This document shows, in pieces, positions 1 to 64,000 of a DNA stretch of 64,000 nucleotides; the first letter of the stretch is position 1; every line of letters begins with the position of its first letter. The notes under the pieces are model-generated. The model saw only the letters and a list, made by a program, of their open reading frames with translations. It made no database searches and was not told the origin of the DNA. The translations under genes and the position numbers were made by a program. Source of the stretch: Acetomicrobium thermoterrenum DSM 13490 (GTDB lineage Bacteria; Synergistota; Synergistia; Synergistales; Acetomicrobiaceae). The stretch lies in assembly GCF_900107215.1 (NCBI RefSeq), contig NZ_FNPD01000003.1, positions 124,001 to 188,000 on the forward strand. Reading direction: 5' to 3'.

Positions 1-696
1 TCGAGGGCTTTAAATATTACTCCAAAATACGTTATGAGCCCCGGTGGTTTTAAGAGCCGCTTCGTAAACTCGACCGATCTGGAATTGTTTCGAGCTGCAT
101 GCTCCGTATTTTCCATACAACTTGTTAGCTCCTTCGGTCAACTGGGGGTTAATGCCGTCCCGCTTTATCCGCCAGACAACATATCCGCCGTTGCTAAAAG
201 AAAGGATGTCCTACGGGTTACAGAAAATGGCAAAGTGCGTTTAATTAGAGGCAATTGCAGCGGATTTATCACGTCCTTTCGAAACGAAAGTATCTTTGCA
301 TTGTGGGATTTAGGTGCTCTTCCCGTCTTACCTCCTCTGGCTTATGACGAGAAAGGTAACGGCGTCTTGAACGTCGATGGGGATCGCATGGCTGCTGCAG
401 CAGCTGCGTCTGTTAAAGCAGATGTATTGGTCATATTAAGCAACATTCCGGGATTGCTTCAAGATCCAAACGATACTTCCACGTTGATTAAAATGTCTAC
501 GCTCGAAGACTGGACCGAACTGGAAAGCTATTCTCGGGGAAACATGAAGCGCAAACTGCTAGCGGCAAAAGAAGCGCTCGAAGGCGGAGTTAATTCGGTA
601 TTTATAGGAGACAGCAGGCAACCAAATCCGATAAAGACGATATTCTCTGGAGGAGGGACGCACTTATGTCGGAGCTTTACGGAAGCCGCGGTATAA
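1..696 (+). CDS. lysZ: [LysW]-aminoadipate/[LysW]-glutamate kinase, 5'-truncated by window edge
   Basis: C-terminal 231 codons of an amino-acid kinase of the ArgB/LysZ family; the frame is open to base 1, so the start lies outside. It phosphorylates the side-chain carboxylate of an amino acid held on the carrier protein LysW, in lysine or arginine synthesis. Visible are the SPGGFKSRF segment, the NVDGDRMAA motif that binds the substrate end, the SNIPGLL loop and the GNMKRK segment typical of LysZ rather than classical ArgB. The next gene (lysJ) starts inside its 3' end, and lysK follows, so the three form one operon; the missing upstream genes are expected to include lysW, lysX and lysY. Lysine versus arginine specificity cannot be read from this part. 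The last 10 codons have no obvious family counterpart. Confidence 0.85.
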   Translation, partial: SRALNITPKYVMSPGGFKSRFVNSTDLELFRAACSVFSIQLVSSFGQLGVNAVPLYPPDNISAVAKRKDVLRVTENGKVRLIRGNCSGFITSFRNESIFALWDLGALPVLPPLAYDEKGNGVLNVDGDRMAAAAAASVKADVLVILSNIPGLLQDPNDTSTLIKMSTLEDWTELESYSRGNMKRKLLAAKEALEGGVNSVFIGDSRQPNPIKTIFSGGGTHLCRSFTEAAV

Positions 697-1802
697 CTTT
701 AACATACGGGAATGGTGCAATAATCAGAGATAAAGAAGGAAAAGAATATATAGATTTTTACTGTGGCAGCGGAGCTGCGCTCTTCGGACATTGCCATCCC
801 TACCTTGTTAAGACATTAAAAGAAGCATCGGAAATGCCGTGGACGGTAGGGATAGGCATGGGATCGGATACGAGAAATAAGTTCATGGAATCCTTAAAAC
901 AGATATTTCCGGACAGAGAATGCTTCTTCTGCAACAGCGGATCTGAAGCAGTGGAGGCCGCACTTAAACTTGTCACCTTTTTAAACTCCAATAGAAAAAA
1001 AATCCTTGCCCTACGCCGAAGCTTTCACGGACGCACGCTTGGGGCTTTGTCTTTAACCTTTAACCCGCTTTACAGAAACCCTTGGACACACGTTCTTTTG
1101 CCAGTAACCCATTTAGAACCAGAGGAACTGCCGTCAAGGGTAGATGAAGATACCGTTGCGGTATTTGTAGAGCCCGTCAGAGGGGAAGGCGGAGTCTATC
1201 CCCTCAAGAAGGATATTGGGAAGAAGATAACTGAGGCGTGCAAATTGCACGGAGCTTTGCTCGTCAGCGATGAGGTTCAATGCGGTTGGGGAAGGTGTGG
1301 CGATTATTCAGTAAGCGAAAAGTGTGGTCTTGATCCTGACATAATATGTCTCGCAAAGGGTGTGTCCGGAGGTTTTCCCGTAGGGATGATGCTATGGAAG
1401 GAAAAGTTAGGCGGCTTTCCTCCTTCGGGGCACAGTTCAACATACGGAGGCAATCCTCTTGCCATGGCTTTGGGGCTAGCTACTATATCGTTATTGCAAG
1501 GTGAAGGCTATATGCAAAAGGCGGTGGAATTAGGTGACCACTTCAGAGGTCTATTACAAAAAATTGACTCGCCGCTTATACGTGAGGTGCGCGGAAGGGG
1601 GTTGTTGAACGGAGTGGAGCTTTCCGTAAAAACTATTCCTATAGTCAAAGAACTTCAGGATAGGGGTGTACTCGCCCTTCCGGCCGGACCTTTTGTGGTG
1701 AGATTTTTGTCGCCCCTGACGTCTACGACAGAACATTTTGAAAAAACAGCTGACATCTTTAAAGCTGTATTGGAAGAGAAGGAAAAGGGCGATGTCTGCT
1801 GA
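666..1802 (+). CDS. lysJ: [LysW]-aminoadipate/glutamate semialdehyde transaminase
   Basis: A 378-residue class III PLP-dependent aminotransferase (acetylornithine aminotransferase family). It aminates the carrier-bound semialdehyde formed by LysZ and LysY. Seen: the SGSEAVEAA motif (about residues 91-99) for phosphate binding, the SDEVQCGWGR segment (about 201-210) with the PLP aspartate, and the Schiff-base lysine at about K231 in LAKGVSGG. The start ATG follows a GGAGG with 9-base spacing and lies inside the end of lysZ. The neighbours lysZ and lysK, rather than argB/argD/argJ-type genes, are the reason for the LysJ call; from sequence alone, acetylornithine aminotransferase (ArgD) would be the alternative. 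Confidence 0.85.
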   Translation: MSELYGSRGITLTYGNGAIIRDKEGKEYIDFYCGSGAALFGHCHPYLVKTLKEASEMPWTVGIGMGSDTRNKFMESLKQIFPDRECFFCNSGSEAVEAALKLVTFLNSNRKKILALRRSFHGRTLGALSLTFNPLYRNPWTHVLLPVTHLEPEELPSRVDEDTVAVFVEPVRGEGGVYPLKKDIGKKITEACKLHGALLVSDEVQCGWGRCGDYSVSEKCGLDPDIICLAKGVSGGFPVGMMLWKEKLGGFPPSGHSSTYGGNPLAMALGLATISLLQGEGYMQKAVELGDHFRGLLQKIDSPLIREVRGRGLLNGVELSVKTIPIVKELQDRGVLALPAGPFVVRFLSPLTSTTEHFEKTADIFKAVLEEKEKGDVC

Positions 1803-2859
1803 AAGGAATTTGCTCTTCGATCTGGTTTCAATAGCCAGCGCAAGTTACAAAGAAGCCGAGGCGTGTGATTATCTCAATGCCCGCCTCCCTTCTTTGGGGT
1901 GGGACAGGTCATACATAGACTATGTGGGCAATGTCGTGGCCACGAAAGGGGAGGGCGATAACGAAATAATCCTCCTCGGTCACATCGATACAGTTGAGGG
2001 CGGACCAAAGCCCAAAGTAGAAGACGATACCCTATGGGGGAGGGGTGCTGTCGATGCAAAGGGACCCCTTTGCGCGATGGCCTTAGCTGGCGGCAAGGTA
2101 AAACTTGCACGAAACTGCAAATTGACCCTTATTGCTGCCATCGGAGAGGAATCTGACTCACGGGGCATCCTTTACAGACTGCCGCTCCATAAGCCTAAAG
2201 CCTGCATCGTGGGAGAGCCGTCGAACACTCGGGGAATAACCATAGGCTATCGCGGTTGTATTAGGGCAATCCTCAAGGCAAAAGATGGCGGAGGCCACAG
2301 AAGCGCCGACGCAGGTCCCCTTACCAGCGTTACCCTGGCAGCTTCAGAGATATTAAATCGATTGCGCTCAAATGACCAATCGGGCAAATCCATTGCATAT
2401 AGCCCATCTGGGGCAATCGTTTCCATGCGGGGACAGGAAAGGGGACGAAGGACTGCAAAGATGGAGCTCGATATACGCGTTCCCATCGGAGGCACCCTAG
2501 AAGAATACCGCTTGTTGGTTGAGAAAATATGCAAAAAATATAAAGTAGAACATGATATCGCCCTTGCCATACCCTCTCACGTGACGGACAAAAACAACAT
2601 AGTCGCAAAAGCCTTTCGCACAGCCCTGAGACGACAAAAACTGGAACCCCGCGTAGTCGTCAAAAGCGGAACGGCTGATTTCAATCATGCAGCTGCTTGG
2701 GATTGCCCTATGGTCGCATACGGGCCCGGCGACAGCACCCTAGATCACACTATGACCGAACATATCGTCTTAAGTGAATATTTTAAATCCATCGATGTTC
2801 TCGAAACTGCGATAGCATTGATCTCTTCTTATGTGTCAAGTGGGGTAGGGTTTTTGTGA
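1792..2859 (+). CDS. lysK: [LysW]-lysine/[LysW]-ornithine hydrolase (M20 peptidase family)
   Basis: A 355-residue M20 metallopeptidase that releases lysine or ornithine from the LysW carrier, the last step of the pathway. Metal-ligand motifs are present in order: LGHIDTVEG (H64, D66), GRGAVDAKGP (D88) and IGEESDSRG (catalytic pair E119/E120), followed by GEPSNTRGITIGYRG, which is characteristic of LysK. The start at 1792 overlaps the end of lysJ by 11 bases and is preceded by a purine-rich GGAAGAGAAGG stretch; a longer reading from 1738 would overlap lysJ much more and lacks such a site. Alternative members of the family (ArgE, DapE) are less likely given the lysZ-lysJ context. Confidence 0.87.
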   Translation: MSAERNLLFDLVSIASASYKEAEACDYLNARLPSLGWDRSYIDYVGNVVATKGEGDNEIILLGHIDTVEGGPKPKVEDDTLWGRGAVDAKGPLCAMALAGGKVKLARNCKLTLIAAIGEESDSRGILYRLPLHKPKACIVGEPSNTRGITIGYRGCIRAILKAKDGGGHRSADAGPLTSVTLAASEILNRLRSNDQSGKSIAYSPSGAIVSMRGQERGRRTAKMELDIRVPIGGTLEEYRLLVEKICKKYKVEHDIALAIPSHVTDKNNIVAKAFRTALRRQKLEPRVVVKSGTADFNHAAAWDCPMVAYGPGDSTLDHTMTEHIVLSEYFKSIDVLETAIALISSYVSSGVGFL

Positions 2860-2888
2860 TAAAATAACAGAGAAGCGAGGTGATAACC

Positions 2889-3317
2889 ATGTTTGACAAC
2901 AACATTGAAGTCTTCGTAAAAGGCATAGCTGTGGACGAGGACAACAATCATATTGTTATGCTCAGTGACAAGGAGGAAACTAAAGTCCTGCCTATCGTCA
3001 TCGGTCCCGTTGAAGCTATGGCCATTTTAATGAACTTGCAGGGCGTAACGCCCAGTCGTCCACTTACTCACAACCTCTTAAGAAACCTATTGGACCTTTT
3101 GGGCGCGGAGGTGGAGCAAGTCATAATCAACAACATTAAAGACAATGTCTATTATGCTAACCTTTATCTTAGGCACAAAAGTTACACATATGAAGTTGAT
3201 TCTCGCCCCAGCGATGCAATCGCCCTTGCCGTCGCCTATAACGCACCAATATACATGGACATAAAGCTGACGGAGTTTACCGTAAATTCTTCTGATTTAA
3301 ACGTCGGACACAATTAA
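2889..3317 (+). CDS. Bifunctional nuclease family protein (BFN/DUF151)
   Basis: A 142-residue single-domain protein of the BFN family, named after plant and Thermotoga proteins with RNase and DNase activity in vitro; the bacterial role is uncertain. Typical features are the start VKGIAVDEDNNHIVMLSD, the VLPIVIGPVEA segment and the SRPSDAIALAV motif near the C-terminus. The ATG at 2889 follows AGGTGAT at 2878-2884 with ideal spacing; the GTG at 2880 sits inside that site and is rejected. It lies 29 bases after lysK and may be read with it. It is convergent with the helicase gene. Confidence 0.85.
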   Translation: MFDNNIEVFVKGIAVDEDNNHIVMLSDKEETKVLPIVIGPVEAMAILMNLQGVTPSRPLTHNLLRNLLDLLGAEVEQVIINNIKDNVYYANLYLRHKSYTYEVDSRPSDAIALAVAYNAPIYMDIKLTEFTVNSSDLNVGHN

Positions 3318-3382
3318 CCGACTTAACACGCGGCAAACCTTAAGACAAAAGATAGGCTTAGCAACATTTTTTTACATAATGT

Positions 3383-4963
3383 CTATTCTTTAAGGACAGG
3401 ACTTTCTAAAACCTTTAAATTTAAAATCCTGTCAACTCTAAAAACCCTTTCTCCCTGTCTGGAGTTGCAAAATGCCCGTACTCCTATGTATTTTTTCCCT
3501 TTGTATTCCATCTCTCCGACTTCAAAGGGGGTTATGATTCTTTTGCTTTTCTCGTTATTTGGCTTAAGGTAAACGATTTCCAAAGCCAAATTTTCGTTTA
3601 TAGCCTCTCTAATTCTCCCGATCTTGTCGTCTAGGGATTGCATCTCCTCAGCCTTGCTATATTGGCACTCCGTCAAGAAATGCACCACGTTCCAGTCCAT
3701 CCAGATATGTTCTTTCTTGATGGGTTTTTTTAGTATGATTCCCTCCAGAGAAGTGCAACGGCTCAAAGCAACATAAACTTGGCCATGGGCAAAGGCCCCG
3801 CGTCCAATGTCAATGATGACCTTATCGAAGGTCTTGCCCTGGCTTTTATGTATCGTCACTGCCCAGGCAAGCATCATTGGATATTGCTTAAACTTGCCTA
3901 CGGTTTGAGACTTCAGCTTATCTCCGTCTACGTAAAAGTCGTAAATCTCCCAGGTGTGAGGGGTCACTTCGACCTCCCTTCCGTCTGAAAGCTCTACCAC
4001 TATGACGTATTCCTCTCGATCGTCCTCTAAGACGTCTTTATAAATCTCGATAATTTTCCCGATACTTCCGTTAACCCACCTGCCCAGGGAGTCGTTGTTC
4101 AAAAGCATAATTTGGGCTCCCTCTTTTACCTTAAGCTCCAAGGCTGTCGGCAGATATTCGTTCCCAAAATCGCCTTTGATAGCGCCTTTAAAAACATGAG
4201 TCATGCCTTTTAATTGGAAAAGCTGCTGCTCATTAATTTCTTCCGCACGTTTATTTGTTGTGGTCAAATATACGAAGAACTCTTCAGGATCGGGCTCGAA
4301 GTCGGGCATTACGCGGCTGTTCAGTAGCTTTATATCCTCATCCGTTATGGTCTTGTTGCGAATTGCTCCCAGCAAATCTATGAACTTCTGGTCGTGCTGG
4401 CGATATATCTTATCCAACTCCACAAATTCCACATCCAAGGTCTCAAAGGCCTTGGCACTGTAAAAATAAGGTGTCTCATAGAGGGTCTTAAAAACATCTC
4501 TTTCGTTTTTCGTTACAACGGGGGGAAGTTGATACAAATCTCCGATGAATACCATTTGAATTCCACCAAAGGGCAACTTGCTTTTGGGCCCATGGAGTCT
4601 CAAAAACTTGTCGACGCAGTCTAGTAAATCAGCTCGGACCATGGAGACCTCGTCTATGATGATCGTATCTATCTTTTTGTAAATGTTCGTCGCACCATTG
4701 GGAGAACGAGACTTTTTGATCTGGTCGGGAGTAACGTTGGGCTTAAAACCGAAAAAAGAATGAATGGTCTGACCTTTGACGTTCAAGGCAGCAACGCCGG
4801 TGGGGGCTAAAACCACGACTCTTTTTTTCGTGTTCTGTTGAAAATAAGACAATAATGTGGACTTTCCTGTTCCGGCACGTCCGGTAACGAATACGTTTTT
4901 ATCGGAATTTTCCATGAGATCTAATGCTTTGCGAAAGTCTTCGTTCAATTCTATTTTTGACAT
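3383..4963 (-). CDS. PIF1-family superfamily 1B DNA helicase with C-terminal WYL domain
   Basis: A 526-residue helicase of the PIF1/RecD2-like group. Motif I is GRAGTGKST (28-36), motif II IIIDEVSM (about 101-108), motif III FIGDLYQLPPV, then a nucleic-acid binding SH3-like insert (GAQIMLLNND), the AVTIHKSQGKTFD motif V and QVYVALSRC motif VI. Residues about 452-519 look like a WYL domain (REAINENLALEIVYL, RIITPFEVG, RVFRVDRIL). PIF1-WYL fusions are known, for example in Thermotoga elfii, where the WYL part binds single-stranded DNA. Likely roles are G-quadruplex or fork processing. The gene appears to be monocistronic, between the hairpin at 5055-5083 and the BFN gene. Confidence 0.88.
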   Translation of the reverse strand: MSKIELNEDFRKALDLMENSDKNVFVTGRAGTGKSTLLSYFQQNTKKRVVVLAPTGVAALNVKGQTIHSFFGFKPNVTPDQIKKSRSPNGATNIYKKIDTIIIDEVSMVRADLLDCVDKFLRLHGPKSKLPFGGIQMVFIGDLYQLPPVVTKNERDVFKTLYETPYFYSAKAFETLDVEFVELDKIYRQHDQKFIDLLGAIRNKTITDEDIKLLNSRVMPDFEPDPEEFFVYLTTTNKRAEEINEQQLFQLKGMTHVFKGAIKGDFGNEYLPTALELKVKEGAQIMLLNNDSLGRWVNGSIGKIIEIYKDVLEDDREEYVIVVELSDGREVEVTPHTWEIYDFYVDGDKLKSQTVGKFKQYPMMLAWAVTIHKSQGKTFDKVIIDIGRGAFAHGQVYVALSRCTSLEGIILKKPIKKEHIWMDWNVVHFLTECQYSKAEEMQSLDDKIGRIREAINENLALEIVYLKPNNEKSKRIITPFEVGEMEYKGKKYIGVRAFCNSRQGERVFRVDRILNLKVLESPVLKE

Positions 4964-5054
4964 CCAACCTCAAACCTCTGCATTTCCTTAATTTTGAGTT
5001 AATCATAACATGACAAATACTAAAATTTAAGGCATATCGAGGACAAAATATACC

Positions 5055-5083
5055 AAAGAGCACATGTTACCCATGTGCTTTTC
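5055..5083 (-). terminator. Hairpin, likely terminator of the DUF364/ModA-like operon
   Basis: Inverted repeat AGCACATG (5059-5066) and CATGTGCT (5072-5079) with a five-base loop; weaker A/T and G-T pairs extend it outward. It lies between the stop at 5121 and the start of the helicase gene, both on the minus strand. The T-tract on the minus strand is short, so efficiency is uncertain; the plus-strand copy has TTTT directly after the stem. Confidence 0.55.
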
Positions 5084-5120
5084 ATATGTTACATCCGAGA
5101 GTTTGGCAATCTCCCTTAAT

Positions 5121-5900
5121 TCATTGGGCCTCAAAACATAGTCTTTCAATGCCCAAAAGCTTGGCAGGTATAGCTCCGGTTGTTCCATAAATAAAAGGTT
5201 TTACCCCTCTGTTTTCCATGGTCTGAAGTATTCTATCCAGTGTGCTATTTACTAGAGTCGAGCCGGTAATGAGACAGACTCTGCAATCCCTTGCGATCTC
5301 TTCAAGCGCTGTGTCACCGTCCAATACTCTCACTCCAAAGACATCTTTTCCTATGTTTTGAGGGTTTAAGTCACATAATTTCACCCTTTCTTTTCCCAAA
5401 ACTTCCGCCATATGTTTAATAATTGCCGGTTGGTATCCTATTACCCCCACTTTGGCTGAGGGATCTAATATCTCGCTTACAAATTCCGCCATTTTTCGCC
5501 CGCAACGGTCTGGAGCTTTATCTTTGCAATGAATGGTATGATCGTCCCAGCCAAGATGCCTTCCCAATGCATTAACTGTAGCCAAGAAAATAGCCCTGTT
5601 TTTCTCCAGATTCAATGGCAAAAGAAGCACTTCTTCGAGAGTCCCCCTCCAACGGGAAGGCCTTGACGTAAAGGCCTGCCCCTTTTCTCCATTTAGCGTA
5701 GCCTCGATAAGCTTTTCCTCCCCGCGCTGAAGAGCAAAATCTTTATAGGGAGCAGGGTCTCCAAGTGCTTCTTCAACGCCTAGGGGCTCTACGAAAACAG
5801 ACTCATCCAGAAGATGAGAAAGGCTTTTAATATTTTTTAACACTATTTTTCTTACATCGAGAAGCAAATCAGAACTTTTGTTATTTTCAATGCACTTCAT
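5121..5900 (-). CDS. DUF4213/DUF364 family protein (putative metal-chelate or metal-cofactor protein)
   Basis: A 259-residue protein. The N-terminal part fits DUF4213 and the C-terminal part the Rossmann-like DUF364 domain (KVGVIGYQPAIIKHM, LCDLNPQNIG, RVCLITGSTLVNSTLDRIL, FIYGTTGA). Family members are described as putative heavy-metal chelatases and are often found beside transport genes for metals or oxyanions; no reaction is established. It follows the ModA-like gene by 19 bases on the same strand, so the two probably share a substrate. No signal peptide is visible, so it is probably cytoplasmic. Confidence 0.7.
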   Translation of the reverse strand: MKCIENNKSSDLLLDVRKIVLKNIKSLSHLLDESVFVEPLGVEEALGDPAPYKDFALQRGEEKLIEATLNGEKGQAFTSRPSRWRGTLEEVLLLPLNLEKNRAIFLATVNALGRHLGWDDHTIHCKDKAPDRCGRKMAEFVSEILDPSAKVGVIGYQPAIIKHMAEVLGKERVKLCDLNPQNIGKDVFGVRVLDGDTALEEIARDCRVCLITGSTLVNSTLDRILQTMENRGVKPFIYGTTGAIPAKLLGIERLCFEAQ

Positions 5901-5919
5901 TGCACATTAACCCCCCCTA

Positions 5920-6645
5920 TTACTTCGTGTTATCTGGCGATAAAAATCCCCACTTCGTCCAAATAGGAAAAGACCTTTCGGAACGACAGAAAATCCAAAA
6001 TTTGCGGACCTCCTCATTGGCTCTAATAGTGAGACCCCCCACTTGATCGACAGTCATTCCGGATAGAGGAGTATAATTGCCGCCTGCTTTTATGGCCATG
6101 CTGAGAGGAATAAACGCTATCTCGGCAGCACTTCCTTTCGCCGCGACGACAGCCTGCGGTGCATTGCCAACTAAAATAATCCTCTTTTCAGCCATCATTT
6201 TATCCCATAATCCTGCCTCATCAAGATATTGCTTTGCCAGGTTTCCATAAGCTGTTATATCGGGATTTGGCACGGCTATTTTGGACTTTTCAATATCGCT
6301 CTCACATGGAGCCTCCGAAGAAAAACGCCACATCACCAATTGCCCTATGGCAAAGGCGTGAACGTCGACTAGCATTCCCTTGGCCTTTAACCATTTTGGC
6401 CATCTGGGCTCGGAAGCCAAAAACATATCATATGGCGCACCCATCGCTATCTTATTTGCCAAAGGACCACATGCTTCCTTTACAAATTCCATTTTTTCTC
6501 CTCCAGCCTCGACATAAGCCTCCATCACCTCTTCAACGCAGGGAGCTATGCCAGCTGCAACGGCAACCACATTAGCCATAACTGGTGCACACCATATTGA
6601 CAGGACGCACATGATAATTACAAAAACTCTAACAGCTCGTTTCAA
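5920..6645 (-). CDS. ModA-like periplasmic substrate-binding protein with altered ligand residues
   Basis: A 241-residue protein with an N-terminal hydrophobic signal segment (about residues 4-24) that ends near ANVVA. The fold is that of molybdate-binding ModA: GAPYDMFLASE, a segment KIAVPNPDITAYGN matching the ModA PxxxxYG pattern, and a late IAFIPLS. However, the serines that hold the oxyanion in ModA are replaced by other residues (AAGIAPC and EACGPL where ModA has AAAS and SSST), and the C-terminal ligand tyrosine is not evident. No modB or modC is next to it; a DUF364 gene follows. It may be a binding protein for another oxyanion or metal species. Confidence 0.72.
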   Translation of the reverse strand: MKRAVRVFVIIMCVLSIWCAPVMANVVAVAAGIAPCVEEVMEAYVEAGGEKMEFVKEACGPLANKIAMGAPYDMFLASEPRWPKWLKAKGMLVDVHAFAIGQLVMWRFSSEAPCESDIEKSKIAVPNPDITAYGNLAKQYLDEAGLWDKMMAEKRIILVGNAPQAVVAAKGSAAEIAFIPLSMAIKAGGNYTPLSGMTVDQVGGLTIRANEEVRKFWIFCRSERSFPIWTKWGFLSPDNTK

Positions 6646-6691
6646 TTGATTTACCCCCTCTTATATCGAATGGGACACGTGCTTGTATAGT

Positions 6692-6731
6692 AAATTATCA
6701 CAGTTAGATATATATTGCAACTGGGTTGCAA
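6692..6731 (-). promoter_or_regulatory. Promoter of the ModA-like operon with an overlapping palindrome
   Basis: On the minus strand, TTGCAA (6715-6720) and TAATTT (6692-6697) are separated by 17 bases, a sigma70-like promoter. The -35 box is one half of a perfect palindrome TTGCAAC-TGG-GTTGCAA (6715-6731). A protein bound there would compete with RNA polymerase, so repression is the simplest reading. The regulator is unknown. Confidence 0.5.
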
Positions 6732-6733
6732 AT

Positions 6734-6941
6734 GCGTGCCCGTTTATAGTATGACTACTGATCGGTTTTGTTCTATATAGAAAAAGTAGTATACTTAAAT
6801 TTAAAAGAAGGTTATCGAGGTTATGTCGCCAGGACTGTAATCCAATGCCTAATAAGTGGTTATAGTCTTGTCCGGAGCCATATAAGGGCAAATGACATAT
6901 AGCCAAGAAATGAATTTGTCCTGAAGGTGGTAAGTTTCTTA
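6734..6941. other. Intergenic stretch without recognised gene
   Basis: About 200 bases between the divergent ModA-like and rplU promoters. A 96-codon minus-strand frame runs through it but has no recognisable motif, no good ribosome site and crosses the promoter. I see no riboswitch that I can support; a molybdenum-cofactor element was looked for and not recognised. Confidence 0.5.
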
Positions 6942-6970
6942 TTGACTTCACGGTCCTTCTTATTTAAAAT
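6942..6970 (+). promoter_or_regulatory. Promoter of the rplU-prp-rpmA operon
   Basis: TTGACT (6942-6947), 17 bases, TAAAAT (6965-6970). A strong sigma70-like match. The predicted transcript would start near 6977, exactly at the first hairpin of the leader. Confidence 0.7.
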
Positions 6971-6976
6971 GCATAA

Positions 6977-7054
6977 GTCCCATAAATATGGGACGATAAC
7001 CGCTTGAGACGGGCTCCAAGGCAATTGCCGCCCGAGTTGCTCAGCGAGAGGAGG
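6977..7054 (+). promoter_or_regulatory. Structured 5' leader of rplU (possible L21 autoregulatory leader)
   Basis: The leader contains a perfect stem GTCCCATA/TATGGGAC (6977-6994), then CGGGC (7010-7014) paired with GCCCG (7030-7034) enclosing the palindrome GGCAATTGCC (7020-7029), and the ribosome site AGGAGG at 7049-7054. Structured leaders that bind L21 or L27 are known upstream of rplU in Firmicutes; identity with that family is not shown here. Confidence 0.5.
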
Positions 7055-7062
7055 TAATGAGT

Positions 7063-7377
7063 TTGACTTATGCTATTGTAGAAACCGGTGGGAAGCAGTA
7101 TCGTGTATCGCCTGGAGATGTGTTGAAAGTCGAGAAGCTAGAGGGACAACCAGGAGATATAGTAAAGCTTGATCGAGTTCTAATGATATCCGACGATCAG
7201 GAAGTAAAGGTGGGAAATCCGACTATTCCCGGTGCCAGCGTGGAAGCAACCATTAAGAATCACGGCAAAGACAAAAAAGTCATCGTCTTCAAATTCAAAA
7301 ACAAAACTAATTATCAAAGGTTCAAAGGCCACCGTCAGCCCTACTCGGAAATCGAGATCTTGTCCGTAAAGTATTAA
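7063..7377 (+). CDS. rplU: Large ribosomal subunit protein bL21
   Basis: A 104-residue L21: YAIVETGGKQYRV at the start, the central VEATIKNHGKDKKVIVFKFKNK and the closing QPYSEIEI segment are diagnostic. L21 binds 23S rRNA early in 50S assembly. I prefer the TTG at 7063, which is 8 bases from AGGAGG and places the conserved YAIVETGG close to the N-terminus; the ATG at 7057 is only 2 bases from that site. First gene of the classical rplU-prp-rpmA-obgE order. Confidence 0.95.
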   Translation: MTYAIVETGGKQYRVSPGDVLKVEKLEGQPGDIVKLDRVLMISDDQEVKVGNPTIPGASVEATIKNHGKDKKVIVFKFKNKTNYQRFKGHRQPYSEIEILSVKY

Positions 7378-7417
7378 CTTATCTAAATATTATGAAGTAT
7401 TTCAGATTTCGGTAAGA

Positions 7418-7753
7418 ATGATTAAAATTAGTATAGGGATAGGGGGAAAAAGGCCATTATCGGTTGAAGCCAGAGGACACAGCGGATATGCTAAAAAGGG
7501 AGAAGATGTCGTATGCGCTGCAGTGTCGACCTTGATGCATGCCCTCCTTTTAGGGCTAAAAGAGGTCGTCGAAGCTAAAGATGTAGTTTTCGATATCCAA
7601 GATGACGTACCTTTGTTTTTCCTCTCTTGGAACGAAGGAACCCTTGAGGATCCAAAGGCGAAGGCGGTAATAGAAACAGTGCTTGGCAGCTTAAGGTCCA
7701 TTGCCCATTCCTATCCCGGGTATGTGCAAATTGTGGAGGTGAGTATAAATTGA
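7418..7753 (+). CDS. prp: Ribosomal-processing cysteine protease Prp
   Basis: A 111-residue Prp (YsxB) protein. It removes the N-terminal extension of ribosomal protein L27 before or during ribosome assembly, known from Staphylococcus aureus. The catalytic pair is visible: H21 in ARGHSGYA and C33 in DVVCAAVS. It lies between rplU and rpmA, the usual place, and its stop overlaps the rpmA start (TTGA). The L27 encoded next carries the matching cleavable extension, so the pair is functionally consistent. Confidence 0.92.
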
Positions 7754-8031
7754 TCAGGTTCGATATACAGTTGTTTGCGCACAAGAAAGGGCAGGGGAGC
7801 AGCCAAAACGGCAGAGATAGCATTAGCAAGAGGTTAGGAGTTAAAAGGTACGACGGGCAAGTCGTGGATGCCGGTAACATTATCATCCGCCAGCGCGGTA
7901 CTAAAGTTCATCCCGGACAAAATGTAGGGCTCGGCAAGGATTACACTATTTTTGCTCTAAAAAAAGGAGTAGTTAAGTTCGAAAACAAAAGAAACAGGAA
8001 ATACGTGAGTGTAATTCCCGTTGAAGAATAG
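7750..8031 (+). CDS. rpmA: Large ribosomal subunit protein bL27 with Prp-cleavable N-terminus
   Basis: A 93-residue L27. The N-terminus [14 protein letters not shown] matches the extension cut by Prp in Firmicutes (cleavage after the phenylalanine at position 9 expected). The body ([42 protein letters not shown]) is canonical. L27's mature N-terminus reaches the peptidyl-transferase centre. The start is TTG at 7750, overlapping the prp stop codon, so the two are translationally coupled. Confidence 0.95.
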
Positions 8032-8056
8032 GATAAAATAGGTTTGACAAATACGC

Positions 8057-8089
8057 GAATAGGGGCCTTGTCATGTCAGGTCCCTATTC
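8057..8089 (+). terminator. Hairpin between rpmA and obgE (attenuator or weak terminator)
   Basis: GAATAGGGGCCT (8057-8068) pairs with AGGTCCCTATTC (8078-8089), one G-T pair, 9-base loop. It is followed by TATTACTA rather than a clean T-run. It may reduce read-through from the ribosomal-protein genes into obgE or protect the upstream message. Confidence 0.5.
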
Positions 8090-8110
8090 TATTACTACGG
8101 GTGATGTAAA

Positions 8111-9400
8111 TTGAAGTTTATCGATAGAGCGGAAATTATTGTTCATGCTGGCCATGGTGGCAAGGGATGCATGAGTTTTAGGAGGGAAAAATACGTCCCT
8201 AAAGGTGGCCCCGATGGTGGAAACGGAGGAAGAGGGGGAAACGTTTACATAAAAGCCTCTGACAAAATTCAAACCCTCGAAGATTTTACCTACAAAACTC
8301 AGTTTAAAGCTCAATCAGGCCAAGATGGAAGAAAGAGAAATCAGTCCGGCAAGGATGGAGAGGATTTAATAATAGAAGTTCCCTGTGGGACGATCGTGTG
8401 GGACGCAGAGACCGGCGAGCCCTTGGGTGACTTGGTTGATCCTAGCGACAGCTTGTTAGTTGCCCTTGGAGGAAGAGGTGGAAGGGGAAATGCTGCTTTT
8501 TCGACGCCTGTCAACCAAGCTCCCCGCTTTTCCGAAAAAGGGGAAGAGGGCCAAACAAAACATCTTATATTAGAACTAAAGATACTTGCCGACGTGGCGA
8601 TAATAGGGCTTCCGAATGTGGGAAAATCCAGTTTGTTGGCTAGTTTATCAAATGCGAAGCCTAAAATTGCCGATTATCCATTTACAACCATAAATCCCAA
8701 CCTTGGCGTTATACAGGAAGATGATTTCCGCATAACTTTGGCAGATATCCCGGGGTTGATAGAGGGTGCATCGGAAAACAAGGGATTAGGTCTCTTGTTC
8801 CTGAGGCATATAGAGCGAAGTCGCTTCATATTACATGTTTTAGATGTATCATCTCATTCGATCGACAACATAGAGGAACAATGGATAACTCTTCGTGAGG
8901 AGATTTCAAAATATAACGATCAAATACTCAAAAAACCTTCTTTGCTGGTGGCCAATAAGACGGACCTGATTGATGGCGCCTCTTTTTTGGATCAGGTCGC
9001 AAAATGGGCAGAGAAATCAAAGCAAGAGATTTGCTTTACAAGCACTGTAACGGGAAGAGGTATAAAAGAACTGGCAGAGCTGTTATTGCAGAAACTTTCG
9101 AAGTTGACCCCCGACAACAGGAGGCTTTATCCCCTAAGACATGCCACCAAGTCACAATTTTACCGTGATTCGGACATAAGGATAGAAATCCTTGAAGAGG
9201 GTAAATATAGGGTCATCAGTCCATATCTTGAAGAACTAGTAAAACGATATGACTTTGGCCAAGAAGAGGCGATTTTGCGTTTCGGTAAGATCATTGCCAG
9301 ATTAGGAGTAGAGGAATTACTGGACAAGATGGGAGCAAAAGAAGGAGATACCGTTTGCATAGGTGATTTGGAGTTCGAATATGAACCCGATGTCAAATGA
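8111..9400 (+). CDS. obgE: GTPase ObgE/CgtA
   Basis: A 429-residue Obg GTPase in 50S assembly and stringent signalling. Domains: glycine-rich Obg fold (about 1-158; GGKGCMSFRREKYVPKGGPDGG), G domain with GLPNVGKSS (G1), DYPFTTINPNLGV (G2), DIPGLIEGA (G3) and NKTD (G4), and an OCT-type C-terminal domain (about 350-429). Start TTG at 8111 after GGTGATG. Its stop overlaps a possible early start of nadD, and nadD, the LCP gene and rsfS follow on the same strand. Confidence 0.95.
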   Translation: MKFIDRAEIIVHAGHGGKGCMSFRREKYVPKGGPDGGNGGRGGNVYIKASDKIQTLEDFTYKTQFKAQSGQDGRKRNQSGKDGEDLIIEVPCGTIVWDAETGEPLGDLVDPSDSLLVALGGRGGRGNAAFSTPVNQAPRFSEKGEEGQTKHLILELKILADVAIIGLPNVGKSSLLASLSNAKPKIADYPFTTINPNLGVIQEDDFRITLADIPGLIEGASENKGLGLLFLRHIERSRFILHVLDVSSHSIDNIEEQWITLREEISKYNDQILKKPSLLVANKTDLIDGASFLDQVAKWAEKSKQEICFTSTVTGRGIKELAELLLQKLSKLTPDNRRLYPLRHATKSQFYRDSDIRIEILEEGKYRVISPYLEELVKRYDFGQEEAILRFGKIIARLGVEELLDKMGAKEGDTVCIGDLEFEYEPDVK

Positions 9401-9420
9401 TCGACGAAGAAAGGGGAGAT

Positions 9421-10065
9421 ATGGTCTTGCCTCAGAGGCGATCCAATTTTATGAGCAGACTTAAAGTTGGCATCATGGGAGGCACCTTTGATCCCATTCA
9501 TTTCGGGCATTTGGTTATTGCAGAAGAGGCCTATATATCGCTCAACCTGTCAGAGGTGATATTTGTACCAACGGGCAATCCTCCCCATAAAAACAATAAA
9601 ATGATAACGTCTGCAGAAGATCGCTATATCATGACCTGTATGGCCATAGTCGATAATCCCCATTTTAAAATATCTAAAATTGAGATCGAACGCGGAGGAC
9701 CATCGCATACCATTGACACGTTAAGGGAAATGAGACATTGGTATTTGCCGAGGGAGGTAGAATTTTTTTTCATAACAGGCATCGATGCCGTATTGCAAAT
9801 GCCTTTATGGAAGGAACCTTACGAGATCGCTCGCGTTGCCCATATAGTTGCAGCTTCAAGGCCGGGTTACAATGTCTCGCAATTGGAGTCATTGCCGGAG
9901 GAGATAAAGCGGGCAGTGATACCGCTGGAAATACCGCTGCTTGCCATATCGAGCACAGAAATAAGAAGACGTGTCGCGGCAGGGCAAAGCATAAGATATT
10001 TTTTGCCCTGGACCGTGGAGCATTTTATATATAAGAGAAACCTGTATTCATTAGAGGGAAGGTGA
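9421..10065 (+). CDS. nadD: Nicotinate-nucleotide adenylyltransferase
   Basis: Transfers AMP to nicotinate mononucleotide in NAD synthesis. The nucleotidyl-transferase motif GGTFDPIHFGHL and the closing ISSTEIRRRV with the family's ISSTxIR signature are clear, plus ITGIDAVLQMPLWK. The start is uncertain: ATG 9421 follows AAAGGGGAG closely, TTG 9427 has better spacing, ATG 9451 would give the conserved short N-terminus (MSRLKVGIMGG), and ATG 9397 overlaps the obgE stop. About 205-222 residues depending on the choice. The obgE-nadD-rsfS neighbourhood is common in bacteria. Confidence 0.93.
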   Translation: MVLPQRRSNFMSRLKVGIMGGTFDPIHFGHLVIAEEAYISLNLSEVIFVPTGNPPHKNNKMITSAEDRYIMTCMAIVDNPHFKISKIEIERGGPSHTIDTLREMRHWYLPREVEFFFITGIDAVLQMPLWKEPYEIARVAHIVAASRPGYNVSQLESLPEEIKRAVIPLEIPLLAISSTEIRRRVAAGQSIRYFLPWTVEHFIYKRNLYSLEGR

Positions 10066-10071
10066 CCTCAT

Positions 10072-11346
10072 TTGACGAAATTGAAGCTCGCACTTTTGAT
10101 AATGGCTATGGTCGTTGCAACCGTAGGAGGAGCTTACGTTCGTCTGTACGGCTATTTTTCGCCTAAAGTAGAGTCGATAAAAGAGAGCGTTCAACACGAC
10201 GAAAAAACGGGGAAGATAAATATTTGCATAGTAGGCAAAGACAACACAGAAGATTCCCATCGTGCCGATACAATCCTCTTCACTACGCTGGATCTTGACA
10301 ATAAGACAGTTCAAGTTTTATCCATCCCCAGAGACACCAGGGTCCAAATTCCTGGTCGCGGTTGGGATAAGATCAATCATGCCTATCCCTATGGGGGGAT
10401 AGAACTACTGAACAGAACGCTCATAAACTATCTAGGAATGCCAATCCATTATTATATCGAATTGGACTACAACTCCTTTCCGAAGATAGTAGACCTGCTG
10501 GGAGGAGTCGATATATACGTCGAAAAAAGGCTTAAATATGTCGATAAAGCTGGTGGTCTCTACATAGATATCCCTCAGGGTTTACAACACATGGACGGAG
10601 AAACTGCATTAAAGTTCGTTAGATTTAGACATGACGCATTAGGCGATATAGGGAGGATTAAAAGACAACAACAATTCATGAAGGCGCTGCTTCAAAAGAT
10701 CGCCAATCAAGCCCTTAGCACGAAAATGCCAACGTTGTTGAAGGCAATATTACAGGCACTTCAGACTGATTTGCCGGCCGAAGAGGCACTTAAATTGGCA
10801 ATGTACTTTAGAGATATACAACCACAGAATATAAGATTTTTTACGCTGCCAGGCAAGCCCGCTGTTTTATCTGGCGTCAGCTACTGGCTGGGCGATGTAA
10901 ACAGGGCTTTAGCAATGCTCTCAGCTCCAATAAGCGAAGAAGAACAAGAAGATGGCAATGCAATGAAAGGTACGGCCACATCACCCGAGAAATTAATAGA
11001 AGAGGGTAAAGAGCAAATCGATAGAAATACGATAGCTCGAAATATCACTTGTAGGGTAGCTGTATTAAATGGTGATGGGACCGCAGGACTAGCAAATCAA
11101 TTTGCAGACGTATTACAACGGTATGGTATCGATATAGCGTATAAAAGTAATGCCCGGCACTTCGACTATCACTATACATCTATATTGTATCCAAGAAATC
11201 TCGAGAGGGAATCGAAGATGCTCGGTCAGTTGCTTGGCATTTCCGACTCTCTGGTAAAGCCAAGCGATAGCACAACCAACCTTACAATCATTATAGGACA
11301 TGATTATAAGTCCATCCTCGCAAGGCTGGAGAACGGTTTGAGGTAA
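10072..11346 (+). CDS. LytR-CpsA-Psr (LCP) family protein with LytR_C domain
   Basis: A 424-residue membrane-anchored LCP protein: one N-terminal membrane segment (about 5-25), the LCP domain with SIPRDTRV, DKINHAYPYGG, LLGGVDIYV and RFRHDALGDIGRIKRQQ (arginine-rich lipid-phosphate site), and a C-terminal LytR_C domain (about 325-395, VAVLNGDGTAGLA). LCP enzymes transfer undecaprenyl-linked glycopolymers to peptidoglycan or other acceptors; the acceptor in this diderm is unknown. Start TTG at 10072, 8 bases after AGGTGA. Between nadD and rsfS, a known arrangement. Confidence 0.88.
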   Translation: MTKLKLALLIMAMVVATVGGAYVRLYGYFSPKVESIKESVQHDEKTGKINICIVGKDNTEDSHRADTILFTTLDLDNKTVQVLSIPRDTRVQIPGRGWDKINHAYPYGGIELLNRTLINYLGMPIHYYIELDYNSFPKIVDLLGGVDIYVEKRLKYVDKAGGLYIDIPQGLQHMDGETALKFVRFRHDALGDIGRIKRQQQFMKALLQKIANQALSTKMPTLLKAILQALQTDLPAEEALKLAMYFRDIQPQNIRFFTLPGKPAVLSGVSYWLGDVNRALAMLSAPISEEEQEDGNAMKGTATSPEKLIEEGKEQIDRNTIARNITCRVAVLNGDGTAGLANQFADVLQRYGIDIAYKSNARHFDYHYTSILYPRNLERESKMLGQLLGISDSLVKPSDSTTNLTIIIGHDYKSILARLENGLR

Positions 11347-11423
11347 AGGCTGTAGGTAGTAAGCTGGATAAAGATGAGGTATAATGAAAATTAAAGAAGG
11401 GAGACAAATTTAAGGAGGGGTGA

Positions 11424-11816
11424 TTGGACATCAGCAAGGCGAGCGAAGGTGCAATGGAAAAATATGAATGGATTGCAAAGGTTTTAGCCTCCAAGAAAGC
11501 CCAAGATATTATTTCTATAGATATCAGCGAGGTTTCCGGGTTCGCCGATATCTTTTTCATCTCAAACAGCAATTCAGAGAGCCATATGAAAGCCCTTTTA
11601 GACGTCATAACGGACGCGCTGGATGAACGCCAAATTACCTATACAGTCGAAGGCAGAGACAGTAACTTGTGGCGTTTGATAGATTGCGGCGACGTAATCA
11701 TTCACATCTTCAGTCAGGAAGGACGAAAATTTTACGACTTGGAGCGAATCTGGGGAGATGTACCTATACTACATTATGACGAAGACGGAGAACTTGTAGC
11801 GGTACTTAACGCATAG
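11424..11816 (+). CDS. rsfS: Ribosomal silencing factor RsfS
   Basis: A 130-residue RsfS (Iojap/YbeB) protein that binds L14 and blocks 30S/50S joining under nutrient limitation. Hallmarks: KKAQDIISIDISEVSGFADIFFI, then EGRDSNLWRLIDCGDVIIHIF and FYDLERIWGD. Start TTG at 11424 directly after GGAGGGGTGA. Last gene of the plus-strand block; a terminator follows. Confidence 0.94.
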   Translation: MDISKASEGAMEKYEWIAKVLASKKAQDIISIDISEVSGFADIFFISNSNSESHMKALLDVITDALDERQITYTVEGRDSNLWRLIDCGDVIIHIFSQEGRKFYDLERIWGDVPILHYDEDGELVAVLNA

Positions 11817-11904
11817 AAAGCAATATTAAATATCCAAGTAGTAATAATACTAGCAAACATTAACTTCTACTATAGACTGACTATTGACTATAGAATAGAC
11901 AAGT

Positions 11905-11955
11905 AACACATAAGACTAGGATCAGAAAAAGAGCATCTGGTCTTATGTGTTTTTC
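11905..11955 (+). terminator. Rho-independent terminator after rsfS
   Basis: AACACATAAGAC (11905-11916) and GTCTTATGTGTT (11940-11951) form a perfect 12-bp stem that runs into TTTT and then C. The loop region GGATCAGAAAAAGAGCATCT can pair further. It closes the obgE-rsfS block. Confidence 0.75.
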
Positions 11956-12000
11956 ATAGTGTCCTATAATGTATCTTATGTTACATTGGATCGAAATTTA

Positions 12001-12036
12001 AAGCTTTTATCAAAGGGCTTGATTAAAACTAAAGCT
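12001..12036 (-). terminator. Possible weak terminator after tpiA
   Basis: On the minus strand, AGCTTTAGTTTTAATCAA pairs imperfectly with TTTGATAAAAGCTT and is followed by TAAATTT. AT-rich with bulges, so only a weak candidate for the end of the gap-pgk-tpiA transcript. Confidence 0.35.
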
Positions 12037-12064
12037 GCTCTATCACATCTATCACAATGACCGC

Positions 12065-12865
12065 TCATATTATCGTGTTTCTTGAAATTTCCAAAAAGCT
12101 TCCAACGTCTAAAGACGCGCCGCCAATCAAAGCGCCATCAATATCTTTCTGTTCCATCAAACCCTTTGCATTATCGGGTTTTACGCTTCCGCCATATAGG
12201 ATTCGTATGCCCTCGGCAGCTGTGGAACCAAACCTTTCTTCGATAAATTTTCTTATATATGCACATACGCTTTGAGCATCCTCATCGCTGGCCTTACGGC
12301 CCGTTCCAATGGCCCAAACAGGCTCATAGGCTATAACTATATTGTCTTTGATATTTTCGTGCTCTCTGAGGCTTCTCAAAGCCTCCTCCAGCTGTCTTTT
12401 AACTACGGTTTCGGTAATTCCCTCATCCCTTTCCTCGAGCGTCTCCCCAACGCACAGCACGGGCTTTAGTCCTATCTCTAAAGCTTTGTTCATCTTCTTC
12501 CCGATCGTCTCGTCCGATTCGCCAAATATGTGACGCCTTTCACTATGTCCAAGGATCACGTATTTACACCCTACTTCCATTAACATTTTCCCGGCTATTT
12601 CGCCTGTAAAGGCTCCGCTATCCTCCCAATGCATGTTTTGAGCACCCAAGGAAAGGGAGATATCCGCCGAAGCAACTTCTCTGCCAGCGGTCTCTAAACT
12701 GACGAAGGGCGGGAATATGCCGAGTTCTACTTTGTTTTCTTTTAAAAACCCTTTAAGAGACGTATCTTTTGCTATAGCTGCAAAAAGCTCGACGATAAAT
12801 TCCTTCGTCTCCTTGGGTCCTTTGTGCATCTTCCAATTGCCTGCAAGAAAAGGAACTCTTCTCAT
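12065..12865 (-). CDS. tpiA: Triosephosphate isomerase
   Basis: A 266-residue TIM barrel that interconverts dihydroxyacetone phosphate and glyceraldehyde 3-phosphate. Seen: GNWKMHK with the substrate lysine, GHSERR with the electrophilic histidine, the YEPVWAIGTG active-site segment with the catalytic glutamate and flexible loop, and the phosphate-binding YGGSVKP and GALIGGASL. Third gene of gap-pgk-tpiA, separated from pgk by a hairpin. Confidence 0.97.
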   Translation of the reverse strand: MRRVPFLAGNWKMHKGPKETKEFIVELFAAIAKDTSLKGFLKENKVELGIFPPFVSLETAGREVASADISLSLGAQNMHWEDSGAFTGEIAGKMLMEVGCKYVILGHSERRHIFGESDETIGKKMNKALEIGLKPVLCVGETLEERDEGITETVVKRQLEEALRSLREHENIKDNIVIAYEPVWAIGTGRKASDEDAQSVCAYIRKFIEERFGSTAAEGIRILYGGSVKPDNAKGLMEQKDIDGALIGGASLDVGSFLEISRNTII

Positions 12866-12888
12866 GGTAGATCCTCCTTAATTAAAGT

Positions 12889-12917
12889 CAAGCGGAGCAC
12901 TTTTGGCGCTCCGCTTG
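12889..12917 (-). terminator. Intercistronic hairpin between pgk and tpiA
   Basis: CAAGCGGAGC (12889-12898) and GCTCCGCTTG (12908-12917) make a perfect 10-bp GC-rich stem with a 9-base loop. On the minus strand it is followed by ACTTTAATT, a poor T-run, so partial termination or a processing and stability element is as likely as a true terminator. Confidence 0.55.
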
Positions 12918-12943
12918 CGTGATCTTCCCTAATCTTCTAATTT

Positions 12944-14137
12944 TTATTCACCCAACAGGGGCTCGATACCGGGAAGCATCTTACCCTCCATAAACTCAAG
13001 GCTGGCTCCGCCTCCCGTGGAAACGTGAGACATTTGATCGGAAAATCCTAACATATTCACGGCCGCAGCGGTGTCTCCCCCACCGACAACTGTGTGTCCG
13101 CCATTTTTAGTGACTTGCGCTACAGCAGATGCCACCTTTTCGGTACCGGCTCTGAAGGGCTCTAGTTCAAATACTCCCATAGGACCGTTCCAAAAAACTG
13201 TTTTTGCTTTGTCTATTATCTTGCTAAAATTTTCAATTGACTTTGGTCCAATATCAAGGGCCATCATGTCCTCCGGTATTGGCGTCTCAAGATCTACTAC
13301 AGATGTAGGCACATCGGCTTTTACGTCTGGTGCTACGACGGAATCAAGGGGAAGATGAATCTCAACACCCCTGGAACGGGAAAGCTCAAGCATTTCCTTA
13401 GCATATTCCAGTTTTTCCTCTTCACACAAAGATTTTCCTATTCCGTATCCCCTAGCCTTTAGGAAGGTATATGCCATGCCTCCGCCTATGATGATGTGAT
13501 CGACCTTGGAAATGAGGTTCTCGATAACTCCTATTTTATCCGACACCTTGGCTCCTCCTAAGATAAGTACATAGGGATGAGCCGGATTGTCCCTTACAAG
13601 GCTGAGAGAATCGATTTCTCTTTTTATGAGAAAACCTGCAAAGGACGTCAGATAATCGACCACCCCACGTGTAGAAGCATGTGCTCTATGGGCAGCGCTA
13701 AAGGCATCCATTACGAAAACCTCAAAGGGCTTTGCAAGCTCTTTCGCAAAGTCGGGGTCATTTTTGGTCTCCCCCTTATAGAAACGTACATTTTCCAAGA
13801 CGAGCACTTCTTCTTGTTGCTGAGAGGCAACTGCGCGCGTCACTTCTTCGCCAATGCAATGTGGAATAAAAGTAACCTTCCATCCGGTCAATGCCTTTAA
13901 ATGCTCTGCTACGGGCTTAAGCGAAAACTGCGGATCCCGTCCCTCTTTAGGGCGACCTAAATGGGATACCAAGGCGAGATGGGCTCCGCTATTTCTCAAA
14001 AACGTTAAAGTATCAAGGTGTGCTTTAATGCGCGTGTCGTCGGTAACGACACCGTCCTTCATAGGCACATTAAAATCGACCCTGACTAGAACTTTTTTAC
14101 ATGATACGTCTTTGGGGTCTGGGATTCTCAATTTCAT
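12944..14137 (-). CDS. pgk: Phosphoglycerate kinase
   Basis: A 397-residue enzyme making ATP from 1,3-bisphosphoglycerate. Diagnostic: VLVRVDFNVPM near the N-terminus, LALVSHLGRP, LENVRFYKGE, AHASTRG, LGGAKVSDKI, WNGPMGVFE and GGGDTAAA. The ATG at 14137 lies 6 bases after AGGTGG; the TTG at 14143 abuts that site. It starts 18 bases after the gap stop codon. Confidence 0.97.
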   Translation of the reverse strand: MKLRIPDPKDVSCKKVLVRVDFNVPMKDGVVTDDTRIKAHLDTLTFLRNSGAHLALVSHLGRPKEGRDPQFSLKPVAEHLKALTGWKVTFIPHCIGEEVTRAVASQQQEEVLVLENVRFYKGETKNDPDFAKELAKPFEVFVMDAFSAAHRAHASTRGVVDYLTSFAGFLIKREIDSLSLVRDNPAHPYVLILGGAKVSDKIGVIENLISKVDHIIIGGGMAYTFLKARGYGIGKSLCEEEKLEYAKEMLELSRSRGVEIHLPLDSVVAPDVKADVPTSVVDLETPIPEDMMALDIGPKSIENFSKIIDKAKTVFWNGPMGVFELEPFRAGTEKVASAVAQVTKNGGHTVVGGGDTAAAVNMLGFSDQMSHVSTGGGASLEFMEGKMLPGIEPLLGE

Positions 14138-14155
14138 ATGCAACCACCTGCCTGA

Positions 14156-15169
14156 CTAGAGCGATTTTGCAACGTAGTTTGCCAAATCGACTAGCCTGCA
14201 GGAATAGCCCCATTCGTTGTCGTACCATGCAAAGACCTTAACCGTGCTGTCTATTGCCATCGTTTGATTTGGCATAAATATAGCAGAATGGGGATCTCCT
14301 ATGAAGTCAGCGGACACCAAAGGACCGGGTTCGTAGGCGAGAATGCCTTTCAATTCTCCTTCAGCGTATTTTTTCATTGCTGCATTGATCTCTTCAGCTG
14401 TTGCCGGTTTCTTTAATTCTGCAACCAGATCCACGATGGACACATCAGGCGTAGGAACGCGGAGCGCTATTCCGTTAAGCAATCCCTTCAATTCCGGAAT
14501 TACCTTACCTATAGCCTTTGCTGCACCCGTAGATGTAGGAATTATAGAAAGGCCCGCAGCTCTGCCGCGAGCGGGGTCTTTTTTGTGGGGGAAATCCAAA
14601 GTCACCTGGTCGTTCGTATAAGAATGCGCCGTAGTCATGAGCCCACGCAAAATACCGAATTCCTTGTGCAACACCTTAACTAAAGGAGCAAGGCAATTTG
14701 TGGTACAAGACGCATTGGAGATGATTACATGTTTGGTAGGATCATATTCATCCTCATTTACTCCCATTGCGATTGTGATGTCTTCATTGCTGGCAGGTGC
14801 TGAAATTATTACCTTTTTAGCTCCTGCCGCCAAATGAGCTTTTGCCTTTTCTCCATCGGTGAATCGACCCGTAGATTCCACAACGACATCTACTCCGAGG
14901 TCCTTCCACGGAAGTTTGGAAGGGTCCGGCTCGGCGCATACCTTTATCTTATGCCCATCGATAATTATATAATCACCGTCCACTTTTACTTCGCCAGGAT
15001 AACGACGATGGACGGAATCATATTTGAAGAGATAACCCAATATCTCCGGCGATGCCAAATCATTGACGGCAACTACCTCGCATTCTTTTTGGGCATCGTA
15101 TTGCATCAAGGCCCTCAAAAACAAACGTCCAATACGCCCAAAACCGTTTATAGCTATTTTTTTTGTCAT
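14156..15169 (-). CDS. gap: Glyceraldehyde-3-phosphate dehydrogenase, type I
   Basis: A 337-residue GAPDH. NAD fold INGFGRIGR, active-site ISNASCTTNCLAP with the catalytic cysteine and the following ...TTAHSYTNDQ histidine segment, RAAGLSIIPTSTGAAKAIG, and WYDNEWGYS at the end. Start ATG at 15169, 8 bases after AGGTGG; the GTG at 15181 is inside that site. First gene of the glycolytic operon, with its own promoter immediately after whiA and a repeat-rich leader. Confidence 0.97.
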   Translation of the reverse strand: MTKKIAINGFGRIGRLFLRALMQYDAQKECEVVAVNDLASPEILGYLFKYDSVHRRYPGEVKVDGDYIIIDGHKIKVCAEPDPSKLPWKDLGVDVVVESTGRFTDGEKAKAHLAAGAKKVIISAPASNEDITIAMGVNEDEYDPTKHVIISNASCTTNCLAPLVKVLHKEFGILRGLMTTAHSYTNDQVTLDFPHKKDPARGRAAGLSIIPTSTGAAKAIGKVIPELKGLLNGIALRVPTPDVSIVDLVAELKKPATAEEINAAMKKYAEGELKGILAYEPGPLVSADFIGDPHSAIFMPNQTMAIDSTVKVFAWYDNEWGYSCRLVDLANYVAKSL

Positions 15170-15206
15170 AATACACTCCACCTCCCGTAAGCTTTAGAAG
15201 ATCAAC

Positions 15207-15238
15207 TTGCAACCTGGTTGTTCGAAATTAGGTGCAAC
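15207..15238 (-). promoter_or_regulatory. Possible operator in the gap leader
   Basis: TTGCAAC (15207-15213), three bases, GTTGTTC (15217-15223) is an imperfect version of the perfect palindrome found upstream of the ModA-like gene; a second TGCAAC follows at 15233-15238. The site lies between the -10 box and the ribosome site of gap, a typical repressor position. The cognate regulator is not in the window. Confidence 0.4.
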
Positions 15239-15247
15239 TTATATCAT

Positions 15248-15276
15248 ATTTTAGCAGCCGTGATGGGTTATTACAA
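15248..15276 (-). promoter_or_regulatory. Promoter of gap-pgk-tpiA
   Basis: Minus strand TTGTAA (15271-15276), 17 bases, TAAAAT (15248-15253). It begins 7 bases beyond the whiA stop codon, so the glycolytic genes can be expressed independently of the long upstream gene run. Confidence 0.6.
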
Positions 15277-15282
15277 ATCGAA

Positions 15283-16185
15283 TCATGAGCCGGAAAATTC
15301 GACTTCTTCGAAACCGCCATCCAGGTCTATATCGGTCATTTCTTTTATGATGTTTTCAAGTTTGTTCCATCTGTATTCTACAGTGCTTTTACTTACGGGC
15401 TTAAGTAACAATTGCCCGACTTCCCGAAGAGTAGCACTGGGGTAGTTTAGTCGTACAAGTACGAGATCCTGCATATATGCTGGAAGATCGTTTATAATGC
15501 CGGACTTAACGAGCAATTTACTAATATACAGCTGTTTTTCGGCCGCCTGAAGGCTTTTTCTGATATTGGACGTGTCACAATTAACCTGTTTATTCGCTCT
15601 ACTTTTAACGGATCGGATTATAAATTTTTCCTCGACCATAAGAGAGGTCTTCATAAGCTCCATGCCCGCAAGAAGCCTCGTGATGGATTCGTGGCTACGA
15701 ACCTGCACCTCGTAACTGCCAGCACGATTTCTGAAAGTATTCTTTATTCCCTTGGCATTTATGAAAGCTAATAGCTTATCGCATAACTTATCGTTTTTAA
15801 TCCGAAAGACTAGGTGATAGCCGTTTTTAGGCCAGAATATTGAACCGCAGCTGCCAAACAATCCCCGCAACCATGCCCAAGAGGCCTTTGATCTGGAGAT
15901 ATCTTCGTAAATATCAAAGGGTAAAATCAACTTTACCCGACCTTTTTTGTTTTCGGGAACTCTCATATAAGACGAAATATTAACATCCGACCATCGCGTA
16001 TACTTCCAGAGCGAATAAAGTCTCCTAAAGACATACAATCGCAACGATGCACATATTGCATAGTTCATCTTTTGCTTGACAAAAATTCCCTCTATGATTC
16101 CTGAACATTCGGTATCGGTCCTGCTTTTATCGAAAGCTACGCTATTTATCCACTCATCCCAGAAAATTGAATCGATTCTTTCCAT
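15283..16185 (-). CDS. whiA: DNA-binding protein WhiA
   Basis: A 300-residue WhiA: a LAGLIDADG-type region without endonuclease residues (LRGLFGSCGSIFW, about residues 83-95) and a C-terminal helix-turn-helix (RLNYPSATLREVGQLL..VSKSTVEYRWNKL). WhiA controls sporulation septation in Streptomyces and division or chromosome segregation in Bacillus. ATG 16185 after GAGGGAAAGGGAAAT overlaps yvcK by 40 bases; ATG 16227 would overlap by 82 and is less likely. It forms the usual rapZ-yvcK-whiA trio. Confidence 0.88.
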   Translation of the reverse strand: MERIDSIFWDEWINSVAFDKSRTDTECSGIIEGIFVKQKMNYAICASLRLYVFRRLYSLWKYTRWSDVNISSYMRVPENKKGRVKLILPFDIYEDISRSKASWAWLRGLFGSCGSIFWPKNGYHLVFRIKNDKLCDKLLAFINAKGIKNTFRNRAGSYEVQVRSHESITRLLAGMELMKTSLMVEEKFIIRSVKSRANKQVNCDTSNIRKSLQAAEKQLYISKLLVKSGIINDLPAYMQDLVLVRLNYPSATLREVGQLLLKPVSKSTVEYRWNKLENIIKEMTDIDLDGGFEEVEFSGS

Positions 16186-17321
16186 ATTTCCCTTTCCCTC
16201 GCACTTCTTGCTATCTTCATCAGACATTCGGCTAATTTAATTGAATCATGCCGGACTGCCCCTTCTTCAATCTTACATAGCTCATCCTCAATTAAGTATA
16301 TACCTATTTTCTTGAACTTCTCCCTTTCCTCGGGTGTTAACAACAACGGCATCGAACCTTGGGCAACATATTTTGATACAATTTCATGAGGTAAAGCCTT
16401 CGAATTGGCTACTACAAAGTCAGGAAAGCCTTTTAAAACTTTACTTATCCATCTCACATGGTCCCATACGGTAAACCCATCGGTTTCGCAGGGTTGAGTC
16501 ATGAGGTTGCAAACATAAACAACCGGCGTGGAAGAAGTTTTAACGGAATCGGCGACTTTTTCCACAAGGAGGTTGGGTATGACACTGGTAAAAAGACTGC
16601 CTGGCCCAAGAATTATAAGATCGGCATTTTCAATTGCCTTCAATGTCTCGGGCAGTGGCTTAACGTTTTTAGGCTCAAGCCAGATATCGTCCAGGTATTT
16701 GCCGTAATTTGTGATATTCAACTCACCCTCAATTCTCTCGCCGTTTTTAGTTTTTCCCACTAAAGTAACGCTTTCAGTGGTAACCGGGAGAACTTGCCCC
16801 CTTATAGCCAGCATATTATTCAATTCCTCAATTCCCTTTCTGAAGTCACCAGCTATTTCCGTCGCTGCAAGGAGAAGCAGGTTGCCCAAACTGTGGCCGG
16901 TTAATTCTCCGCGATCAAATCGAAAGTTAAGAAGCCTGTTTAAAGAACTATCATCTTCAGCAAGAGCTAAAAGGCAATTTCTGATATCACCCGGCGGCAA
17001 TACCCCCCACTCCTGGCGCAAGCGCCCAGAGCTGCCACCCTCATCGGTCACCGTTACGACAGCCGTTATATTTCTGGTAAAACATTTCAAACCCCTCAAC
17101 AAAGCAGCCAGCCCTGTTCCTCCGCCAATAGCGACCACGTAGGGCCCCATAGAAAGCCTCTGACGCGACGCGCGAAGATAGACATCCCTATATTTTTCTT
17201 TATTTTTTTCCCTGTCTTTTGCCATACCGTCGTTAGTGGGATCAGCTGCTTTCTTAGAAAATATATAAGCCACGGCTCCACCCAAAAATGCACCGGCAAA
17301 AAAACTAACCAGCGACGACAT
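16146..17321 (-). CDS. yvcK: YvcK/GlmR family UDP-GlcNAc-binding regulator, with N-terminal membrane segment
   Basis: A 391-residue protein. The CofD-like core has IGGGTGLAALLRGLK, VTVTDEGGSSGRLR, LPPGDIRNCLLAL, GHSLGNLLL and LGPGSLFTSVIPNLLV. In Bacillus it steers carbon between glycolysis/gluconeogenesis and wall precursor synthesis and binds UDP-GlcNAc. Here an extra N-terminal hydrophobic segment (about 3-22) would anchor it at the membrane, unlike Bacillus. It overlaps the rapZ end by 17 bases. Confidence 0.9.
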   Translation of the reverse strand: MSSLVSFFAGAFLGGAVAYIFSKKAADPTNDGMAKDREKNKEKYRDVYLRASRQRLSMGPYVVAIGGGTGLAALLRGLKCFTRNITAVVTVTDEGGSSGRLRQEWGVLPPGDIRNCLLALAEDDSSLNRLLNFRFDRGELTGHSLGNLLLLAATEIAGDFRKGIEELNNMLAIRGQVLPVTTESVTLVGKTKNGERIEGELNITNYGKYLDDIWLEPKNVKPLPETLKAIENADLIILGPGSLFTSVIPNLLVEKVADSVKTSSTPVVYVCNLMTQPCETDGFTVWDHVRWISKVLKGFPDFVVANSKALPHEIVSKYVAQGSMPLLLTPEEREKFKKIGIYLIEDELCKIEEGAVRHDSIKLAECLMKIARSAREREIWKESIQFSGMSG

Positions 17322-18276
17322 CGCTCACTTTCTCCTTATCCTTTTCTATATCCCGATGCCTGATAATACAATTTTCTCCATCGGCCGACAGCTCTTTGGC
17401 AAGCCATTCGGAATAGGCAACGGAACGATGCCTTCCCCCTGTACATCCTACAGCAATGTGCACCTGCGGTTTCCCTGTTTTTCGATATAAAGGAAGAATC
17501 AACTTTATCAAACGCAAAGATTCGTTGTAAAATTTCTCAGTTTCGCTGAAATTTAACAGATATTCCTGAACCTCGACGTCAACCCCGGTAAGATTACGAA
17601 GGGATGGGCAATAAAATGGATTTTCCAAGAATCTTACGTCAAAAACGTAATCACAGTCCGAAGGGATGCCATATTTATATCCAAAGGAAGTTATGATGAC
17701 CGATGGTTCCGCATCCATCATGCCCAATGATTTTAACAAGGCATCCTTTAACTCTTGAATATTTAAATTACTCGTGTCTATGACAACATCGGCCAACTCC
17801 CTTACGGGAGCCACCATGTTCCTCTCTTTCGAGATCATTACGCTCAAAGGCAGATCTTTGCCCAGAGGGTGCCTTCTTCTCGTCGTTTCATAACGCCTTA
17901 TTAATATTTCGTCGTTGGCATCCAAAAATATCACTTTAACTAAGGACACTTTGCTTTTGAGCGTCGTTATAACATCTTCAAAACCTTTAAGAAGGATGCC
18001 GCCCCTGACATCAATTACTGCAACTATACCATTATTGACGGCTGCCTCGTGAGTTTCAAGCATGTCTACCAATTGTGGCAGTATTGCCGGCGGAATATTA
18101 TCTATGGCATAAAAACCAATGTCTTCCAATATCTTCAAAGCGGTAGATTTACCACCGCCTGACATTCCTGTAATGATAATACACTTTGAGATGCCTTGCT
18201 TACCATGTTCCTCATCGTGGTTATTGCACGGTAGATCGATTTGCCTTTTATTATTGTTCCCGTCAATGTCGGACAT
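17305..18276 (-). CDS. rapZ: RapZ/YvcJ family nucleotide-binding protein
   Basis: A 323-residue P-loop protein. Walker A is GMSGGGKST (about 37-45), followed by LEDIGFYAIDNIPP, the DANDEILIRRYETTRRRHPL segment, and C-terminal VGCTGGRHRSVA typical of the C-terminal RapZ domain. In E. coli it directs GlmZ RNA decay; in most bacteria its target is unknown. The start ATG overlaps the end of the mogA-like gene by 14 bases; an unconserved tail of about 30 residues precedes the P-loop domain. Confidence 0.92.
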   Translation of the reverse strand: MSDIDGNNNKRQIDLPCNNHDEEHGKQGISKCIIITGMSGGGKSTALKILEDIGFYAIDNIPPAILPQLVDMLETHEAAVNNGIVAVIDVRGGILLKGFEDVITTLKSKVSLVKVIFLDANDEILIRRYETTRRRHPLGKDLPLSVMISKERNMVAPVRELADVVIDTSNLNIQELKDALLKSLGMMDAEPSVIITSFGYKYGIPSDCDYVFDVRFLENPFYCPSLRNLTGVDVEVQEYLLNFSETEKFYNESLRLIKLILPLYRKTGKPQVHIAVGCTGGRHRSVAYSEWLAKELSADGENCIIRHRDIEKDKEKVSDVVAG

Positions 18277-19057
18277 GCCTGTCTGTTAGCACCTCCACAG
18301 CGTGCCTTAAGGTAGGAGATACGGCGGAGAAGCATTCTGTAGCCCCTTTTTCACTCCCGGGAAGGGCAACTATAACGGTCTTTCCCCTCGTTACAGCCAT
18401 TCCCCTGCTCAAGATGGACATGGGATTGTTTAAAGATGTCGACCAACGCATATACTCGCCTATACCATAGATAATCTTGTCCGATATTTCTAAAATGGCC
18501 TCGGGAGTGACATCCCTTCGCGAGATACCAGTGCCCCCAGTTATCAAAATTAAATCGAGCCCTACATCATCACACCAATGCCGGACAACCCTCTGTATTT
18601 CGTCTATTTCGTCAGGTACTATATCGTAATTTTTTCTCACTGCACCTATGGATTGGGAAATCTCTTCAAGGGAGGGCGCTGATGTATCTATCAGCTCTCC
18701 TTTGCTTCTTCTGTCGCTGACTGTCAAAATCCCCAAGTTGATGGGAAACCACTCGTCATATTCCATAGATAGACGTAAAAATCCACCCTTGAATATCTCT
18801 GCTTCATTGTCACTATGCAACTTTAAGATAACCTCTCCGTTGTCAAAGGAAACGAGGTTTTCGCTGTCTTCGACCCCATGAGATAGTACCAACGTCAGAG
18901 CCGACTCGTTTAAGGGAAGCAAAGGCATGGGAGCAGTTATAAAAATCTTCTTTACCATCCCATCGACCATAGTCTCTCCCTTATTACCTACATGAAGATA
19001 TGCCATTGTAACGTCCTTTTCGCCATCATAAATTCTTATCAGTCTCTTCTTAATCAT
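18263..19057 (-). CDS. MogA/MoaB-type molybdopterin adenylyltransferase with extra N-terminal domain
   Basis: A 264-residue protein. Residues from about 107 onward match the MoCF-binding fold: LGILTVSDRRSKGELIDTSAP, ITGGTGISRRDVTPEA, SRGMAVTRGKTVIVALPGSEKGA. It should adenylylate molybdopterin before MoeA inserts metal. The first ~106 residues (IRIYDGEKDVTMAYLHVG, then APMPLLPL, LVLSHGV) have no counterpart in plain MogA or MoaB; I do not recognise the domain. Start ATG 19057 overlaps the moaC stop; ATG 19135 would lie deep in moaC and is rejected. Confidence 0.8.
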   Translation of the reverse strand: MIKKRLIRIYDGEKDVTMAYLHVGNKGETMVDGMVKKIFITAPMPLLPLNESALTLVLSHGVEDSENLVSFDNGEVILKLHSDNEAEIFKGGFLRLSMEYDEWFPINLGILTVSDRRSKGELIDTSAPSLEEISQSIGAVRKNYDIVPDEIDEIQRVVRHWCDDVGLDLILITGGTGISRRDVTPEAILEISDKIIYGIGEYMRWSTSLNNPMSILSRGMAVTRGKTVIVALPGSEKGATECFSAVSPTLRHAVEVLTDRHVRH

Positions 19058-19550
19058 CTTGTGCACTTTCCCTATCCTCCCAAAGGTAGTTGCCGCTTTT
19101 GCCGCCGCTTTTTTCGACCAAGCGTATTGCCTCAAAATGCATTCCCTTGTCTATTCCTTTGCACATGTCATATATGGTCAGAAGGGCTACGGAAACTGCC
19201 GTCAATGCCTCCATCTCTACGCCTGTAACTTCTCTGGCAGATACTTCAGAAGTTACCTTTATGCCATGGCGTAATTCATCCAATTCGCACCGAACCTTCA
19301 CATGATCCAGCCTTATGTTGTGGCACAGCGGAATTATCTCCCAAGTCTTTTTGGCAGCCATTATGCCTGCAAGTTCGGCGACCTTTAAAACATCGCCTTT
19401 TGGGACATCGCCCTTATCAACCATATTATATATTTTATCCGGCAAAATGATCCAACCGCAGGCTACAGCTCTTCTTGAAGTAAGATCTTTCGAACCAACA
19501 TCTACCATTACAGGATGGCCTGAATCGTCCAGATGCGTTCCAAAGCCCAT
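19050..19550 (-). CDS. moaC: Cyclic pyranopterin monophosphate synthase
   Basis: A 166-residue MoaC that, with MoaA, converts GTP to cyclic pyranopterin monophosphate. Diagnostic: MVDVGSKDLTSRRAVACG, AGIMAAKKTWEIIPLCHNI and VEMEALTAVSVALLTIYDMCK. The ATG follows GGGAGG at 7 bases and lies 3 bases after the moaA stop. Confidence 0.96.
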   Translation of the reverse strand: MGFGTHLDDSGHPVMVDVGSKDLTSRRAVACGWIILPDKIYNMVDKGDVPKGDVLKVAELAGIMAAKKTWEIIPLCHNIRLDHVKVRCELDELRHGIKVTSEVSAREVTGVEMEALTAVSVALLTIYDMCKGIDKGMHFEAIRLVEKSGGKSGNYLWEDRESAQDD

Positions 19551-19553
19551 CGT

Positions 19554-20528
19554 TTAACCTCCTATTTGGGACATATGACTGTCTCCGGGGGCCAACTTTT
19601 TCCAATTCGCGGGTTTTTCCCAGGCAGCCGTCAATATCCTGCGTTTTACTTCCTCTAAATCTCCCTTTCTTAATGGTGAGAGTAAATCGAATCCGCCGGC
19701 AGCGAAGAGACAGTTTTTCATCTCCCCTGTCGCGGTAACGCGCAATCGGTTGCAGCTATCGCAAAAATGATGGGTTACCGCGGCTATTATCCCTATTTTC
19801 TGCCCGGTCTTCGAATTAACGTAATATTTTGCCGGACCATCGGTTGCCGAAGGAGTTTCTTCCGCCATCTTCCAATCTCCGGATGAAAAAAGGAAATTTT
19901 CTATAGTGGAAGCGGAAATAAAGGAATCTCTAGACCACAATCCTTCATCGAGGGGCATGAATTCTATAAACCTCAAGGTAGCTCCAATCTTTTTGGCAAA
20001 ATCGGCCAAGGACATTGCTTCCTCTTCGTTGAAGCCTTTTATCAAAACGACATTGATCTTTAAAGGCAATTTCAAACAGCTCCATAGCGTTATCCCTTCA
20101 ATTACTTCGCTCAAATTCCCGATCCTTGTTATGAACCTGAACTTTTCGGCATCGAGGGTATCCAGACTTACGTTAAGCCTTATTCCCAGATCTTTTATTT
20201 CATCTATATATTTTGAGAGCAAAGAAGCATTAGTCGTTACTGCAAGCTCCAGCGCAGGAAAAGATTGGCGCAAGGTTTGCAATAATTGCGCAAAATCCTT
20301 TCTTACGAAAGGCTCGCCTCCCGTTAGCCTGACTTTTTTGACTCCAAGCTCCATGAAAAGTCTGATTAACAATCGTATCTCTTCATACGTCATTATTTTA
20401 TCATGGGGTATCCACTCTACCCCTTCTTCAGGCATACAATACCGACAGCGATAGTTGCATCTGTCGGTGACAGATATGCGCACGTAGTTCAGTTTTCTTC
20501 CCAACCTATCTATGAGCTTCAGGGCCAA
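19554..20528 (-). CDS. moaA: GTP 3',8-cyclase (radical SAM)
   Basis: A 324-residue MoaA. First cluster CNYRCRYC (about 27-34), LTGGEPFVRKD, TTNASLL, and a C-terminal second cluster beginning CDSCNRLRVTATGEMKNCLF. The usual C-terminal double glycine is present (QIGG), which MoaA needs to work. Start TTG at 20528 follows GGGGGG and overlaps the moeA-PBP end. Confidence 0.95.
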   Translation of the reverse strand: MALKLIDRLGRKLNYVRISVTDRCNYRCRYCMPEEGVEWIPHDKIMTYEEIRLLIRLFMELGVKKVRLTGGEPFVRKDFAQLLQTLRQSFPALELAVTTNASLLSKYIDEIKDLGIRLNVSLDTLDAEKFRFITRIGNLSEVIEGITLWSCLKLPLKINVVLIKGFNEEEAMSLADFAKKIGATLRFIEFMPLDEGLWSRDSFISASTIENFLFSSGDWKMAEETPSATDGPAKYYVNSKTGQKIGIIAAVTHHFCDSCNRLRVTATGEMKNCLFAAGGFDLLSPLRKGDLEEVKRRILTAAWEKPANWKKLAPGDSHMSQIGG

Positions 20529-22423
20529 CGGTATCCCCCCATTCTCTTAACCTTTTCTATAAATTTAGAATCGCTGACGGAATCGATGAGCGCCTCAATG
20601 CCGGGATGCGTCAATTCCTCTTCAGGAATTACAAGCTCGTAAGGTTCTTCGGTTATCGGAATAAAGTCCAAACCTAGAGCATCGGCAGCAAATTTTATGC
20701 CAAGCGCGACATCGGCCATTCCCCAGGCTACCCTACAGGAAGCATCGAGATGGGTCATCGTTTGATCCTCGTAGCCTTTGACGGAAGCACTCTCGATTCC
20801 CTCTTCCCTCAAGAGCGAATCGAGCAACACTCTGGTACCTGCACCCGGCTGTCTATTGACGATGCGCACATCGCCACGTGCCAAATCTTGGATGGAACTT
20901 ATCTTCTTCGGGTTTCCCCTTTTTACTATAAATCCCTGCTGACGATAGAAAAGCAAAAAACGCTTCCATTTATCGCTTATAGGCTTAAAACTTGCTATAT
21001 AGGTATCGTTGTATGACATATCTTTCGGATCCAGAAGGTGTGCTGCCGAAAGGTGGGCTTCTCCTCTGGCTAATGCTGCCAATCCGCCCAAGCTTCCGAC
21101 AGACCTAATTACCAAATCAGCACCTCTTTTTCTAACAAACGAGACCAACTGGGCCACTGCCGGGTCATCGGAGCCTTGAAATAAAACGCGCTTTTCCCAC
21201 AGGACCTCCTTTGTTAACCTGACTTCTATTTCCTTGCCTTTAGGACATTCATAGATCTTTGGAGGTATTAAAGCAAAACCATCCGAATCAGCTGTCGCTC
21301 TCATGGAACTTGATCCTCCGGAAATAGGCCACGCGTACTTTTTGTCCCTTAGCCTGACAACCTTCACTCTCAGCCATTCGCTTATCCCCTGTGGCGATGA
21401 ATGAGATATAAGAAGAGGCAGACTTAACTTATCCCTTACCCTAATAGCTTCATCCAGAATTTTATTCTCGTCAAAATTTCCCTTCATTAACAATTGCAAC
21501 AAAGGATAGACGACGCTCCAGGCAACAACCATTGTTGACATCGGAAATCCCGGCATTCCCACCACAGGTTTGTCTTTTACTGTACCAAGCAATGCTGGTC
21601 TTCCGGGTCGCATTAAAACCCAATGAAAGATAAGCTGCCCTTCCCGCTCTATTACATTTGCTGTGAAATCCCTCTTCCCTTTGGCTGAACCGGCGCCAAT
21701 AAGGACCAAATCATATTTGTCTACGGCATCCGCCAAAACTTCCTTCAATTTTTCCGGGTCATCTTTTACGTGAGGGCCAACGACGAAGGGGATTTTCCAT
21801 TGTTCAAACATTCCCTCGAGCATTATCGAGTTGCTTTCCATGACTTTACCGGGGGGCAAGCCAGCGGGGCTTTCCTCGGGTTTCCTTGGAACGATCTCGT
21901 CACCCGTTGGAATAAATATTGCCTTGGGCTTGGAAAGCAAGGGCAATTCTCGTAATCCCACGGCATAAAATAGGGCCATTAAATTAGGATCTACTTCATC
22001 GCCAAAATGGGCCACAATTTGTCCTTTTACTATATCCTCGCCAATGGGCCTGAGATTCGCGCCAGGCGGAACAGATATATATACATATAGGTTATCATTT
22101 TTTAAAGATGTATCCTCCACCATCACAACCGAATCATATTGAGGCGGAACGAAAGCGCCTGTGTTTACCCATTGGTATTTTTCGGTATTTAACACTACAG
22201 GCGTGGCCGCAGTAGCCCTGGCCGTGGAGTTCGAAGAGACAGCATATCCATCTACGGCTGATGCCGGATAGTGGGGCACATTGACAGGAGACGCTATATC
22301 CTCGGCGAGCAATCCCCCAAGAGATTCCGACAAGGGGACATTTTTGACTAGAGGATCCCGATTACCCCAATGTGCTTTTAATAATTCCCAGGCTTCTTTT
22401 AAGGATATATGTTCTCTCACCAT
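20519..22423 (-). CDS. MoeA molybdenum transferase fused to a substrate-binding (PBP-like) domain
   Basis: A 634-residue fusion. N-terminal ~400 residues are MoeA: PHYPASAVDGYAV, VMVEDTS, PTGDEIVP, SNSIML, GAGSAKGKRDFT, GMPGFPMS. Residues about 415-634 resemble the periplasmic-binding fold often joined to MoeA in archaea and some anaerobes (VRKRGADLVIRSVGSLGGLAALARGEAHLSAAH, NRQPGAGTRVLLD). That domain has no signal peptide, so it is cytoplasmic and may sense metal or cofactor. Overlaps both neighbours by a few bases. Confidence 0.88.
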   Translation of the reverse strand: MVREHISLKEAWELLKAHWGNRDPLVKNVPLSESLGGLLAEDIASPVNVPHYPASAVDGYAVSSNSTARATAATPVVLNTEKYQWVNTGAFVPPQYDSVVMVEDTSLKNDNLYVYISVPPGANLRPIGEDIVKGQIVAHFGDEVDPNLMALFYAVGLRELPLLSKPKAIFIPTGDEIVPRKPEESPAGLPPGKVMESNSIMLEGMFEQWKIPFVVGPHVKDDPEKLKEVLADAVDKYDLVLIGAGSAKGKRDFTANVIEREGQLIFHWVLMRPGRPALLGTVKDKPVVGMPGFPMSTMVVAWSVVYPLLQLLMKGNFDENKILDEAIRVRDKLSLPLLISHSSPQGISEWLRVKVVRLRDKKYAWPISGGSSSMRATADSDGFALIPPKIYECPKGKEIEVRLTKEVLWEKRVLFQGSDDPAVAQLVSFVRKRGADLVIRSVGSLGGLAALARGEAHLSAAHLLDPKDMSYNDTYIASFKPISDKWKRFLLFYRQQGFIVKRGNPKKISSIQDLARGDVRIVNRQPGAGTRVLLDSLLREEGIESASVKGYEDQTMTHLDASCRVAWGMADVALGIKFAADALGLDFIPITEEPYELVIPEEELTHPGIEALIDSVSDSKFIEKVKRMGGYRWP

Positions 22424-23661
22424 AGAATAACTTCTATCTCCTCTCCCTTTCTAGCCGTCTCTCTACTGACGGGCAAGACAGCGAGTCCTGCTGTCCTTTT
22501 CAAGGCAGATATGTAGCCCGATTTAGAATTCACAGGTACAACGCCATCGAATTTTAATGAAACAGGAATATACTCCTCCACTCCACTTCTACTAATGAAA
22601 TCATCGAGACATATAAGTTTGATTATTTTAAAGTTTTTCTCATAAAGGCGCGCTCCCCCGATCATCATATCAAGCAATGGAAGCAATACAACCCTGGCGA
22701 CGACTGAGCAGGACAAGGGATGTCCCGGCAGAGAGAGGACTAATTTTGATGATCCTTCTTGATTAATGCCTCCAATAAGGGTGGGCTTGCCAGGCTTCAT
22801 GTTGATGCCTCTCACGATTAAACCGGGGTCTCCCAGGTTTTGGATTACGTCATAGCAAAAATCTCTACTCGAAACGGAGGACCCACCGCTCAAGATAATA
22901 ACGTCAAAATTCTCTAAAGAATTTTCAACAGATTCCTTGAGACGATGGAAATCGTCGGGAACTATCCCTAAAAAACGAGAATGGAATCCGTAATGCTTTA
23001 ACAAAAGATGAAGCATTACACCATTGACATCTCTTACACATCCAGGGGGGAGTGGTTTTGTAGATATATCAACGACTTCATCACCTGTACTGAGGATCCC
23101 AATTTCAAGATCAATTACATCGATCTGTCTAACACCTAAACCACAGGCGGCCGGGATATTCTTAAAATCGAGAATGTCTCCAACTTCGGCTATAACATCA
23201 TTTGTTGCTATCTCTTCTCCCTGGAAAATGACGTTTTCTCCAGGCGTTACGCTTTTTCTTACCTCGATCCATGGGCCACTTTCTTCGGTGTCCTCCAGCA
23301 TCACCACAGCATCACCATTGCAGGGCAAAATACCACCCGTAAAAATTTGCATTGCACCTTCTTGAGGCAACGGCTCCTCAGCCACTCCCCCCATAGGAAC
23401 AATGCCACACTTTCTCAAAAAAACAGGCGAAGAGGGCGATGCACCAATAACATCGGTACTTCTAACGGCATATCCGTCGCGGAGGCTCCTGGGAAAAGGA
23501 GGATGTGGTTCTGGAGCTTTCAGGTCTTCCCCCAAACGCAATCCACAGGCGTTTTCGATGTCCACTCTCCTTGTCTTCACTTTGAAGGGAAAGCTTAAGC
23601 TATCGCATACAAGCTTGAGCGCCTCGGATCTTTCCAGCAATTCTTCCACAAAACCCGACAT
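22417..23661 (-). CDS. moeA: Molybdopterin molybdenumtransferase MoeA (single-domain paralogue)
   Basis: A 414-residue MoeA: PFPRSLRDGYAV, VVMLEDTEE, LSTGDEVV, DVNGVML, LSGGSSVSSRDFCYD, LPGHPLS and the small C-terminal domain ending EEIEVILW-like. It inserts molybdate or tungstate into adenylylated molybdopterin. Two MoeA paralogues side by side, one with a PBP domain, are often seen in organisms using both Mo and W. Its start follows the SPOR gene by 33 bases. Confidence 0.9.
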   Translation of the reverse strand: MSGFVEELLERSEALKLVCDSLSFPFKVKTRRVDIENACGLRLGEDLKAPEPHPPFPRSLRDGYAVRSTDVIGASPSSPVFLRKCGIVPMGGVAEEPLPQEGAMQIFTGGILPCNGDAVVMLEDTEESGPWIEVRKSVTPGENVIFQGEEIATNDVIAEVGDILDFKNIPAACGLGVRQIDVIDLEIGILSTGDEVVDISTKPLPPGCVRDVNGVMLHLLLKHYGFHSRFLGIVPDDFHRLKESVENSLENFDVIILSGGSSVSSRDFCYDVIQNLGDPGLIVRGINMKPGKPTLIGGINQEGSSKLVLSLPGHPLSCSVVARVVLLPLLDMMIGGARLYEKNFKIIKLICLDDFISRSGVEEYIPVSLKFDGVVPVNSKSGYISALKRTAGLAVLPVSRETARKGEEIEVILW

Positions 23662-23694
23662 GATATCTTCCTTTTGTATTCTAATGTTTGTATT

Positions 23695-24348
23695 CTAATA
23701 TTTTACTATTAACGTAGGCAGATTCATGGCTTTAAGGTTCCTTTCCAGTTCCTTTGCATCAGAATTATCTTTGCCTGCGTAAACTTGTACTCTATAGTAT
23801 CGTTTACCGTTTACAACGGCTTCCGTTATGCGCACTTTATTTTGATATCCCGATGTTTCAAGTTTGTTTTTGACGTCTTCCGCTCTCCATTTTTCGGAAA
23901 ATGAACCTACCTGAACTCCCCAACCGCCCTCGGAAATTTGACGATCCGATGGCTGAGATGTTTGAGATTGAGATGGCTGCTGTTTTGCAACTGTTTTTTG
24001 AGATTCTTGTACCGAGGCAGTGGAGCTATCGGTAGACGCTTTGGAAGAAGGGGTAGCAATAACGTTATTTTCAGGTCTTAAAGAAGGATCTTCTATAGGC
24101 ATAGAAGGCTTAGCTACTTTAGAAGCAGTAGAAACTTGGGGTTTCTCCTCGGACTTAGGGGTTGCAGGTTGAGCTATGACGTTGGGAGCTGTCGCTTGTT
24201 CCGACAACGTTTTTACAGGAGCGAAGAAAAACATCTTTATGCCGAGATATAAGAGCCCAATAGCCACCAACCCGATGAGAGGAACCATTATTTGGCCAAA
24301 AGAAAAAGTGCTCTGCTTTTTCTCCTTTTGCCTGTCTCTTTTCATCAT
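23695..24348 (-). CDS. SPOR-domain membrane protein
   Basis: A 217-residue bitopic protein: basic cytoplasmic N-terminus, one membrane helix (about 19-39), a low-complexity Ser/Thr/Pro/Gln linker (about 45-140) and a C-terminal SPOR domain (about 144-217, GGWGVQVGSFSEKWRAEDVKN..VRVQVYAGKDN..LERNLKAMNLPTLIV). SPOR domains bind glycan strands stripped of stem peptides at the septum, as in FtsN and DedD, so a division role is likely. Lies four genes from ftsA. Confidence 0.85.
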   Translation of the reverse strand: MMKRDRQKEKKQSTFSFGQIMVPLIGLVAIGLLYLGIKMFFFAPVKTLSEQATAPNVIAQPATPKSEEKPQVSTASKVAKPSMPIEDPSLRPENNVIATPSSKASTDSSTASVQESQKTVAKQQPSQSQTSQPSDRQISEGGWGVQVGSFSEKWRAEDVKNKLETSGYQNKVRITEAVVNGKRYYRVQVYAGKDNSDAKELERNLKAMNLPTLIVKY

Positions 24349-24380
24349 TTCACTGTCACTCCTTTACATGGACTGTCGTC

Positions 24381-25868
24381 CTAAAAACCAAGAATTGCCG
24401 ATTGCTCTTTTTGATCTTCTCTTGACAACGGCAAATAAAGGAAACTATTATCTTTATTTTTTTGAAAAACATCGATCGACATTTCGGCCTCTGTTAAACC
24501 ATACCATGATAACACATATTCCTTAAAGGAACCCTTAAAATCAACAGATTTTAACGTTATTACTTTACCATAGCCTTTTAAATTTTCTTTCAATATTTTT
24601 AACCTTCTCTGACCTTCTTTTATTCCTACAAAGGGCTGGTCGGAAAAGGGAGTGCCTGGTTTTGGAACAAAGGGACTTATCGATATGGTGGATTTTAATT
24701 TCAACTGCTCCCAAATTTCTTTCGTCAATTCCGCAATGGCTCTGACGTCGTCATCCTTTTCATCGGGAAGTCCCAACATAAAATACATTTTAATCGAACT
24801 AATACCATATTCTTTAGCCATTGCGAGCTTTTCAATTATAACCTTATTGGTAAAGCGTTTTTTTAACGAATTTCTCAGATCATCGCTCCCGGCCTCAGGC
24901 GCAATGGTTATTCTTCTCTTTCCTCCCATTGCCATTGCCTCAACAACTTTTTCGCTCAAAGCATCTATCCTTAGAGAAGCAAAACTGACTTTCTTTTTGA
25001 CCTTTGTAATAACATCTAGAATGAAATCTAATTCGGGATGATCGCCAGCCTCGGGAGTAACCAGTCCAACGTTAAAATCATCGTAATCTTTAAATCTATA
25101 GATATACGATGCTATGTCTTCTGCCGATCTATACCTAGCTTTTCCAAAATTATTAGGTACAACGCAATACGGACAATTTCTAAAACACCCGCGCTGCAAT
25201 TCTAAAAGTAAAGTCCTTCCAAAGGCAGCCTTGGATGTCAACCAAAGGCTATGTCCCATGGATTGTGAAAGGTCTTCTACTCTTCCTCTTTTTCGGTTTA
25301 AATTATCGTTTTTTGATATAATTGCACGGTTATGGATTGGCGGAACATATATGGATGAGGATGTCGAAAGGTCATCCCATAGTTTCTTCTTGTTGCCATG
25401 GTGCATATAGGATCGTATAAATGCGACTAGATGATCTATAACCACTTCTCCGTCGCCCAAGCAAACGAAATCAGCTACTGCCGAAAAAAGCAGCGGGTTT
25501 ATATATGTCACAGCTCCCCCGATTCCTACAATAGGGCCATTAATAGAAGCCCTATCGCGCCAATACAACGGTATTTTATTATAACGCAACATTTTCAAAA
25601 CATTGATATAATCAGTTTCAAAGGAAACCGACGCCGTTATTACAGGAAACTCCGATAACTTTCGCTGCCCCTCGACAGATCTTTCCATCATGTCAAGAAA
25701 GAAACGTTCTACTCCGACGCCTCTTTTCTGTAATGTTGCGTAAATATAGTGATACCCCAAATTCGCCATGCCCACTTTATAGGTATTGGGATACATATAT
25801 GCCCACAGGGGTGCTCCTCCTCTGGGCATATCCAAAAGGACCGTTTCGTCAAGATTTACGTTTGACAC
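24381..25868 (-). CDS. Radical SAM protein with B12-binding-like N-terminus, function unknown
   Basis: A 495-residue protein. The N-terminal half resembles a cobalamin-binding Rossmann domain (VGMANLGYHYIYATL, IVGIGGAVTYINP, FVCLGDGE) but the DxHxxG cobalamin motif is not obvious. The radical SAM part has CFRNCPYC (CxxxCxxC for the 4Fe-4S cluster) and TPEAGDHPE. This matches the widespread family found near rne/rng or division genes (a TIGR03960-like N-terminal half without the TIGR03936 partner). GTG start at 25868 follows AAGAAGGAATAATAA directly after ftsZ. Substrate unknown. Confidence 0.82.
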   Translation of the reverse strand: MSNVNLDETVLLDMPRGGAPLWAYMYPNTYKVGMANLGYHYIYATLQKRGVGVERFFLDMMERSVEGQRKLSEFPVITASVSFETDYINVLKMLRYNKIPLYWRDRASINGPIVGIGGAVTYINPLLFSAVADFVCLGDGEVVIDHLVAFIRSYMHHGNKKKLWDDLSTSSSIYVPPIHNRAIISKNDNLNRKRGRVEDLSQSMGHSLWLTSKAAFGRTLLLELQRGCFRNCPYCVVPNNFGKARYRSAEDIASYIYRFKDYDDFNVGLVTPEAGDHPELDFILDVITKVKKKVSFASLRIDALSEKVVEAMAMGGKRRITIAPEAGSDDLRNSLKKRFTNKVIIEKLAMAKEYGISSIKMYFMLGLPDEKDDDVRAIAELTKEIWEQLKLKSTISISPFVPKPGTPFSDQPFVGIKEGQRRLKILKENLKGYGKVITLKSVDFKGSFKEYVLSWYGLTEAEMSIDVFQKNKDNSFLYLPLSREDQKEQSAILGF

Positions 25869-25871
25869 TTA

Positions 25872-27026
25872 TTATTCCTTCTTTTTCCTCCTAACCACTG
25901 TTGGAAGGTCGAACGTATCGATCTGAACGCCGCTGATTCTAAACAAATCCTCCTCCGGCATTTTAACCTCAGCCTCCTCAAGGTCGACGCGAGGTTTCCT
26001 TTTGCCCTGCGTAGGCCTTCCCTTACCGGTTTCACCCTCAGAAAGGGTCGAAGCAAAGCCGGAAGCTATTACAGTAATTTGCAGCTTGTCATCCATTTCT
26101 GGATCCAATACATGTCCCCAAATGATTATTGCATCCTCTGAAGCGGCTTCTGTGATAACCTGGGCTGCTTCTTTTATTTCGTGAATGCCTACGTTGTTAC
26201 CGCCGGTAATGTTGAAAAGAATGCCCTTTGCTCCCTGCATAGGAGTCTCCATTAGAGGACTGTTTATGGCTGCCTTTGCAGCTGTAATAGCCCGATTCTC
26301 GCCCGTAGCCTCGCCAATGCCCATGATAGCGGATCCGGCATTGCTCATTACAGCTCTAACATCGGCAAAATCCACATTAATTAAGCCGGGGCGCAATATT
26401 AGATCTGTGACCCCTTGAACCGCCTGGCGCAGCACCTCATCGGCAAGTTTGAAGGAATCTAATACTGCAACCTTCTTGTCGGATATTTCAAGCAATTTGT
26501 CATTGGGTATCACGATGAGCGCATCCACCTTGCCCTGCAAATTCTTTATTCCTTCCAAGGCTTGCATAAACCGCCTCTTGCCCTCGAACATGAATGGCTT
26601 TGTCACTACAGCAACGACAAGAGCACCTACTTCTTTTGCAGTCTCCGCTACGACCGGAGAGGCCCCCGTTCCCGTTCCTCCCCCCATTCCTGCTGTCAAA
26701 AAGACCATGTCGGCGCCTTGTAAAATCTCCTTTAATTCATCAGCGGATTCCTTGGCTGCCTTAAAACCGATTTCAGGATCCGAACCGGCACCCAACCCCC
26801 TCGTCAACTGTTCTCCGAGCACTAATTTTATATCAGCCAGGTTCTGCTCTAATTGGGTTACATCGGTGTTAGCAGCTATAAACTCGACTCCCTTGAGACC
26901 ACTTGAAATAATATGATTTAACGCGTTGTTACCTCCCCCGCCAACGCCAATTACTTTAATTACCTCCTTGTATTTGCGACTGTGGTTTTCGTTATCAATT
27001 TCAAATAACTTTGCCTTCTCAGCCAT
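25872..27026 (-). CDS. ftsZ: Cell division protein FtsZ
   Basis: A 384-residue tubulin homologue that builds the Z-ring. VIGVGGGGNNALNHI, the GTP signature GGGTGTGASPVVAE, NVDFADVRAVM (T7 loop region) and a short linker ending in the conserved C-terminal peptide FDLPTVVRRKKKE that binds FtsA. The start follows GGGGGAG. Last of the classical dcw genes here. Confidence 0.97.
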   Translation of the reverse strand: MAEKAKLFEIDNENHSRKYKEVIKVIGVGGGGNNALNHIISSGLKGVEFIAANTDVTQLEQNLADIKLVLGEQLTRGLGAGSDPEIGFKAAKESADELKEILQGADMVFLTAGMGGGTGTGASPVVAETAKEVGALVVAVVTKPFMFEGKRRFMQALEGIKNLQGKVDALIVIPNDKLLEISDKKVAVLDSFKLADEVLRQAVQGVTDLILRPGLINVDFADVRAVMSNAGSAIMGIGEATGENRAITAAKAAINSPLMETPMQGAKGILFNITGGNNVGIHEIKEAAQVITEAASEDAIIIWGHVLDPEMDDKLQITVIASGFASTLSEGETGKGRPTQGKRKPRVDLEEAEVKMPEEDLFRISGVQIDTFDLPTVVRRKKKE

Positions 27027-27052
27027 TTGGCAACTCCCCCAGAAAAAATCAT

Positions 27053-28360
27053 TTAAAAAAGTTCCTTAAAAGTCCTTTTTATCGTGCTTAATGCCGACTT
27101 AACAGCCTCGAAAGGATGAAAACTTTCAGCTTTCTCCCTTCGCGCCTTCGTTTTTATTTGTTGTCCGGCAGAAGAGAAAGAAATAGAGGGGCCTATGAAC
27201 TTCAAGGGATATTTCTCCAGGATGTTGACATACTTAATAATACCTGCCGTTGAGGCGTACTCACACCCGTTTCTTCCGGGAGGCATTTTTTGAGACTCCA
27301 TAGGTCCTGCAACCCTTACTGGGACGCCCAGCACATCCGACACCATTTCTGCTATGCCATAGGTTTTCGCAACCCCTCCTGTTAGAACAACGCCGCTTGG
27401 GAGCAATATGGAACCAACATCGCGAAGCTCTTTTTTTACAAAATCTTCGAAGAGCTCTTCTAAACGATTATAAACCACTTCATGCACCTGTCCGGCATTG
27501 CATGCTCCCCTTTTACCTTGGGTAGCGTACTCAATTTCCTCGTCGAAGGCATCGACATCTTCCCCCAAAGAGACATGTTTTTTTATTTCTTCTGCAGCTT
27601 CTATTGGTATCTTCAGGACCCGTGCTATATCGTTGGTTATATGATCCCCGCCTATTTGAATCACCGATAATTTTTTAAGAGCTCCGTCAACGTAAATGGA
27701 AATGCCGGTAGTCCCACCACCTATATCTACAACAGCTACGCCTGACAATATCTCTCCGGGCGTCAGCACACCTAAAGCACTGGCCAGCGGCTTTACTATC
27801 AACCCGGCGACGCTAATGCCTGCACGTTCTGCGCAATTGATAACATTTTGTACCGTTGCCGTTGGAGACATGATCGATTGAACCTCGACTTCAAGACGAA
27901 CACCCGTCATGCCCAAAGGGTCATCGATACCTCTTTGTCCGTCTATCGAGTACATTATCGGTATTGTATGGACAGTGCAATAATTGTTTGGCATGCTTAT
28001 CTCAGACAACGAGGCCTCTATAACCCTTTGAATATCGGCTTCGACGACTTGTCTTGGAGTGCTGCCCAGGGAAATCATCCCCTTTGAGGTTATACTGGTG
28101 GTAAGGGCACCGCTAAAACAAACAAAGGCACGATCCACGCTTATTCCCGTCATTCCTTCTGCATCCTCCAAAGCAGACGCAATGGATTTGACCACATGTT
28201 CAAAGTTGACGATAAGGCCCTTACGCAAACCAACGGATCGAGCCGATCCCACTCCAATAATTTGGGCTTCTCCGGTATGTCGGTCTCGTTCTGCTACGAT
28301 TAATGAAGTTTTTGTCGTGCCTATATCAAGCCCTGCGATTAATTCAATCTTTTCGTACAT
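27053..28360 (-). CDS. ftsA: Cell division protein FtsA
   Basis: A 435-residue actin-like protein that tethers FtsZ to the membrane. GLDIGTTKTSLIV near the N-terminus, VVDIGGGTTGISIY, VVLTGGVAKTYGI, and a C-terminal amphipathic helix (LSTIKRTFKELF). I choose ATG 28360, 11 bases after GGAGG, because GLDIGTTK then sits at the usual distance from the N-terminus; ATG 28378 or 28408 would add unconserved residues. Confidence 0.94.
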   Translation of the reverse strand: MYEKIELIAGLDIGTTKTSLIVAERDRHTGEAQIIGVGSARSVGLRKGLIVNFEHVVKSIASALEDAEGMTGISVDRAFVCFSGALTTSITSKGMISLGSTPRQVVEADIQRVIEASLSEISMPNNYCTVHTIPIMYSIDGQRGIDDPLGMTGVRLEVEVQSIMSPTATVQNVINCAERAGISVAGLIVKPLASALGVLTPGEILSGVAVVDIGGGTTGISIYVDGALKKLSVIQIGGDHITNDIARVLKIPIEAAEEIKKHVSLGEDVDAFDEEIEYATQGKRGACNAGQVHEVVYNRLEELFEDFVKKELRDVGSILLPSGVVLTGGVAKTYGIAEMVSDVLGVPVRVAGPMESQKMPPGRNGCEYASTAGIIKYVNILEKYPLKFIGPSISFSSAGQQIKTKARREKAESFHPFEAVKSALSTIKRTFKELF

Positions 28361-28415
28361 TTTAGCTGATGCCTCCATCCCGTGACATCTACTTAAAAAA
28401 ACAAACAAAAGAGGC

Positions 28416-29213
28416 TCATCTTGTCTTTATCACTATTTTATCTTTATATGTTGCATCAAGATATAAGACATTCACATCGGAAGATTTAACGATTGTTTCA
28501 ATTGCAGGAGATAATCTTTTCCATATACTTTCAGAGAATTCCAACAATATGTTAACATCTCTACCTAAAGATGCAAAGGAAACATCTGCAACAATATCTC
28601 CCGCTAATTTTGATAAGGCAATTCCTCTTATTTTTTCTACCCACGGTGTCTGGTGCATCTCCTCTATAAATTTTACCATTGTCCTAACGGGAAAAATGCT
28701 CTGTCGCACCTCAATGAGATTTGTGGAATCTATATCGGGAACCAAAGGAGGCATTGTATTGTCCCATACTATGTTAAGCTCATTATAGCTCGGATTATCG
28801 ATGCCACCATCTTTCCATAAAGGGTTGCTCTCAGGCCAACATAACCCCGTTGTCGTTATAAACCATTTCCTGTCACGCCATCTGACGGCAAAATAAGGTT
28901 GCAATTGAGTCCACTGTAAAACCACTTTTCCCCAACCGTCAGCTTTCATGGAAATTTGGATGGGGTATTTTTTCTCCACTTCATTTTTCAAATGTTTATA
29001 TTCAAAAAATACCAAGGGCCAAAACCTGGAAGCCGAACCTCCGGCCAACTTGCTTGCCTCTTTTTCTAACAATGAACTTCTTGGAACGACTTCGATATGT
29101 TTTAATCTAAACACATAAAACTGCTCTTCAATGCCGTACAAAATACCAAAGACAACCGCTAGTATCATCAATAATGGTACGACTCTTATTTTGGCAACCT
29201 TTGATTCTCTCAA
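28416..29213 (-). CDS. ftsQ: FtsQ/DivIB-like division protein
   Basis: A 265-residue bitopic protein: short cytoplasmic tail, one membrane helix (about 10-30), then an extracytoplasmic POTRA-like region beginning FRLKHIEVVPRSSLLEKEA. Sequence is divergent; the call rests on topology, the POTRA-like start and its position between murC and ftsA. Together with FtsL-like and FtsB-like partners it would activate FtsWI. TTG start at 29213, 5 bases after the murC stop. Confidence 0.75.
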   Translation of the reverse strand: MRESKVAKIRVVPLLMILAVVFGILYGIEEQFYVFRLKHIEVVPRSSLLEKEASKLAGGSASRFWPLVFFEYKHLKNEVEKKYPIQISMKADGWGKVVLQWTQLQPYFAVRWRDRKWFITTTGLCWPESNPLWKDGGIDNPSYNELNIVWDNTMPPLVPDIDSTNLIEVRQSIFPVRTMVKFIEEMHQTPWVEKIRGIALSKLAGDIVADVSFASLGRDVNILLEFSESIWKRLSPAIETIVKSSDVNVLYLDATYKDKIVIKTR

Positions 29214-29217
29214 TATA

Positions 29218-30675
29218 TCACGTCCATTGCATGGACACAGTTCCTTGTTTCTTGTTGCTTGAAGCGATCAGATTTAGTATTTGATTCCCGTATATATTCA
29301 CGTTGCCGGCACCTAAGGTTAAGAGGATGTCGCCAGGGAGTATATTTTCAGCAACTTTTGAAACCACCTCGTCTTCGGAAAGGGAAAAGCAATTTTTATG
29401 GCCGTACTCACTTGTGAGGCTATCAACTATCAGGTCCGAACTGATGCTCAGTTCCAACTTTTCGTCAGCCGGGTATACGGGCAATATATACACCAAATCA
29501 GCCTTCATAAGAGCCTCGGCAAATTTCCTGTACATAGCCTTGGTACGCGAATACCTGTGTGGCTGAAAAATTACCACTAGCCTGCGGGATGGAAAGATGT
29601 TACGTAAAGTATCGAGTGTAGCCTGTACCTCCCTCGGATGGTGGCCGTAGTCATCGTAAAAATAGATATCATCGCACACACCGAGACATTGCAGCCTTCG
29701 CTTTGTTCCTTTAAATTTATGGAGTGCATGTCGAATCGTATTAAAGTTTATGCCCAATAAATCGCAAACGGCACAAGCAGCAAGGGCGTTCAACACATTA
29801 TGCTCTCCCGATACTCTTAGGTTTATTTCGCCTATCTCGGCTCCCCGTTTGACAACGGTGAAAGAAACCCCCCCGCCAACGGAGTGATTGACCCCAACGG
29901 CACCCCAATCCCATTGCATTCCCCAACCATAGGTAATGCAATGGGGCGCGAACTTTCCGGCTACCGACTGACATCCTGTGTCCTCGCCACATATGATAAT
30001 CTTGCCGTCATCCTTGCGTTTGGATAAAAAACGGAGAAAAGCATCCTGAACGGATTGAAATGTAGGATAAAAATTTACATGATCCCAATCGATGTTCGTA
30101 ACCACCGGTATATAACAGGAGAAGAGCTCAAAAGAGCCGTCGCTTTCATCCAACTCAGATACCATATAATCCCCATGCCCGAGTCTGGCATTGCCCCCTA
30201 TATCCGACACCTCGCCCCCTATAGCGATAGTAGGATCGAGCCCTGCTGCATCCAAGACAGTCGCGATCATTGATGATGTGGTAGTCTTCCCGTGGGCACC
30301 AGCTACACCTATGCCTTTTAGTCGATTGAATATCGAGCTGAGGATGTCTCCTCTTCTTACCACATTTACTCCTGCTTTTCTGGCATAAACTAATTCATCG
30401 TTATCCCATGCGATCGCGCTGCTATATACCAGCATGTCCGGCCTGAAAATATCTATATGAGATGCACCATGGCCACAAAGAACCTTTATGCCAAGCTTCT
30501 CTAAATTATATACGTAGTTAGTCCTTGTTACATCGCAACCAGACACTTCATAACCCATCTCTTTCAGCAAATGAGCCAAACCGCTCATTCCGGCGCCACC
30601 GACTCCCATCAAATGAAGATATTTTATTCCGTCTCCCAGAAGCATCTTTTCTTTAATATTTTTAAAAACATCCAA
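29218..30675 (-). CDS. murC: UDP-N-acetylmuramate--L-alanine ligase
   Basis: A 485-residue Mur ligase adding L-Ala to UDP-MurNAc. MGVGGAGMSGLAHLL, P-loop GVAGAHGKTTTSSM, SELDESDGSF, the DYGHHPREVQATL motif and FQPHRYSRT. TTG at 30675, preceded by AGGAGAGG, gives the best start and overlaps murG by 14 bases; an upstream ATG at 30774 lies too far inside murG. No murB or ddl gene follows, unlike many dcw clusters. Confidence 0.95.
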   Translation of the reverse strand: MDVFKNIKEKMLLGDGIKYLHLMGVGGAGMSGLAHLLKEMGYEVSGCDVTRTNYVYNLEKLGIKVLCGHGASHIDIFRPDMLVYSSAIAWDNDELVYARKAGVNVVRRGDILSSIFNRLKGIGVAGAHGKTTTSSMIATVLDAAGLDPTIAIGGEVSDIGGNARLGHGDYMVSELDESDGSFELFSCYIPVVTNIDWDHVNFYPTFQSVQDAFLRFLSKRKDDGKIIICGEDTGCQSVAGKFAPHCITYGWGMQWDWGAVGVNHSVGGGVSFTVVKRGAEIGEINLRVSGEHNVLNALAACAVCDLLGINFNTIRHALHKFKGTKRRLQCLGVCDDIYFYDDYGHHPREVQATLDTLRNIFPSRRLVVIFQPHRYSRTKAMYRKFAEALMKADLVYILPVYPADEKLELSISSDLIVDSLTSEYGHKNCFSLSEDEVVSKVAENILPGDILLTLGAGNVNIYGNQILNLIASSNKKQGTVSMQWT

Positions 30676-31771
30676 TGGGGCCCTCTCCTTTCGTAGAAAA
30701 AGACGATACCACGTTCCAGAAACGGGCACATATGTCGTTCCTTTTCTCGTCACACATATTTTGATCAATACCAAACCTGCATTTATCCGATACTTCTAAA
30801 ATTGCTTCTTCCAAAAGATTTAAGCCGTTCCTCTCTTGCCAAACTGTCCCTATTCCTAAACGTAAGAAAAGTTCTGCGTTTGCCAATTGATGGTTGTCCG
30901 ATGCCTCTTCCCAAGGCACTAATACACTTGGTACATGATAGCAGATAAGCTCCGAAAGTGTCGATGCCCCACACCTTGTAACGACGTAGTCGGCCAGGGA
31001 AAAATGAGCGGACAGATCCCACGCTTGAGGCAAAACAATCACGTTATCGGAGATCCACCGTATACCATGTTTACCTTCCGGTCCTAACAACATGAAGATA
31101 TGATTTTTAAGGCTTTCGCGTTTAGCGACCTCCGTTACGGCATGTTTTAAAGATTCTCCCCCAATAGAACCGCCCATAACCAGAGAAAACCTCTTCTTTG
31201 GCGGAAGAACGCCATCTCCTCCAAGCATCTCCCACGCCTTTTGTTTTGTTATTATATTGAATTTACGAACGGGAATACCCACATATCTAAAATCACTCTT
31301 TCCTAAGTTTGTGCATTCCTCCCATCCCGTGATAATAAGCATTCCCTTCCTACTGCAAAGCCTGGTAGATTTGCCGGCAACAGCATTTTGTTCGTGAGCA
31401 ATCATTGGCACCCTTAATAAAGAAGTCATCAAAGCAAAGGGAACAGATAAATAGCCTCCAAATAGAACAATGAGATCAGGTTTAATGTTTCTTACTATAT
31501 TGCGTATCTTAACCAAAGAAAGAGTCAATTCTTTCCAACGGATGAACGAGCGCAATCCCTTAACGCCAAAGGGAGATCCTGATAACGATAATGTTATGGG
31601 TTCTATGTTTAACGCATTGTAAATTTTTTGCTCAAGCATTCTATTTCCGCATAGATAAATAATTTCGGCGGGCAATTTCATTTCTTCGATCCAATTGGCA
31701 AAGGAGACCGCCGGCAGTATATGCCCGCCAGTTCCTCCAGCAACAAATAGCATCTTCAACTTATTGCCCAT
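30662..31771 (-). CDS. murG: UDP-GlcNAc:undecaprenyl-PP-MurNAc-pentapeptide GlcNAc transferase
   Basis: A 369-residue GT28 glycosyltransferase that makes lipid II at the inner membrane face. GGTGGHILPAVSFA, HEQNAVAGKSTRLCSR, VMGGSIGGESL, RCGASTLSELICYHVPSVLVPWEEASDNHQ are diagnostic. ATG 31771 overlaps the ftsW stop as TGATG, with GGAG nine bases upstream; TTG 31774 is the alternative. Confidence 0.95.
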   Translation of the reverse strand: MGNKLKMLFVAGGTGGHILPAVSFANWIEEMKLPAEIIYLCGNRMLEQKIYNALNIEPITLSLSGSPFGVKGLRSFIRWKELTLSLVKIRNIVRNIKPDLIVLFGGYLSVPFALMTSLLRVPMIAHEQNAVAGKSTRLCSRKGMLIITGWEECTNLGKSDFRYVGIPVRKFNIITKQKAWEMLGGDGVLPPKKRFSLVMGGSIGGESLKHAVTEVAKRESLKNHIFMLLGPEGKHGIRWISDNVIVLPQAWDLSAHFSLADYVVTRCGASTLSELICYHVPSVLVPWEEASDNHQLANAELFLRLGIGTVWQERNGLNLLEEAILEVSDKCRFGIDQNMCDEKRNDICARFWNVVSSFSTKGEGPIGCF

Positions 31772-32907
31772 CAAGACGCGCTCCTTTTGATCATCCTATT
31801 ATTCTCGGCAGAACAGCGCAACAACAATCCTATTTTAACCCACGTTGCCAGCAAAGCACTGCCACCGTAACTCAAAAAGGGCATGGCCTTACCCGTCAAA
31901 GGAATTAGAGTGGTCACGCCTCCAACGTTGATAAAGAAAGGTATCAATATCGAAAGCCAAAGCCCGAAGACAAGATATCTGCGGTATTCATCATCAAAGT
32001 CACGCCACATGTAATAAACCCTGACAGAGATCACGGCAAAAGCGCCAATAACCGCCATGGAACCTAAAACACCTAGTTCCTCGGCAGAAATGGCAAAGAT
32101 AAAGTCAGTATGTGCTGCAGGCAAATATTGGAGTTTTTGTAAACTCCTGCCAAGCCCGACCCCCCAAAAACCTCCGTTTGCAAAGGCGATCAACCCCTGT
32201 ATTATTTGAAACCCCTCGTTCAAAGGATCTTGCCACGGATCAATCCAAGCCTTAAGTCGTCTTAATCTGTAGGAAGCGTTGAATATCAAAATGATTGCGG
32301 GGACAGAGGTGGTGACCAATAAAATTAAGGGATATTTCCATCCGTACTTCATAATGAAGATCCCCAAACCTATTGCAAAGAGAATTATTGTGGATCCGAT
32401 ATCAGGCTGAAAAAGGAGAGGAATAGCACTCACGATCAGTACGCTTATCGTGCGCACGAATGCGCTTATTGGAGGTTCTTCATATCCAGATATAACGCTG
32501 GAGAGGTAGATAACGACAGAAAAAATTAAAAACTCCGATGGCTGAAATGAGAAAGGCCCCAACCTCATCCATCTAGAAGATCCGCTTACAGACATTCCAA
32601 ATGAAGGTATCAACGTCGCAAAGGACAACAGGAAAGCCAAAATCCAAAGAAATGGTGAAACTTTTCTCCATATATCAATGGGAACAGAATAGGACAGAGC
32701 CATTCCAGCCAGGGATACCAGTAACCACTTGATTTGTTTCATTCCATACACCCAAGGCGTCCCAAACTGCTTGATTGAAAAATAACCCGAAGCAGATGTT
32801 ATCATTATGATCCCAAATACCGACAGAGCTAAGGGGATCACAATTAGCCACAGATCAAAGGCGTGCGAATTTTCTTGAGCTTGAAAGATATCTCTTTCGT
32901 TATCCAT
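31771..32907 (-). CDS. ftsW: SEDS peptidoglycan polymerase FtsW
   Basis: A 378-residue polytopic membrane protein of the SEDS family with about ten hydrophobic segments. Typical: SSRWMRLGPFSFQPSEF, FQPDIGSTIIL, PWQDPLNEGFQIIQGLIA, GGFWGVGLGRSLQKLQYLPAAHTDFIFA and PLTGKAMPFLSYGGSALL. It polymerises lipid II together with FtsI. Its position between murD and murG supports FtsW over RodA. Confidence 0.94.
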   Translation of the reverse strand: MDNERDIFQAQENSHAFDLWLIVIPLALSVFGIIMITSASGYFSIKQFGTPWVYGMKQIKWLLVSLAGMALSYSVPIDIWRKVSPFLWILAFLLSFATLIPSFGMSVSGSSRWMRLGPFSFQPSEFLIFSVVIYLSSVISGYEEPPISAFVRTISVLIVSAIPLLFQPDIGSTIILFAIGLGIFIMKYGWKYPLILLVTTSVPAIILIFNASYRLRRLKAWIDPWQDPLNEGFQIIQGLIAFANGGFWGVGLGRSLQKLQYLPAAHTDFIFAISAEELGVLGSMAVIGAFAVISVRVYYMWRDFDDEYRRYLVFGLWLSILIPFFINVGGVTTLIPLTGKAMPFLSYGGSALLATWVKIGLLLRCSAENNRMIKRSAS

Positions 32908-34261
32908 TTTTCACACTATTCGCCTCTACAATGGTTTTAACTATTCTCTTAAAATCCTCTCCTCTTTCGTGGTAGTTTTTATACATGTCCCAGCTTGTAC
33001 AGGCTGGAGAAAGCAACACTATATCGCCCGGGCAGGCCATATTAAAGGCACAATACACCGCCTCCTCCATGGAAGACACAAGAAGATAATTGCGAAAACC
33101 TGCCCTCTCCAGGGCTTCGGATATCGCTTCTTTTTCTGCGCCCAACAAAACCGCACCGCGCGCATGCGCTTTAACAGCCTTGGCGAGTTCATCGTATTGC
33201 TCTCCCTTTCCCTTTCCTCCTAAAATAATAACTTTTGTGCCGGGTATAGATGTTATGGCAGTTATCGAGGAGGCTACGTTAGTTCCTTTCGAATCGTCTA
33301 TAAAAGTTATGCCCCTTTTTTCTCCAACCTTTTCGCATCGATGGGGAAGGTTTTTAAAATCCGATAACAAGTGAGATGTTCTTTCCGCGTCACACCCCAG
33401 GTAATAAACTGCAGCCATGGCCATGGCCGCATTTTCGACGTTGTGACGGCCATATAAAGGCAAGATGCTATATGAAAAAAGTTTTATATCGCGGCTTTCT
33501 GTCCTTAAATAGGCTTCAGAATCGTGCAATATTATTTCGTCTTGTTCTTCGCATTTGCCCTTACTGCAATCGGAGGCCCAACGCAAAACAGCCCCCCGAC
33601 ATCCATTTGTCCCTAAAAGTTCTCGGTCTTTATTTTGGTATATACAATATCCATCGGAAGAAAGAAGGTCTTTAATACGCTTTTTCGATTCGACGTAAGC
33701 ATTAAAACTTCCGTGCCAGTCGAGATGATCGGGGCATATATTTGTAACGACCGCTATATGACAACTGAACCGATTTGCCCAATGAAGCTGAAAACTGCTA
33801 ATCTCGGCTGCTATGAAATCTAAGTCCTGTTTTGCAAAATCCGCCAGCGGAAAGCCGAAATTTCCGGCCAATGCCGTCTTGTAACCCAATTTAGATAATA
33901 AATGAGCTATTAAAGCAGATGTGGTACTTTTTCCGTTAGTCCCCGTTACCCCTATGATTTTTCCTATTAAATAAGGAAACACAAAATCAAGCTCTCCTTG
34001 GATAGGCACCCCGGCATTTTTTGCCATCTCTACAGGCAAGCTTTTCGGGGATATTCCCGAGCTCAATACTACTAAATCGCAGTTCAGCATTTTATTCGTG
34101 TGGCCCTTTTCCTCCCACAAGATACCTTTTTTACGGTAGAGATCCCTGGTATCTGAATCGATTTCTTCCCGCTCGGTTACGAAAACGTCATATCCCAATT
34201 TTTTCGAGAGAAGAGCCAAAGACTTTCCGCTTATTCCACTCCCAACTACAGTTACTTTCAT
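32900..34261 (-). CDS. murD: UDP-N-acetylmuramoyl-L-alanine--D-glutamate ligase
   Basis: A 453-residue Mur ligase adding D-Glu. GSGISGKSLALLSKKLG, the P-loop GVTGTNGKSTTSAL, NICPDHLDWHGS, PLYGRHNVENA, DDSKGTNVASS and LSPACTSWDMYKNYHERGEDF are all present. Start ATG follows AGGTGATCTAGAAT, 4 bases after the mraY stop; its end overlaps ftsW. Confidence 0.96.
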   Translation of the reverse strand: MKVTVVGSGISGKSLALLSKKLGYDVFVTEREEIDSDTRDLYRKKGILWEEKGHTNKMLNCDLVVLSSGISPKSLPVEMAKNAGVPIQGELDFVFPYLIGKIIGVTGTNGKSTTSALIAHLLSKLGYKTALAGNFGFPLADFAKQDLDFIAAEISSFQLHWANRFSCHIAVVTNICPDHLDWHGSFNAYVESKKRIKDLLSSDGYCIYQNKDRELLGTNGCRGAVLRWASDCSKGKCEEQDEIILHDSEAYLRTESRDIKLFSYSILPLYGRHNVENAAMAMAAVYYLGCDAERTSHLLSDFKNLPHRCEKVGEKRGITFIDDSKGTNVASSITAITSIPGTKVIILGGKGKGEQYDELAKAVKAHARGAVLLGAEKEAISEALERAGFRNYLLVSSMEEAVYCAFNMACPGDIVLLSPACTSWDMYKNYHERGEDFKRIVKTIVEANSVKNG

Positions 34262-34264
34262 ATT

Positions 34265-35224
34265 CTAGATCACCTGCCGGGCCAACAATGCCATCAAAAG
34301 AGACGCTCCTACAAGGTGTACGAGCCAAAACCGTATTACGATATGGCCTTCAGGCCAACCGCATAACTCGAAATGATGATGCAAGGGGCTCATCTTAAAA
34401 ATTCTCTTTCCGAAGCACCTAAAGGATATGACCTGCAATATTACGGAAACTATTTCTATGCCAAATATAAGAGAAACCGGAAATATCAATAATATGCGTC
34501 CTGAAAGGGCAACATTTCCCATTAATAAGCCAGCGATAAAATGAGCTCCCACATCTCCCATAAACACCTTGGCCGGATGGGAATTATACCATAAAAAAGA
34601 AAGAGTGCATGCCAACCCAATTATGATGGATATAATACATGAATCGATATTCGAGACGAGTAGAAGTATGACAAGCGATATTGCCGAAGCCCCTGCAGCG
34701 AGTCCATCGAGACCATCTGTAATGTTCAATGCATTGTAAAATCCTAGAGCAAAAAAAGCTAAAAATATGAAAGCTAAACCCGAAGGAATTGCAGGCAAAT
34801 ATTGAGAAAAAAAGAGATTGATCTCTCTGGAAGCAATCCATGCCCAGGGCAAGACAACGATTATCTGGCCAAACAATTTCGCCCTTGACGTCAATCCTTC
34901 GCTTGATCGTTTTGACAACTTGATAAAATCGTCTACAAAACCCACTGCCGCTCCGCCAAGGGGCAACCACCAAAGGATTAAAGTTTCCATCGCATTCCCG
35001 CTTTTTACGTTTAAAAAGAACGAGGCGATGAACGTCAAAACGACAAATACAACGCCGCCCATAGTCGGCGTACCCGCCTTTAGGACTAAATGACGCTCGG
35101 GGCCATAGCTTTTTGGTGTCTGCCCCCACTTAAATCTCAAAAATAACCCTATCCATATTTTTAGCAAGAAAATTCCAAGAACGATTAAAAAACCCAAGAT
35201 AAAGAACAAATAACTATAATTCAT
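34265..35224 (-). CDS. mraY: Phospho-N-acetylmuramoyl-pentapeptide transferase
   Basis: A 319-residue integral membrane enzyme that forms lipid I. TMGGVVFV, VGFVDDFIKLSKRSSEGLTSRAKL with the catalytic aspartates, NITDGLDGLAAG, FMGDVGAHFIAG and the MSPLHHHFEL histidine motif are present. ATG 35224 is 7 bases after GGTGG and overlaps the murF end; ATG 35260 would lie deeper in murF. Confidence 0.95.
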   Translation of the reverse strand: MNYSYLFFILGFLIVLGIFLLKIWIGLFLRFKWGQTPKSYGPERHLVLKAGTPTMGGVVFVVLTFIASFFLNVKSGNAMETLILWWLPLGGAAVGFVDDFIKLSKRSSEGLTSRAKLFGQIIVVLPWAWIASREINLFFSQYLPAIPSGLAFIFLAFFALGFYNALNITDGLDGLAAGASAISLVILLLVSNIDSCIISIIIGLACTLSFLWYNSHPAKVFMGDVGAHFIAGLLMGNVALSGRILLIFPVSLIFGIEIVSVILQVISFRCFGKRIFKMSPLHHHFELCGWPEGHIVIRFWLVHLVGASLLMALLARQVI

Positions 35225-36620
35225 GCAAAGACCACCAATCGTAAATGCGTTCCATTTCATATACCCTAGATCCCTTTACTAAAACGACGTCTCCTGTTCT
35301 CAAGATGGCCTTTAAATGGTTGACGATATCTTCCATATCCTGAAGACATAATACGTTCTTATAATTTTTGTTTATGCCCTTCCACTCGCTCCCATATATC
35401 AACACCTGATCAGCTGTTTTGGCAGCACAATCCAGGATCTCGTCATGAAAACGATTTGCGTAACTGCCCAGCTCTTTCATTCCGCCCAATACAGCAATTT
35501 TGCGCCCCTTTGAAGGTATTAGGCAGAGATTATCTATGGCAGCCTTCACGGATACGGGGCTGGCATTGTATGATTCGTCGATGAATAAAACTCCCTCTTC
35601 GCTTTGAAGTATAGCCCCTCTACCTCTAGGCAAACTCATGACAAATAACCCCTGGGCAATATCATCTAAAGCAACACCATACTCGCACCCAACGGCAAAA
35701 GCAAGCGACATTATAAGGGTGTGTTGCTTTCCCCATAACTTGCTTTCAACAGCTTTAAGGCCAAAAGGTGAATCTATAGTTATCTTTCTAAAATAATGTT
35801 TTCCGTCCCAACGCAAAGATGAGTCAGTGATTCTATAGACGCACGAAGGGCTCGTCCCAACGCTTATTATTTTAGAAGGTCGGTGTTTTAATTTATCGAT
35901 ACCTGAATTCAAAGTTGGTGAGTCGCCGTTCACTAACAACAGTTTGCAGTCGGCGGTTACAATTTCCAGTTTTGCCTCCAAAACACCGTCAATATCCCCA
36001 AAGCCCTCTAGATGTACAGGTTCGACAGAGGTAATCACCGATGACGATGGCCTGAATCTGTTAGCAATCTCTCCAATTTCTCCCTTAGCATTGGCCCCCA
36101 TTTCCAAAACCAAAAATTCCGTATCCCTTGGCGCAGCCAATATTGTAAGGCAACAGCCCAATAGGGTGTTGTAGTTTCCTCTTGAGACATGAACGCGATA
36201 TATTCTTTCCAAGACCTTGCCTATCGCTTCTTTGGTAGTGGTCTTTCCAACGCTTCCGGTAATAGCAACGATTTCTCTTAGGGACGAAAGCCCTGCAAGA
36301 TATCTTTCCGATGCCTCTAAAATGGCCACATCAGGCGAAGGGACTCCAAAAAAAGAGATATCTTTATTAAAAGAAGTAAACTTTGACATTTCCTCATCCT
36401 TAAGTATTACTCCCTTTGCACCCCTATTTATGGCATCGCTTATGAATGAATGGCCATCGGACCTATTTCCCTTTAAGGCTATGAATATATCTCCCTTTTC
36501 GATCTTTCTGCTGTCCGTCTTAATTGAACAAGGCAAAGAAATATCAGCACCGCAAAGGCGAGTGCAGTTGAAGAGTTTCCCCACAGTCATATCTTCAGGA
36601 AAAGAATCTGTCGGACTCAT
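35214..36620 (-). CDS. murF: UDP-N-acetylmuramoyl-tripeptide--D-alanyl-D-alanine ligase
   Basis: A 468-residue Mur ligase adding D-Ala-D-Ala. DSRKIEKGDIFIALKGNRSDGH, P-loop AITGSVGKTTTKEAI, NYNTLLGC, VLEMGANAKGEI, IDESYNASPVSVKAA and VLVKGSRVYEM. ATG 36620 overlaps the murE stop as ATGA after AGGGGAAGG; the upstream ATG 36650 is not needed. Confidence 0.95.
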   Translation of the reverse strand: MSPTDSFPEDMTVGKLFNCTRLCGADISLPCSIKTDSRKIEKGDIFIALKGNRSDGHSFISDAINRGAKGVILKDEEMSKFTSFNKDISFFGVPSPDVAILEASERYLAGLSSLREIVAITGSVGKTTTKEAIGKVLERIYRVHVSRGNYNTLLGCCLTILAAPRDTEFLVLEMGANAKGEIGEIANRFRPSSSVITSVEPVHLEGFGDIDGVLEAKLEIVTADCKLLLVNGDSPTLNSGIDKLKHRPSKIISVGTSPSCVYRITDSSLRWDGKHYFRKITIDSPFGLKAVESKLWGKQHTLIMSLAFAVGCEYGVALDDIAQGLFVMSLPRGRGAILQSEEGVLFIDESYNASPVSVKAAIDNLCLIPSKGRKIAVLGGMKELGSYANRFHDEILDCAAKTADQVLIYGSEWKGINKNYKNVLCLQDMEDIVNHLKAILRTGDVVLVKGSRVYEMERIYDWWSLHEL

Positions 36621-38134
36621 GAAAGTACCCTTCCCCTTAGATTGCACCATTCCTTCAAGGCTTCAAAGTCGTTATAAGGTATCGTCCTGTCTTTGAATAT
36701 TATTTGACGCTCCGGACCCTTCCCTGTTACCAAAACTACATCTCCTTTACCCGCGCGATCTAACGCGAAATGTAAAGCCTCTTTCCTGTCTATAATAGTC
36801 CAATATTCAGAGCTCCCGGGGAATGATTTTATTCCATCTGCAATCTGCGACGCAATATCCCTGGGATCCTCGCTCCTCGGATTATCCATAGTAACGACTA
36901 TACAATCCGCGAATCGGGCGGCTATGCTTCCTAATATCGGCCTATTCTCTTTAAAACGCTCTCCTCCATGGCCGAAAACAAGCCACACCCTCCCATTGCA
37001 GAGGGGTTTGACTGTGGAAAGTACTTTTTCTAAAGCATCAGGAGTATGGGCATAGTCAATTATACATACAGGGCCATCTTCTACAAAATACCTTTCCAGT
37101 CTTCCCGGAACGGGAGGGCAATTTTCTAAGCCTTTTCTGATAACCTCCGCGTCAAAGTCTAACGACCAAGCAACGCTAGAGGCAGCTAAGGCATTCAATA
37201 CATTGTATTCTCCCAGCAGAGGCAGGGTGACATTTTCGAGCGTAAAGCCTTCAGGGAAACTTATATCCATGGTGATACCTCTAATTGAGCTACGTCTTAT
37301 GGAACCATAAAAGGCGTTTTCTGCCTTTTGGCGCAGGGAAAAACCTAAAATGTGTGGTGCAAACTCATTTGCAATCTTTTCTCCATAAGGATCATCGATA
37401 TTTATGGAAGCTTTCCAGTCGCCACGCATATATTTTATGAAGAGATCTCTCTTTGCACAAAAATAGTTTTCCATATCACCATGATAATCCAAATGTTCGG
37501 GCGTCAAGTTCGTAAACACCGCCCTATCGTATAGACAGCCGAAGATACGCTTTTGCTCTATGCCATGAGAAGAGGCCTCCATTACACATGCGTGGCATCT
37601 GTTATCTACCATTTTATTTAACAATGACTGAATCAACGGAGCTTGAGGAGTTGTGCGATCGGCATCCTCGTGGCTTTTTCCGTCGTTATAGACTATGGTT
37701 CCTATTAATCCGCATTTCATGTCACCTGTATCTAAAATGCTTTTGATAAGATAGGTGGTCGTGCTCTTTCCGTTAGTTCCCGTAACAGCAATCATCAGTA
37801 GTTTGCTCGTAGGCAGGCCGTAGAAATATGCCGAAGCGAATCCACATGCTTCCCCTGCATTCTTTACTATAAGTTGAGGTATCGCCAAATCATCAACCCT
37901 TTCGGATGTAAGTACAGCCACTGCTCCCTTCCGTTGCGCATCCTGTGCGAATTCAACCCCTTTTCTTTTACTTCCTTCGAGGCAACAAAAAAGAGCACCT
38001 TCGCCTAATTGTCTACTGTCTATGGAGATCTCTGAAATTTCATTCTCCAAGCAGTTCGTGCCCGCTTCTATTATTTTCTTCAGACATCGTCTTCGGAAAA
38101 GAAAGTCTGCCAACTCTTTGATCGAAACTTTCAT
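36617..38134 (-). CDS. murE: UDP-MurNAc-L-Ala-D-Glu--2,6-diaminopimelate ligase
   Basis: A 505-residue Mur ligase adding the third stem residue. P-loop AVTGTNGKSTTTYL, LTPEHLDYHGDMENYFCAKRDLF and DYAHTPDALEKVL. The substrate motif DNPR (about D417-R420) is the one that binds meso-diaminopimelate in E. coli MurE, so a Dap-type wall is expected. Start 30 bases after ftsI; end overlaps murF. Confidence 0.95.
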   Translation of the reverse strand: MKVSIKELADFLFRRRCLKKIIEAGTNCLENEISEISIDSRQLGEGALFCCLEGSKRKGVEFAQDAQRKGAVAVLTSERVDDLAIPQLIVKNAGEACGFASAYFYGLPTSKLLMIAVTGTNGKSTTTYLIKSILDTGDMKCGLIGTIVYNDGKSHEDADRTTPQAPLIQSLLNKMVDNRCHACVMEASSHGIEQKRIFGCLYDRAVFTNLTPEHLDYHGDMENYFCAKRDLFIKYMRGDWKASINIDDPYGEKIANEFAPHILGFSLRQKAENAFYGSIRRSSIRGITMDISFPEGFTLENVTLPLLGEYNVLNALAASSVAWSLDFDAEVIRKGLENCPPVPGRLERYFVEDGPVCIIDYAHTPDALEKVLSTVKPLCNGRVWLVFGHGGERFKENRPILGSIAARFADCIVVTMDNPRSEDPRDIASQIADGIKSFPGSSEYWTIIDRKEALHFALDRAGKGDVVLVTGKGPERQIIFKDRTIPYNDFEALKEWCNLRGRVLS

Positions 38135-38164
38135 TTCCAGTCACCCATCCTATCGTTTGAGAAT

Positions 38165-39814
38165 TTAAAAGCCGCTTGCCATCATCTCTTCAACGATTGT
38201 CCTAAAAATAGGAGCTGCTATTACTCCAGCTAAATAACCCTTTGCGCCAGGGTTTCCTACAGTGACTATTAAAACATAACGAGGGCTGTCATATGGCCAA
38301 AAACCGGCAAAAGTGGCTACGTGAGTATCTTGCAAATATTTTCCCCTATGAGCAACCTGAGCGGTACCGGTTTTCCCAGCCACCTTCGCGTTCTCAACAT
38401 CAGCACGCTTGCCTGTGCCCTCTGCCACTGCCTGCCTTAAGGTCATTCTCAACCTTTCGGCCGTTGAATTTGAAAGCACTCGGCCAATCTCGCGCCTTTG
38501 GCCGTGGTAAACTTCGCTGCCCTTTCTGTCAAAAACGCTTTTCGTCAAATAGGGACGAACCAAAAGGCCTCCGTTTGCAATAGCCGAAAAAGCTTGGGCT
38601 AACTGGAGAGGCGTAACTGCGATGCCCTGTCCCAGAGCGATGTTGGCAGGCACAACGCCCCACCATTGAGATGGAAGAGGGAGTAATCCTCCTTCTTCAC
38701 CCGGCAATTCTACGCCTGTAGGAACGCCAAACCCCCAGCTTTTAAGGGCATTGTAAGTTAAGTTTGTGGGCATCATCATACCAATTTGAGCCATCCCAAC
38801 ATTGCATGAGTTTATAATTATTTTATTGAAGTCCTGATTTCCATGAGCACGCCAATTGACCTCACGAATCACATGATCCGCTATTTTTATTGATCCTGAG
38901 CAGTTGAACCTGCTTTTTGAGTTAACATACCCGTTTTCCAAGGCTATGCCCATAATGATAGGTTTTAATACCGAGCCAGGTTCATATACCCTGCCTATCG
39001 CGTTGTTTCTGAGTGCATCGCCCGAGAAGGTCTCTCTATTCCCGGGGTCAAAGGAAGGAAAACTCGACATGGCTAATATTTCTCCCGTCATGGGATCCAT
39101 ACATACAGCCGCTGCCCATTCCGCATTGTTCACGGATGCTCCGTTTTGCAAAGCCTCATCGACTATGTACTGCAACCTCCAGTCGATTGTAAGAACTACC
39201 TCGCTATTAAGAAAGACCATTCCTTCCTCTGAAGATAAATTTGCTACCTCGAAGTAATTTCCCGCGGCGTCTCTTATTAAATTTCTCATACGCGGCGGAT
39301 TGTACAGAAAAAAGTCCCATTGTCTCTCGACTCCGGAAAGGCCTTTTTCATCTATGTCGACAAAGCCCAACAGATGGGCCATATGTTTTCCAAAGGGATA
39401 GGAGCGCTCCATTTCCTTTATGCCGTATACCCCTTTTAAATTTAAAGATAATATCTCTTCGCCCTTTTGTAATGTTAATTTACGGACTAACCACATAAAT
39501 CTACCCTCTAGAGGCTTTTGTAGTTTCTGGACGACTTGCTTAGGAAGATGCTGACCTAAAGCCGACAATTGGTTTGGATCCCAAAATGCAGGATCGATAA
39601 ACACGCTCCATCGCGGAACGGATAAGGCCAGAGTTATACCGTTTCTGTCCGCAATCGTGCCTCTCGACGATGTCACCAAAACTTGTTGCCAATACTGGCT
39701 CCTAGCCCACATTACAACTCTTGAATCGGGAACAAGACAAAGTTGGACAACTTTAGCCGTTGTAACAACAAAGGCTAAAAATATTAAAAGCCAAAGACCC
39801 CTAGACCCTTTCAA
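38165..39814 (-). CDS. ftsI: Penicillin-binding protein FtsI (PBP3-type transpeptidase)
   Basis: A 549-residue class B PBP: N-terminal membrane helix (about 7-27), pedestal domain, and a transpeptidase with SVLK (catalytic S281, K284), SCN (336-338) and KTG (481-483). No PASTA repeats, so it is nearer FtsI than SpoVD/PBP2x. It cross-links septal wall made by FtsW. TTG start at 39814 follows AGAGGAC and lies 3 bases after ftsL. Confidence 0.93.
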   Translation of the reverse strand: MKGSRGLWLLIFLAFVVTTAKVVQLCLVPDSRVVMWARSQYWQQVLVTSSRGTIADRNGITLALSVPRWSVFIDPAFWDPNQLSALGQHLPKQVVQKLQKPLEGRFMWLVRKLTLQKGEEILSLNLKGVYGIKEMERSYPFGKHMAHLLGFVDIDEKGLSGVERQWDFFLYNPPRMRNLIRDAAGNYFEVANLSSEEGMVFLNSEVVLTIDWRLQYIVDEALQNGASVNNAEWAAAVCMDPMTGEILAMSSFPSFDPGNRETFSGDALRNNAIGRVYEPGSVLKPIIMGIALENGYVNSKSRFNCSGSIKIADHVIREVNWRAHGNQDFNKIIINSCNVGMAQIGMMMPTNLTYNALKSWGFGVPTGVELPGEEGGLLPLPSQWWGVVPANIALGQGIAVTPLQLAQAFSAIANGGLLVRPYLTKSVFDRKGSEVYHGQRREIGRVLSNSTAERLRMTLRQAVAEGTGKRADVENAKVAGKTGTAQVAHRGKYLQDTHVATFAGFWPYDSPRYVLIVTVGNPGAKGYLAGVIAAPIFRTIVEEMMASGF

Positions 39815-39816
39815 AA

Positions 39817-40206
39817 TTAGTCCTCTCTATCCTCCTTGGCGCTGGCAAAGGCAGAGAAAATTCCAAACGTCTTTCTTGTTTCAACAGCTACAGTCGGCAA
39901 ATTATCTCCTTGAAAACGTTCACTATCGGGAGCGATTGCAAGTCGTATCGTAGAATCTCTCTCTAAGCTCTTCGTCATGCCCAAATTCCCGCTGGCATAA
40001 TAGACGACCCGATCCGGAGCCATCATGGAAAGAAGGCGTTGAGAAAGAAGCAAATCCTTTTGTTGTAATGCTTCAATTTGTTGGTTTAAAGCCATCAATT
40101 CATGTTCTAAATATAAACTGTAAAAACGAAGCCCCGCAAGTCCGAGGAGAGCTAAGGAAACTAACACAATATAAGCATAAATACCCTTTTTGCCCTTTGT
40201 TGCCAC
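39817..40206 (-). CDS. ftsL: FtsL-like septum protein
   Basis: A ~129-residue bitopic protein: basic tail, membrane helix (about 10-30), a short heptad-rich coiled coil (HELMALNQQIEALQQKDLLLSQRL) and a region with APDRVVYYASGNLGMT, as in FtsL/DivIC. Residues after about 80 are poorly conserved. The call rests on topology and position between rsmH and ftsI. GTG 40206 has the better distance to GGGGAG; GTG 40215 abuts that site. Confidence 0.75.
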   Translation of the reverse strand: MATKGKKGIYAYIVLVSLALLGLAGLRFYSLYLEHELMALNQQIEALQQKDLLLSQRLLSMMAPDRVVYYASGNLGMTKSLERDSTIRLAIAPDSERFQGDNLPTVAVETRKTFGIFSAFASAKEDRED

Positions 40207-40230
40207 CCTTACCACTCCCCATCAAAAACA

Positions 40231-41133
40231 TCAGGATTTTATTAAAACGCGCAATTTTGCACTTCTAGATCTCGGATTACCTTCCATTTCTTCCCTCTTC
40301 GGTAAAATTGGTTTCTTAGAAAATACCTTCCCAATTCCTTCTTTTTCCCAGCCTTTAAAGGAATGTTTAACGATCCGGTCCTCCAGAGAATGGTAACTTA
40401 TGACTACTAAATATCCCCCGCTTCGAAGGCAACCCAGGCTGTTTTTCAATCCGCTTTCCAGTGCTCCCAATTCATCGTTAACAACAATTCTTAGAGCCTG
40501 AAAGATCCTTCTTGCCGGATGTTTTCTCATTTGCCTCTGAATTTTTGCCGGAAGTGCCCCCCTAATTATCTCCACCAACTCCGCAGTAGAAGTGATCAAC
40601 CCTTTCTGCTCGCGATATCTGACTATTGCCTTTGCTATTTGGCGGGAGTAACGCTCCTCGCCATACTTATAAAAGACATCAGATAACTCTTTGATGCTAT
40701 AGTTATTTATTATATCAAAGGCTGTTAATTCAGCTTCCCGGTCCATCCTCATGTCAATAGGTCCCGGTTTATTGAATGAAAACCCTCTTTCATCATCGTC
40801 AAGCTGCAACGAAGAGACGCCCAAATCGAATAAAATTGCATCAACCGCTACGGATCTAAAGCTATTTTTAACGACATCGCCTATAAACCTGAAATTTGAT
40901 TTAACTAACAAGACCCTTTCGCCGAAGGGTTTAAGCTTTTCCGAAGCTATCGCTAAGGCTCTCTCATCCTGGTCAAGTCCTAAAAGCTTAATGTCCGGAA
41001 AAGTCGACAACAAAGCATATGCATGCCCCCCAAGCCCTACAGTAGCATCGACAACTAACCTTATATCGTCAGATAGCGATAGTATATCGATAATTTCATT
41101 AGTTAATACAGGAACATGCCTTATTGCTTCCAT
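40231..41133 (-). CDS. rsmH: 16S rRNA (cytosine1402-N4)-methyltransferase
   Basis: A 300-residue SAM methyltransferase of 16S rRNA C1402. RHVPVLTNEII, VDATVGLGGHAYALL (SAM site), LFDLGVSSLQLDDDERGFSF, PIDMRMD, QALRIVVNDELGALE and ISYHSLEDRIVKHSF. The start overlaps the mraZ end, as is usual in dcw clusters. Confidence 0.96.
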   Translation of the reverse strand: MEAIRHVPVLTNEIIDILSLSDDIRLVVDATVGLGGHAYALLSTFPDIKLLGLDQDERALAIASEKLKPFGERVLLVKSNFRFIGDVVKNSFRSVAVDAILFDLGVSSLQLDDDERGFSFNKPGPIDMRMDREAELTAFDIINNYSIKELSDVFYKYGEERYSRQIAKAIVRYREQKGLITSTAELVEIIRGALPAKIQRQMRKHPARRIFQALRIVVNDELGALESGLKNSLGCLRSGGYLVVISYHSLEDRIVKHSFKGWEKEGIGKVFSKKPILPKREEMEGNPRSRSAKLRVLIKS

Positions 41134-41549
41134 TCTACGCCCTCGACGATCGTTGACAGATTTGACAAAATATCCTGTCTATATTTGTTCCAGGTCTCAC
41201 GATCCCATATTTCCAGATGATCTCCAACTCCGATGATGCTGACCTCCGTTTCTAAGTATGCATGCGACTTTAACATCTGAGGAAGAAGTATTCTCCCAGC
41301 CGAATCGAGTGTAATTTCATGAGCCGTTGCCAAAAATACGCGCAAAAAATCTCTAGCCTTACTTTGAGAAAAGGGCATCTTTTGCAATTTTTCAAGCAAC
41401 TTCTCCCACTCATCCTTGGAATACAAAGAGATGCACCTCTCGACACCAACAGAGGCAACGAGCTGTTCCCCCATCTCCTGTCTGAACCTAGATGGCAATA
41501 CCAATCGGCCTTTACTGTCCAGGCGATGCTCATAGGTCCCGATCATCAT
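41121..41549 (-). CDS. mraZ: Transcriptional regulator MraZ
   Basis: A ~142-residue double AbrB-like protein: GTYEHRLDSKGRLVLPSRFR and the second repeat EITLDSAGRILLPQML, both with the DxxGR core. MraZ represses its own dcw operon. The start is uncertain: ATG 41549/41546 matches the usual N-terminus, ATG 41561 would add four residues but lies against the operator without a ribosome site. First gene of the run that ends at whiA. Confidence 0.93.
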   Translation of the reverse strand: MMIGTYEHRLDSKGRLVLPSRFRQEMGEQLVASVGVERCISLYSKDEWEKLLEKLQKMPFSQSKARDFLRVFLATAHEITLDSAGRILLPQMLKSHAYLETEVSIIGVGDHLEIWDRETWNKYRQDILSNLSTIVEGVEWKQ

Positions 41550-41563
41550 CTCACACGCCATCC

Positions 41564-41589
41564 CACTTTAAAACACTTTCTACCACTTT
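41564..41589 (-). promoter_or_regulatory. MraZ operator: three AAAGTG repeats at 10-base spacing
   Basis: On the minus strand AAAGTG occurs three times, as CACTTT at 41564-41569, 41574-41579 and 41584-41589, exactly one helical turn apart and just upstream of mraZ. Such direct repeats are the known form of MraZ binding sites (AAAGTG-type in Mollicutes, TGGGN in E. coli). Confidence 0.75.
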
Positions 41590-41605
41590 ACCACTAAGTC
41601 AACAC

Positions 41606-41667
41606 ATAATACAAGCCCCAGGGCCTAATTTAGTCAACTTATTATTAGGCCCTGGGGCTTGTATTAT
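41606..41667 (-). terminator. 24-bp perfect hairpin: rnpB terminator, overlapping the mraZ promoter region
   Basis: Arms 41606-41629 and 41644-41667 are perfectly complementary over 24 bases, with core AAGCCCCAGGGCC, and enclose a 14-base loop. It begins a few bases beyond the 3' end of the RNase P RNA. There is no U-tract inside the loop side, but the AT-rich outer arm gives UAUUAU. The loop carries a minus-strand TTGACT (41632-41637) and the outer arm a TATTAT (41606-41611), a possible mraZ promoter, though spacing is 20. Confidence 0.65.
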
Positions 41668-41671
41668 TTAT

Positions 41672-42008
41672 TTCGAGCATTCCATAAGCCGGGTTCTGTG
41701 ATATTGATGACCATTTATCTTGGGATGAGCTCGCGCCCATCCTCTAGCGATCAACCCGGAGGTCAGCGGGCCACCTCATCCCTCCCTATTAGATCTTGCT
41801 CCAAGCGGGGTTTGCCTGGCTCATTGGTCGCCCAATGACCGGTGGGCTCTTACTCCACCTTTTCACCCTTACTCCAAATGGGAGCGGTATCTTTCTGTGG
41901 CACTATCCCGAGGCTCGCGCCTGCTGGACGTTATCCAGCGCTTTGCCCTGTGGAGCCCGGACTTTCCTCGTTCTATCCCAGGAACGCGGTCACCCGGAAT
42001 GCTCGAAG
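41672..42008 (-). ncRNA. rnpB: RNase P RNA, bacterial type A
   Basis: About 337 bases. The hallmark GAGGAAAGTCCGGGCTC lies near the 5' end on the minus strand (about 41953-41969), and the 3' part has the conserved ACAGAACCCGGCTTAT (about 41685-41700). P1 is visible as GGAATGCTCG (41996-42005 in plus sense) pairing with CGAGCATTCC (41674-41683). It cleaves the 5' leader from precursor tRNAs. Ends are set from P1 and are accurate to a few bases. Several open frames within it are spurious. Confidence 0.95.
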
Positions 42009-42033
42009 TCTTGTTTATTTTCTATATTAAAGA

Positions 42034-42062
42034 TATCATCATGAAGACCTTTTTTCAACACC
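42034..42062 (-). promoter_or_regulatory. Possible promoter of rnpB
   Basis: Minus strand TTGAAA, about 17 bases, TATCTT, followed by the RNase P RNA 5' end some 30 bases downstream. A second -10-like TAATAT lies slightly closer. Fair match only; coordinates approximate. Confidence 0.4.
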
Positions 42063-42090
42063 ATAACATTGGCTTTTAGGGAGGGTTCTT

Positions 42091-42551
42091 ATGGAAACGC
42101 AGTTTTCGCCAATGCCCGGATACGATGAATTCAAAAATAAAGTTAAGTCGCTAATGAACATTGAACTGGACGCCTATAAACAGCAAATTCACCGACGGGT
42201 CCATATGTTAATGCAGCGTTGGGAATGTTCCAATTATGAAAAATATTTCGAAATACTGAAAAAAGATCCGGAAAAACGAAAGGAGTTTTTGGACTACCTC
42301 GCAATCAATGTGTCTGAATTTTTTAGAAATCCATCAATATGGTGGCATTTGCGAGACAAGGTTTTGCCGGTGTTAATAAAGGAGAAAGGAAGACGTCTTA
42401 AAATGCAGAAACTAAGAAAACTTTGTATCAGAAGTTCGTCAAGGCTCTACGTCCGGGAGGTATAATGATGGTTGGTGCCACTGAGCATATTTACGATTAT
42501 CGCAGCCTCGATTTGGAGCCCCTGGGACAATTTTTATATAGGAGAAAATAA
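42091..42551 (+). pseudogene. cheR: cheR chemotaxis methyltransferase, internal deletion and frame change
   Basis: The first ~104 codons match the N-terminal helical domain of CheR (QQIHRRVHMLMQRW, YLAINVSEFFRNP). Then, near 42402-42412, the frame jumps: in another frame the sequence continues as TLYQKFVKALRPGG, MMVGATEHIYD and ends LYRRK at 42551, the CheR C-terminus. The whole SAM-binding core between them (about 120 residues, including the GxGxxxGEE motif) is missing. The intact reading frame stops at 42465. The gene is thus a remnant and cannot methylate chemoreceptors. Confidence 0.82.
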
Positions 42552-42553
42552 AA

Positions 42554-42601
42554 GATAAAAAATCCCGTGGGATATTTTATAAAGAACATCCCGCGGGATT
42601 T
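42554..42601 (-). terminator. Terminator of the V-ATPase operon (bidirectional stem)
   Basis: AAATCCCGTGGGAT (42560-42573) and ATCCCGCGGGATTT (42588-42601) pair over 14 bases with one G-T pair. On the minus strand the stem runs into TTTTTTATCTTTTATTTTC, a good U-tract. It lies 29 bases beyond the atpD stop and also follows the cheR remnant. Confidence 0.8.
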
Positions 42602-42629
42602 CGCGTAAACAACGGAGAAAAACAATTAC

Positions 42630-43262
42630 TTAGTGGGATCTGACTATTTCCTTTATCCGCATTAACCTGCTTAAGTTAGATCGTTCCATTTCGTCTAATC
42701 TCATAGTTATATCCCTTATTGTTTCCTCAAAGGCCGGGATCATAACATATTCGAGGGCATTAACCCTTCTGCGTGTACGTTCTATTTCGCTGGCCATCAA
42801 CCGTAATGCCTTCTCTTCGCTGGCAAGGCGTATCAAGTCGGGGAGCAGTTCCTGAAATTGTTCCAACGCCAAATCCAGGCTGCCGGATGTCATGGCAAAG
42901 CCGTAACCTTTCACATGTTCTTCAGCTTTGTCTATTGTATATTCGGGAACCACGACGCTCATAAGGTTGCGAGTCTTTACATGAACGCCTGTTTCTCTGC
43001 CACCAGCCATTAATAAAGATTGCTCCAGCACGGCCGGCACCATTTGGGCACGCGCCATCAGAAAGCTTCGATAACAGGCGAAAATGGCCGCTTCCACTTT
43101 CTCGCGCAAATCCTTTACATCTCTTGCTTTCTGCAAGAATTGCTTTATTAATGCATCCTGCTTGTCTTTTAATAATTTATGTCCTCTTTTTGCGGCCGCA
43201 AGACGCCTCTTGATGACGTTTAGCATCATCCTGTTGGGATTGACGTTCAATTTATTGGCCAA
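42630..43262 (-). CDS. atpD: V-type ATP synthase subunit D
   Basis: A 210-residue central-stalk subunit. Long coiled-coil helices with the family start NVNPNRMMLNVIKRRLAAAKRGHKLLKDKQDAL and the C-terminal TRRRVNALEYVMIPAFEETIRDI. It links A3B3 to the membrane rotor. TTG start at 43262, nine bases after GGAG. Last gene of the operon, followed by a strong terminator. Confidence 0.95.
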   Translation of the reverse strand: MANKLNVNPNRMMLNVIKRRLAAAKRGHKLLKDKQDALIKQFLQKARDVKDLREKVEAAIFACYRSFLMARAQMVPAVLEQSLLMAGGRETGVHVKTRNLMSVVVPEYTIDKAEEHVKGYGFAMTSGSLDLALEQFQELLPDLIRLASEEKALRLMASEIERTRRRVNALEYVMIPAFEETIRDITMRLDEMERSNLSRLMRIKEIVRSH

Positions 43263-43282
43263 CTCTTATCACTCCTTTTAAT

Positions 43283-44713
43283 TTACGACGTAGCAGAAGA
43301 GGTGGCCACCTCGTCTTTATTTGTTTCGTCGCCCTGACGTTTGGGTTTTAGGTATTTTTCGATGTATTCATCCCTTACGCGCTTCAGCTCCGTCAAAGGC
43401 AGAGGTGCAAGCAGTTCCCACCCAAGCTCGAGAGTCTCCAATATGGTCCTGTTCTCGTACTCGCCTTGCCTTACATATCTATCTTCAAACTTATCGGCAA
43501 ACTCTGCGAATGCCTTATCACTTTCCGTTAATGCTCCCTCGCCAAGAATAACGGCCAACTCTTTAGCCTCTTTTCCTCTAGCATATGCCGCGAACAACTG
43601 ATTCAAAAGGTCGGCATGGTCTTCTCGCGTTTTATCCCTTCCTATTCCCTTGTCCTTCAATCGCGAAAGAGAAGGCAGCACATCGACGGGGGGATATATA
43701 CCTTTACGGTGAAGACCTCTGCTCATAATAATTTGCCCCTCCGTTATATAACCTGTCAGGTCAGGAATCGGGTGAGTTATATCATCCTCAGGCATTGTTA
43801 GTATGGGAAGCTGTGTTATGGAGCCCTTATAACCACGCAGGCGGCCTGCCCTCTCATACATCGTAGCTAGGTCAGTATAGAGGTAGCCGGGGTAACCTCT
43901 TCTGCCGGGCACCTCTTTTCTGGCTGCTGATATTTCCCTTAAGGCTTCGCAATAGTTGGTCATGTCAGTTAATATAACGAGTACGTGCATGTCGAGCTCA
44001 AATGCCAAATACTCTGCACAGGTAAGGGCAAGCCTTGGTGTAGTTATACGTTCAATTGCAGGGTCATCGGCAAGATTTAGGAACATAACGGCACGCTCGA
44101 TAGCTCCCGTTCTTCTAAAGTCATCTATGAAGAAAGAGGCTTCTTCAAATGTGATGCCCATTGCAGCAAATACTACGGCAAATCTTTCTTGAGAACCCAA
44201 GACAGTAGCTTGACGCGCAATTTGAGCGGCCATCTTATTGTGAGGCATACCGCTTCCTGAAAATATTGGAAGCTTCTGTCCGCGAACAATTGGGTTCATG
44301 CCGTCTATAGTGGATATCCCTGTCTGTATAAACTCCGACGGATAATCTCTAGAGTAAGGATTGATAGGATATCCGTTTATATCCAAATGCTTCTCCGGTA
44401 TTATGGCAGGACCGTCGTCTATGGGCTCACCCCTCCCATTAAAGATCCTTCCCAATAATCCCCTCGAGACGGGAATCATCAATACTTTTCCAAGAAAACG
44501 AACCTTCGTGTTTTCAAGATCTATTCCTGTAGTGCCTTCGAAGACTTGAACAAGTGCCTTATCTGTCGATATTTCCAAAACGCGGCCTCGTCTTCTTTCG
44601 CCGTTGCTCAACGAGATCTCGACGAGCTCGTCGTAGCGAACGTCAGCCGTTTTTTCAACCACCATGAGGGGGCCCGAAAGATCGCTGATTGTTCTGTATT
44701 CTTTAGGCAGCAT
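43283..44713 (-). CDS. atpB: V-type ATP synthase subunit B
   Basis: A 476-residue non-catalytic nucleotide-binding subunit. [54 protein letters not shown] (degenerate P-loop), [14 protein letters not shown] and [23 protein letters not shown]. The start overlaps the atpA stop and is preceded by GGGAGG. Confidence 0.96.
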
Positions 44714-46505
44714 AATTGTCGCCTCCCGTTGGTATTATCTTATTGATTTGAGAGCGAATATCAGCTTCAAGTTGATCGAGGGAATCTAACTTATCTTCAG
44801 AAACATATCTCATCCTCGCTATATTTTCCCTAACGGGAAGTTCGAAAAGTTTCTTTATGTCTGCTCCTCGACGCAATGCATCTTTCGCAGCATGATGAAA
44901 AGTTAAGATATTGCGAAGCATCTTAAACTGCTTATCCATGGAGGCATATGTATCGACCTCATGAAAAGCGTTTTGATGCAAAAAATCTTCCCTTATCGAT
45001 TTAGCTGTTTCCAGAACCAGGCGCTCCTCCCGAGAAAGTGCGTCAATGCCGACCAACCTCACCACTTCCAGCAATTGTGACTCTTCCTCCAGGAGAGACA
45101 TTGCTTCGATCCGTTGCATGCTCCATTCGCCGTCGTACTTTTCATCCCAGTATTCTCCCAACACATCGGAATATAGAGAATAACTGTTTAGCCAGTTTAT
45201 GGCAGGGAAATGCCTCTGATAAGCCAACGATGCATCCAATCCCCAGAATACCTTTGTAACCCTCAAGGTGTTCTGACTTACGGGTTCCGAAAGATCTCCG
45301 CCAGGAGGAGAAACGGCACCTATAACGCTTATGGCACCTTCCCTTTCATCTTTACCCAAGCATATGCTTCTGCCGGCTCGCTCATAGAAAGATGCCAATC
45401 TTGTCCCCAAGTATGCAGGGTAACCTTCTTCGCCGGGCATTTCTTCCAAACGACCGGATATTTCTCTTAAAGCTTCTGCCCATCGGCTTGTCGAATCTGC
45501 CATCAAGGCAACTGAATATCCCATATCTCTATAATGCTCAGCTATTGTGATGGCCGTATAAATACTGGCTTCCCGAGCGGCCACAGGCATATTTGAAGTA
45601 TTTGCTATAAGGACTGTTCTCTTCATGAGAGGTTGCCCGGATCTCGGATCCTGCAATTCGGGGAATTCCAGCAAAACGTCAGTCATTTCATTGCCACGCT
45701 CACCACATCCAACATACACTACAATCTCAGCGTCTGCCCACTTAGCAAGCTGATGCTGGATGACCGTCTTGCCGCTGCCGAATGGGCCTGGAACGCATGC
45801 AGTCCCTCCTCTGGCAATAGGAAAAAACATATCTACAACGCGCTGTCCTGTGAGCAGCGGTATTTCAGGTTTTAACCTTCGGGCTACCGGCTTGGGAAAT
45901 CTTACGGGCCAGCGCTGCATCATTGTAACCTTATGCACATTACCCCGCTCATCTTCTATCTCGGCAATCACATCGTCAACAGTATATTCTCCCTCTTTAA
46001 TGGACCTGACTTTGCCCTCAACTCCATTGGGAACCAATATGCGATGTTCAACGAGAACAGTTTCCTGAACGATCCCCAGTATATCTCCGGGGCCCACGGG
46101 TTCTCCGTTTTTGACTTTTGGGACAAACCCCCACTTTTTCTTTCTATCGAGGGCAGGTACGTGAATACCCCTCGTGATATATGGACTTTGTGCTTCCCTT
46201 TCTATCATGCTCAAAGGCCTTTGTACTCCATCGAAAAATTGTTCTATAAGTCCAGGGCCTAATTCGACGCTTAAAGGAGCTCCGGTGCTTATAACAGGTT
46301 CCTTTGGCTTCAAACCTGATGTTTCCTCGTAAACCTGAATGAAAGCGCTATCTCCTTTCAACTCGATAATTTCCCCGACCAAACCCAGGTCGCCTACTTG
46401 AACGACATCGTACATCGAGGCGCCGGCCATGCCGCTTGCCACCACTAATGGCCCTGATATTCTCGTGATAGATCCCTTTATCTGCTTACGAGCCGTCTCG
46501 CCCAT
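44703..46505 (-). CDS. atpA: V-type ATP synthase catalytic subunit A
   Basis: A 600-residue catalytic subunit. [16 protein letters not shown] at the start, the bulge-type non-homologous region after about residue 110, Walker [27 protein letters not shown] and [27 protein letters not shown]. It hydrolyses or makes ATP. Between subunits F and B, the usual order. Confidence 0.97.
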
Positions 46506-46541
46506 CGAAAACTCCCTCCAAATTCAAATAATTTTGCTCAA

Positions 46542-46880
46542 TTATTTATTTGCGAAAATATCAATACCTACTGCCTTCTCTACCCAATTCTTAATCTGCT
46601 TTGAGCCAAAACCTGTAGAGTACTTTAAAGTAGGTACCGGAATTACGCTTAACATGTTGTCCCGCGTTAGTTCATCGATAATACTATCGAATTTCTCATA
46701 TATATCTTCGGTGATAAGACAGATGGCGTATTGTTTATTAATGATATCAATCAATATTTCTCTAAATTTCTTATCGTCATTCGGATCGTCTATTACAAAC
46801 TGTTTTAAACCTATCGCTTGGAAGGGTAAAACGCTTTCATAATCCCCCACTGCTGCTATGGGATGTGTCCTACGCTGCAT
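46542..46880 (-). CDS. atpF: V-type ATP synthase subunit F
   Basis: A 112-residue subunit with the N-terminal pattern IAAVGDYESVLPFQAIGLKQF, a Rossmann-like part (YAICLITEDIYEKFD) and a closing helix. It belongs to the rotor stalk and adjusts activity. The ATG overlaps the subunit C end by 11 bases. Confidence 0.9.
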   Translation of the reverse strand: MQRRTHPIAAVGDYESVLPFQAIGLKQFVIDDPNDDKKFREILIDIINKQYAICLITEDIYEKFDSIIDELTRDNMLSVIPVPTLKYSTGFGSKQIKNWVEKAVGIDIFANK

Positions 46881-47907
46881 GGCGCAACAACCCCTTTATC
46901 ATATCTTTCTCTACCCCGCTGGCCTTGCCCACGAGTATAATTCTCAAATTTTTAACCTCTGTCTCTTTTAGCCAGAGAAAGCGGAGAACCTGTTCAGAGG
47001 CAAAAGGATCGTATTGATATTTGTTTAAGTATTTGCTGATCATCACATCGGACCGTTTCTCAATTTCGGGCAAAATCCTCGACGCATCCATTTCTTCGAC
47101 GTTATCCAATATACGTCCCATATAACCAAAGGCGAGTTCCCTAGTCCATGATTCCTTTGGTTCGGCGTACAGCTGTGCTAAAAGTTCCGTTGAATATGTG
47201 CCGCCGGAATGAAGATAGTTCGACATCTGCGATGCATCGACATTCATCCTCTTGAGCCGCAACATCGTTCTGATATTTTCCCCGTCGATCCGAAAACGAA
47301 CATATTCTTTTACGCCGTTATAAGGAAGCTCATCTGCTATCAAGCGCATTATATAAAACATATGTCTGTCTAAAAGTTGTTCTATCTCTAGAATATTTTT
47401 CGTCTGCTCCCATATCATTACGCATGATGGAATTATCCTGTGCAACTGATGAGGAAGGAGTCGGTAATCTTCGCTTTCAACGGCTAATATCATATCGTCT
47501 ACCGGATATGAACCCATGGAAACCAACAGATCCCACCGACTTTTACCACCCTCTCTCTGGGCAAACATTCCCTTTAATATGACCTTCAAATTATGGAAGT
47601 CATAAGGGATTTGAAAAAGCTGAACCAGCTGTGGATCAGGAACGAATTTTCTGAGCTCTCCATAGGTGTATGAAAGCTCTGCTTCCAATAAGCTATCGTA
47701 TGAAGAGTTGTTGCCCCTTTCAGCAATCCATTGCCCATAGCACGTCTCGATGAACAATTTCCATGCAGACTCAAAGCTCTCCGCCTCTGCCATTTGTTGC
47801 ATGGCCGAAGTATCGATCTTTCTATTTTCCATCGCCCTCAAGCGTGATACGGTATAGGTGTACTCGCTTCTGGCTTCCAATTGTCTCACCGACCCTAAAT
47901 TTATCAT
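46870..47907 (-). CDS. atpC: V-type ATP synthase subunit C
   Basis: A 345-residue funnel-shaped subunit connecting the central stalk to the c-ring. Typical: YTYTVSRLRAMENRKID, IPYDFHNLKVILKG, and the C-terminal LRFLWLKETEVKNLRIILVGKASG. Between subunits E and F as in Enterococcus and Thermus. Confidence 0.92.
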   Translation of the reverse strand: MINLGSVRQLEARSEYTYTVSRLRAMENRKIDTSAMQQMAEAESFESAWKLFIETCYGQWIAERGNNSSYDSLLEAELSYTYGELRKFVPDPQLVQLFQIPYDFHNLKVILKGMFAQREGGKSRWDLLVSMGSYPVDDMILAVESEDYRLLPHQLHRIIPSCVMIWEQTKNILEIEQLLDRHMFYIMRLIADELPYNGVKEYVRFRIDGENIRTMLRLKRMNVDASQMSNYLHSGGTYSTELLAQLYAEPKESWTRELAFGYMGRILDNVEEMDASRILPEIEKRSDVMISKYLNKYQYDPFASEQVLRFLWLKETEVKNLRIILVGKASGVEKDMIKGLLRHAA

Positions 47908-47928
47908 GATTCATCTCCTATAAAAGGG

Positions 47929-48519
47929 CTAATCCGCGAAAAGTTCCCCTGCAATTATCAATTCGAGCTCGTCTTGGATGCTTGCTATTAGCATATCAAA
48001 GGAGCAGTTTATATCGATATCGCCGACATTTAGGATAAAACCCCCTCTAAAAGGTAGCTTTTCATCGGCTAAACTCAATTTGGTATCATTTTTCTGATTG
48101 AAATTAGATACCCATTCTTCGTCTATAATCGCCTCTTCTTCACCGACATAGATCAGCCCTTCGGATTTTTCCGACTCTTTGACGGCAGTCTTCAAGACCG
48201 TTTCGACGAATGAAGCATATTTCTTAGGGTCAAGGGTATTCATCTTTTTTCTGGCTTTAGTCAGCGTCTCTGCGATCAGCGACCTTTTCATCGATAGTTC
48301 AATCTTCCCTAGATCTAGGTTCGCGACAATTTCTCTTCTCTTAAAAATATTTTCTCTTTCTTCTTTCGCTTGTTGCATCCATTCTTCCTGTATTTTCTGA
48401 GCTTCCCCTTGAGCCTTTGAAATTATCTCTTCGGCTTGTTTTTTAGCCTTCTCCAATATTTCGTCAGCTTGTTTTCTTGCATCATCTTCTATTTTTGTCT
48501 TGACATCAGCCAATGCCAT
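47929..48519 (-). CDS. atpE: V-type ATP synthase subunit E
   Basis: A 196-residue peripheral-stalk subunit: an N-terminal coiled coil rich in Lys/Glu/Ala (about 5-60) and a globular C-terminal domain ending ELELIIAGELF. It pairs with the G/H subunit encoded at the operon start. Starts 12 bases after subunit K. Confidence 0.9.
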   Translation of the reverse strand: MALADVKTKIEDDARKQADEILEKAKKQAEEIISKAQGEAQKIQEEWMQQAKEERENIFKRREIVANLDLGKIELSMKRSLIAETLTKARKKMNTLDPKKYASFVETVLKTAVKESEKSEGLIYVGEEEAIIDEEWVSNFNQKNDTKLSLADEKLPFRGGFILNVGDIDINCSFDMLIASIQDELELIIAGELFAD

Positions 48520-48531
48520 TTGGCAACACCT

Positions 48532-49005
48532 CTATAAGCTAATGCCGTTCAGCAATATGATGCTCATCAAAAGAGCTAAAACGGCATAAGTCTCCACCAT
48601 CGCAGGCAATATAACTGCTTTACCTGTTTCCTCAGGCCTCTTAGCAATAAGCTGAATGCAGGCAGCTGATGTCTTGCCCTGCGAATATCCTGAAATATAT
48701 CCGACTATTGCGATTGGCAAACAGGCAAAAAATATGGCCATCCCCTGTTCCAAACTAACCGCAACCGGTTCACCGCCAAGCAGTCCAACCTGCATGATGG
48801 TAAAAAATCCTATCAGCAAACCATATATTCCCTGAGTTCCAGGCAGTGCCTGAAGTAACAAAACCAGACCAAACTTCCCGGGATCCTCTGTCATGACCCC
48901 AGCACCCGATTCACCGGCAACACCTACACCAAGAGCAGAACCCGAACCGGCACACCCCGCAGCCAATGCAGCACCTAATATAGCTAATGCAAGTCCCCAT
49001 TCCAT
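48532..49005 (-). CDS. atpK: V-type ATP synthase subunit K (c-ring), sodium-type ligands
   Basis: A 157-residue four-helix c subunit (duplicated hairpin). The ion site reads LPGTQG (T57, Q58), YSQGKT (Q109) and MVETYA (E138). These match the Enterococcus hirae NtpK sodium ligands T64, Q65, Q110 and E139, so sodium rather than proton coupling is likely. The first hairpin lacks an acidic residue, as in NtpK. ATG 49005 gives NtpK length; TTG 49026 would add seven residues. Confidence 0.93.
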   Translation of the reverse strand: MEWGLALAILGAALAAGCAGSGSALGVGVAGESGAGVMTEDPGKFGLVLLLQALPGTQGIYGLLIGFFTIMQVGLLGGEPVAVSLEQGMAIFFACLPIAIVGYISGYSQGKTSAACIQLIAKRPEETGKAVILPAMVETYAVLALLMSIILLNGISL

Positions 49006-49074
49006 TATCAAATACACTCCTTTCAAAAATTATTAATTGGCGTATATTGCCATGTTTTTAATGTAATTGTTGAA

Positions 49075-51108
49075 CTAACTGGAAGCTTTTACGTGAATTA
49101 AATGATCTAAATCATAGCTTTCTGCAATGTCAACATAACGTGCATTCATATCAAATGGATCGAATGCTCTTCCTCCGGCTTTGTAAAATTTGCTGAAGAA
49201 TTCGACGTATTGGAGACGCAAGGAATGGACAAATGCCCCTAAAACGTTAACAGCTATGCTAAATATATGTCCGCCTGCGAACAAAATTATCCCCAATAGC
49301 CAGCCTATGTAGGGAATATGAAATAGCTGCAACGTCAATGTATTGATGATCATCGCTATGGCTGACGTGGCTAAACCAAGCGCTAAGAGCCTGCTGTAAC
49401 TTAACACGTCACCTAAGTACGATGTTATGGAATATAGGCTCATGATACCGGAAAACAATTTGGAAAAGATATTTTTCTTTTCCCTTCCCTGAGTTGCAAC
49501 CAGTATACAGGCTCCTGCAATCGCTGCTATTGCGCTGGGAGAAGAAAGCGAAGGCGACAACATTCCAGCACGAACGAGTATATAGAGAGCCAAACCCAGA
49601 AGGAAAGTTATCCAACCACCTTGGTCCCCTATCGCTCCGATGTAATCCTTCTTTCGAAGATTATCGAAAAAGGCGATGAAGAGCCCGAAGATTATTTGTA
49701 CGAAACCAATGAACAGAGAAAAACCGAGGAAAGGCATGGGATTGTACATTACGTCAGTGATCTTTAATGAATTTTTGATATCTCGAAGTGATGTTAATAT
49801 GGGAAATGCATCGATCATATCCCCGAACAGCGAGCCGGTCAAAACACCCACAAGTACCGATGAAATTCCTACCAGAACAAACAAAGTAAAGAATTTAAAG
49901 GCATCTTTACGGGGGCAATACTTCTTAATAGTATACAAAAAGATCAAGGCTAAGAGGGCGCCATATCCTGCATCCCCTAAACACATGCCGAAAAATAAAA
50001 AATAAAAGGGAGCAAAAAATGGTGTTGGATCGATACCATTGTACTCTGGTAATCCGTAAAGTTTTGTCAATGGCTCAAAGGGAGATGCCCATTTCCTTGA
50101 GACTAGATATACAGGCGGTTCATCCTCTTCCTCCGGATCCGAAATTTCCATGTGAACTAATGAGTCGTAGGAAGACAATACAGACTGTATGCGATCGATC
50201 GCAATCCTTGGAACCCACATCTTATTCCAAGTGGCATGTTCCGTCGAAAGCCCGGAACCAATAGCTTCAAGCCTTCGTTTAATTAAATCATAATAATCGT
50301 GGAGTTGCTGGAGGCACATGAAATTCTTTTTAGCTTCATCGGAGATTGACGCAAATAGTTTTTCTTCTTCAGCGATGAGTTCCTTCTTTGTCTCTGCCAT
50401 GTTTTCAAGCTCTTCAACTGGCGTTCCAAGCAATCTGGGATCGAGCTCTATTATTGAAGCTCCGTTAGACGTCAACAAATTTCTGATTTCTTCCTTTTTT
50501 TCCCTTACGAAAAGGGCAATCAGATATACCTCCTTGTCCTTTTCTTTAGGGGTAGATATGAAGAAATCCCCTTCGTCCGGATTGATCGAACCTTCCAGCA
50601 ACGATTTAAACACCCCAGTTTGTTCGACCGGTATAGCAGCCATTATGCCGGTTACGTAGTCCGTTCCCTTTGTTATCAACGAAAGAGGAAGTTGAAAATC
50701 GACGACTTTTGCTACTATTCCTTCAATGTTTCTGAGCCTGGAAAGTTCTGCCCTTATTTCAGATAATTTCTTTTCGACCTCTCTCAACTTAGCCGCATAT
50801 TGAACAATGTCAAAACTCTCTTCCAGCCTCGATATTTCGTCAAGTGATACCTTAGGCTTGTTTCCAAGCATTCTGGCTATCTTGCTTCCCTCTCCCTGAT
50901 AGTAAGGCTCGAGAAATCTTATAGCAAATCTTGCGTCAGACAGCTTTTCGTCGAGAGATTTAATGCTTTCGGGCCGCCATTGATCTTCTTCGGCTCGCTC
51001 TGTAGTAATTACCTCACAGCACCCGAGACGCTGAAGTTCGCTCATAACCTCTTCTCTTACGGACTCATGAACGACGAGATCGAGCTTGCAAAACTTAGTT
51101 ATTGCCAT
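49075..51108 (-). CDS. atpI: V-type ATP synthase subunit I (membrane stator, a-subunit)
   Basis: A 677-residue protein: a cytoplasmic half with coiled coils (about 1-340) and a membrane half with seven to eight helices (PFFAPFYFLFFGMCLGDAGYG, SYLGDVLSYSRLLALGLATSAIA with the essential arginine, AFVHSLRLQYVEFFSKFYK). It forms the ion half-channels. Overlaps the G/H subunit end by 14 bases. Confidence 0.95.
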   Translation of the reverse strand: MAITKFCKLDLVVHESVREEVMSELQRLGCCEVITTERAEEDQWRPESIKSLDEKLSDARFAIRFLEPYYQGEGSKIARMLGNKPKVSLDEISRLEESFDIVQYAAKLREVEKKLSEIRAELSRLRNIEGIVAKVVDFQLPLSLITKGTDYVTGIMAAIPVEQTGVFKSLLEGSINPDEGDFFISTPKEKDKEVYLIALFVREKKEEIRNLLTSNGASIIELDPRLLGTPVEELENMAETKKELIAEEEKLFASISDEAKKNFMCLQQLHDYYDLIKRRLEAIGSGLSTEHATWNKMWVPRIAIDRIQSVLSSYDSLVHMEISDPEEEDEPPVYLVSRKWASPFEPLTKLYGLPEYNGIDPTPFFAPFYFLFFGMCLGDAGYGALLALIFLYTIKKYCPRKDAFKFFTLFVLVGISSVLVGVLTGSLFGDMIDAFPILTSLRDIKNSLKITDVMYNPMPFLGFSLFIGFVQIIFGLFIAFFDNLRKKDYIGAIGDQGGWITFLLGLALYILVRAGMLSPSLSSPSAIAAIAGACILVATQGREKKNIFSKLFSGIMSLYSITSYLGDVLSYSRLLALGLATSAIAMIINTLTLQLFHIPYIGWLLGIILFAGGHIFSIAVNVLGAFVHSLRLQYVEFFSKFYKAGGRAFDPFDMNARYVDIAESYDLDHLIHVKASS

Positions 51109-51421
51109 ATGTTTTCATCACCTCTTCCATCACTAAAGCAGCAACACGATCTACTTTAGGAAGGTAGGTCTCTCTTTCAGAGAAGATTTTCTTTTTGCCT
51201 TGCTCGATAATAGATTGGGCCTTTTTCTCAGCTTCGGCTTGAGCTTGTTGAACTATTTCCCTGTACTGAGCTCTTGCTTTGGTTTTTGCCTCTTTGATGA
51301 TTTCTTCTGCCTTCACGCGAGCTTCTTCGATGATGCCGTTGGCTTTAGATTTGGCCTCTTCCACCAACTTCTTCGCAGATTCTTCAGTCTCCTTGAGCTC
51401 TTGCGCTATATCTGCCGGCAA
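51095..51421 (-). CDS. V-type ATP synthase subunit G/H (peripheral stalk)
   Basis: A ~108-residue, almost wholly helical, Ala/Glu/Lys-rich coiled coil (ETEESAKKLVEEAKSKA, EEIIKEAKTKARAQYREIV). It is the partner of subunit E in the peripheral stalk. TTG 51421 lies nine bases after GGAG; TTG 51430 abuts that site. First gene of the operon. Confidence 0.85.
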   Translation of the reverse strand: MPADIAQELKETEESAKKLVEEAKSKANGIIEEARVKAEEIIKEAKTKARAQYREIVQQAQAEAEKKAQSIIEQGKKKIFSERETYLPKVDRVAALVMEEVMKTYGNN

Positions 51422-51503
51422 TGTTATCAACTCCTTTGCTCAGAAATTGTGAGACCGCTTATGGACGGGATAAACCTTGTTATGAACAACACAATCGAAA
51501 CTC

Positions 51504-51532
51504 AGTGTAATCATTTTTAGACGCCCTGTCAA
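51504..51532 (-). promoter_or_regulatory. Promoter of the V-ATPase operon
   Basis: Minus strand TTGACA (51527-51532), 17 bases, TACACT (51504-51509). A perfect -35 with a good -10, about 80 bases upstream of the first gene. Confidence 0.75.
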
Positions 51533-51810
51533 ATCGATAGAGTTCTTTGTATAAAAAAAATGGAGCAATCATCGGGAATAGAGCATTTGGCCAATTATGA
51601 CCTGCCCGATCGCGCCCCATGATATACTATCACAAATCATAATTTAATATCAATGATTCATATGAAAATTCTTAAAAATCAAATGTACCTAATATTATTT
51701 TACACAACAAGAAGAGAGGAAAGATCTTACATTTCGGGAAAATGCTAATTTTTAGGAGTCATCTAAAGCACTGCCTTATAAAATCCAGGCCGACGCTCCT
51801 AAATAAGCAC
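51533..51810. other. AT-rich intergenic region, no gene recognised
   Basis: Between the V-ATPase promoter and the tRNA terminator. It holds a distant inverted repeat TTTAGGAG (51752-51759) / CTCCTAAA (51796-51803) and ATCGGG/CCCGAT arms (about 51574-51613). A run of nine T on the minus strand lies just upstream of the -35 box. I see no coding potential; a small RNA cannot be excluded. Confidence 0.4.
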
Positions 51811-51846
51811 AAAAAAATCCCCGACAGGCCAAGAAGGCTGTCAGGA
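51811..51846 (-). terminator. Terminator after tRNA-Arg(TCT)
   Basis: On the minus strand CCTGACAGCC-TTCTT-GGCCTGTCGGG (one bulge) runs into GATTTTTTTG. It ends the tRNA-Gly/tRNA-Arg transcript. Confidence 0.8.
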
Positions 51847-51855
51847 ACTGATTTT

Positions 51856-51932
<77 letters not shown>

Positions 51933-51945
51933 CCTTCAAATAAAC

Positions 51946-52022
51946 TGGAGCGGGAAACGGGATTCGAACCCGCGACCTACGGCTTGGAAGGCCGTCGCTC
52001 TAGCCAGCTGAGCTATTCCCGC
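51946..52022 (-). tRNA. tRNA-Gly (anticodon TCC)
   Basis: Acceptor GCGGGAA/TTCCCGC, anticodon stem ACGGC/GCCGT with loop CTTCCAA, T-arm GCGGG-TTCGAAT-CCCGT, discriminator T and encoded CCA. 77 bases, 13 bases upstream of tRNA-Arg. Confidence 0.96.
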
Positions 52023-52036
52023 CCTCGACGCGAATA

Positions 52037-52065
52037 ATACTAGCATAACGAATGTGCTTGCGCAA
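52037..52065 (-). promoter_or_regulatory. Promoter of the tRNA-Gly/tRNA-Arg pair
   Basis: Minus strand TTGCGC (52060-52065), 17 bases, TAGTAT (52037-52042), 14 bases before the tRNA-Gly 5' end. Confidence 0.5.
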
Positions 52066-52149
52066 TACCTTGGATGTTAAAAAAACAAGGCAAGAAAATC
52101 ATAAAATTCTCTAATTCTCAAATACTACATGCCAAACTTCCACAACCAT

Positions 52150-52203
52150 AATAAAAAGGACAGGATAAAGCATATCTAATGATAATGTCCTGCCCTTTTT
52201 ATT
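52150..52203 (-). terminator. Terminator after tRNA-Pro
   Basis: Arms around AATAAAAAGGACAGGA (52150-52165) and TCCTGCCCTTTTTATT (52188-52203), one mismatch. On the minus strand the stem ends in CCTTTTTATTATGG. It closes the tRNA-Ala/tRNA-Pro transcript. Confidence 0.75.
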
Positions 52204-52210
52204 GTCATTC

Positions 52211-52288
52211 TGGTCGGGGCGAAAGGATTTGAACCTTCGACCCCCTGCTCCCAAAGCAGGTGCGCTAACCAGACTGCGCTACGCCCCG
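52211..52288 (-). tRNA. tRNA-Pro (anticodon TGG)
   Basis: Acceptor CGGGGCG/CGCCCCG, D-arm GCGC..GCGC, anticodon stem CCTGC/GCAGG with loop TTTGGGA, T-arm GAAGG-TTCAAAT-CCTTT, discriminator A, encoded CCA. 78 bases. Confidence 0.96.
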
Positions 52289-52298
52289 AAATTTTTAT

Positions 52299-52373
52299 TG
52301 GTGGAGCTGGGGGGACTCGAACCCCCGACCTTTTCCGTGCGAAGGAAACGCGCTCCCTCTGCGCTACAGCCCC
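52299..52373 (-). tRNA. tRNA-Ala (anticodon CGC)
   Basis: Acceptor GGGGCTG/CAGCTCC with one G-U pair, anticodon stem TTTCC/GGAAA with loop TTCGCAC, T-arm CGGGGG-type with TTCGAGT, discriminator A, encoded CCA. 75 bases. It reads GCG codons. Confidence 0.92.
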
Positions 52374-52386
52374 TTAAGCGAAATTC

Positions 52387-52416
52387 ATTGTAAGCGTCTT
52401 ATCGCTCGCTTGTCAA
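52387..52416 (-). promoter_or_regulatory. Promoter of the tRNA-Ala/tRNA-Pro pair
   Basis: Minus strand TTGACA (52411-52416), 18 bases, TACAAT (52387-52392), 14 bases before the tRNA-Ala 5' end. Its -35 box shares five bases with the -35 box of the divergent ttuB promoter. Confidence 0.65.
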
Positions 52417-52438
52417 GCATCATTACATGTGATATGGT
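52410..52438 (+). promoter_or_regulatory. Promoter of ttuB-ttuA
   Basis: TTGTCA (52410-52415), 17 bases, TATGGT (52433-52438). The implied transcript starts near 52445, which excludes an upstream ATG at 52410 as the start of ttuB. Confidence 0.6.
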
Positions 52439-52493
52439 ATTTTTTCGCGTCAATACCTGTTCATTATTAGTAACACAAGGGGGCTCTGAAATA

Positions 52494-52682
52494 GTGAGAG
52501 TTCGCTACAAAAATGAAGTGCTTGATTTTAAAGAGACGATGTCAGTAAATAAACTTTTAAAAAAAATGGCTTTAAATAAAGGCGAGGTGGTCGTCATAAG
52601 AAATGGAGCGATCGTCACCGAGGATGAGATGCTCAATCCCGACGACGAAGTCCGGATCATCGATACCGTCAGCGGAGGTTAA
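52494..52682 (+). CDS. ttuB: TtuB-like ubiquitin-fold sulfur carrier
   Basis: A 62-residue beta-grasp protein of the ThiS/MoaD/TtuB type: RVRYKNEVLDFKETMSVNKLL, VVIRNGAIVTEDEML, DEVRIIDTVSGG. The C-terminal GG is the site of thiocarboxylation. The gene is six bases upstream of ttuA, so it most likely feeds sulfur to TtuA for 2-thiolation of ribothymidine-54 in tRNA, a heat-stabilising modification. GTG 52494 follows AAGGGGG; longer frames run through the promoter. ThiS is the alternative, but no thi genes are near. Confidence 0.82.
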   Translation: MRVRYKNEVLDFKETMSVNKLLKKMALNKGEVVVIRNGAIVTEDEMLNPDDEVRIIDTVSGG

Positions 52683-52688
52683 GCATCT

Positions 52689-53591
52689 ATGAAGTGCAGA
52701 ATTTGCCGTGAAAAGGCCATTATAGGCTTGCCTCAACATAATTTGGCCCTATGTGCCGATCACTTCGACAATTGGATGTTGAAACGAGCCGCCAAAGCTA
52801 TAGATGAATTCAAGATGTTTACCAAAGACAGCAAGATATTGGTAGCCGTATCGGGCGGCAAGGATAGTTTGGCGCTTTGGGATATACTCACTCGCCTCGG
52901 CTACAATGCTCATGGTTTGTACATAAATTTAGGCATAAAAGAAAATGATTACTCCGATGAAAGCGAAGAGCTCTCGAGAACATTTGCAAATCGTATCGGG
53001 AAAAAGCTACAAGTCGTAAACGTCAAAGAGCTTCATGGCATGTCAATTCCCGATAAGGCGTATTCAAAAAAGCGCAAGACCTGCTCAGTATGCGGAGTAA
53101 CGAAGAGGTATTACATGAACAAAACGGCCAGAGAGGGAAATTTTGACGTAATAGCCACAGGACACAATTTGGATGATCAGGCGGCTGCCCTACTTGGAAA
53201 CTTTCTTTACTGGAAGTTCGATTATCTGGCCAAAGGAGCGCCTTACTCTCCTCCCCTTCGGAAGGGCGAATTTGCTAAGGCTAAACCGTTGATTCTTTGT
53301 ACGGAGAAGGAAAATACCGTATATTGCTTGCTTCAGAGGATTGATTATATTCAGAAGGAGTGTCCCTATTCCAAAGGAGCCACGTTCTTGCGCTGGAAAC
53401 ACATTCTAAATGAGATCGAAGAAAACTCTCCAGGTGCAAAACAAGCTTTTTACCTCGGATATGTCAAACACATAGATATCTTTAAAGTCCAGAATGAGGA
53501 CATGCCTGACTCCCGCTGCAAGATCTGTGACACTCCTTCTTGGAATGAAGTCTGTTCTTTCTGCGCCTTATGGGATTTGAACAAAAAATAA
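52689..53591 (+). CDS. ttuA: tRNA-5-methyluridine54 2-sulfurtransferase TtuA
   Basis: A 300-residue PP-loop protein. N-terminal zinc site C3, C6, C22, H25; ATP site SGGKDS (55-60); iron-sulfur cysteines C132, C135 (TCSVC) and C225 (ECPYS); C-terminal zinc site C277, C280, C289, C292. This full pattern matches characterised TtuA from Thermus and Pyrococcus. It uses the sulfur of TtuB to make s2T54. TtcA, the related C32 thiolase, lacks the two zinc fingers. Presence suggests a thermophilic host. Confidence 0.92.
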   Translation: MKCRICREKAIIGLPQHNLALCADHFDNWMLKRAAKAIDEFKMFTKDSKILVAVSGGKDSLALWDILTRLGYNAHGLYINLGIKENDYSDESEELSRTFANRIGKKLQVVNVKELHGMSIPDKAYSKKRKTCSVCGVTKRYYMNKTAREGNFDVIATGHNLDDQAAALLGNFLYWKFDYLAKGAPYSPPLRKGEFAKAKPLILCTEKENTVYCLLQRIDYIQKECPYSKGATFLRWKHILNEIEENSPGAKQAFYLGYVKHIDIFKVQNEDMPDSRCKICDTPSWNEVCSFCALWDLNKK

Positions 53592-53605
53592 AGGAGAAAT
53601 CTCAA

Positions 53606-55252
53606 GTGCACTACGGACCGGAGATGACCCATGGTTGGGTTTTGGATATAAACGAGCGATTCGCAAACAAAAAACTTTACCGTTGCGAAGCCGGACCTGA
53701 ATGGTTGGCATTACAGCTTGGGCATAACGGCGACTGGCTTTGGTTGAGTTGGGATAGTCGCTGTTGCGGGATGGCATTGATCGATAGACATGAATTGAAA
53801 ATTTTAAAGGACCTCAAAGACAAAACTCACCCTATTTTTGGAGTCGTCAAAAGCCATATTGTCGGTGGCTTGTTGGTTCGTGCCTTTCAATTGAACAGAG
53901 ATCGTGTATTAGTGTTGGAATTTTCAAGACCACTGGGAGCCGGAGTTGACGTTTCCCGCTTTATCGTATTTGAAGCAACGGGAAGACAGGCTAACTTGAT
54001 TATTTTAGATGACAAGGAAAAAGTCATAGAGACCGCAAAACACGTTCACCCCGAAATAAACAGGTATAGATCCGTGCTTCCCGGGCTGCCTTATGTATCT
54101 CCTCCGCCTTTCAACGGTCCTGACATTGAAAACTTCAGCAAAGAGGATATGACGAACTTAAAGAGGTACCGAGGCATTGGAGCCACTTTGGCCGGAATTT
54201 TGTCAAAGGAATGGGAAAATAAGTGCGTCGATTTTGAACCCTATTTGCAGAGGCTTTACTTTCTCCCCTTAAGTGAATTAATTTGCCAGGATATAGACGG
54301 CTATTTGACCGTTTTTCCGATTATTTTGGACAAAGCCTTGAAGTGCGACGAAACCCCCCTCCTTTTTTCCAGGAAGATCCTTTTTCAGTTTTTCGATCGG
54401 GAGAGAGAGGTTATGCTCCAACAAATACACAAAATCCTTGATTCCGATAGGCGGAGGTTATCGGATAAAATTAGAGGGTTATCGAACCTCATTTCCATGG
54501 TCGAGAAAGCAGAAAAATGGAATCACTACGGCACCCTGCTGTTATCCTATGCTCATGAGGTCCGCAAGGGATCTTCTTCGGTTAAATTAAGGAGTTGGGA
54601 CGAACGCTTCGGAACGGTTGAAATAGAACTTGATCCGAAACTATCACCTATTGAAAACGCAAAAAGATACTTTAACCTTGCCAAAAAGTATCATAGAGAT
54701 CAAGAAAGGCTTCAAAGGAAACTGGAGACCTTACAGGCTTCCTTAAGGGAACTCGACGAATATCGTGATTTTGTCTCAATTTTAACCGACATTAGCGATA
54801 TAAAAAAGATATTGGATGATTTTACATTTAATGGCACCGGCACTGAGGACTCAAAAAGAAAGAAAAGATACATCCCCCCTCATAAGAGGTTTGACCTCAA
54901 GGGAGGTTATATCGTTTATGTCGGATTAAACGCAAAGGCAAACAGATATGTTACATTTGAAGTAGCTTCGTCGGAGGACATTTGGTTTCATGCCAAGGAA
55001 GTTTCAGGATCACATGTAATTTTAAAATTATCTGGGAAAGGGGCAAATGACAGATTAATCGAATTCACCGCTTCGTTGGCAGCCTATTACAGCAAGGCTA
55101 AAAATACATCCTATCATATTGTTGACTACACTCTAAGAAAGTACGTGAAGGCATTGCCGAAATCAGGCCCCGGACATGTCACCTATACCAACTTTTCTTC
55201 GATTCGAGTTTCGCCTAATTTGTGGATCGAGCTCCTAAAAGAGCTTTCTTGA
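53606..55252 (+). CDS. rqcH: NFACT family protein RqcH (Rqc2 homologue)
   Basis: A 548-residue NFACT protein: NFACT-N domain (about 1-190; MTHGWVLDINERF, GRQANLIILDD, HPEINRYRSVLPGLPY), helix-hairpin-helix part, a coiled-coil M region (about 340-420) and the NFACT-R domain (FDLKGGYIVYVGLNAKANRYVTFE..DIWFHAKEVSGSHVIL). It recruits tRNA-Ala to stalled 50S subunits and adds alanine tails. GTG 53606 lies nine bases after GGAG; an earlier ATG 53570 sits inside ttuA. Its 3' end overlaps the convergent rluD-like gene by 38 bases. Confidence 0.9.
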   Translation: MHYGPEMTHGWVLDINERFANKKLYRCEAGPEWLALQLGHNGDWLWLSWDSRCCGMALIDRHELKILKDLKDKTHPIFGVVKSHIVGGLLVRAFQLNRDRVLVLEFSRPLGAGVDVSRFIVFEATGRQANLIILDDKEKVIETAKHVHPEINRYRSVLPGLPYVSPPPFNGPDIENFSKEDMTNLKRYRGIGATLAGILSKEWENKCVDFEPYLQRLYFLPLSELICQDIDGYLTVFPIILDKALKCDETPLLFSRKILFQFFDREREVMLQQIHKILDSDRRRLSDKIRGLSNLISMVEKAEKWNHYGTLLLSYAHEVRKGSSSVKLRSWDERFGTVEIELDPKLSPIENAKRYFNLAKKYHRDQERLQRKLETLQASLRELDEYRDFVSILTDISDIKKILDDFTFNGTGTEDSKRKKRYIPPHKRFDLKGGYIVYVGLNAKANRYVTFEVASSEDIWFHAKEVSGSHVILKLSGKGANDRLIEFTASLAAYYSKAKNTSYHIVDYTLRKYVKALPKSGPGHVTYTNFSSIRVSPNLWIELLKELS

Positions 55253-56114
55253 GTTCCAAGGGCAAGAAGGACCTAAAAGTCATTATCCTGCCATTCCCAG
55301 GATGCGGAAAAGCAAGCTTCCATGCATGGAGAAAGAAACGATCCTTGGGAACCCATTCTGCTTTCAAATTGCATCCGTAAAGCCTGTCTCCAACGATGGG
55401 ACATCCCATATCCTTTAAATGAACCCTTATCTGGTGAGTCCTGCCGGTATGGATCGTGCAGCGTAAGAAAGAAAATTTATCGTTACTCCAAAGAACCTCA
55501 TATTCTGTGACAGCCTCCCTGCCTCCAGATACGACAGCCATCTTCAGTCGGTTCTTCGGATGTCTGCCTATGGGACTTGCGATGGTTCCCTTTTCTTTAT
55601 TGAGATGCCCATATACTAAGGTTAGATATTCTTTTTTCACAGAGCGCGCTTTAAAGGCATCTGTAAGTTTCTGTTTCGAGAAAAGGTTTCTGGCTATTAC
55701 CATTAGTCCCGATGTTCCGGCATCCAGGCGATGGACTATACCAGGTCTTCTCATATCCGAATCAGCAAGCTCAGGGTATCGATATACAAGCCCGTGTACC
55801 AAGGTGCCGTACCAGTGACCAACAGCAGGATGAACGACAAGGGGAGCAGGCTTATCTATAACTATGATATCGGCATCCTCGTAGAGCACTTCAAAATTTA
55901 CAGGTTCAGGCTCGAGCGTTGCCTCCTTCTTTTCATCATGAAAGCTTAGCTCGAGGTTCATGGCCTCTCTTACTTTCATCGATGGCTTAAAACCCGCTTC
56001 CCGCAGAGCTCTTTGAATTTGGCTTCGAGATCGGGCTGTTATTTTGGATACTGCAACGTCGAGTCTTTCACCTATAAATTCATCCGAAACGACGACTTCA
56101 ACTTTCTCAGCCAT
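55215..56114 (-). CDS. RluA/RluD family rRNA pseudouridine synthase
   Basis: A 299-residue enzyme: S4-like N-terminal domain (GERLDVAVSKITARSRSQIQRALREAGF), then catalytic IVHRLDAGTSGLMVIARN with the essential aspartate, HPKNRLKMAV and CTIHTGRTHQIRVHL. S4 plus this active site suggests RluD (23S helix 69) rather than RluA. It overlaps rqcH tail-to-tail. Confidence 0.9.
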   Translation of the reverse strand: MAEKVEVVVSDEFIGERLDVAVSKITARSRSQIQRALREAGFKPSMKVREAMNLELSFHDEKKEATLEPEPVNFEVLYEDADIIVIDKPAPLVVHPAVGHWYGTLVHGLVYRYPELADSDMRRPGIVHRLDAGTSGLMVIARNLFSKQKLTDAFKARSVKKEYLTLVYGHLNKEKGTIASPIGRHPKNRLKMAVVSGGREAVTEYEVLWSNDKFSFLRCTIHTGRTHQIRVHLKDMGCPIVGDRLYGCNLKAEWVPKDRFFLHAWKLAFPHPGNGRIMTFRSFLPLELKKALLGARSTN

Positions 56115-56128
56115 ATTCTAGGATATCG

Positions 56129-56497
56129 TCATCTCCGTTTATCCATATTGCTTTTACAGGTTATGCAATAGCGAGACCACGGCATAGCCTGTAGCCGTTC
56201 ATTTTCTATTACGTTACCGCATCGTTCGCATAATCCAAACTTATCGCTCTTTTTTTCGAGCTTGGCAAGAGCATGGTCTATATCGGCAATCATTGCCTTT
56301 ATACTCTCCAATTTCCCGGTTATTTGCTCACGGTCGAGCATGTCCATAGCAGTATCAACTAGGTGATTTGTATCCAGCGTCGATAATTCACCAACATTGA
56401 TATCCGTCGCCTCAAGTAGCAGCGATTCCACCACTTTGCCAAGCTCTTCCTTCTTCTGAATTAATTTCTTTTTCATGTCCTCACAGTAATTGTCCAT
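56129..56497 (-). CDS. DksA/TraR-type zinc-finger protein
   Basis: A ~122-residue protein: helical N-terminal part (about 8-85) and a four-cysteine zinc finger CERCGN..CITCKS (about 93-116). Similar to DksA-like or YteA-type factors, but the DksA coiled-coil tip DxxDxA is not seen, so action on RNA polymerase is uncertain. ATG 56497 keeps the helical start; a longer frame to 56635 would overlap ileS. Confidence 0.75.
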   Translation of the reverse strand: MDNYCEDMKKKLIQKKEELGKVVESLLLEATDINVGELSTLDTNHLVDTAMDMLDREQITGKLESIKAMIADIDHALAKLEKKSDKFGLCERCGNVIENERLQAMPWSRYCITCKSNMDKRR

Positions 56498-56525
56498 TTT
56501 ATACCAACGCCTGCCCCCATTCCGT

Positions 56526-59309
56526 TTACCGAGATTGTTGCAACACCTGATTGCACCTGTTGCAAAGGCCGATTTCCGACACTTCAGGCGCATACATCCA
56601 ACATCTCGGACACTTCTCTCCCTTGGCCCTGGCAATCGCTACTTCGACACCCGTCTCATCGTCATCGTGCATTACCGGCGCTTCTGGCAAATCTTCAACC
56701 CACTGAACGTCAGATACTATAAAAACTTCCTTCCACCAGTAGGAAGATAAGAGATCCTTTAGCTTTCTAGTTTCGTCATCAAGTTTTATGTTTACACAGG
56801 CTTCCAGAGATTGCCCAATCAGATCTTGGTTGCGGGCAATTTCGAGGCCTCTGCTTACCGCTCCCCGAAGCCATAGTATCCTGTCCCATTTCTCCTCCAG
56901 CGATTCGTGATAAAGATTCGAATCCAGGACAGGCCAATCCTCCAGAAATACACTTTCGGGAAGCGAGTTATCAATTTGACGCAAGTATTGCCATACCTCT
57001 TCGGAAGTGAAGCTCAGTATGGGCGAAAGCATTAATGTTAATTCCTTTATTATATTCCATAATGCAGTCTGACAGCTTCTCCGCAATTTCGAGTCAGAAG
57101 CCTCCACGTAAAGTCGATCCTTATTCACATCCAGATAAAATGCCGAAAGCTCGTTGACGCACAGCTGATGAATCGTGAAGGTGGGAACGTGGAATTCAAA
57201 GTTCTCAAATCCTTTGGTGACTTTGCTTGTCACGCCCTGAAGTTTAGATAGTATCCAAAGGTCCATCTCCTCCATTTCCTCAAAGGGAACGCTGTCTTTA
57301 TGGGGATCGAAATCGCTAAGGTTGCCAAGGATATATCGCAGAGTGTTTCTTATCCTTCTGTAGGATTCGACCAAATTGCGCAATATGGTTTCCGATATCC
57401 TTATATCGTTTCTATAATCGGTAGAGGCAACCCATAGGCGCAATATATCTGCCCCGTATTTACCTATGACCTCCTGGGGTTGTACCACATTACCGAGGGA
57501 TTTTGACATCTTGCGACCCTCACCGTCCACGATGAATCCATGGGTTAACACCATCTCAAAGGGAGCTCTTCCTCTTGTGGCAACGGACGTAAGCAGAGAA
57601 GTTTGAAACCATCCTCTATGCTGGTCACTCCCCTCCAGATACATTGTGGCAGGCCACTTTAGCTCGGGTCGTGTAGTCAGAACCGCCATGTGGCTAGTCC
57701 CCGAATCGAACCACACGTCGAATATATCAGTCTCTTTTCGGAGGGACTTCGATTTGCATTTCGGGCAAAAAGCAAGATCATCCAATAAATCCTCCGGTTC
57801 CAGCCGCCACCAACAATCGCTACCTCCTTGGCTTACCTTCTCGCTTACCCTTCTAATGCGATCGCTTGTGAGAATTAGCTCTCCGCAGTCGTTGCAATAA
57901 AATGCAGGTATGGGAACACCCCAAATCCTCTGTCTGCTGATGCACCAATCCGACCTGTCTCTTACCATATTGGCAATTCTGTCCTGCCCCCAGGAGGGTA
58001 TCCACTGAACCGACGATATCGCCTTTAACGAATCATCCCTGAATTTTGACACGGCAATAAACCATTGATTCGTCGCTCTGAAAATAACCGGCTTTTTGCA
58101 CCGCCAACAATGAGGGTAGGAGTGCATTATCTTGCCCTCTCCCAAAAGCCTACCTCTTTCCCTCAAAACTCCCATCAATTTTTTAGATCCGTCATCCAGA
58201 CTTAAACCGCCAACTAACGGCGTCTCCGGGGTAAAATAGCCTCTGTCGTCGACGGGATTGTATATTTCGAGTCCATACCTTACTCCGGTTTCAAAGTCCT
58301 CAACGCCATGTCCCGGTGCAGTGTGGACGCAACCGCTTCCTTCGTCCAAGGAGACATATTCTCCGAGGACAAATAATATCTCTCTGTCATCGTAGAAGGG
58401 ATGAACGGCCTTCCGACCTTCTAATTCTTTTCCCTTTATCTCGTGAAGTATACTGTCGAAATGAATACCTGTCTGCTGCTGAACCTTCTCAATCAGCCCC
58501 TTTGCCAACAAGAAGATCTTGTCCCCGGAACTCGCGAAGACATAATCGAAATCAGGATGGACTGCTATTGCTAGACTTGCGGGAAGAGTCCATGGCGTAG
58601 TAGTCCATATGATGGCATAGGCTTCTTTCCCCTTCAAAAAAGAAAAGTCGCTCGCTTTCAATGAATAGGCGACGTATATAGATGGCGAATATATATCTTC
58701 GTATTCTATTTCTGCGGCTGCAAGTGCAGTTTGGCAATCCGTGCACCAGTAGATGGGCTTCTGGCCCCGATATACGTACCCATGGTCTACCATTTCTGCG
58801 AAGGCCTCAAGTTCAATAGCTTCAAATTCCGGCTTGAAAGTGATATAAGGGTTTTCCCAATCTCCGATTACTCCCAAACGCTTAAACTCATCGCGTTGAA
58901 CATCTATGTAGCGTTCCGCGTATTGCATGCATTTTTTTCTTAATTCGAGGGGATGCAGGGAATCTTTATCGAGGCCCTCATCCTTCAGGGTTCTAAGCTC
59001 TATAGGAAGACCGTGAGTATCCCAGCCGGGCACATAGGGCGCAAAATAACCCCTCATCCATTTATACTTAGGTATCATATCCTTTAATATCTTGTTAAAA
59101 GCAGTCCCGATGTGTATATTGCCGTTTGCATAAGGGGGACCGTCATGTAGGATAAAGGGTTCGGCACCCCTTCTTTTTTCCATTAATTTTTCGTAGATAT
59201 CGATGTCCTCCCAGAACTTCAACATATCCAATTCTCTTTTTGCAAGGTTAGCTTTCATTGGAAATGAAGTTTTAGGCAAATTCAACGTGTCTTTATAGTC
59301 GTCCGGCAT
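56526..59309 (-). CDS. ileS: Isoleucyl-tRNA synthetase
   Basis: A 927-residue class I synthetase. NGNIHIGTAFNKILKDMI (HIGH motif), the editing domain around WTTTPWTLPASLAI and GSGCVHTAPGHGVEDF, GRKMSKSLGN (KMSKS) and a C-terminal zinc motif CPRCWMY..CNRC. This is the eubacterial type with the C-terminal zinc finger. The upstream 112 bases contain no T-box. Downstream genes follow in short spacing. Confidence 0.97.
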   Translation of the reverse strand: MPDDYKDTLNLPKTSFPMKANLAKRELDMLKFWEDIDIYEKLMEKRRGAEPFILHDGPPYANGNIHIGTAFNKILKDMIPKYKWMRGYFAPYVPGWDTHGLPIELRTLKDEGLDKDSLHPLELRKKCMQYAERYIDVQRDEFKRLGVIGDWENPYITFKPEFEAIELEAFAEMVDHGYVYRGQKPIYWCTDCQTALAAAEIEYEDIYSPSIYVAYSLKASDFSFLKGKEAYAIIWTTTPWTLPASLAIAVHPDFDYVFASSGDKIFLLAKGLIEKVQQQTGIHFDSILHEIKGKELEGRKAVHPFYDDREILFVLGEYVSLDEGSGCVHTAPGHGVEDFETGVRYGLEIYNPVDDRGYFTPETPLVGGLSLDDGSKKLMGVLRERGRLLGEGKIMHSYPHCWRCKKPVIFRATNQWFIAVSKFRDDSLKAISSVQWIPSWGQDRIANMVRDRSDWCISRQRIWGVPIPAFYCNDCGELILTSDRIRRVSEKVSQGGSDCWWRLEPEDLLDDLAFCPKCKSKSLRKETDIFDVWFDSGTSHMAVLTTRPELKWPATMYLEGSDQHRGWFQTSLLTSVATRGRAPFEMVLTHGFIVDGEGRKMSKSLGNVVQPQEVIGKYGADILRLWVASTDYRNDIRISETILRNLVESYRRIRNTLRYILGNLSDFDPHKDSVPFEEMEEMDLWILSKLQGVTSKVTKGFENFEFHVPTFTIHQLCVNELSAFYLDVNKDRLYVEASDSKLRRSCQTALWNIIKELTLMLSPILSFTSEEVWQYLRQIDNSLPESVFLEDWPVLDSNLYHESLEEKWDRILWLRGAVSRGLEIARNQDLIGQSLEACVNIKLDDETRKLKDLLSSYWWKEVFIVSDVQWVEDLPEAPVMHDDDETGVEVAIARAKGEKCPRCWMYAPEVSEIGLCNRCNQVLQQSR

Positions 59310-59339
59310 TTACAAAACCTCCTAGAATCGTTGTTTAAG

Positions 59340-59369
59340 AAGGTGCCGCAAAGACATAAGCGGCACCTT
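59340..59369 (-). terminator. Hairpin between the TRAP gene and ileS
   Basis: AAGGTGCCGC (59340-59349) and GCGGCACCTT (59360-59369), a perfect 10-bp stem with a 10-base loop. It lies 52 bases after the TRAP stop. The minus-strand T-run is poor (TCTTAAAC), so partial read-through into ileS is possible. Confidence 0.6.
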
Positions 59370-59421
59370 ATAAAGTGCATTATACACATAATGACATGAA
59401 TATAGTAGCCTTATATATTTT

Positions 59422-61353
59422 TCAATTTATCTTTAATGCTCTCCTTTTTTGGAAGAAGATGGTAAATATCATGACCGCCAGACCAAAGGTATCGGAGTAT
59501 AATCCAGGTTTTAAAAGGCTTATGGCTCCACAGAAAATTATACTCCTGAGCCAAAAAGGTATTTGGGCTTTATAGTAGCCTATGGTCGACATTCCAAGGA
59601 GAAATACGCCCATCATGGCCGTTGCTATGGCTAGGACAAAAGGTATAGGTGTTACGTCCACCAATACAAGCATCGGGTTCATTACATATATATAAGGAAC
59701 CAAAAAACCTGCCAGCGCCAGTTTGACAGCAGTAACGCCTGTTTTCATTGGTTCAGACCCTGCAATGCCCGCCCCGGCGTAAGCCGCCAAAGCTACCGGC
59801 GGACTCAAATCCGCGGCAATACCAAAGTAAAGGACGAACATATATGCCGCTATGGGAGCGACGCCGAGCTGAAGAAGGGCAGGTGCTGCAATTGTGCTCG
59901 TTACGATGAAGTTCGCCGTCGTAGGAAGACCTGCTCCCAACAATATACAGGTTACCATTGTAAGAAGTAGTGTTATTAACAAATTTCCTTTAGAAATCGT
60001 AATTATCAGGCTCGCAATTCTAAGTCCGAGACCCGTCAATGTGGCCATTCCTACTATGATCCCTACCGTGCCGCAGGCGCAAGCCACTCCCAGAGAACCC
60101 TTGGCTCCGTTGGCTAAGCCGTCAATTAACTTGGGAAACGTAAGCCTCGTTTCTTTAGATATGAAGGACACGGCTATTGTGGTAAGTACGCCATAGTAAG
60201 CAGCCTTCATGGGAGTATAGCCGGCAACGAGGAAATATATGATTGCAAACAATGGAATGAGCAAATGCCCCTTTGCTCTCAGCAATTTCCAGAGTTCGGG
60301 CAATCTTTCCTTAGGCAATCCCAACAGGCCAAGCCTTGTAGCTTCGAGGTGTACCTGTATGATGACGGCAGCGTAATATAAAAGTGCCGGAATTATGGCT
60401 GCCAGGGCAACCTTTATATAAGGAACGCCCAAAAACTCAGCCATGATGAAGGCAGCTGCGCCCATTATTGGGGGCATGATTTGCCCGCCGGTGGAAGAAA
60501 CGGCTTCAACGGCAGCTGCGAAATATGGTTTATATCCTATACTCTTCATAAGGGGGATGGTAAAAGTGCCGGTTGTGCAGACATTTGCTACCGACGAACC
60601 TGATATGGTCCCCATGATTCCCGAGCTTAATACGGCCACTTTCGCGGGACCTCCCGTAGACTTGCCGGCTATGGCCAATGCCAAATCTATTACGAATTTA
60701 CCCATCCCCGTCTCCTGAAGAATGGAACCAAAGAGGATGAACATAAAGACAAAAGTTGCCGAAACGGAAATAGGCACTCCAAATACACCCTCTGTGCCCA
60801 AGTACATATGGTTAATTATGCGAGCGGTGTTAAACCCCCTGTGGGCAAAAAGCGCAGGAAAATATCTGCCGAAATAGCAATAGATGATAGAAATAATAGC
60901 AAGGATCGGCAACACAGGGTTTGAAACTCTTCTGGTAGCTTCAAGGAGCATGCCAATACCCAAGAATCCAATGAATATGTCCATGGTCGTTGGAAGCCCG
61001 GCGCGCATGATAAGCTCGTTAAAATGTATCACCATATAAAGCACAGAATATGCCGCAACAGTCGCCAGAATGAAATCATACCAAGGAATTTTATCACTTG
61101 GGGATTTTTTGGTAGCAGGATACATTAAAAAGGTCAAAAACAGCACAAATGCCAGGTGAACCGCCCTCTGCTTCATGGCCAAGAGAAGACCGAAACCAGC
61201 TGTGTAAAGATGAAAGAGCGACATTGCAACAGCTATTACTAAGATAAAATAGTTCTGCCACCCCTTTAGCGTTCGATAACGCGATTCAGTATCGTATTGA
61301 CGTATGACTTCATTTAGGTCGATTACTTGATCCTGAAGCTTGTTATCCACCAT
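59422..61353 (-). CDS. Fused TRAP transporter permease, 4TM/12TM (TAXI type, DctQM)
   Basis: A 643-residue polytopic protein. The small DctQ-like part (about 30-150) leads into the DctM-like part (from about 165; GIMGTISGSSVANVCTTGTFTIPLMK, STGGQIMPPIMGAAAFIMAEF, LLGAGLPTTANFIVTSTIAAPALLQLG). Such fusions work with a TAXI solute-binding protein, driven by sodium or protons; none is in the window. The substrate is unknown. The DUF1850 gene sits directly upstream, a frequent pairing. Confidence 0.9.
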   Translation of the reverse strand: MVDNKLQDQVIDLNEVIRQYDTESRYRTLKGWQNYFILVIAVAMSLFHLYTAGFGLLLAMKQRAVHLAFVLFLTFLMYPATKKSPSDKIPWYDFILATVAAYSVLYMVIHFNELIMRAGLPTTMDIFIGFLGIGMLLEATRRVSNPVLPILAIISIIYCYFGRYFPALFAHRGFNTARIINHMYLGTEGVFGVPISVSATFVFMFILFGSILQETGMGKFVIDLALAIAGKSTGGPAKVAVLSSGIMGTISGSSVANVCTTGTFTIPLMKSIGYKPYFAAAVEAVSSTGGQIMPPIMGAAAFIMAEFLGVPYIKVALAAIIPALLYYAAVIIQVHLEATRLGLLGLPKERLPELWKLLRAKGHLLIPLFAIIYFLVAGYTPMKAAYYGVLTTIAVSFISKETRLTFPKLIDGLANGAKGSLGVACACGTVGIIVGMATLTGLGLRIASLIITISKGNLLITLLLTMVTCILLGAGLPTTANFIVTSTIAAPALLQLGVAPIAAYMFVLYFGIAADLSPPVALAAYAGAGIAGSEPMKTGVTAVKLALAGFLVPYIYVMNPMLVLVDVTPIPFVLAIATAMMGVFLLGMSTIGYYKAQIPFWLRSIIFCGAISLLKPGLYSDTFGLAVMIFTIFFQKRRALKIN

Positions 61354-61392
61354 TCAGCGTCCCCCTTTTAAGAATGAATTTTCTTTATTTTA

Positions 61393-61866
61393 CTATAATA
61401 GGGGTCTCATTAGCACGTATAGGCGAATCGACTCTCCTCGATAAGTATTGTAAAGTTCGTATCGCTTACTGCCTATGGTCAATATATTCTCACCTATTGA
61501 ATCATTACCCACTCTGCATTGAACATATGGCCAATGACGTCTACCTCCACGAAATATCAGCCAATCCTTCGTCTTGATCATCGAACCCGGATATTGGTCA
61601 AATGTCGGCAGCCCCGCATTGTGGGATTTAACCCTCTCTTCGTAAAGCCATATGCGGTCCCCCTGTAATATGAACACATCTTCGACGGGAGTTCGCTCGA
61701 GGCTGTGGATATAGCTTAAAACCACCCCTTGCCCTAGGGGAACCAAAAATCCGTCTCTTCCGCTTGCATGGGAAAGACATAACCAATACTGCGGAACAAA
61801 CAATAAATAAACTTCAGCAAATAAAAGAAGCAAACAAAGCAATACCAAGCTGAGCTTTTTTCTCAT
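61393..61866 (-). CDS. DUF1850 family membrane-anchored protein
   Basis: A 157-residue protein: one N-terminal membrane segment (about 4-22) and an extracytoplasmic domain with LSYIHSLERTPVEDVF and YEERVKSHNAGLP, the DUF1850 pattern. The family is found next to TAXI-TRAP permeases; its role is unknown, perhaps in transporter assembly or ligand delivery. ATG 61866 overlaps the pcm stop as ATGA. Confidence 0.78.
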   Translation of the reverse strand: MRKKLSLVLLCLLLLFAEVYLLFVPQYWLCLSHASGRDGFLVPLGQGVVLSYIHSLERTPVEDVFILQGDRIWLYEERVKSHNAGLPTFDQYPGSMIKTKDWLIFRGGRRHWPYVQCRVGNDSIGENILTIGSKRYELYNTYRGESIRLYVLMRPLL

Positions 61867-62516
61867 ATCTCTTTCACTCCTGGCAAAAGCGGCACAAAAG
61901 AGCAATAGTCATGTCGTTCTTCATGAAGCCTGCCTTTGAGTTTTGTCATTTTAATCAATTGTTCTGTTCTGAAGGATACGACCAGTGGGACCACCAACCT
62001 GCCGCCTTCTGCAAGTTGATCTATCCATGTCTCCTCTATTTTGCTCGCTGCTGCCGTTACAATGACGCAGTCGAAGGGAGATTCTTCTGCCCAGCCCAAC
62101 CTTCCGTCGCCTATCTTTGTCCGGACCTTATCTGCAATTCCAAGCTTCTCAAAGACCTTTTTCGCCCTTTCCGACAAAGGGGCGATCCTTTCTATTGTGT
62201 ATACCTCGCATCCTAAAAATGCCAAAACCGCTGCCTGATAACCCGATCCAGTGCCAATTTCAAGGACTTTGTCACCCTTCTGAGGATCCAGCAATTCTGT
62301 CATCTTGGCCACGATGTAAGGTTGCGATATTGTCTGGCCTTCGCCGATAGGTAGAGCGCAGTCCGCATAGGCAACGCGTCGCAAATTATCGGGCACAAAA
62401 AGATGACGCGGCAACTTCGACATCGCTTCAAGCAATGCTTCGTTTTTTATATTACGACTTTTTATTTGAGTTTCCACCATCACTCTTGCTTCCTCATGCC
62501 AATCTGGGGATGCCAT
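61863..62516 (-). CDS. pcm: Protein-L-isoaspartate O-methyltransferase
   Basis: A 217-residue SAM enzyme repairing isoaspartyl sites in aged or heated proteins. RHLFVPDNLRRVAYADCALPIGEGQTISQPYIVAKM is diagnostic, with the SAM motif VLEIGTGSGYQAAVL and GDGRLGW. ATG 62516 is preferred, five bases after AGGGTGA; GTG 62525 abuts it. Coupled to the DUF1850 gene. Confidence 0.95.
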   Translation of the reverse strand: MASPDWHEEARVMVETQIKSRNIKNEALLEAMSKLPRHLFVPDNLRRVAYADCALPIGEGQTISQPYIVAKMTELLDPQKGDKVLEIGTGSGYQAAVLAFLGCEVYTIERIAPLSERAKKVFEKLGIADKVRTKIGDGRLGWAEESPFDCVIVTAAASKIEETWIDQLAEGGRLVVPLVVSFRTEQLIKMTKLKGRLHEERHDYCSFVPLLPGVKEI

Positions 62517-62573
62517 TTCATTCACCCTATATATGAAATGTTTGTTACCAGTATACTATAGAATAGAATAGCG

Positions 62574-62626
62574 CATAAAAAATAATAGACAGATCGAATT
62601 GAAAGACCTGTCTATTATTTTTTATG
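62574..62626 (-). terminator. Terminator after tRNA-Arg(CCT)
   Basis: A perfect 19-bp inverted repeat, 62574-62592 and 62608-62626, core AATAATAGACAG/CTGTCTATTATT, with TTTTTTATG on both strands, so it can act bidirectionally; it lies 30 bases after the tRNA. Confidence 0.82.
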
Positions 62627-62655
62627 TCATCATTAACTCGACGAACTACATTAAA

Positions 62656-62732
62656 TGGCGGGCCTGGCCGGACTCGAACCGGCGACCTACGGCTTAGGAG
62701 GCCGTCGCTCTATCCTACTGAGCTACAGGCCC
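62656..62732 (-). tRNA. tRNA-Arg (anticodon CCT)
   Basis: Acceptor GGGCCTG/CAGGCCC, anticodon stem ACGGC/GCCGT with loop CTCCTAA, T-arm GCCGG-TTCGAGT-CCGGC, discriminator G, encoded CCA. 77 bases. Confidence 0.96.
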
Positions 62733-62750
62733 GTCAAGGACGGAGTTAAT

Positions 62751-62778
62751 ATTATCATGAACAACGGTTGTGATTCAA
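62751..62778 (-). promoter_or_regulatory. Promoter of tRNA-Arg(CCT)
   Basis: Minus strand TTGAAT (62773-62778), 16 bases, GATAAT (62751-62756). About 18 bases before the tRNA 5' end. The 200 bases up to ribF (62779-62974) are AT-rich and I recognise nothing else there. Confidence 0.5.
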
Positions 62779-62974
62779 CTACCTTTGAGAGAAATCCCAA
62801 AAATTACTAGATGGTTAAGAGGTAAATGAACACTTCTCTCGCAATCTGTGAAATAATATTTCTTGTATTTATTACGTATCTCTGCTGACAGCATTAAATA
62901 TAACGGTCAAGCAGAAGCAAGTTTATATACACGCTGATAATTTGCGAATATATTGCAACATCATAATTAAGCCT

Positions 62975-63946
62975 TTATCTAGAAATTCTATTATAATTCG
63001 TAACCTTCAAGCGATACTCATAACTTTTCCAGCATCCTTTTAGCGAAAACAACAGCCCCTCCCGCCTATAAAACCAAGGACGGCAAATTTCTCTTACCCT
63101 GTCAACATCATCTTTCATTTGAACAACTAGCCCTTCTGCTGATTCAAACTTTTTTTCTTCTCTTATATGGGCCAACAACAGAACAGCGATCATTTCACCG
63201 TAGAGATCGCCTTCGAATTGATCCAAATGCACTTCTATCCGAATTTCATCTCCTCTTTCAAAAGTGGGATTATATCCTATGTTTAAAGCTCCACACCACC
63301 ATCTGTCATGAGCCAAGACCGCCGTCGCATACACCCCTTTAGGCGGTAGCAGTTTAAGTTCTGATGCAAGTAAATTAGCCGTAGGAAATCCCAGTTTCCG
63401 CCCCCTGTGATCGCCTTCCGTAACTGGCGCTATGATGAAATAGGGATATCCCAACATTGCTTCGGTTTGTTGCATATATCCTTTTTTCACGAGTTGCCTT
63501 ACCAGGGAACTACTCACAACCGAACCGTCAATTTTAAACGGCGGTATAGCCGCGAAAAACCAGCCTTTTTTTGTTAAGTAACTTTTCAAGAATTCGACAT
63601 CACCGGAGCGATTTTTACCGAATTTGAAGTTTTTACCCACTACTATTCCTCTTACTTTATATCGAGATCCTAACTCCTCGATGAAATCTTTTGGGTTTAA
63701 ATCTTTCACGTCGCTGAAGGGGATTTTTATAAAATCCGGAATATTGAGGAAAGAAGCTATAAAATCCCTCTCCGAATCTGTAAAAAGGGGAACAAAACAG
63801 CCGTTTCCCAATACGATTTGGGGGTGTGGCACAAAGGTCATTACCCCCCAAGGCATATCCATCCTGTCCGATGCATCTCTGGCAACTTCAACCAAAGCCT
63901 GATGTCCCTTATGAAATCCGTCAAATGAACCCAAGACAACTATCAC
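62975..63946 (-). CDS. ribF: Bifunctional riboflavin kinase/FAD synthetase
   Basis: A ~323-residue enzyme making FMN and FAD. N-terminal adenylyltransferase: LGSFDGFHKGHQALV and VVGKNFKFGKNRSGD, then SSSLVRQLV; C-terminal kinase: GDHRGRKLGFPTANL and IEVHLDQFEGDLYG. GTG 63946 overlaps the stop of an upstream frame (GTGA), which favours it; GTG 63955 would add three residues. Usually coupled to truB. Confidence 0.94.
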   Translation of the reverse strand: MIVVLGSFDGFHKGHQALVEVARDASDRMDMPWGVMTFVPHPQIVLGNGCFVPLFTDSERDFIASFLNIPDFIKIPFSDVKDLNPKDFIEELGSRYKVRGIVVGKNFKFGKNRSGDVEFLKSYLTKKGWFFAAIPPFKIDGSVVSSSLVRQLVKKGYMQQTEAMLGYPYFIIAPVTEGDHRGRKLGFPTANLLASELKLLPPKGVYATAVLAHDRWWCGALNIGYNPTFERGDEIRIEVHLDQFEGDLYGEMIAVLLLAHIREEKKFESAEGLVVQMKDDVDRVREICRPWFYRREGLLFSLKGCWKSYEYRLKVTNYNRISR

Positions 63947-64000
63947 AGACACCACCCCGATCGCGTCTGGTAAAAATTAAAGAACAATGTTAGTGTCTGG
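63943..64000 (-). CDS. Possible 3' end of an upstream gene (truB expected), partial
   Basis: A minus-strand frame is open from the window edge and ends at TGA 63945-63943, overlapping the ribF GTG by four-base coupling. Only about 18 codons are visible and they carry no recognisable motif. The position upstream of ribF makes truB the most likely identity; this is inference only. Confidence 0.35.
   Translation of the reverse strand, partial: QTLTLFFNFYQTRSGWCL

Follow-up and report, generated by a model that had tools for sequence, protein, structure and literature searches.

Between the RNase P RNA gene rnpB and a downstream gene that we take to encode a V-type ATPase subunit D-like protein, Acetomicrobium thermoterrenum DSM 13490 carries a chemotaxis methyltransferase gene, cheR, that lacks its middle. 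The locus raises the question of whether this gene is dead and, if so, whether it was lost through redundancy or through the loss of motility. The window analysed here is a stretch of 64,000 nucleotides (C3:124001-188000) within a 21-contig draft genome of 1.97 Mb, which is 99.95% complete. The window's genome (G000) is set against a Synergistaceae MAG (G001), UBA3949 (G002), UBA5826 (G003), G004 and Acetomicrobium hydrogeniformans OS1 (G041). With completeness of 80-89% in G002, G003 and G001, single absences in these three genomes are weak evidence. As read from these comparisons of sequence, the remnant is very probably a dead cheR, broken by one 337-bp deletion in a strain that is devoid of flagella and of most of the chemotaxis pathway.

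Structure of the cheR remnant

In OS1, UBA5826 and UBA3949, a contig scan locates an intact cheR flanked by rnpB on one side and V-type ATPase genes on the other. The open frame at this locus comprises 265 aa in each of the three genomes and 266 aa in the Synergistaceae MAG, and that of G004 is intact as well. The preliminary description named relatives with the same short two-part arrangement as evidence against it; the frame is intact in all five compared (four other Acetomicrobium genomes and OS1). Aligned to the intact relatives, positions 42091-42551 of the window (plus strand) correspond to cheR with a single internal deletion, and the remnant is thus real and correctly placed by the preliminary description, with one gap against each of OS1, UBA5826 and UBA3949. 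The remnant measures 461 bp and the intact gene 798 bp, giving a deletion of 337 bp, or 112 1/3 codons. The features of the locus are listed in Table 1.

Table 1. Coordinates of the features at the cheR locus (window positions) and of the affected receptor genes (positions within the named loci).
Feature	Position	Strand	Basis and remarks
rnpB (RNase P RNA, class A), upstream neighbour of cheR	41670..42005	-	Rfam RF00010, 293.4 bits; conserved
GGGAGGG stretch 5' of the ATG	42079..42085	+	Sequence and alignment; unchanged relative to intact relatives
5' remnant open frame, 124 aa	42091..42465	+	105 native residues and 19 frame-shifted residues; stop at 42465
Deletion junction, 2-bp 'TG' overlap	42404..42406	+	Alignment to relatives
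3' remnant, CheR residues 218-265 and stop codon	42405..42551	+	Alignment; frame differs from that of the 5' part
V-type ATPase subunit D-like gene (presumed label), downstream neighbour of cheR	42630..43262	-	Open frame; synteny conserved
OS1 receptor genes broken or removed in G000	L048 (G000:C4) 6124-6673; L105 (G000:C4:165000-176026)		Comparison with OS1

The two ends of CheR had been described as recognisable and lying in different frames, and both points are borne out by the alignment to intact relatives. Residues 1-105 and 218-265 of the 265-residue protein are kept, residues 106-217 are missing, and since 337 is not divisible by three, the two parts are read in different frames. The native portion of the 5' part (42091-42405) comprises CheR_N and the first stretch of the SAM domain, and the part matches Pfam CheR_N (PF03705) with 35.5 bits (E 8.4e-09, cut-off 27). 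The 3' part matches Pfam CheR (PF01739) weakly, over positions 152-180 of 195; its 18.6 bits (E 0.0013) fall short of the cut-off, 27. Protein identity to OS1 CheR at the same locus is 95-98% on either side of the gap, which together with the single gap excludes a chance match. The core is indeed lost, although its size, earlier put at about 120 residues, is reduced by measurement to 112 1/3 codons. The claim that the core was precisely removed does not hold, as the cut ignores the domain borders: the Pfam CheR domain covers residues 73-247 of the intact protein whereas the gap spans 106-217, so that pieces of the SAM domain are left on both sides of the deletion. The WSAGSATGEEAYS stretch, presumably the SAM-binding motif I of CheR, is among the residues lost. 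Neither the uninterrupted reading frame nor the SAM-binding domain of a CheR methyltransferase is therefore found, and despite the likeness of its ends (PF03705 and PF01739) to those of OS1 CheR, the remnant, its SAM domain shortened by 112 1/3 codons, is not a working CheR.

Beyond the deletion, the remnant contains no further stops or frameshifts. The GGGAGGG stretch upstream of the ATG is likely to be a ribosome-binding site, a role suggested by its position and sequence. Changes found only in the window amount to four synonymous and three non-synonymous ones in the remnant, a small sample for a selection test, and three of the five in the 5' part alter the protein. The 2-bp overlap at the junction is uninformative on mechanism, since randomly placed breakpoints with this spacing would show an overlap of that length in about 14% of cases.

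In the surrounding stretch of about 15.9 kb, DNA identity is 96.9% to both UBA5826 and UBA3949 and 96.3% to OS1, and the similarity of the remnant to the relatives is about that of the neighbouring genes. The deletion had also been called probably recent, which is supported in a relative sense only, in that cheR is intact in the three nearest genomes examined and the remnant has diverged from them about as much as the genes next to it. Among the 68 OS1 open frames of at least 100 aa in the stretch matching the window, 62 have a match, the other six lying beyond the window ends. Eight of the 62 are flagged, and a large internal loss is seen only in cheR. Of the remaining seven, one is truncated by the window edge, one is shifted close to its end and one meets a stop three residues early; two owe their flag to a start extension, one runs antisense to rnpB and one lies over a tRNA cluster. 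Separately, the match to a 128-aa open frame of OS1 at 6305-6645 of the window is split between two reading frames, with an overlap at 6346-6391, reflecting a small indel or duplication between strains. An rnpB-matching stretch lies near cheR in 15 of the 30 CheR loci compared, drawn from a survey of 41 genomes, indicating that the pairing of cheR with rnpB is old and stands apart from the flagellar operon.

Chemotaxis and motility genes in the genome

A second cheR that would make the remnant redundant is not found by a genome-wide search, which gives no CheR match in the window's genome at E <= 0.001; the suggestion of redundancy in chemotaxis is thereby set aside. Among the 41 genomes surveyed (its own and 40 relatives), CheR is matched in 28 and in none of the other 13, the window's own included, so that absence of CheR is common in this order.

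The partners of CheR were counted in six genomes, given here in the order OS1, G004, UBA3949, UBA5826 and G001 after the window's own. CheB has no match in the window's genome (1, 1, 1, 0 and 0 in the others), Flagellin_N none (2, 2, 1, 0 and 1) and Flg_bb_rod none (5, 4, 5, 1 and 3), while the CheW domain is matched twice (3, 3, 3, 1 and 2). The two CheW frames of the window's genome are 172 and 329 aa long and neither has the size of CheA; CheA-sized CheW frames (685-696 aa) occur only in OS1, UBA3949 and G004 among the six. The receptor signalling domain yields three matches in the window's genome, one in a 715-aa frame and two in the halves of one broken gene, compared with eight matches in seven genes of OS1. 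The erosion of chemotaxis is thus incomplete, with a pair of CheW-domain genes and a single full-length receptor gene surviving.

The loss of chemotaxis proposed at the outset is supported by these searches, with no other CheR, no CheB, no flagellin, no rod or hook protein and no CheA-sized CheW frame in the genome, and with the main flagellar-chemotaxis operon cleanly deleted. An intact orthologue at the same place, the lack of a second copy, and partner genes lost or broken are among the features looked for in a pseudogene produced by motility loss, and each of these three is found here. Comparison of the genomes accordingly favours no second-copy account: it supports motility loss, rather than redundancy, as the probable cause of the decay of cheR.

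Deletions in the flagellar and receptor gene clusters

In OS1, a flagellar-chemotaxis operon of 33.6 kb sits between codY and an S1-domain gene. We take it to contain flgB through fliA-like genes together with cheA, cheB, cheC and cheD, the gene names in the OS1 flagellar clusters being our assignments from the look of the translations. The 20-kb core of this operon matches OS1, G004 and UBA3949, with no match in G000, UBA5826 and G001 (three of the six genomes), in a DNA search run with positive controls, as an empty DNA answer without a control shows nothing. The flanks of the operon adjoin each other in both the window's genome (G000:C14) and UBA5826 (G003:C8). The net loss, 33,623 bp, is identical in the two, which also share another loss, of 179 bp. 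The same junction next to codY can be seen at L075 (G000:C14:1-10500) and L076 (G003:C8:12500-26500).

A second cluster, containing flgK-, flgL- and flagellin-like genes, is gone from G000 and UBA5826 with an identical net loss of 11,613 bp. The cuts in the nearby flgF-flgJ region are not the same in both, with net losses of 3,796 and 465 bp in G000 against 3,067 and 349 bp in UBA5826, and a 9-bp direct repeat, GTCGCCTCC, is visible in the sequences at one flgF-flgI junction of G000. The flagellar and receptor deletions are sized by net loss only; junction overlaps are not used there, because single mismatches shorten the exact extension. Two receptor genes of OS1 are affected in G000: the one of 682 aa lacks 1,047 bp there, and the one of 278 aa has disappeared with a net loss of 1,635 bp. 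Numerous copies of a sequence of 25-49 bp (L077, 13284-13332) occur on either strand in G000:C5, in G003:C20 and in other Acetomicrobium genomes, and this sequence is also present at the end of the flagellin-cluster deletion.

In the Synergistaceae MAG, codY adjoins the far flank of the operon on G001:C163, leaving a Flg_bb_rod-matching stub (a 34-aa frame; L063, 3222-3293), as seen on one 3,494-bp contig of this MAG. Retention of this flgB stub means that the end points of the loss differ, and in this more distant relative the operon seems to have been lost independently of its loss in G000 and UBA5826.

Proposed order of the losses and relation to known systems

The deletions and their distribution suggest a stepwise dismantling. 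A common ancestor with UBA5826, or a recombination donor, would have lost the 33.6-kb operon and the 11.6-kb flgK/flagellin cluster, leaving CheR, alone beside rnpB, without CheA, CheB or a motor to serve. Selection on cheR would then have relaxed until a random deletion broke the gene in the lineage of the window, leaving a fragment that presumably does nothing, while the other leftovers (the flgF-flgJ region and two receptor genes) would have been cut by separate deletions. UBA5826, which has both large deletions yet an intact cheR, indicates that cheR broke after the machinery was gone, and this is the most likely order given the genomes compared.

The reverse order, in which cheR was deleted first and alone and the flagellar deletions reached the lineage later by recombination, is improbable, though it draws on the mosaic character of these genomes, with regional values of identity to OS1 between 96% and 99.6%. 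At L098 862-12033 (G000:C1:102861-114032), before flgF, identity to OS1 is 99.6%, compared with about 96% in the window. This difference marks the window's genome as a mosaic, probably produced by recombination within the species; the operon deletion may accordingly have come by recombination after that of cheR, blurring the order of loss. Against this order, UBA5826 combines an intact cheR with the two large deletions, which have the same net lengths and break points, and the separate cutting of the leftovers in G000 and UBA5826 fits an operon lost first.

An assembly or sequencing artefact, in which an intact cheR would have been disrupted by a misjoined contig, has very little probability even in a 21-contig draft. 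The junction is internal to a contig of 250,344 bases, and a misjoin driven by repeats would need more than the 2 bp common to its flanks; of the four direct-repeat pairs in intact cheR, none connects the two sites, and many other motility genes are missing as well. It is slightly less credible still that the 124-aa N-terminal product is kept as a functional protein, for example for receptor binding without methylation, since the retained start codon and GGGAGGG stretch and the above-cut-off CheR_N score are set against 19 final residues that are out of frame, protein-altering changes among those confined to the window, a short form in none of the five relatives, and the failure to find CheB, a CheA-sized frame or flagella as partners.

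A dead cheR, stranded by the loss of motility, is otherwise an instance of ordinary decay, in which the order of losses is mildly interesting. It offers a clean, small example of the dismantling of motility, with shared large operon deletions followed by separate small ones in the stranded genes, and it shows that an intact cheR alone, as in UBA5826, is not evidence that a genome encodes chemotaxis. At least two losses of the operon would have occurred among the six genomes (in the G000/UBA5826 pair, and in G001 with its flgB stub). As a tentative extension that we regard as rather unlikely, Acetomicrobium might repeatedly and independently drop the same flagellar-chemotaxis operon, from codY to the S1-domain gene, with life in oil reservoirs or digesters possibly favouring the loss and orphans such as cheR then decaying in a reproducible order.

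OS1, which by kinship label belongs to the same species as the window's genome and has the same gene order around cheR, is reported to be motile in wet mounts and to bear polar flagella, and its genome to contain chemotaxis genes along with a full inventory of flagellar ones (PMC6025917), whereas our searches found no such set of flagellar and chemotaxis genes in the window's genome. The published description of A. mobile is of a motile organism that has a single lateral flagellum (PMC3739175). The motility of these two organisms makes it likely that motility is the ancestral state in Acetomicrobium and its loss derived. No account of motility loss within Acetomicrobium was found in the literature searched, although one may still be in print.

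In conclusion, the locus can be placed beside the many non-motile bacteria in which pseudogenes arising from the loss of flagella and chemotaxis are known. It resembles them in that deletions ranging widely in size have taken out or disrupted genes serving the lost function, and differs in that the shared large operon deletions can here be separated from the later, lineage-specific small ones.
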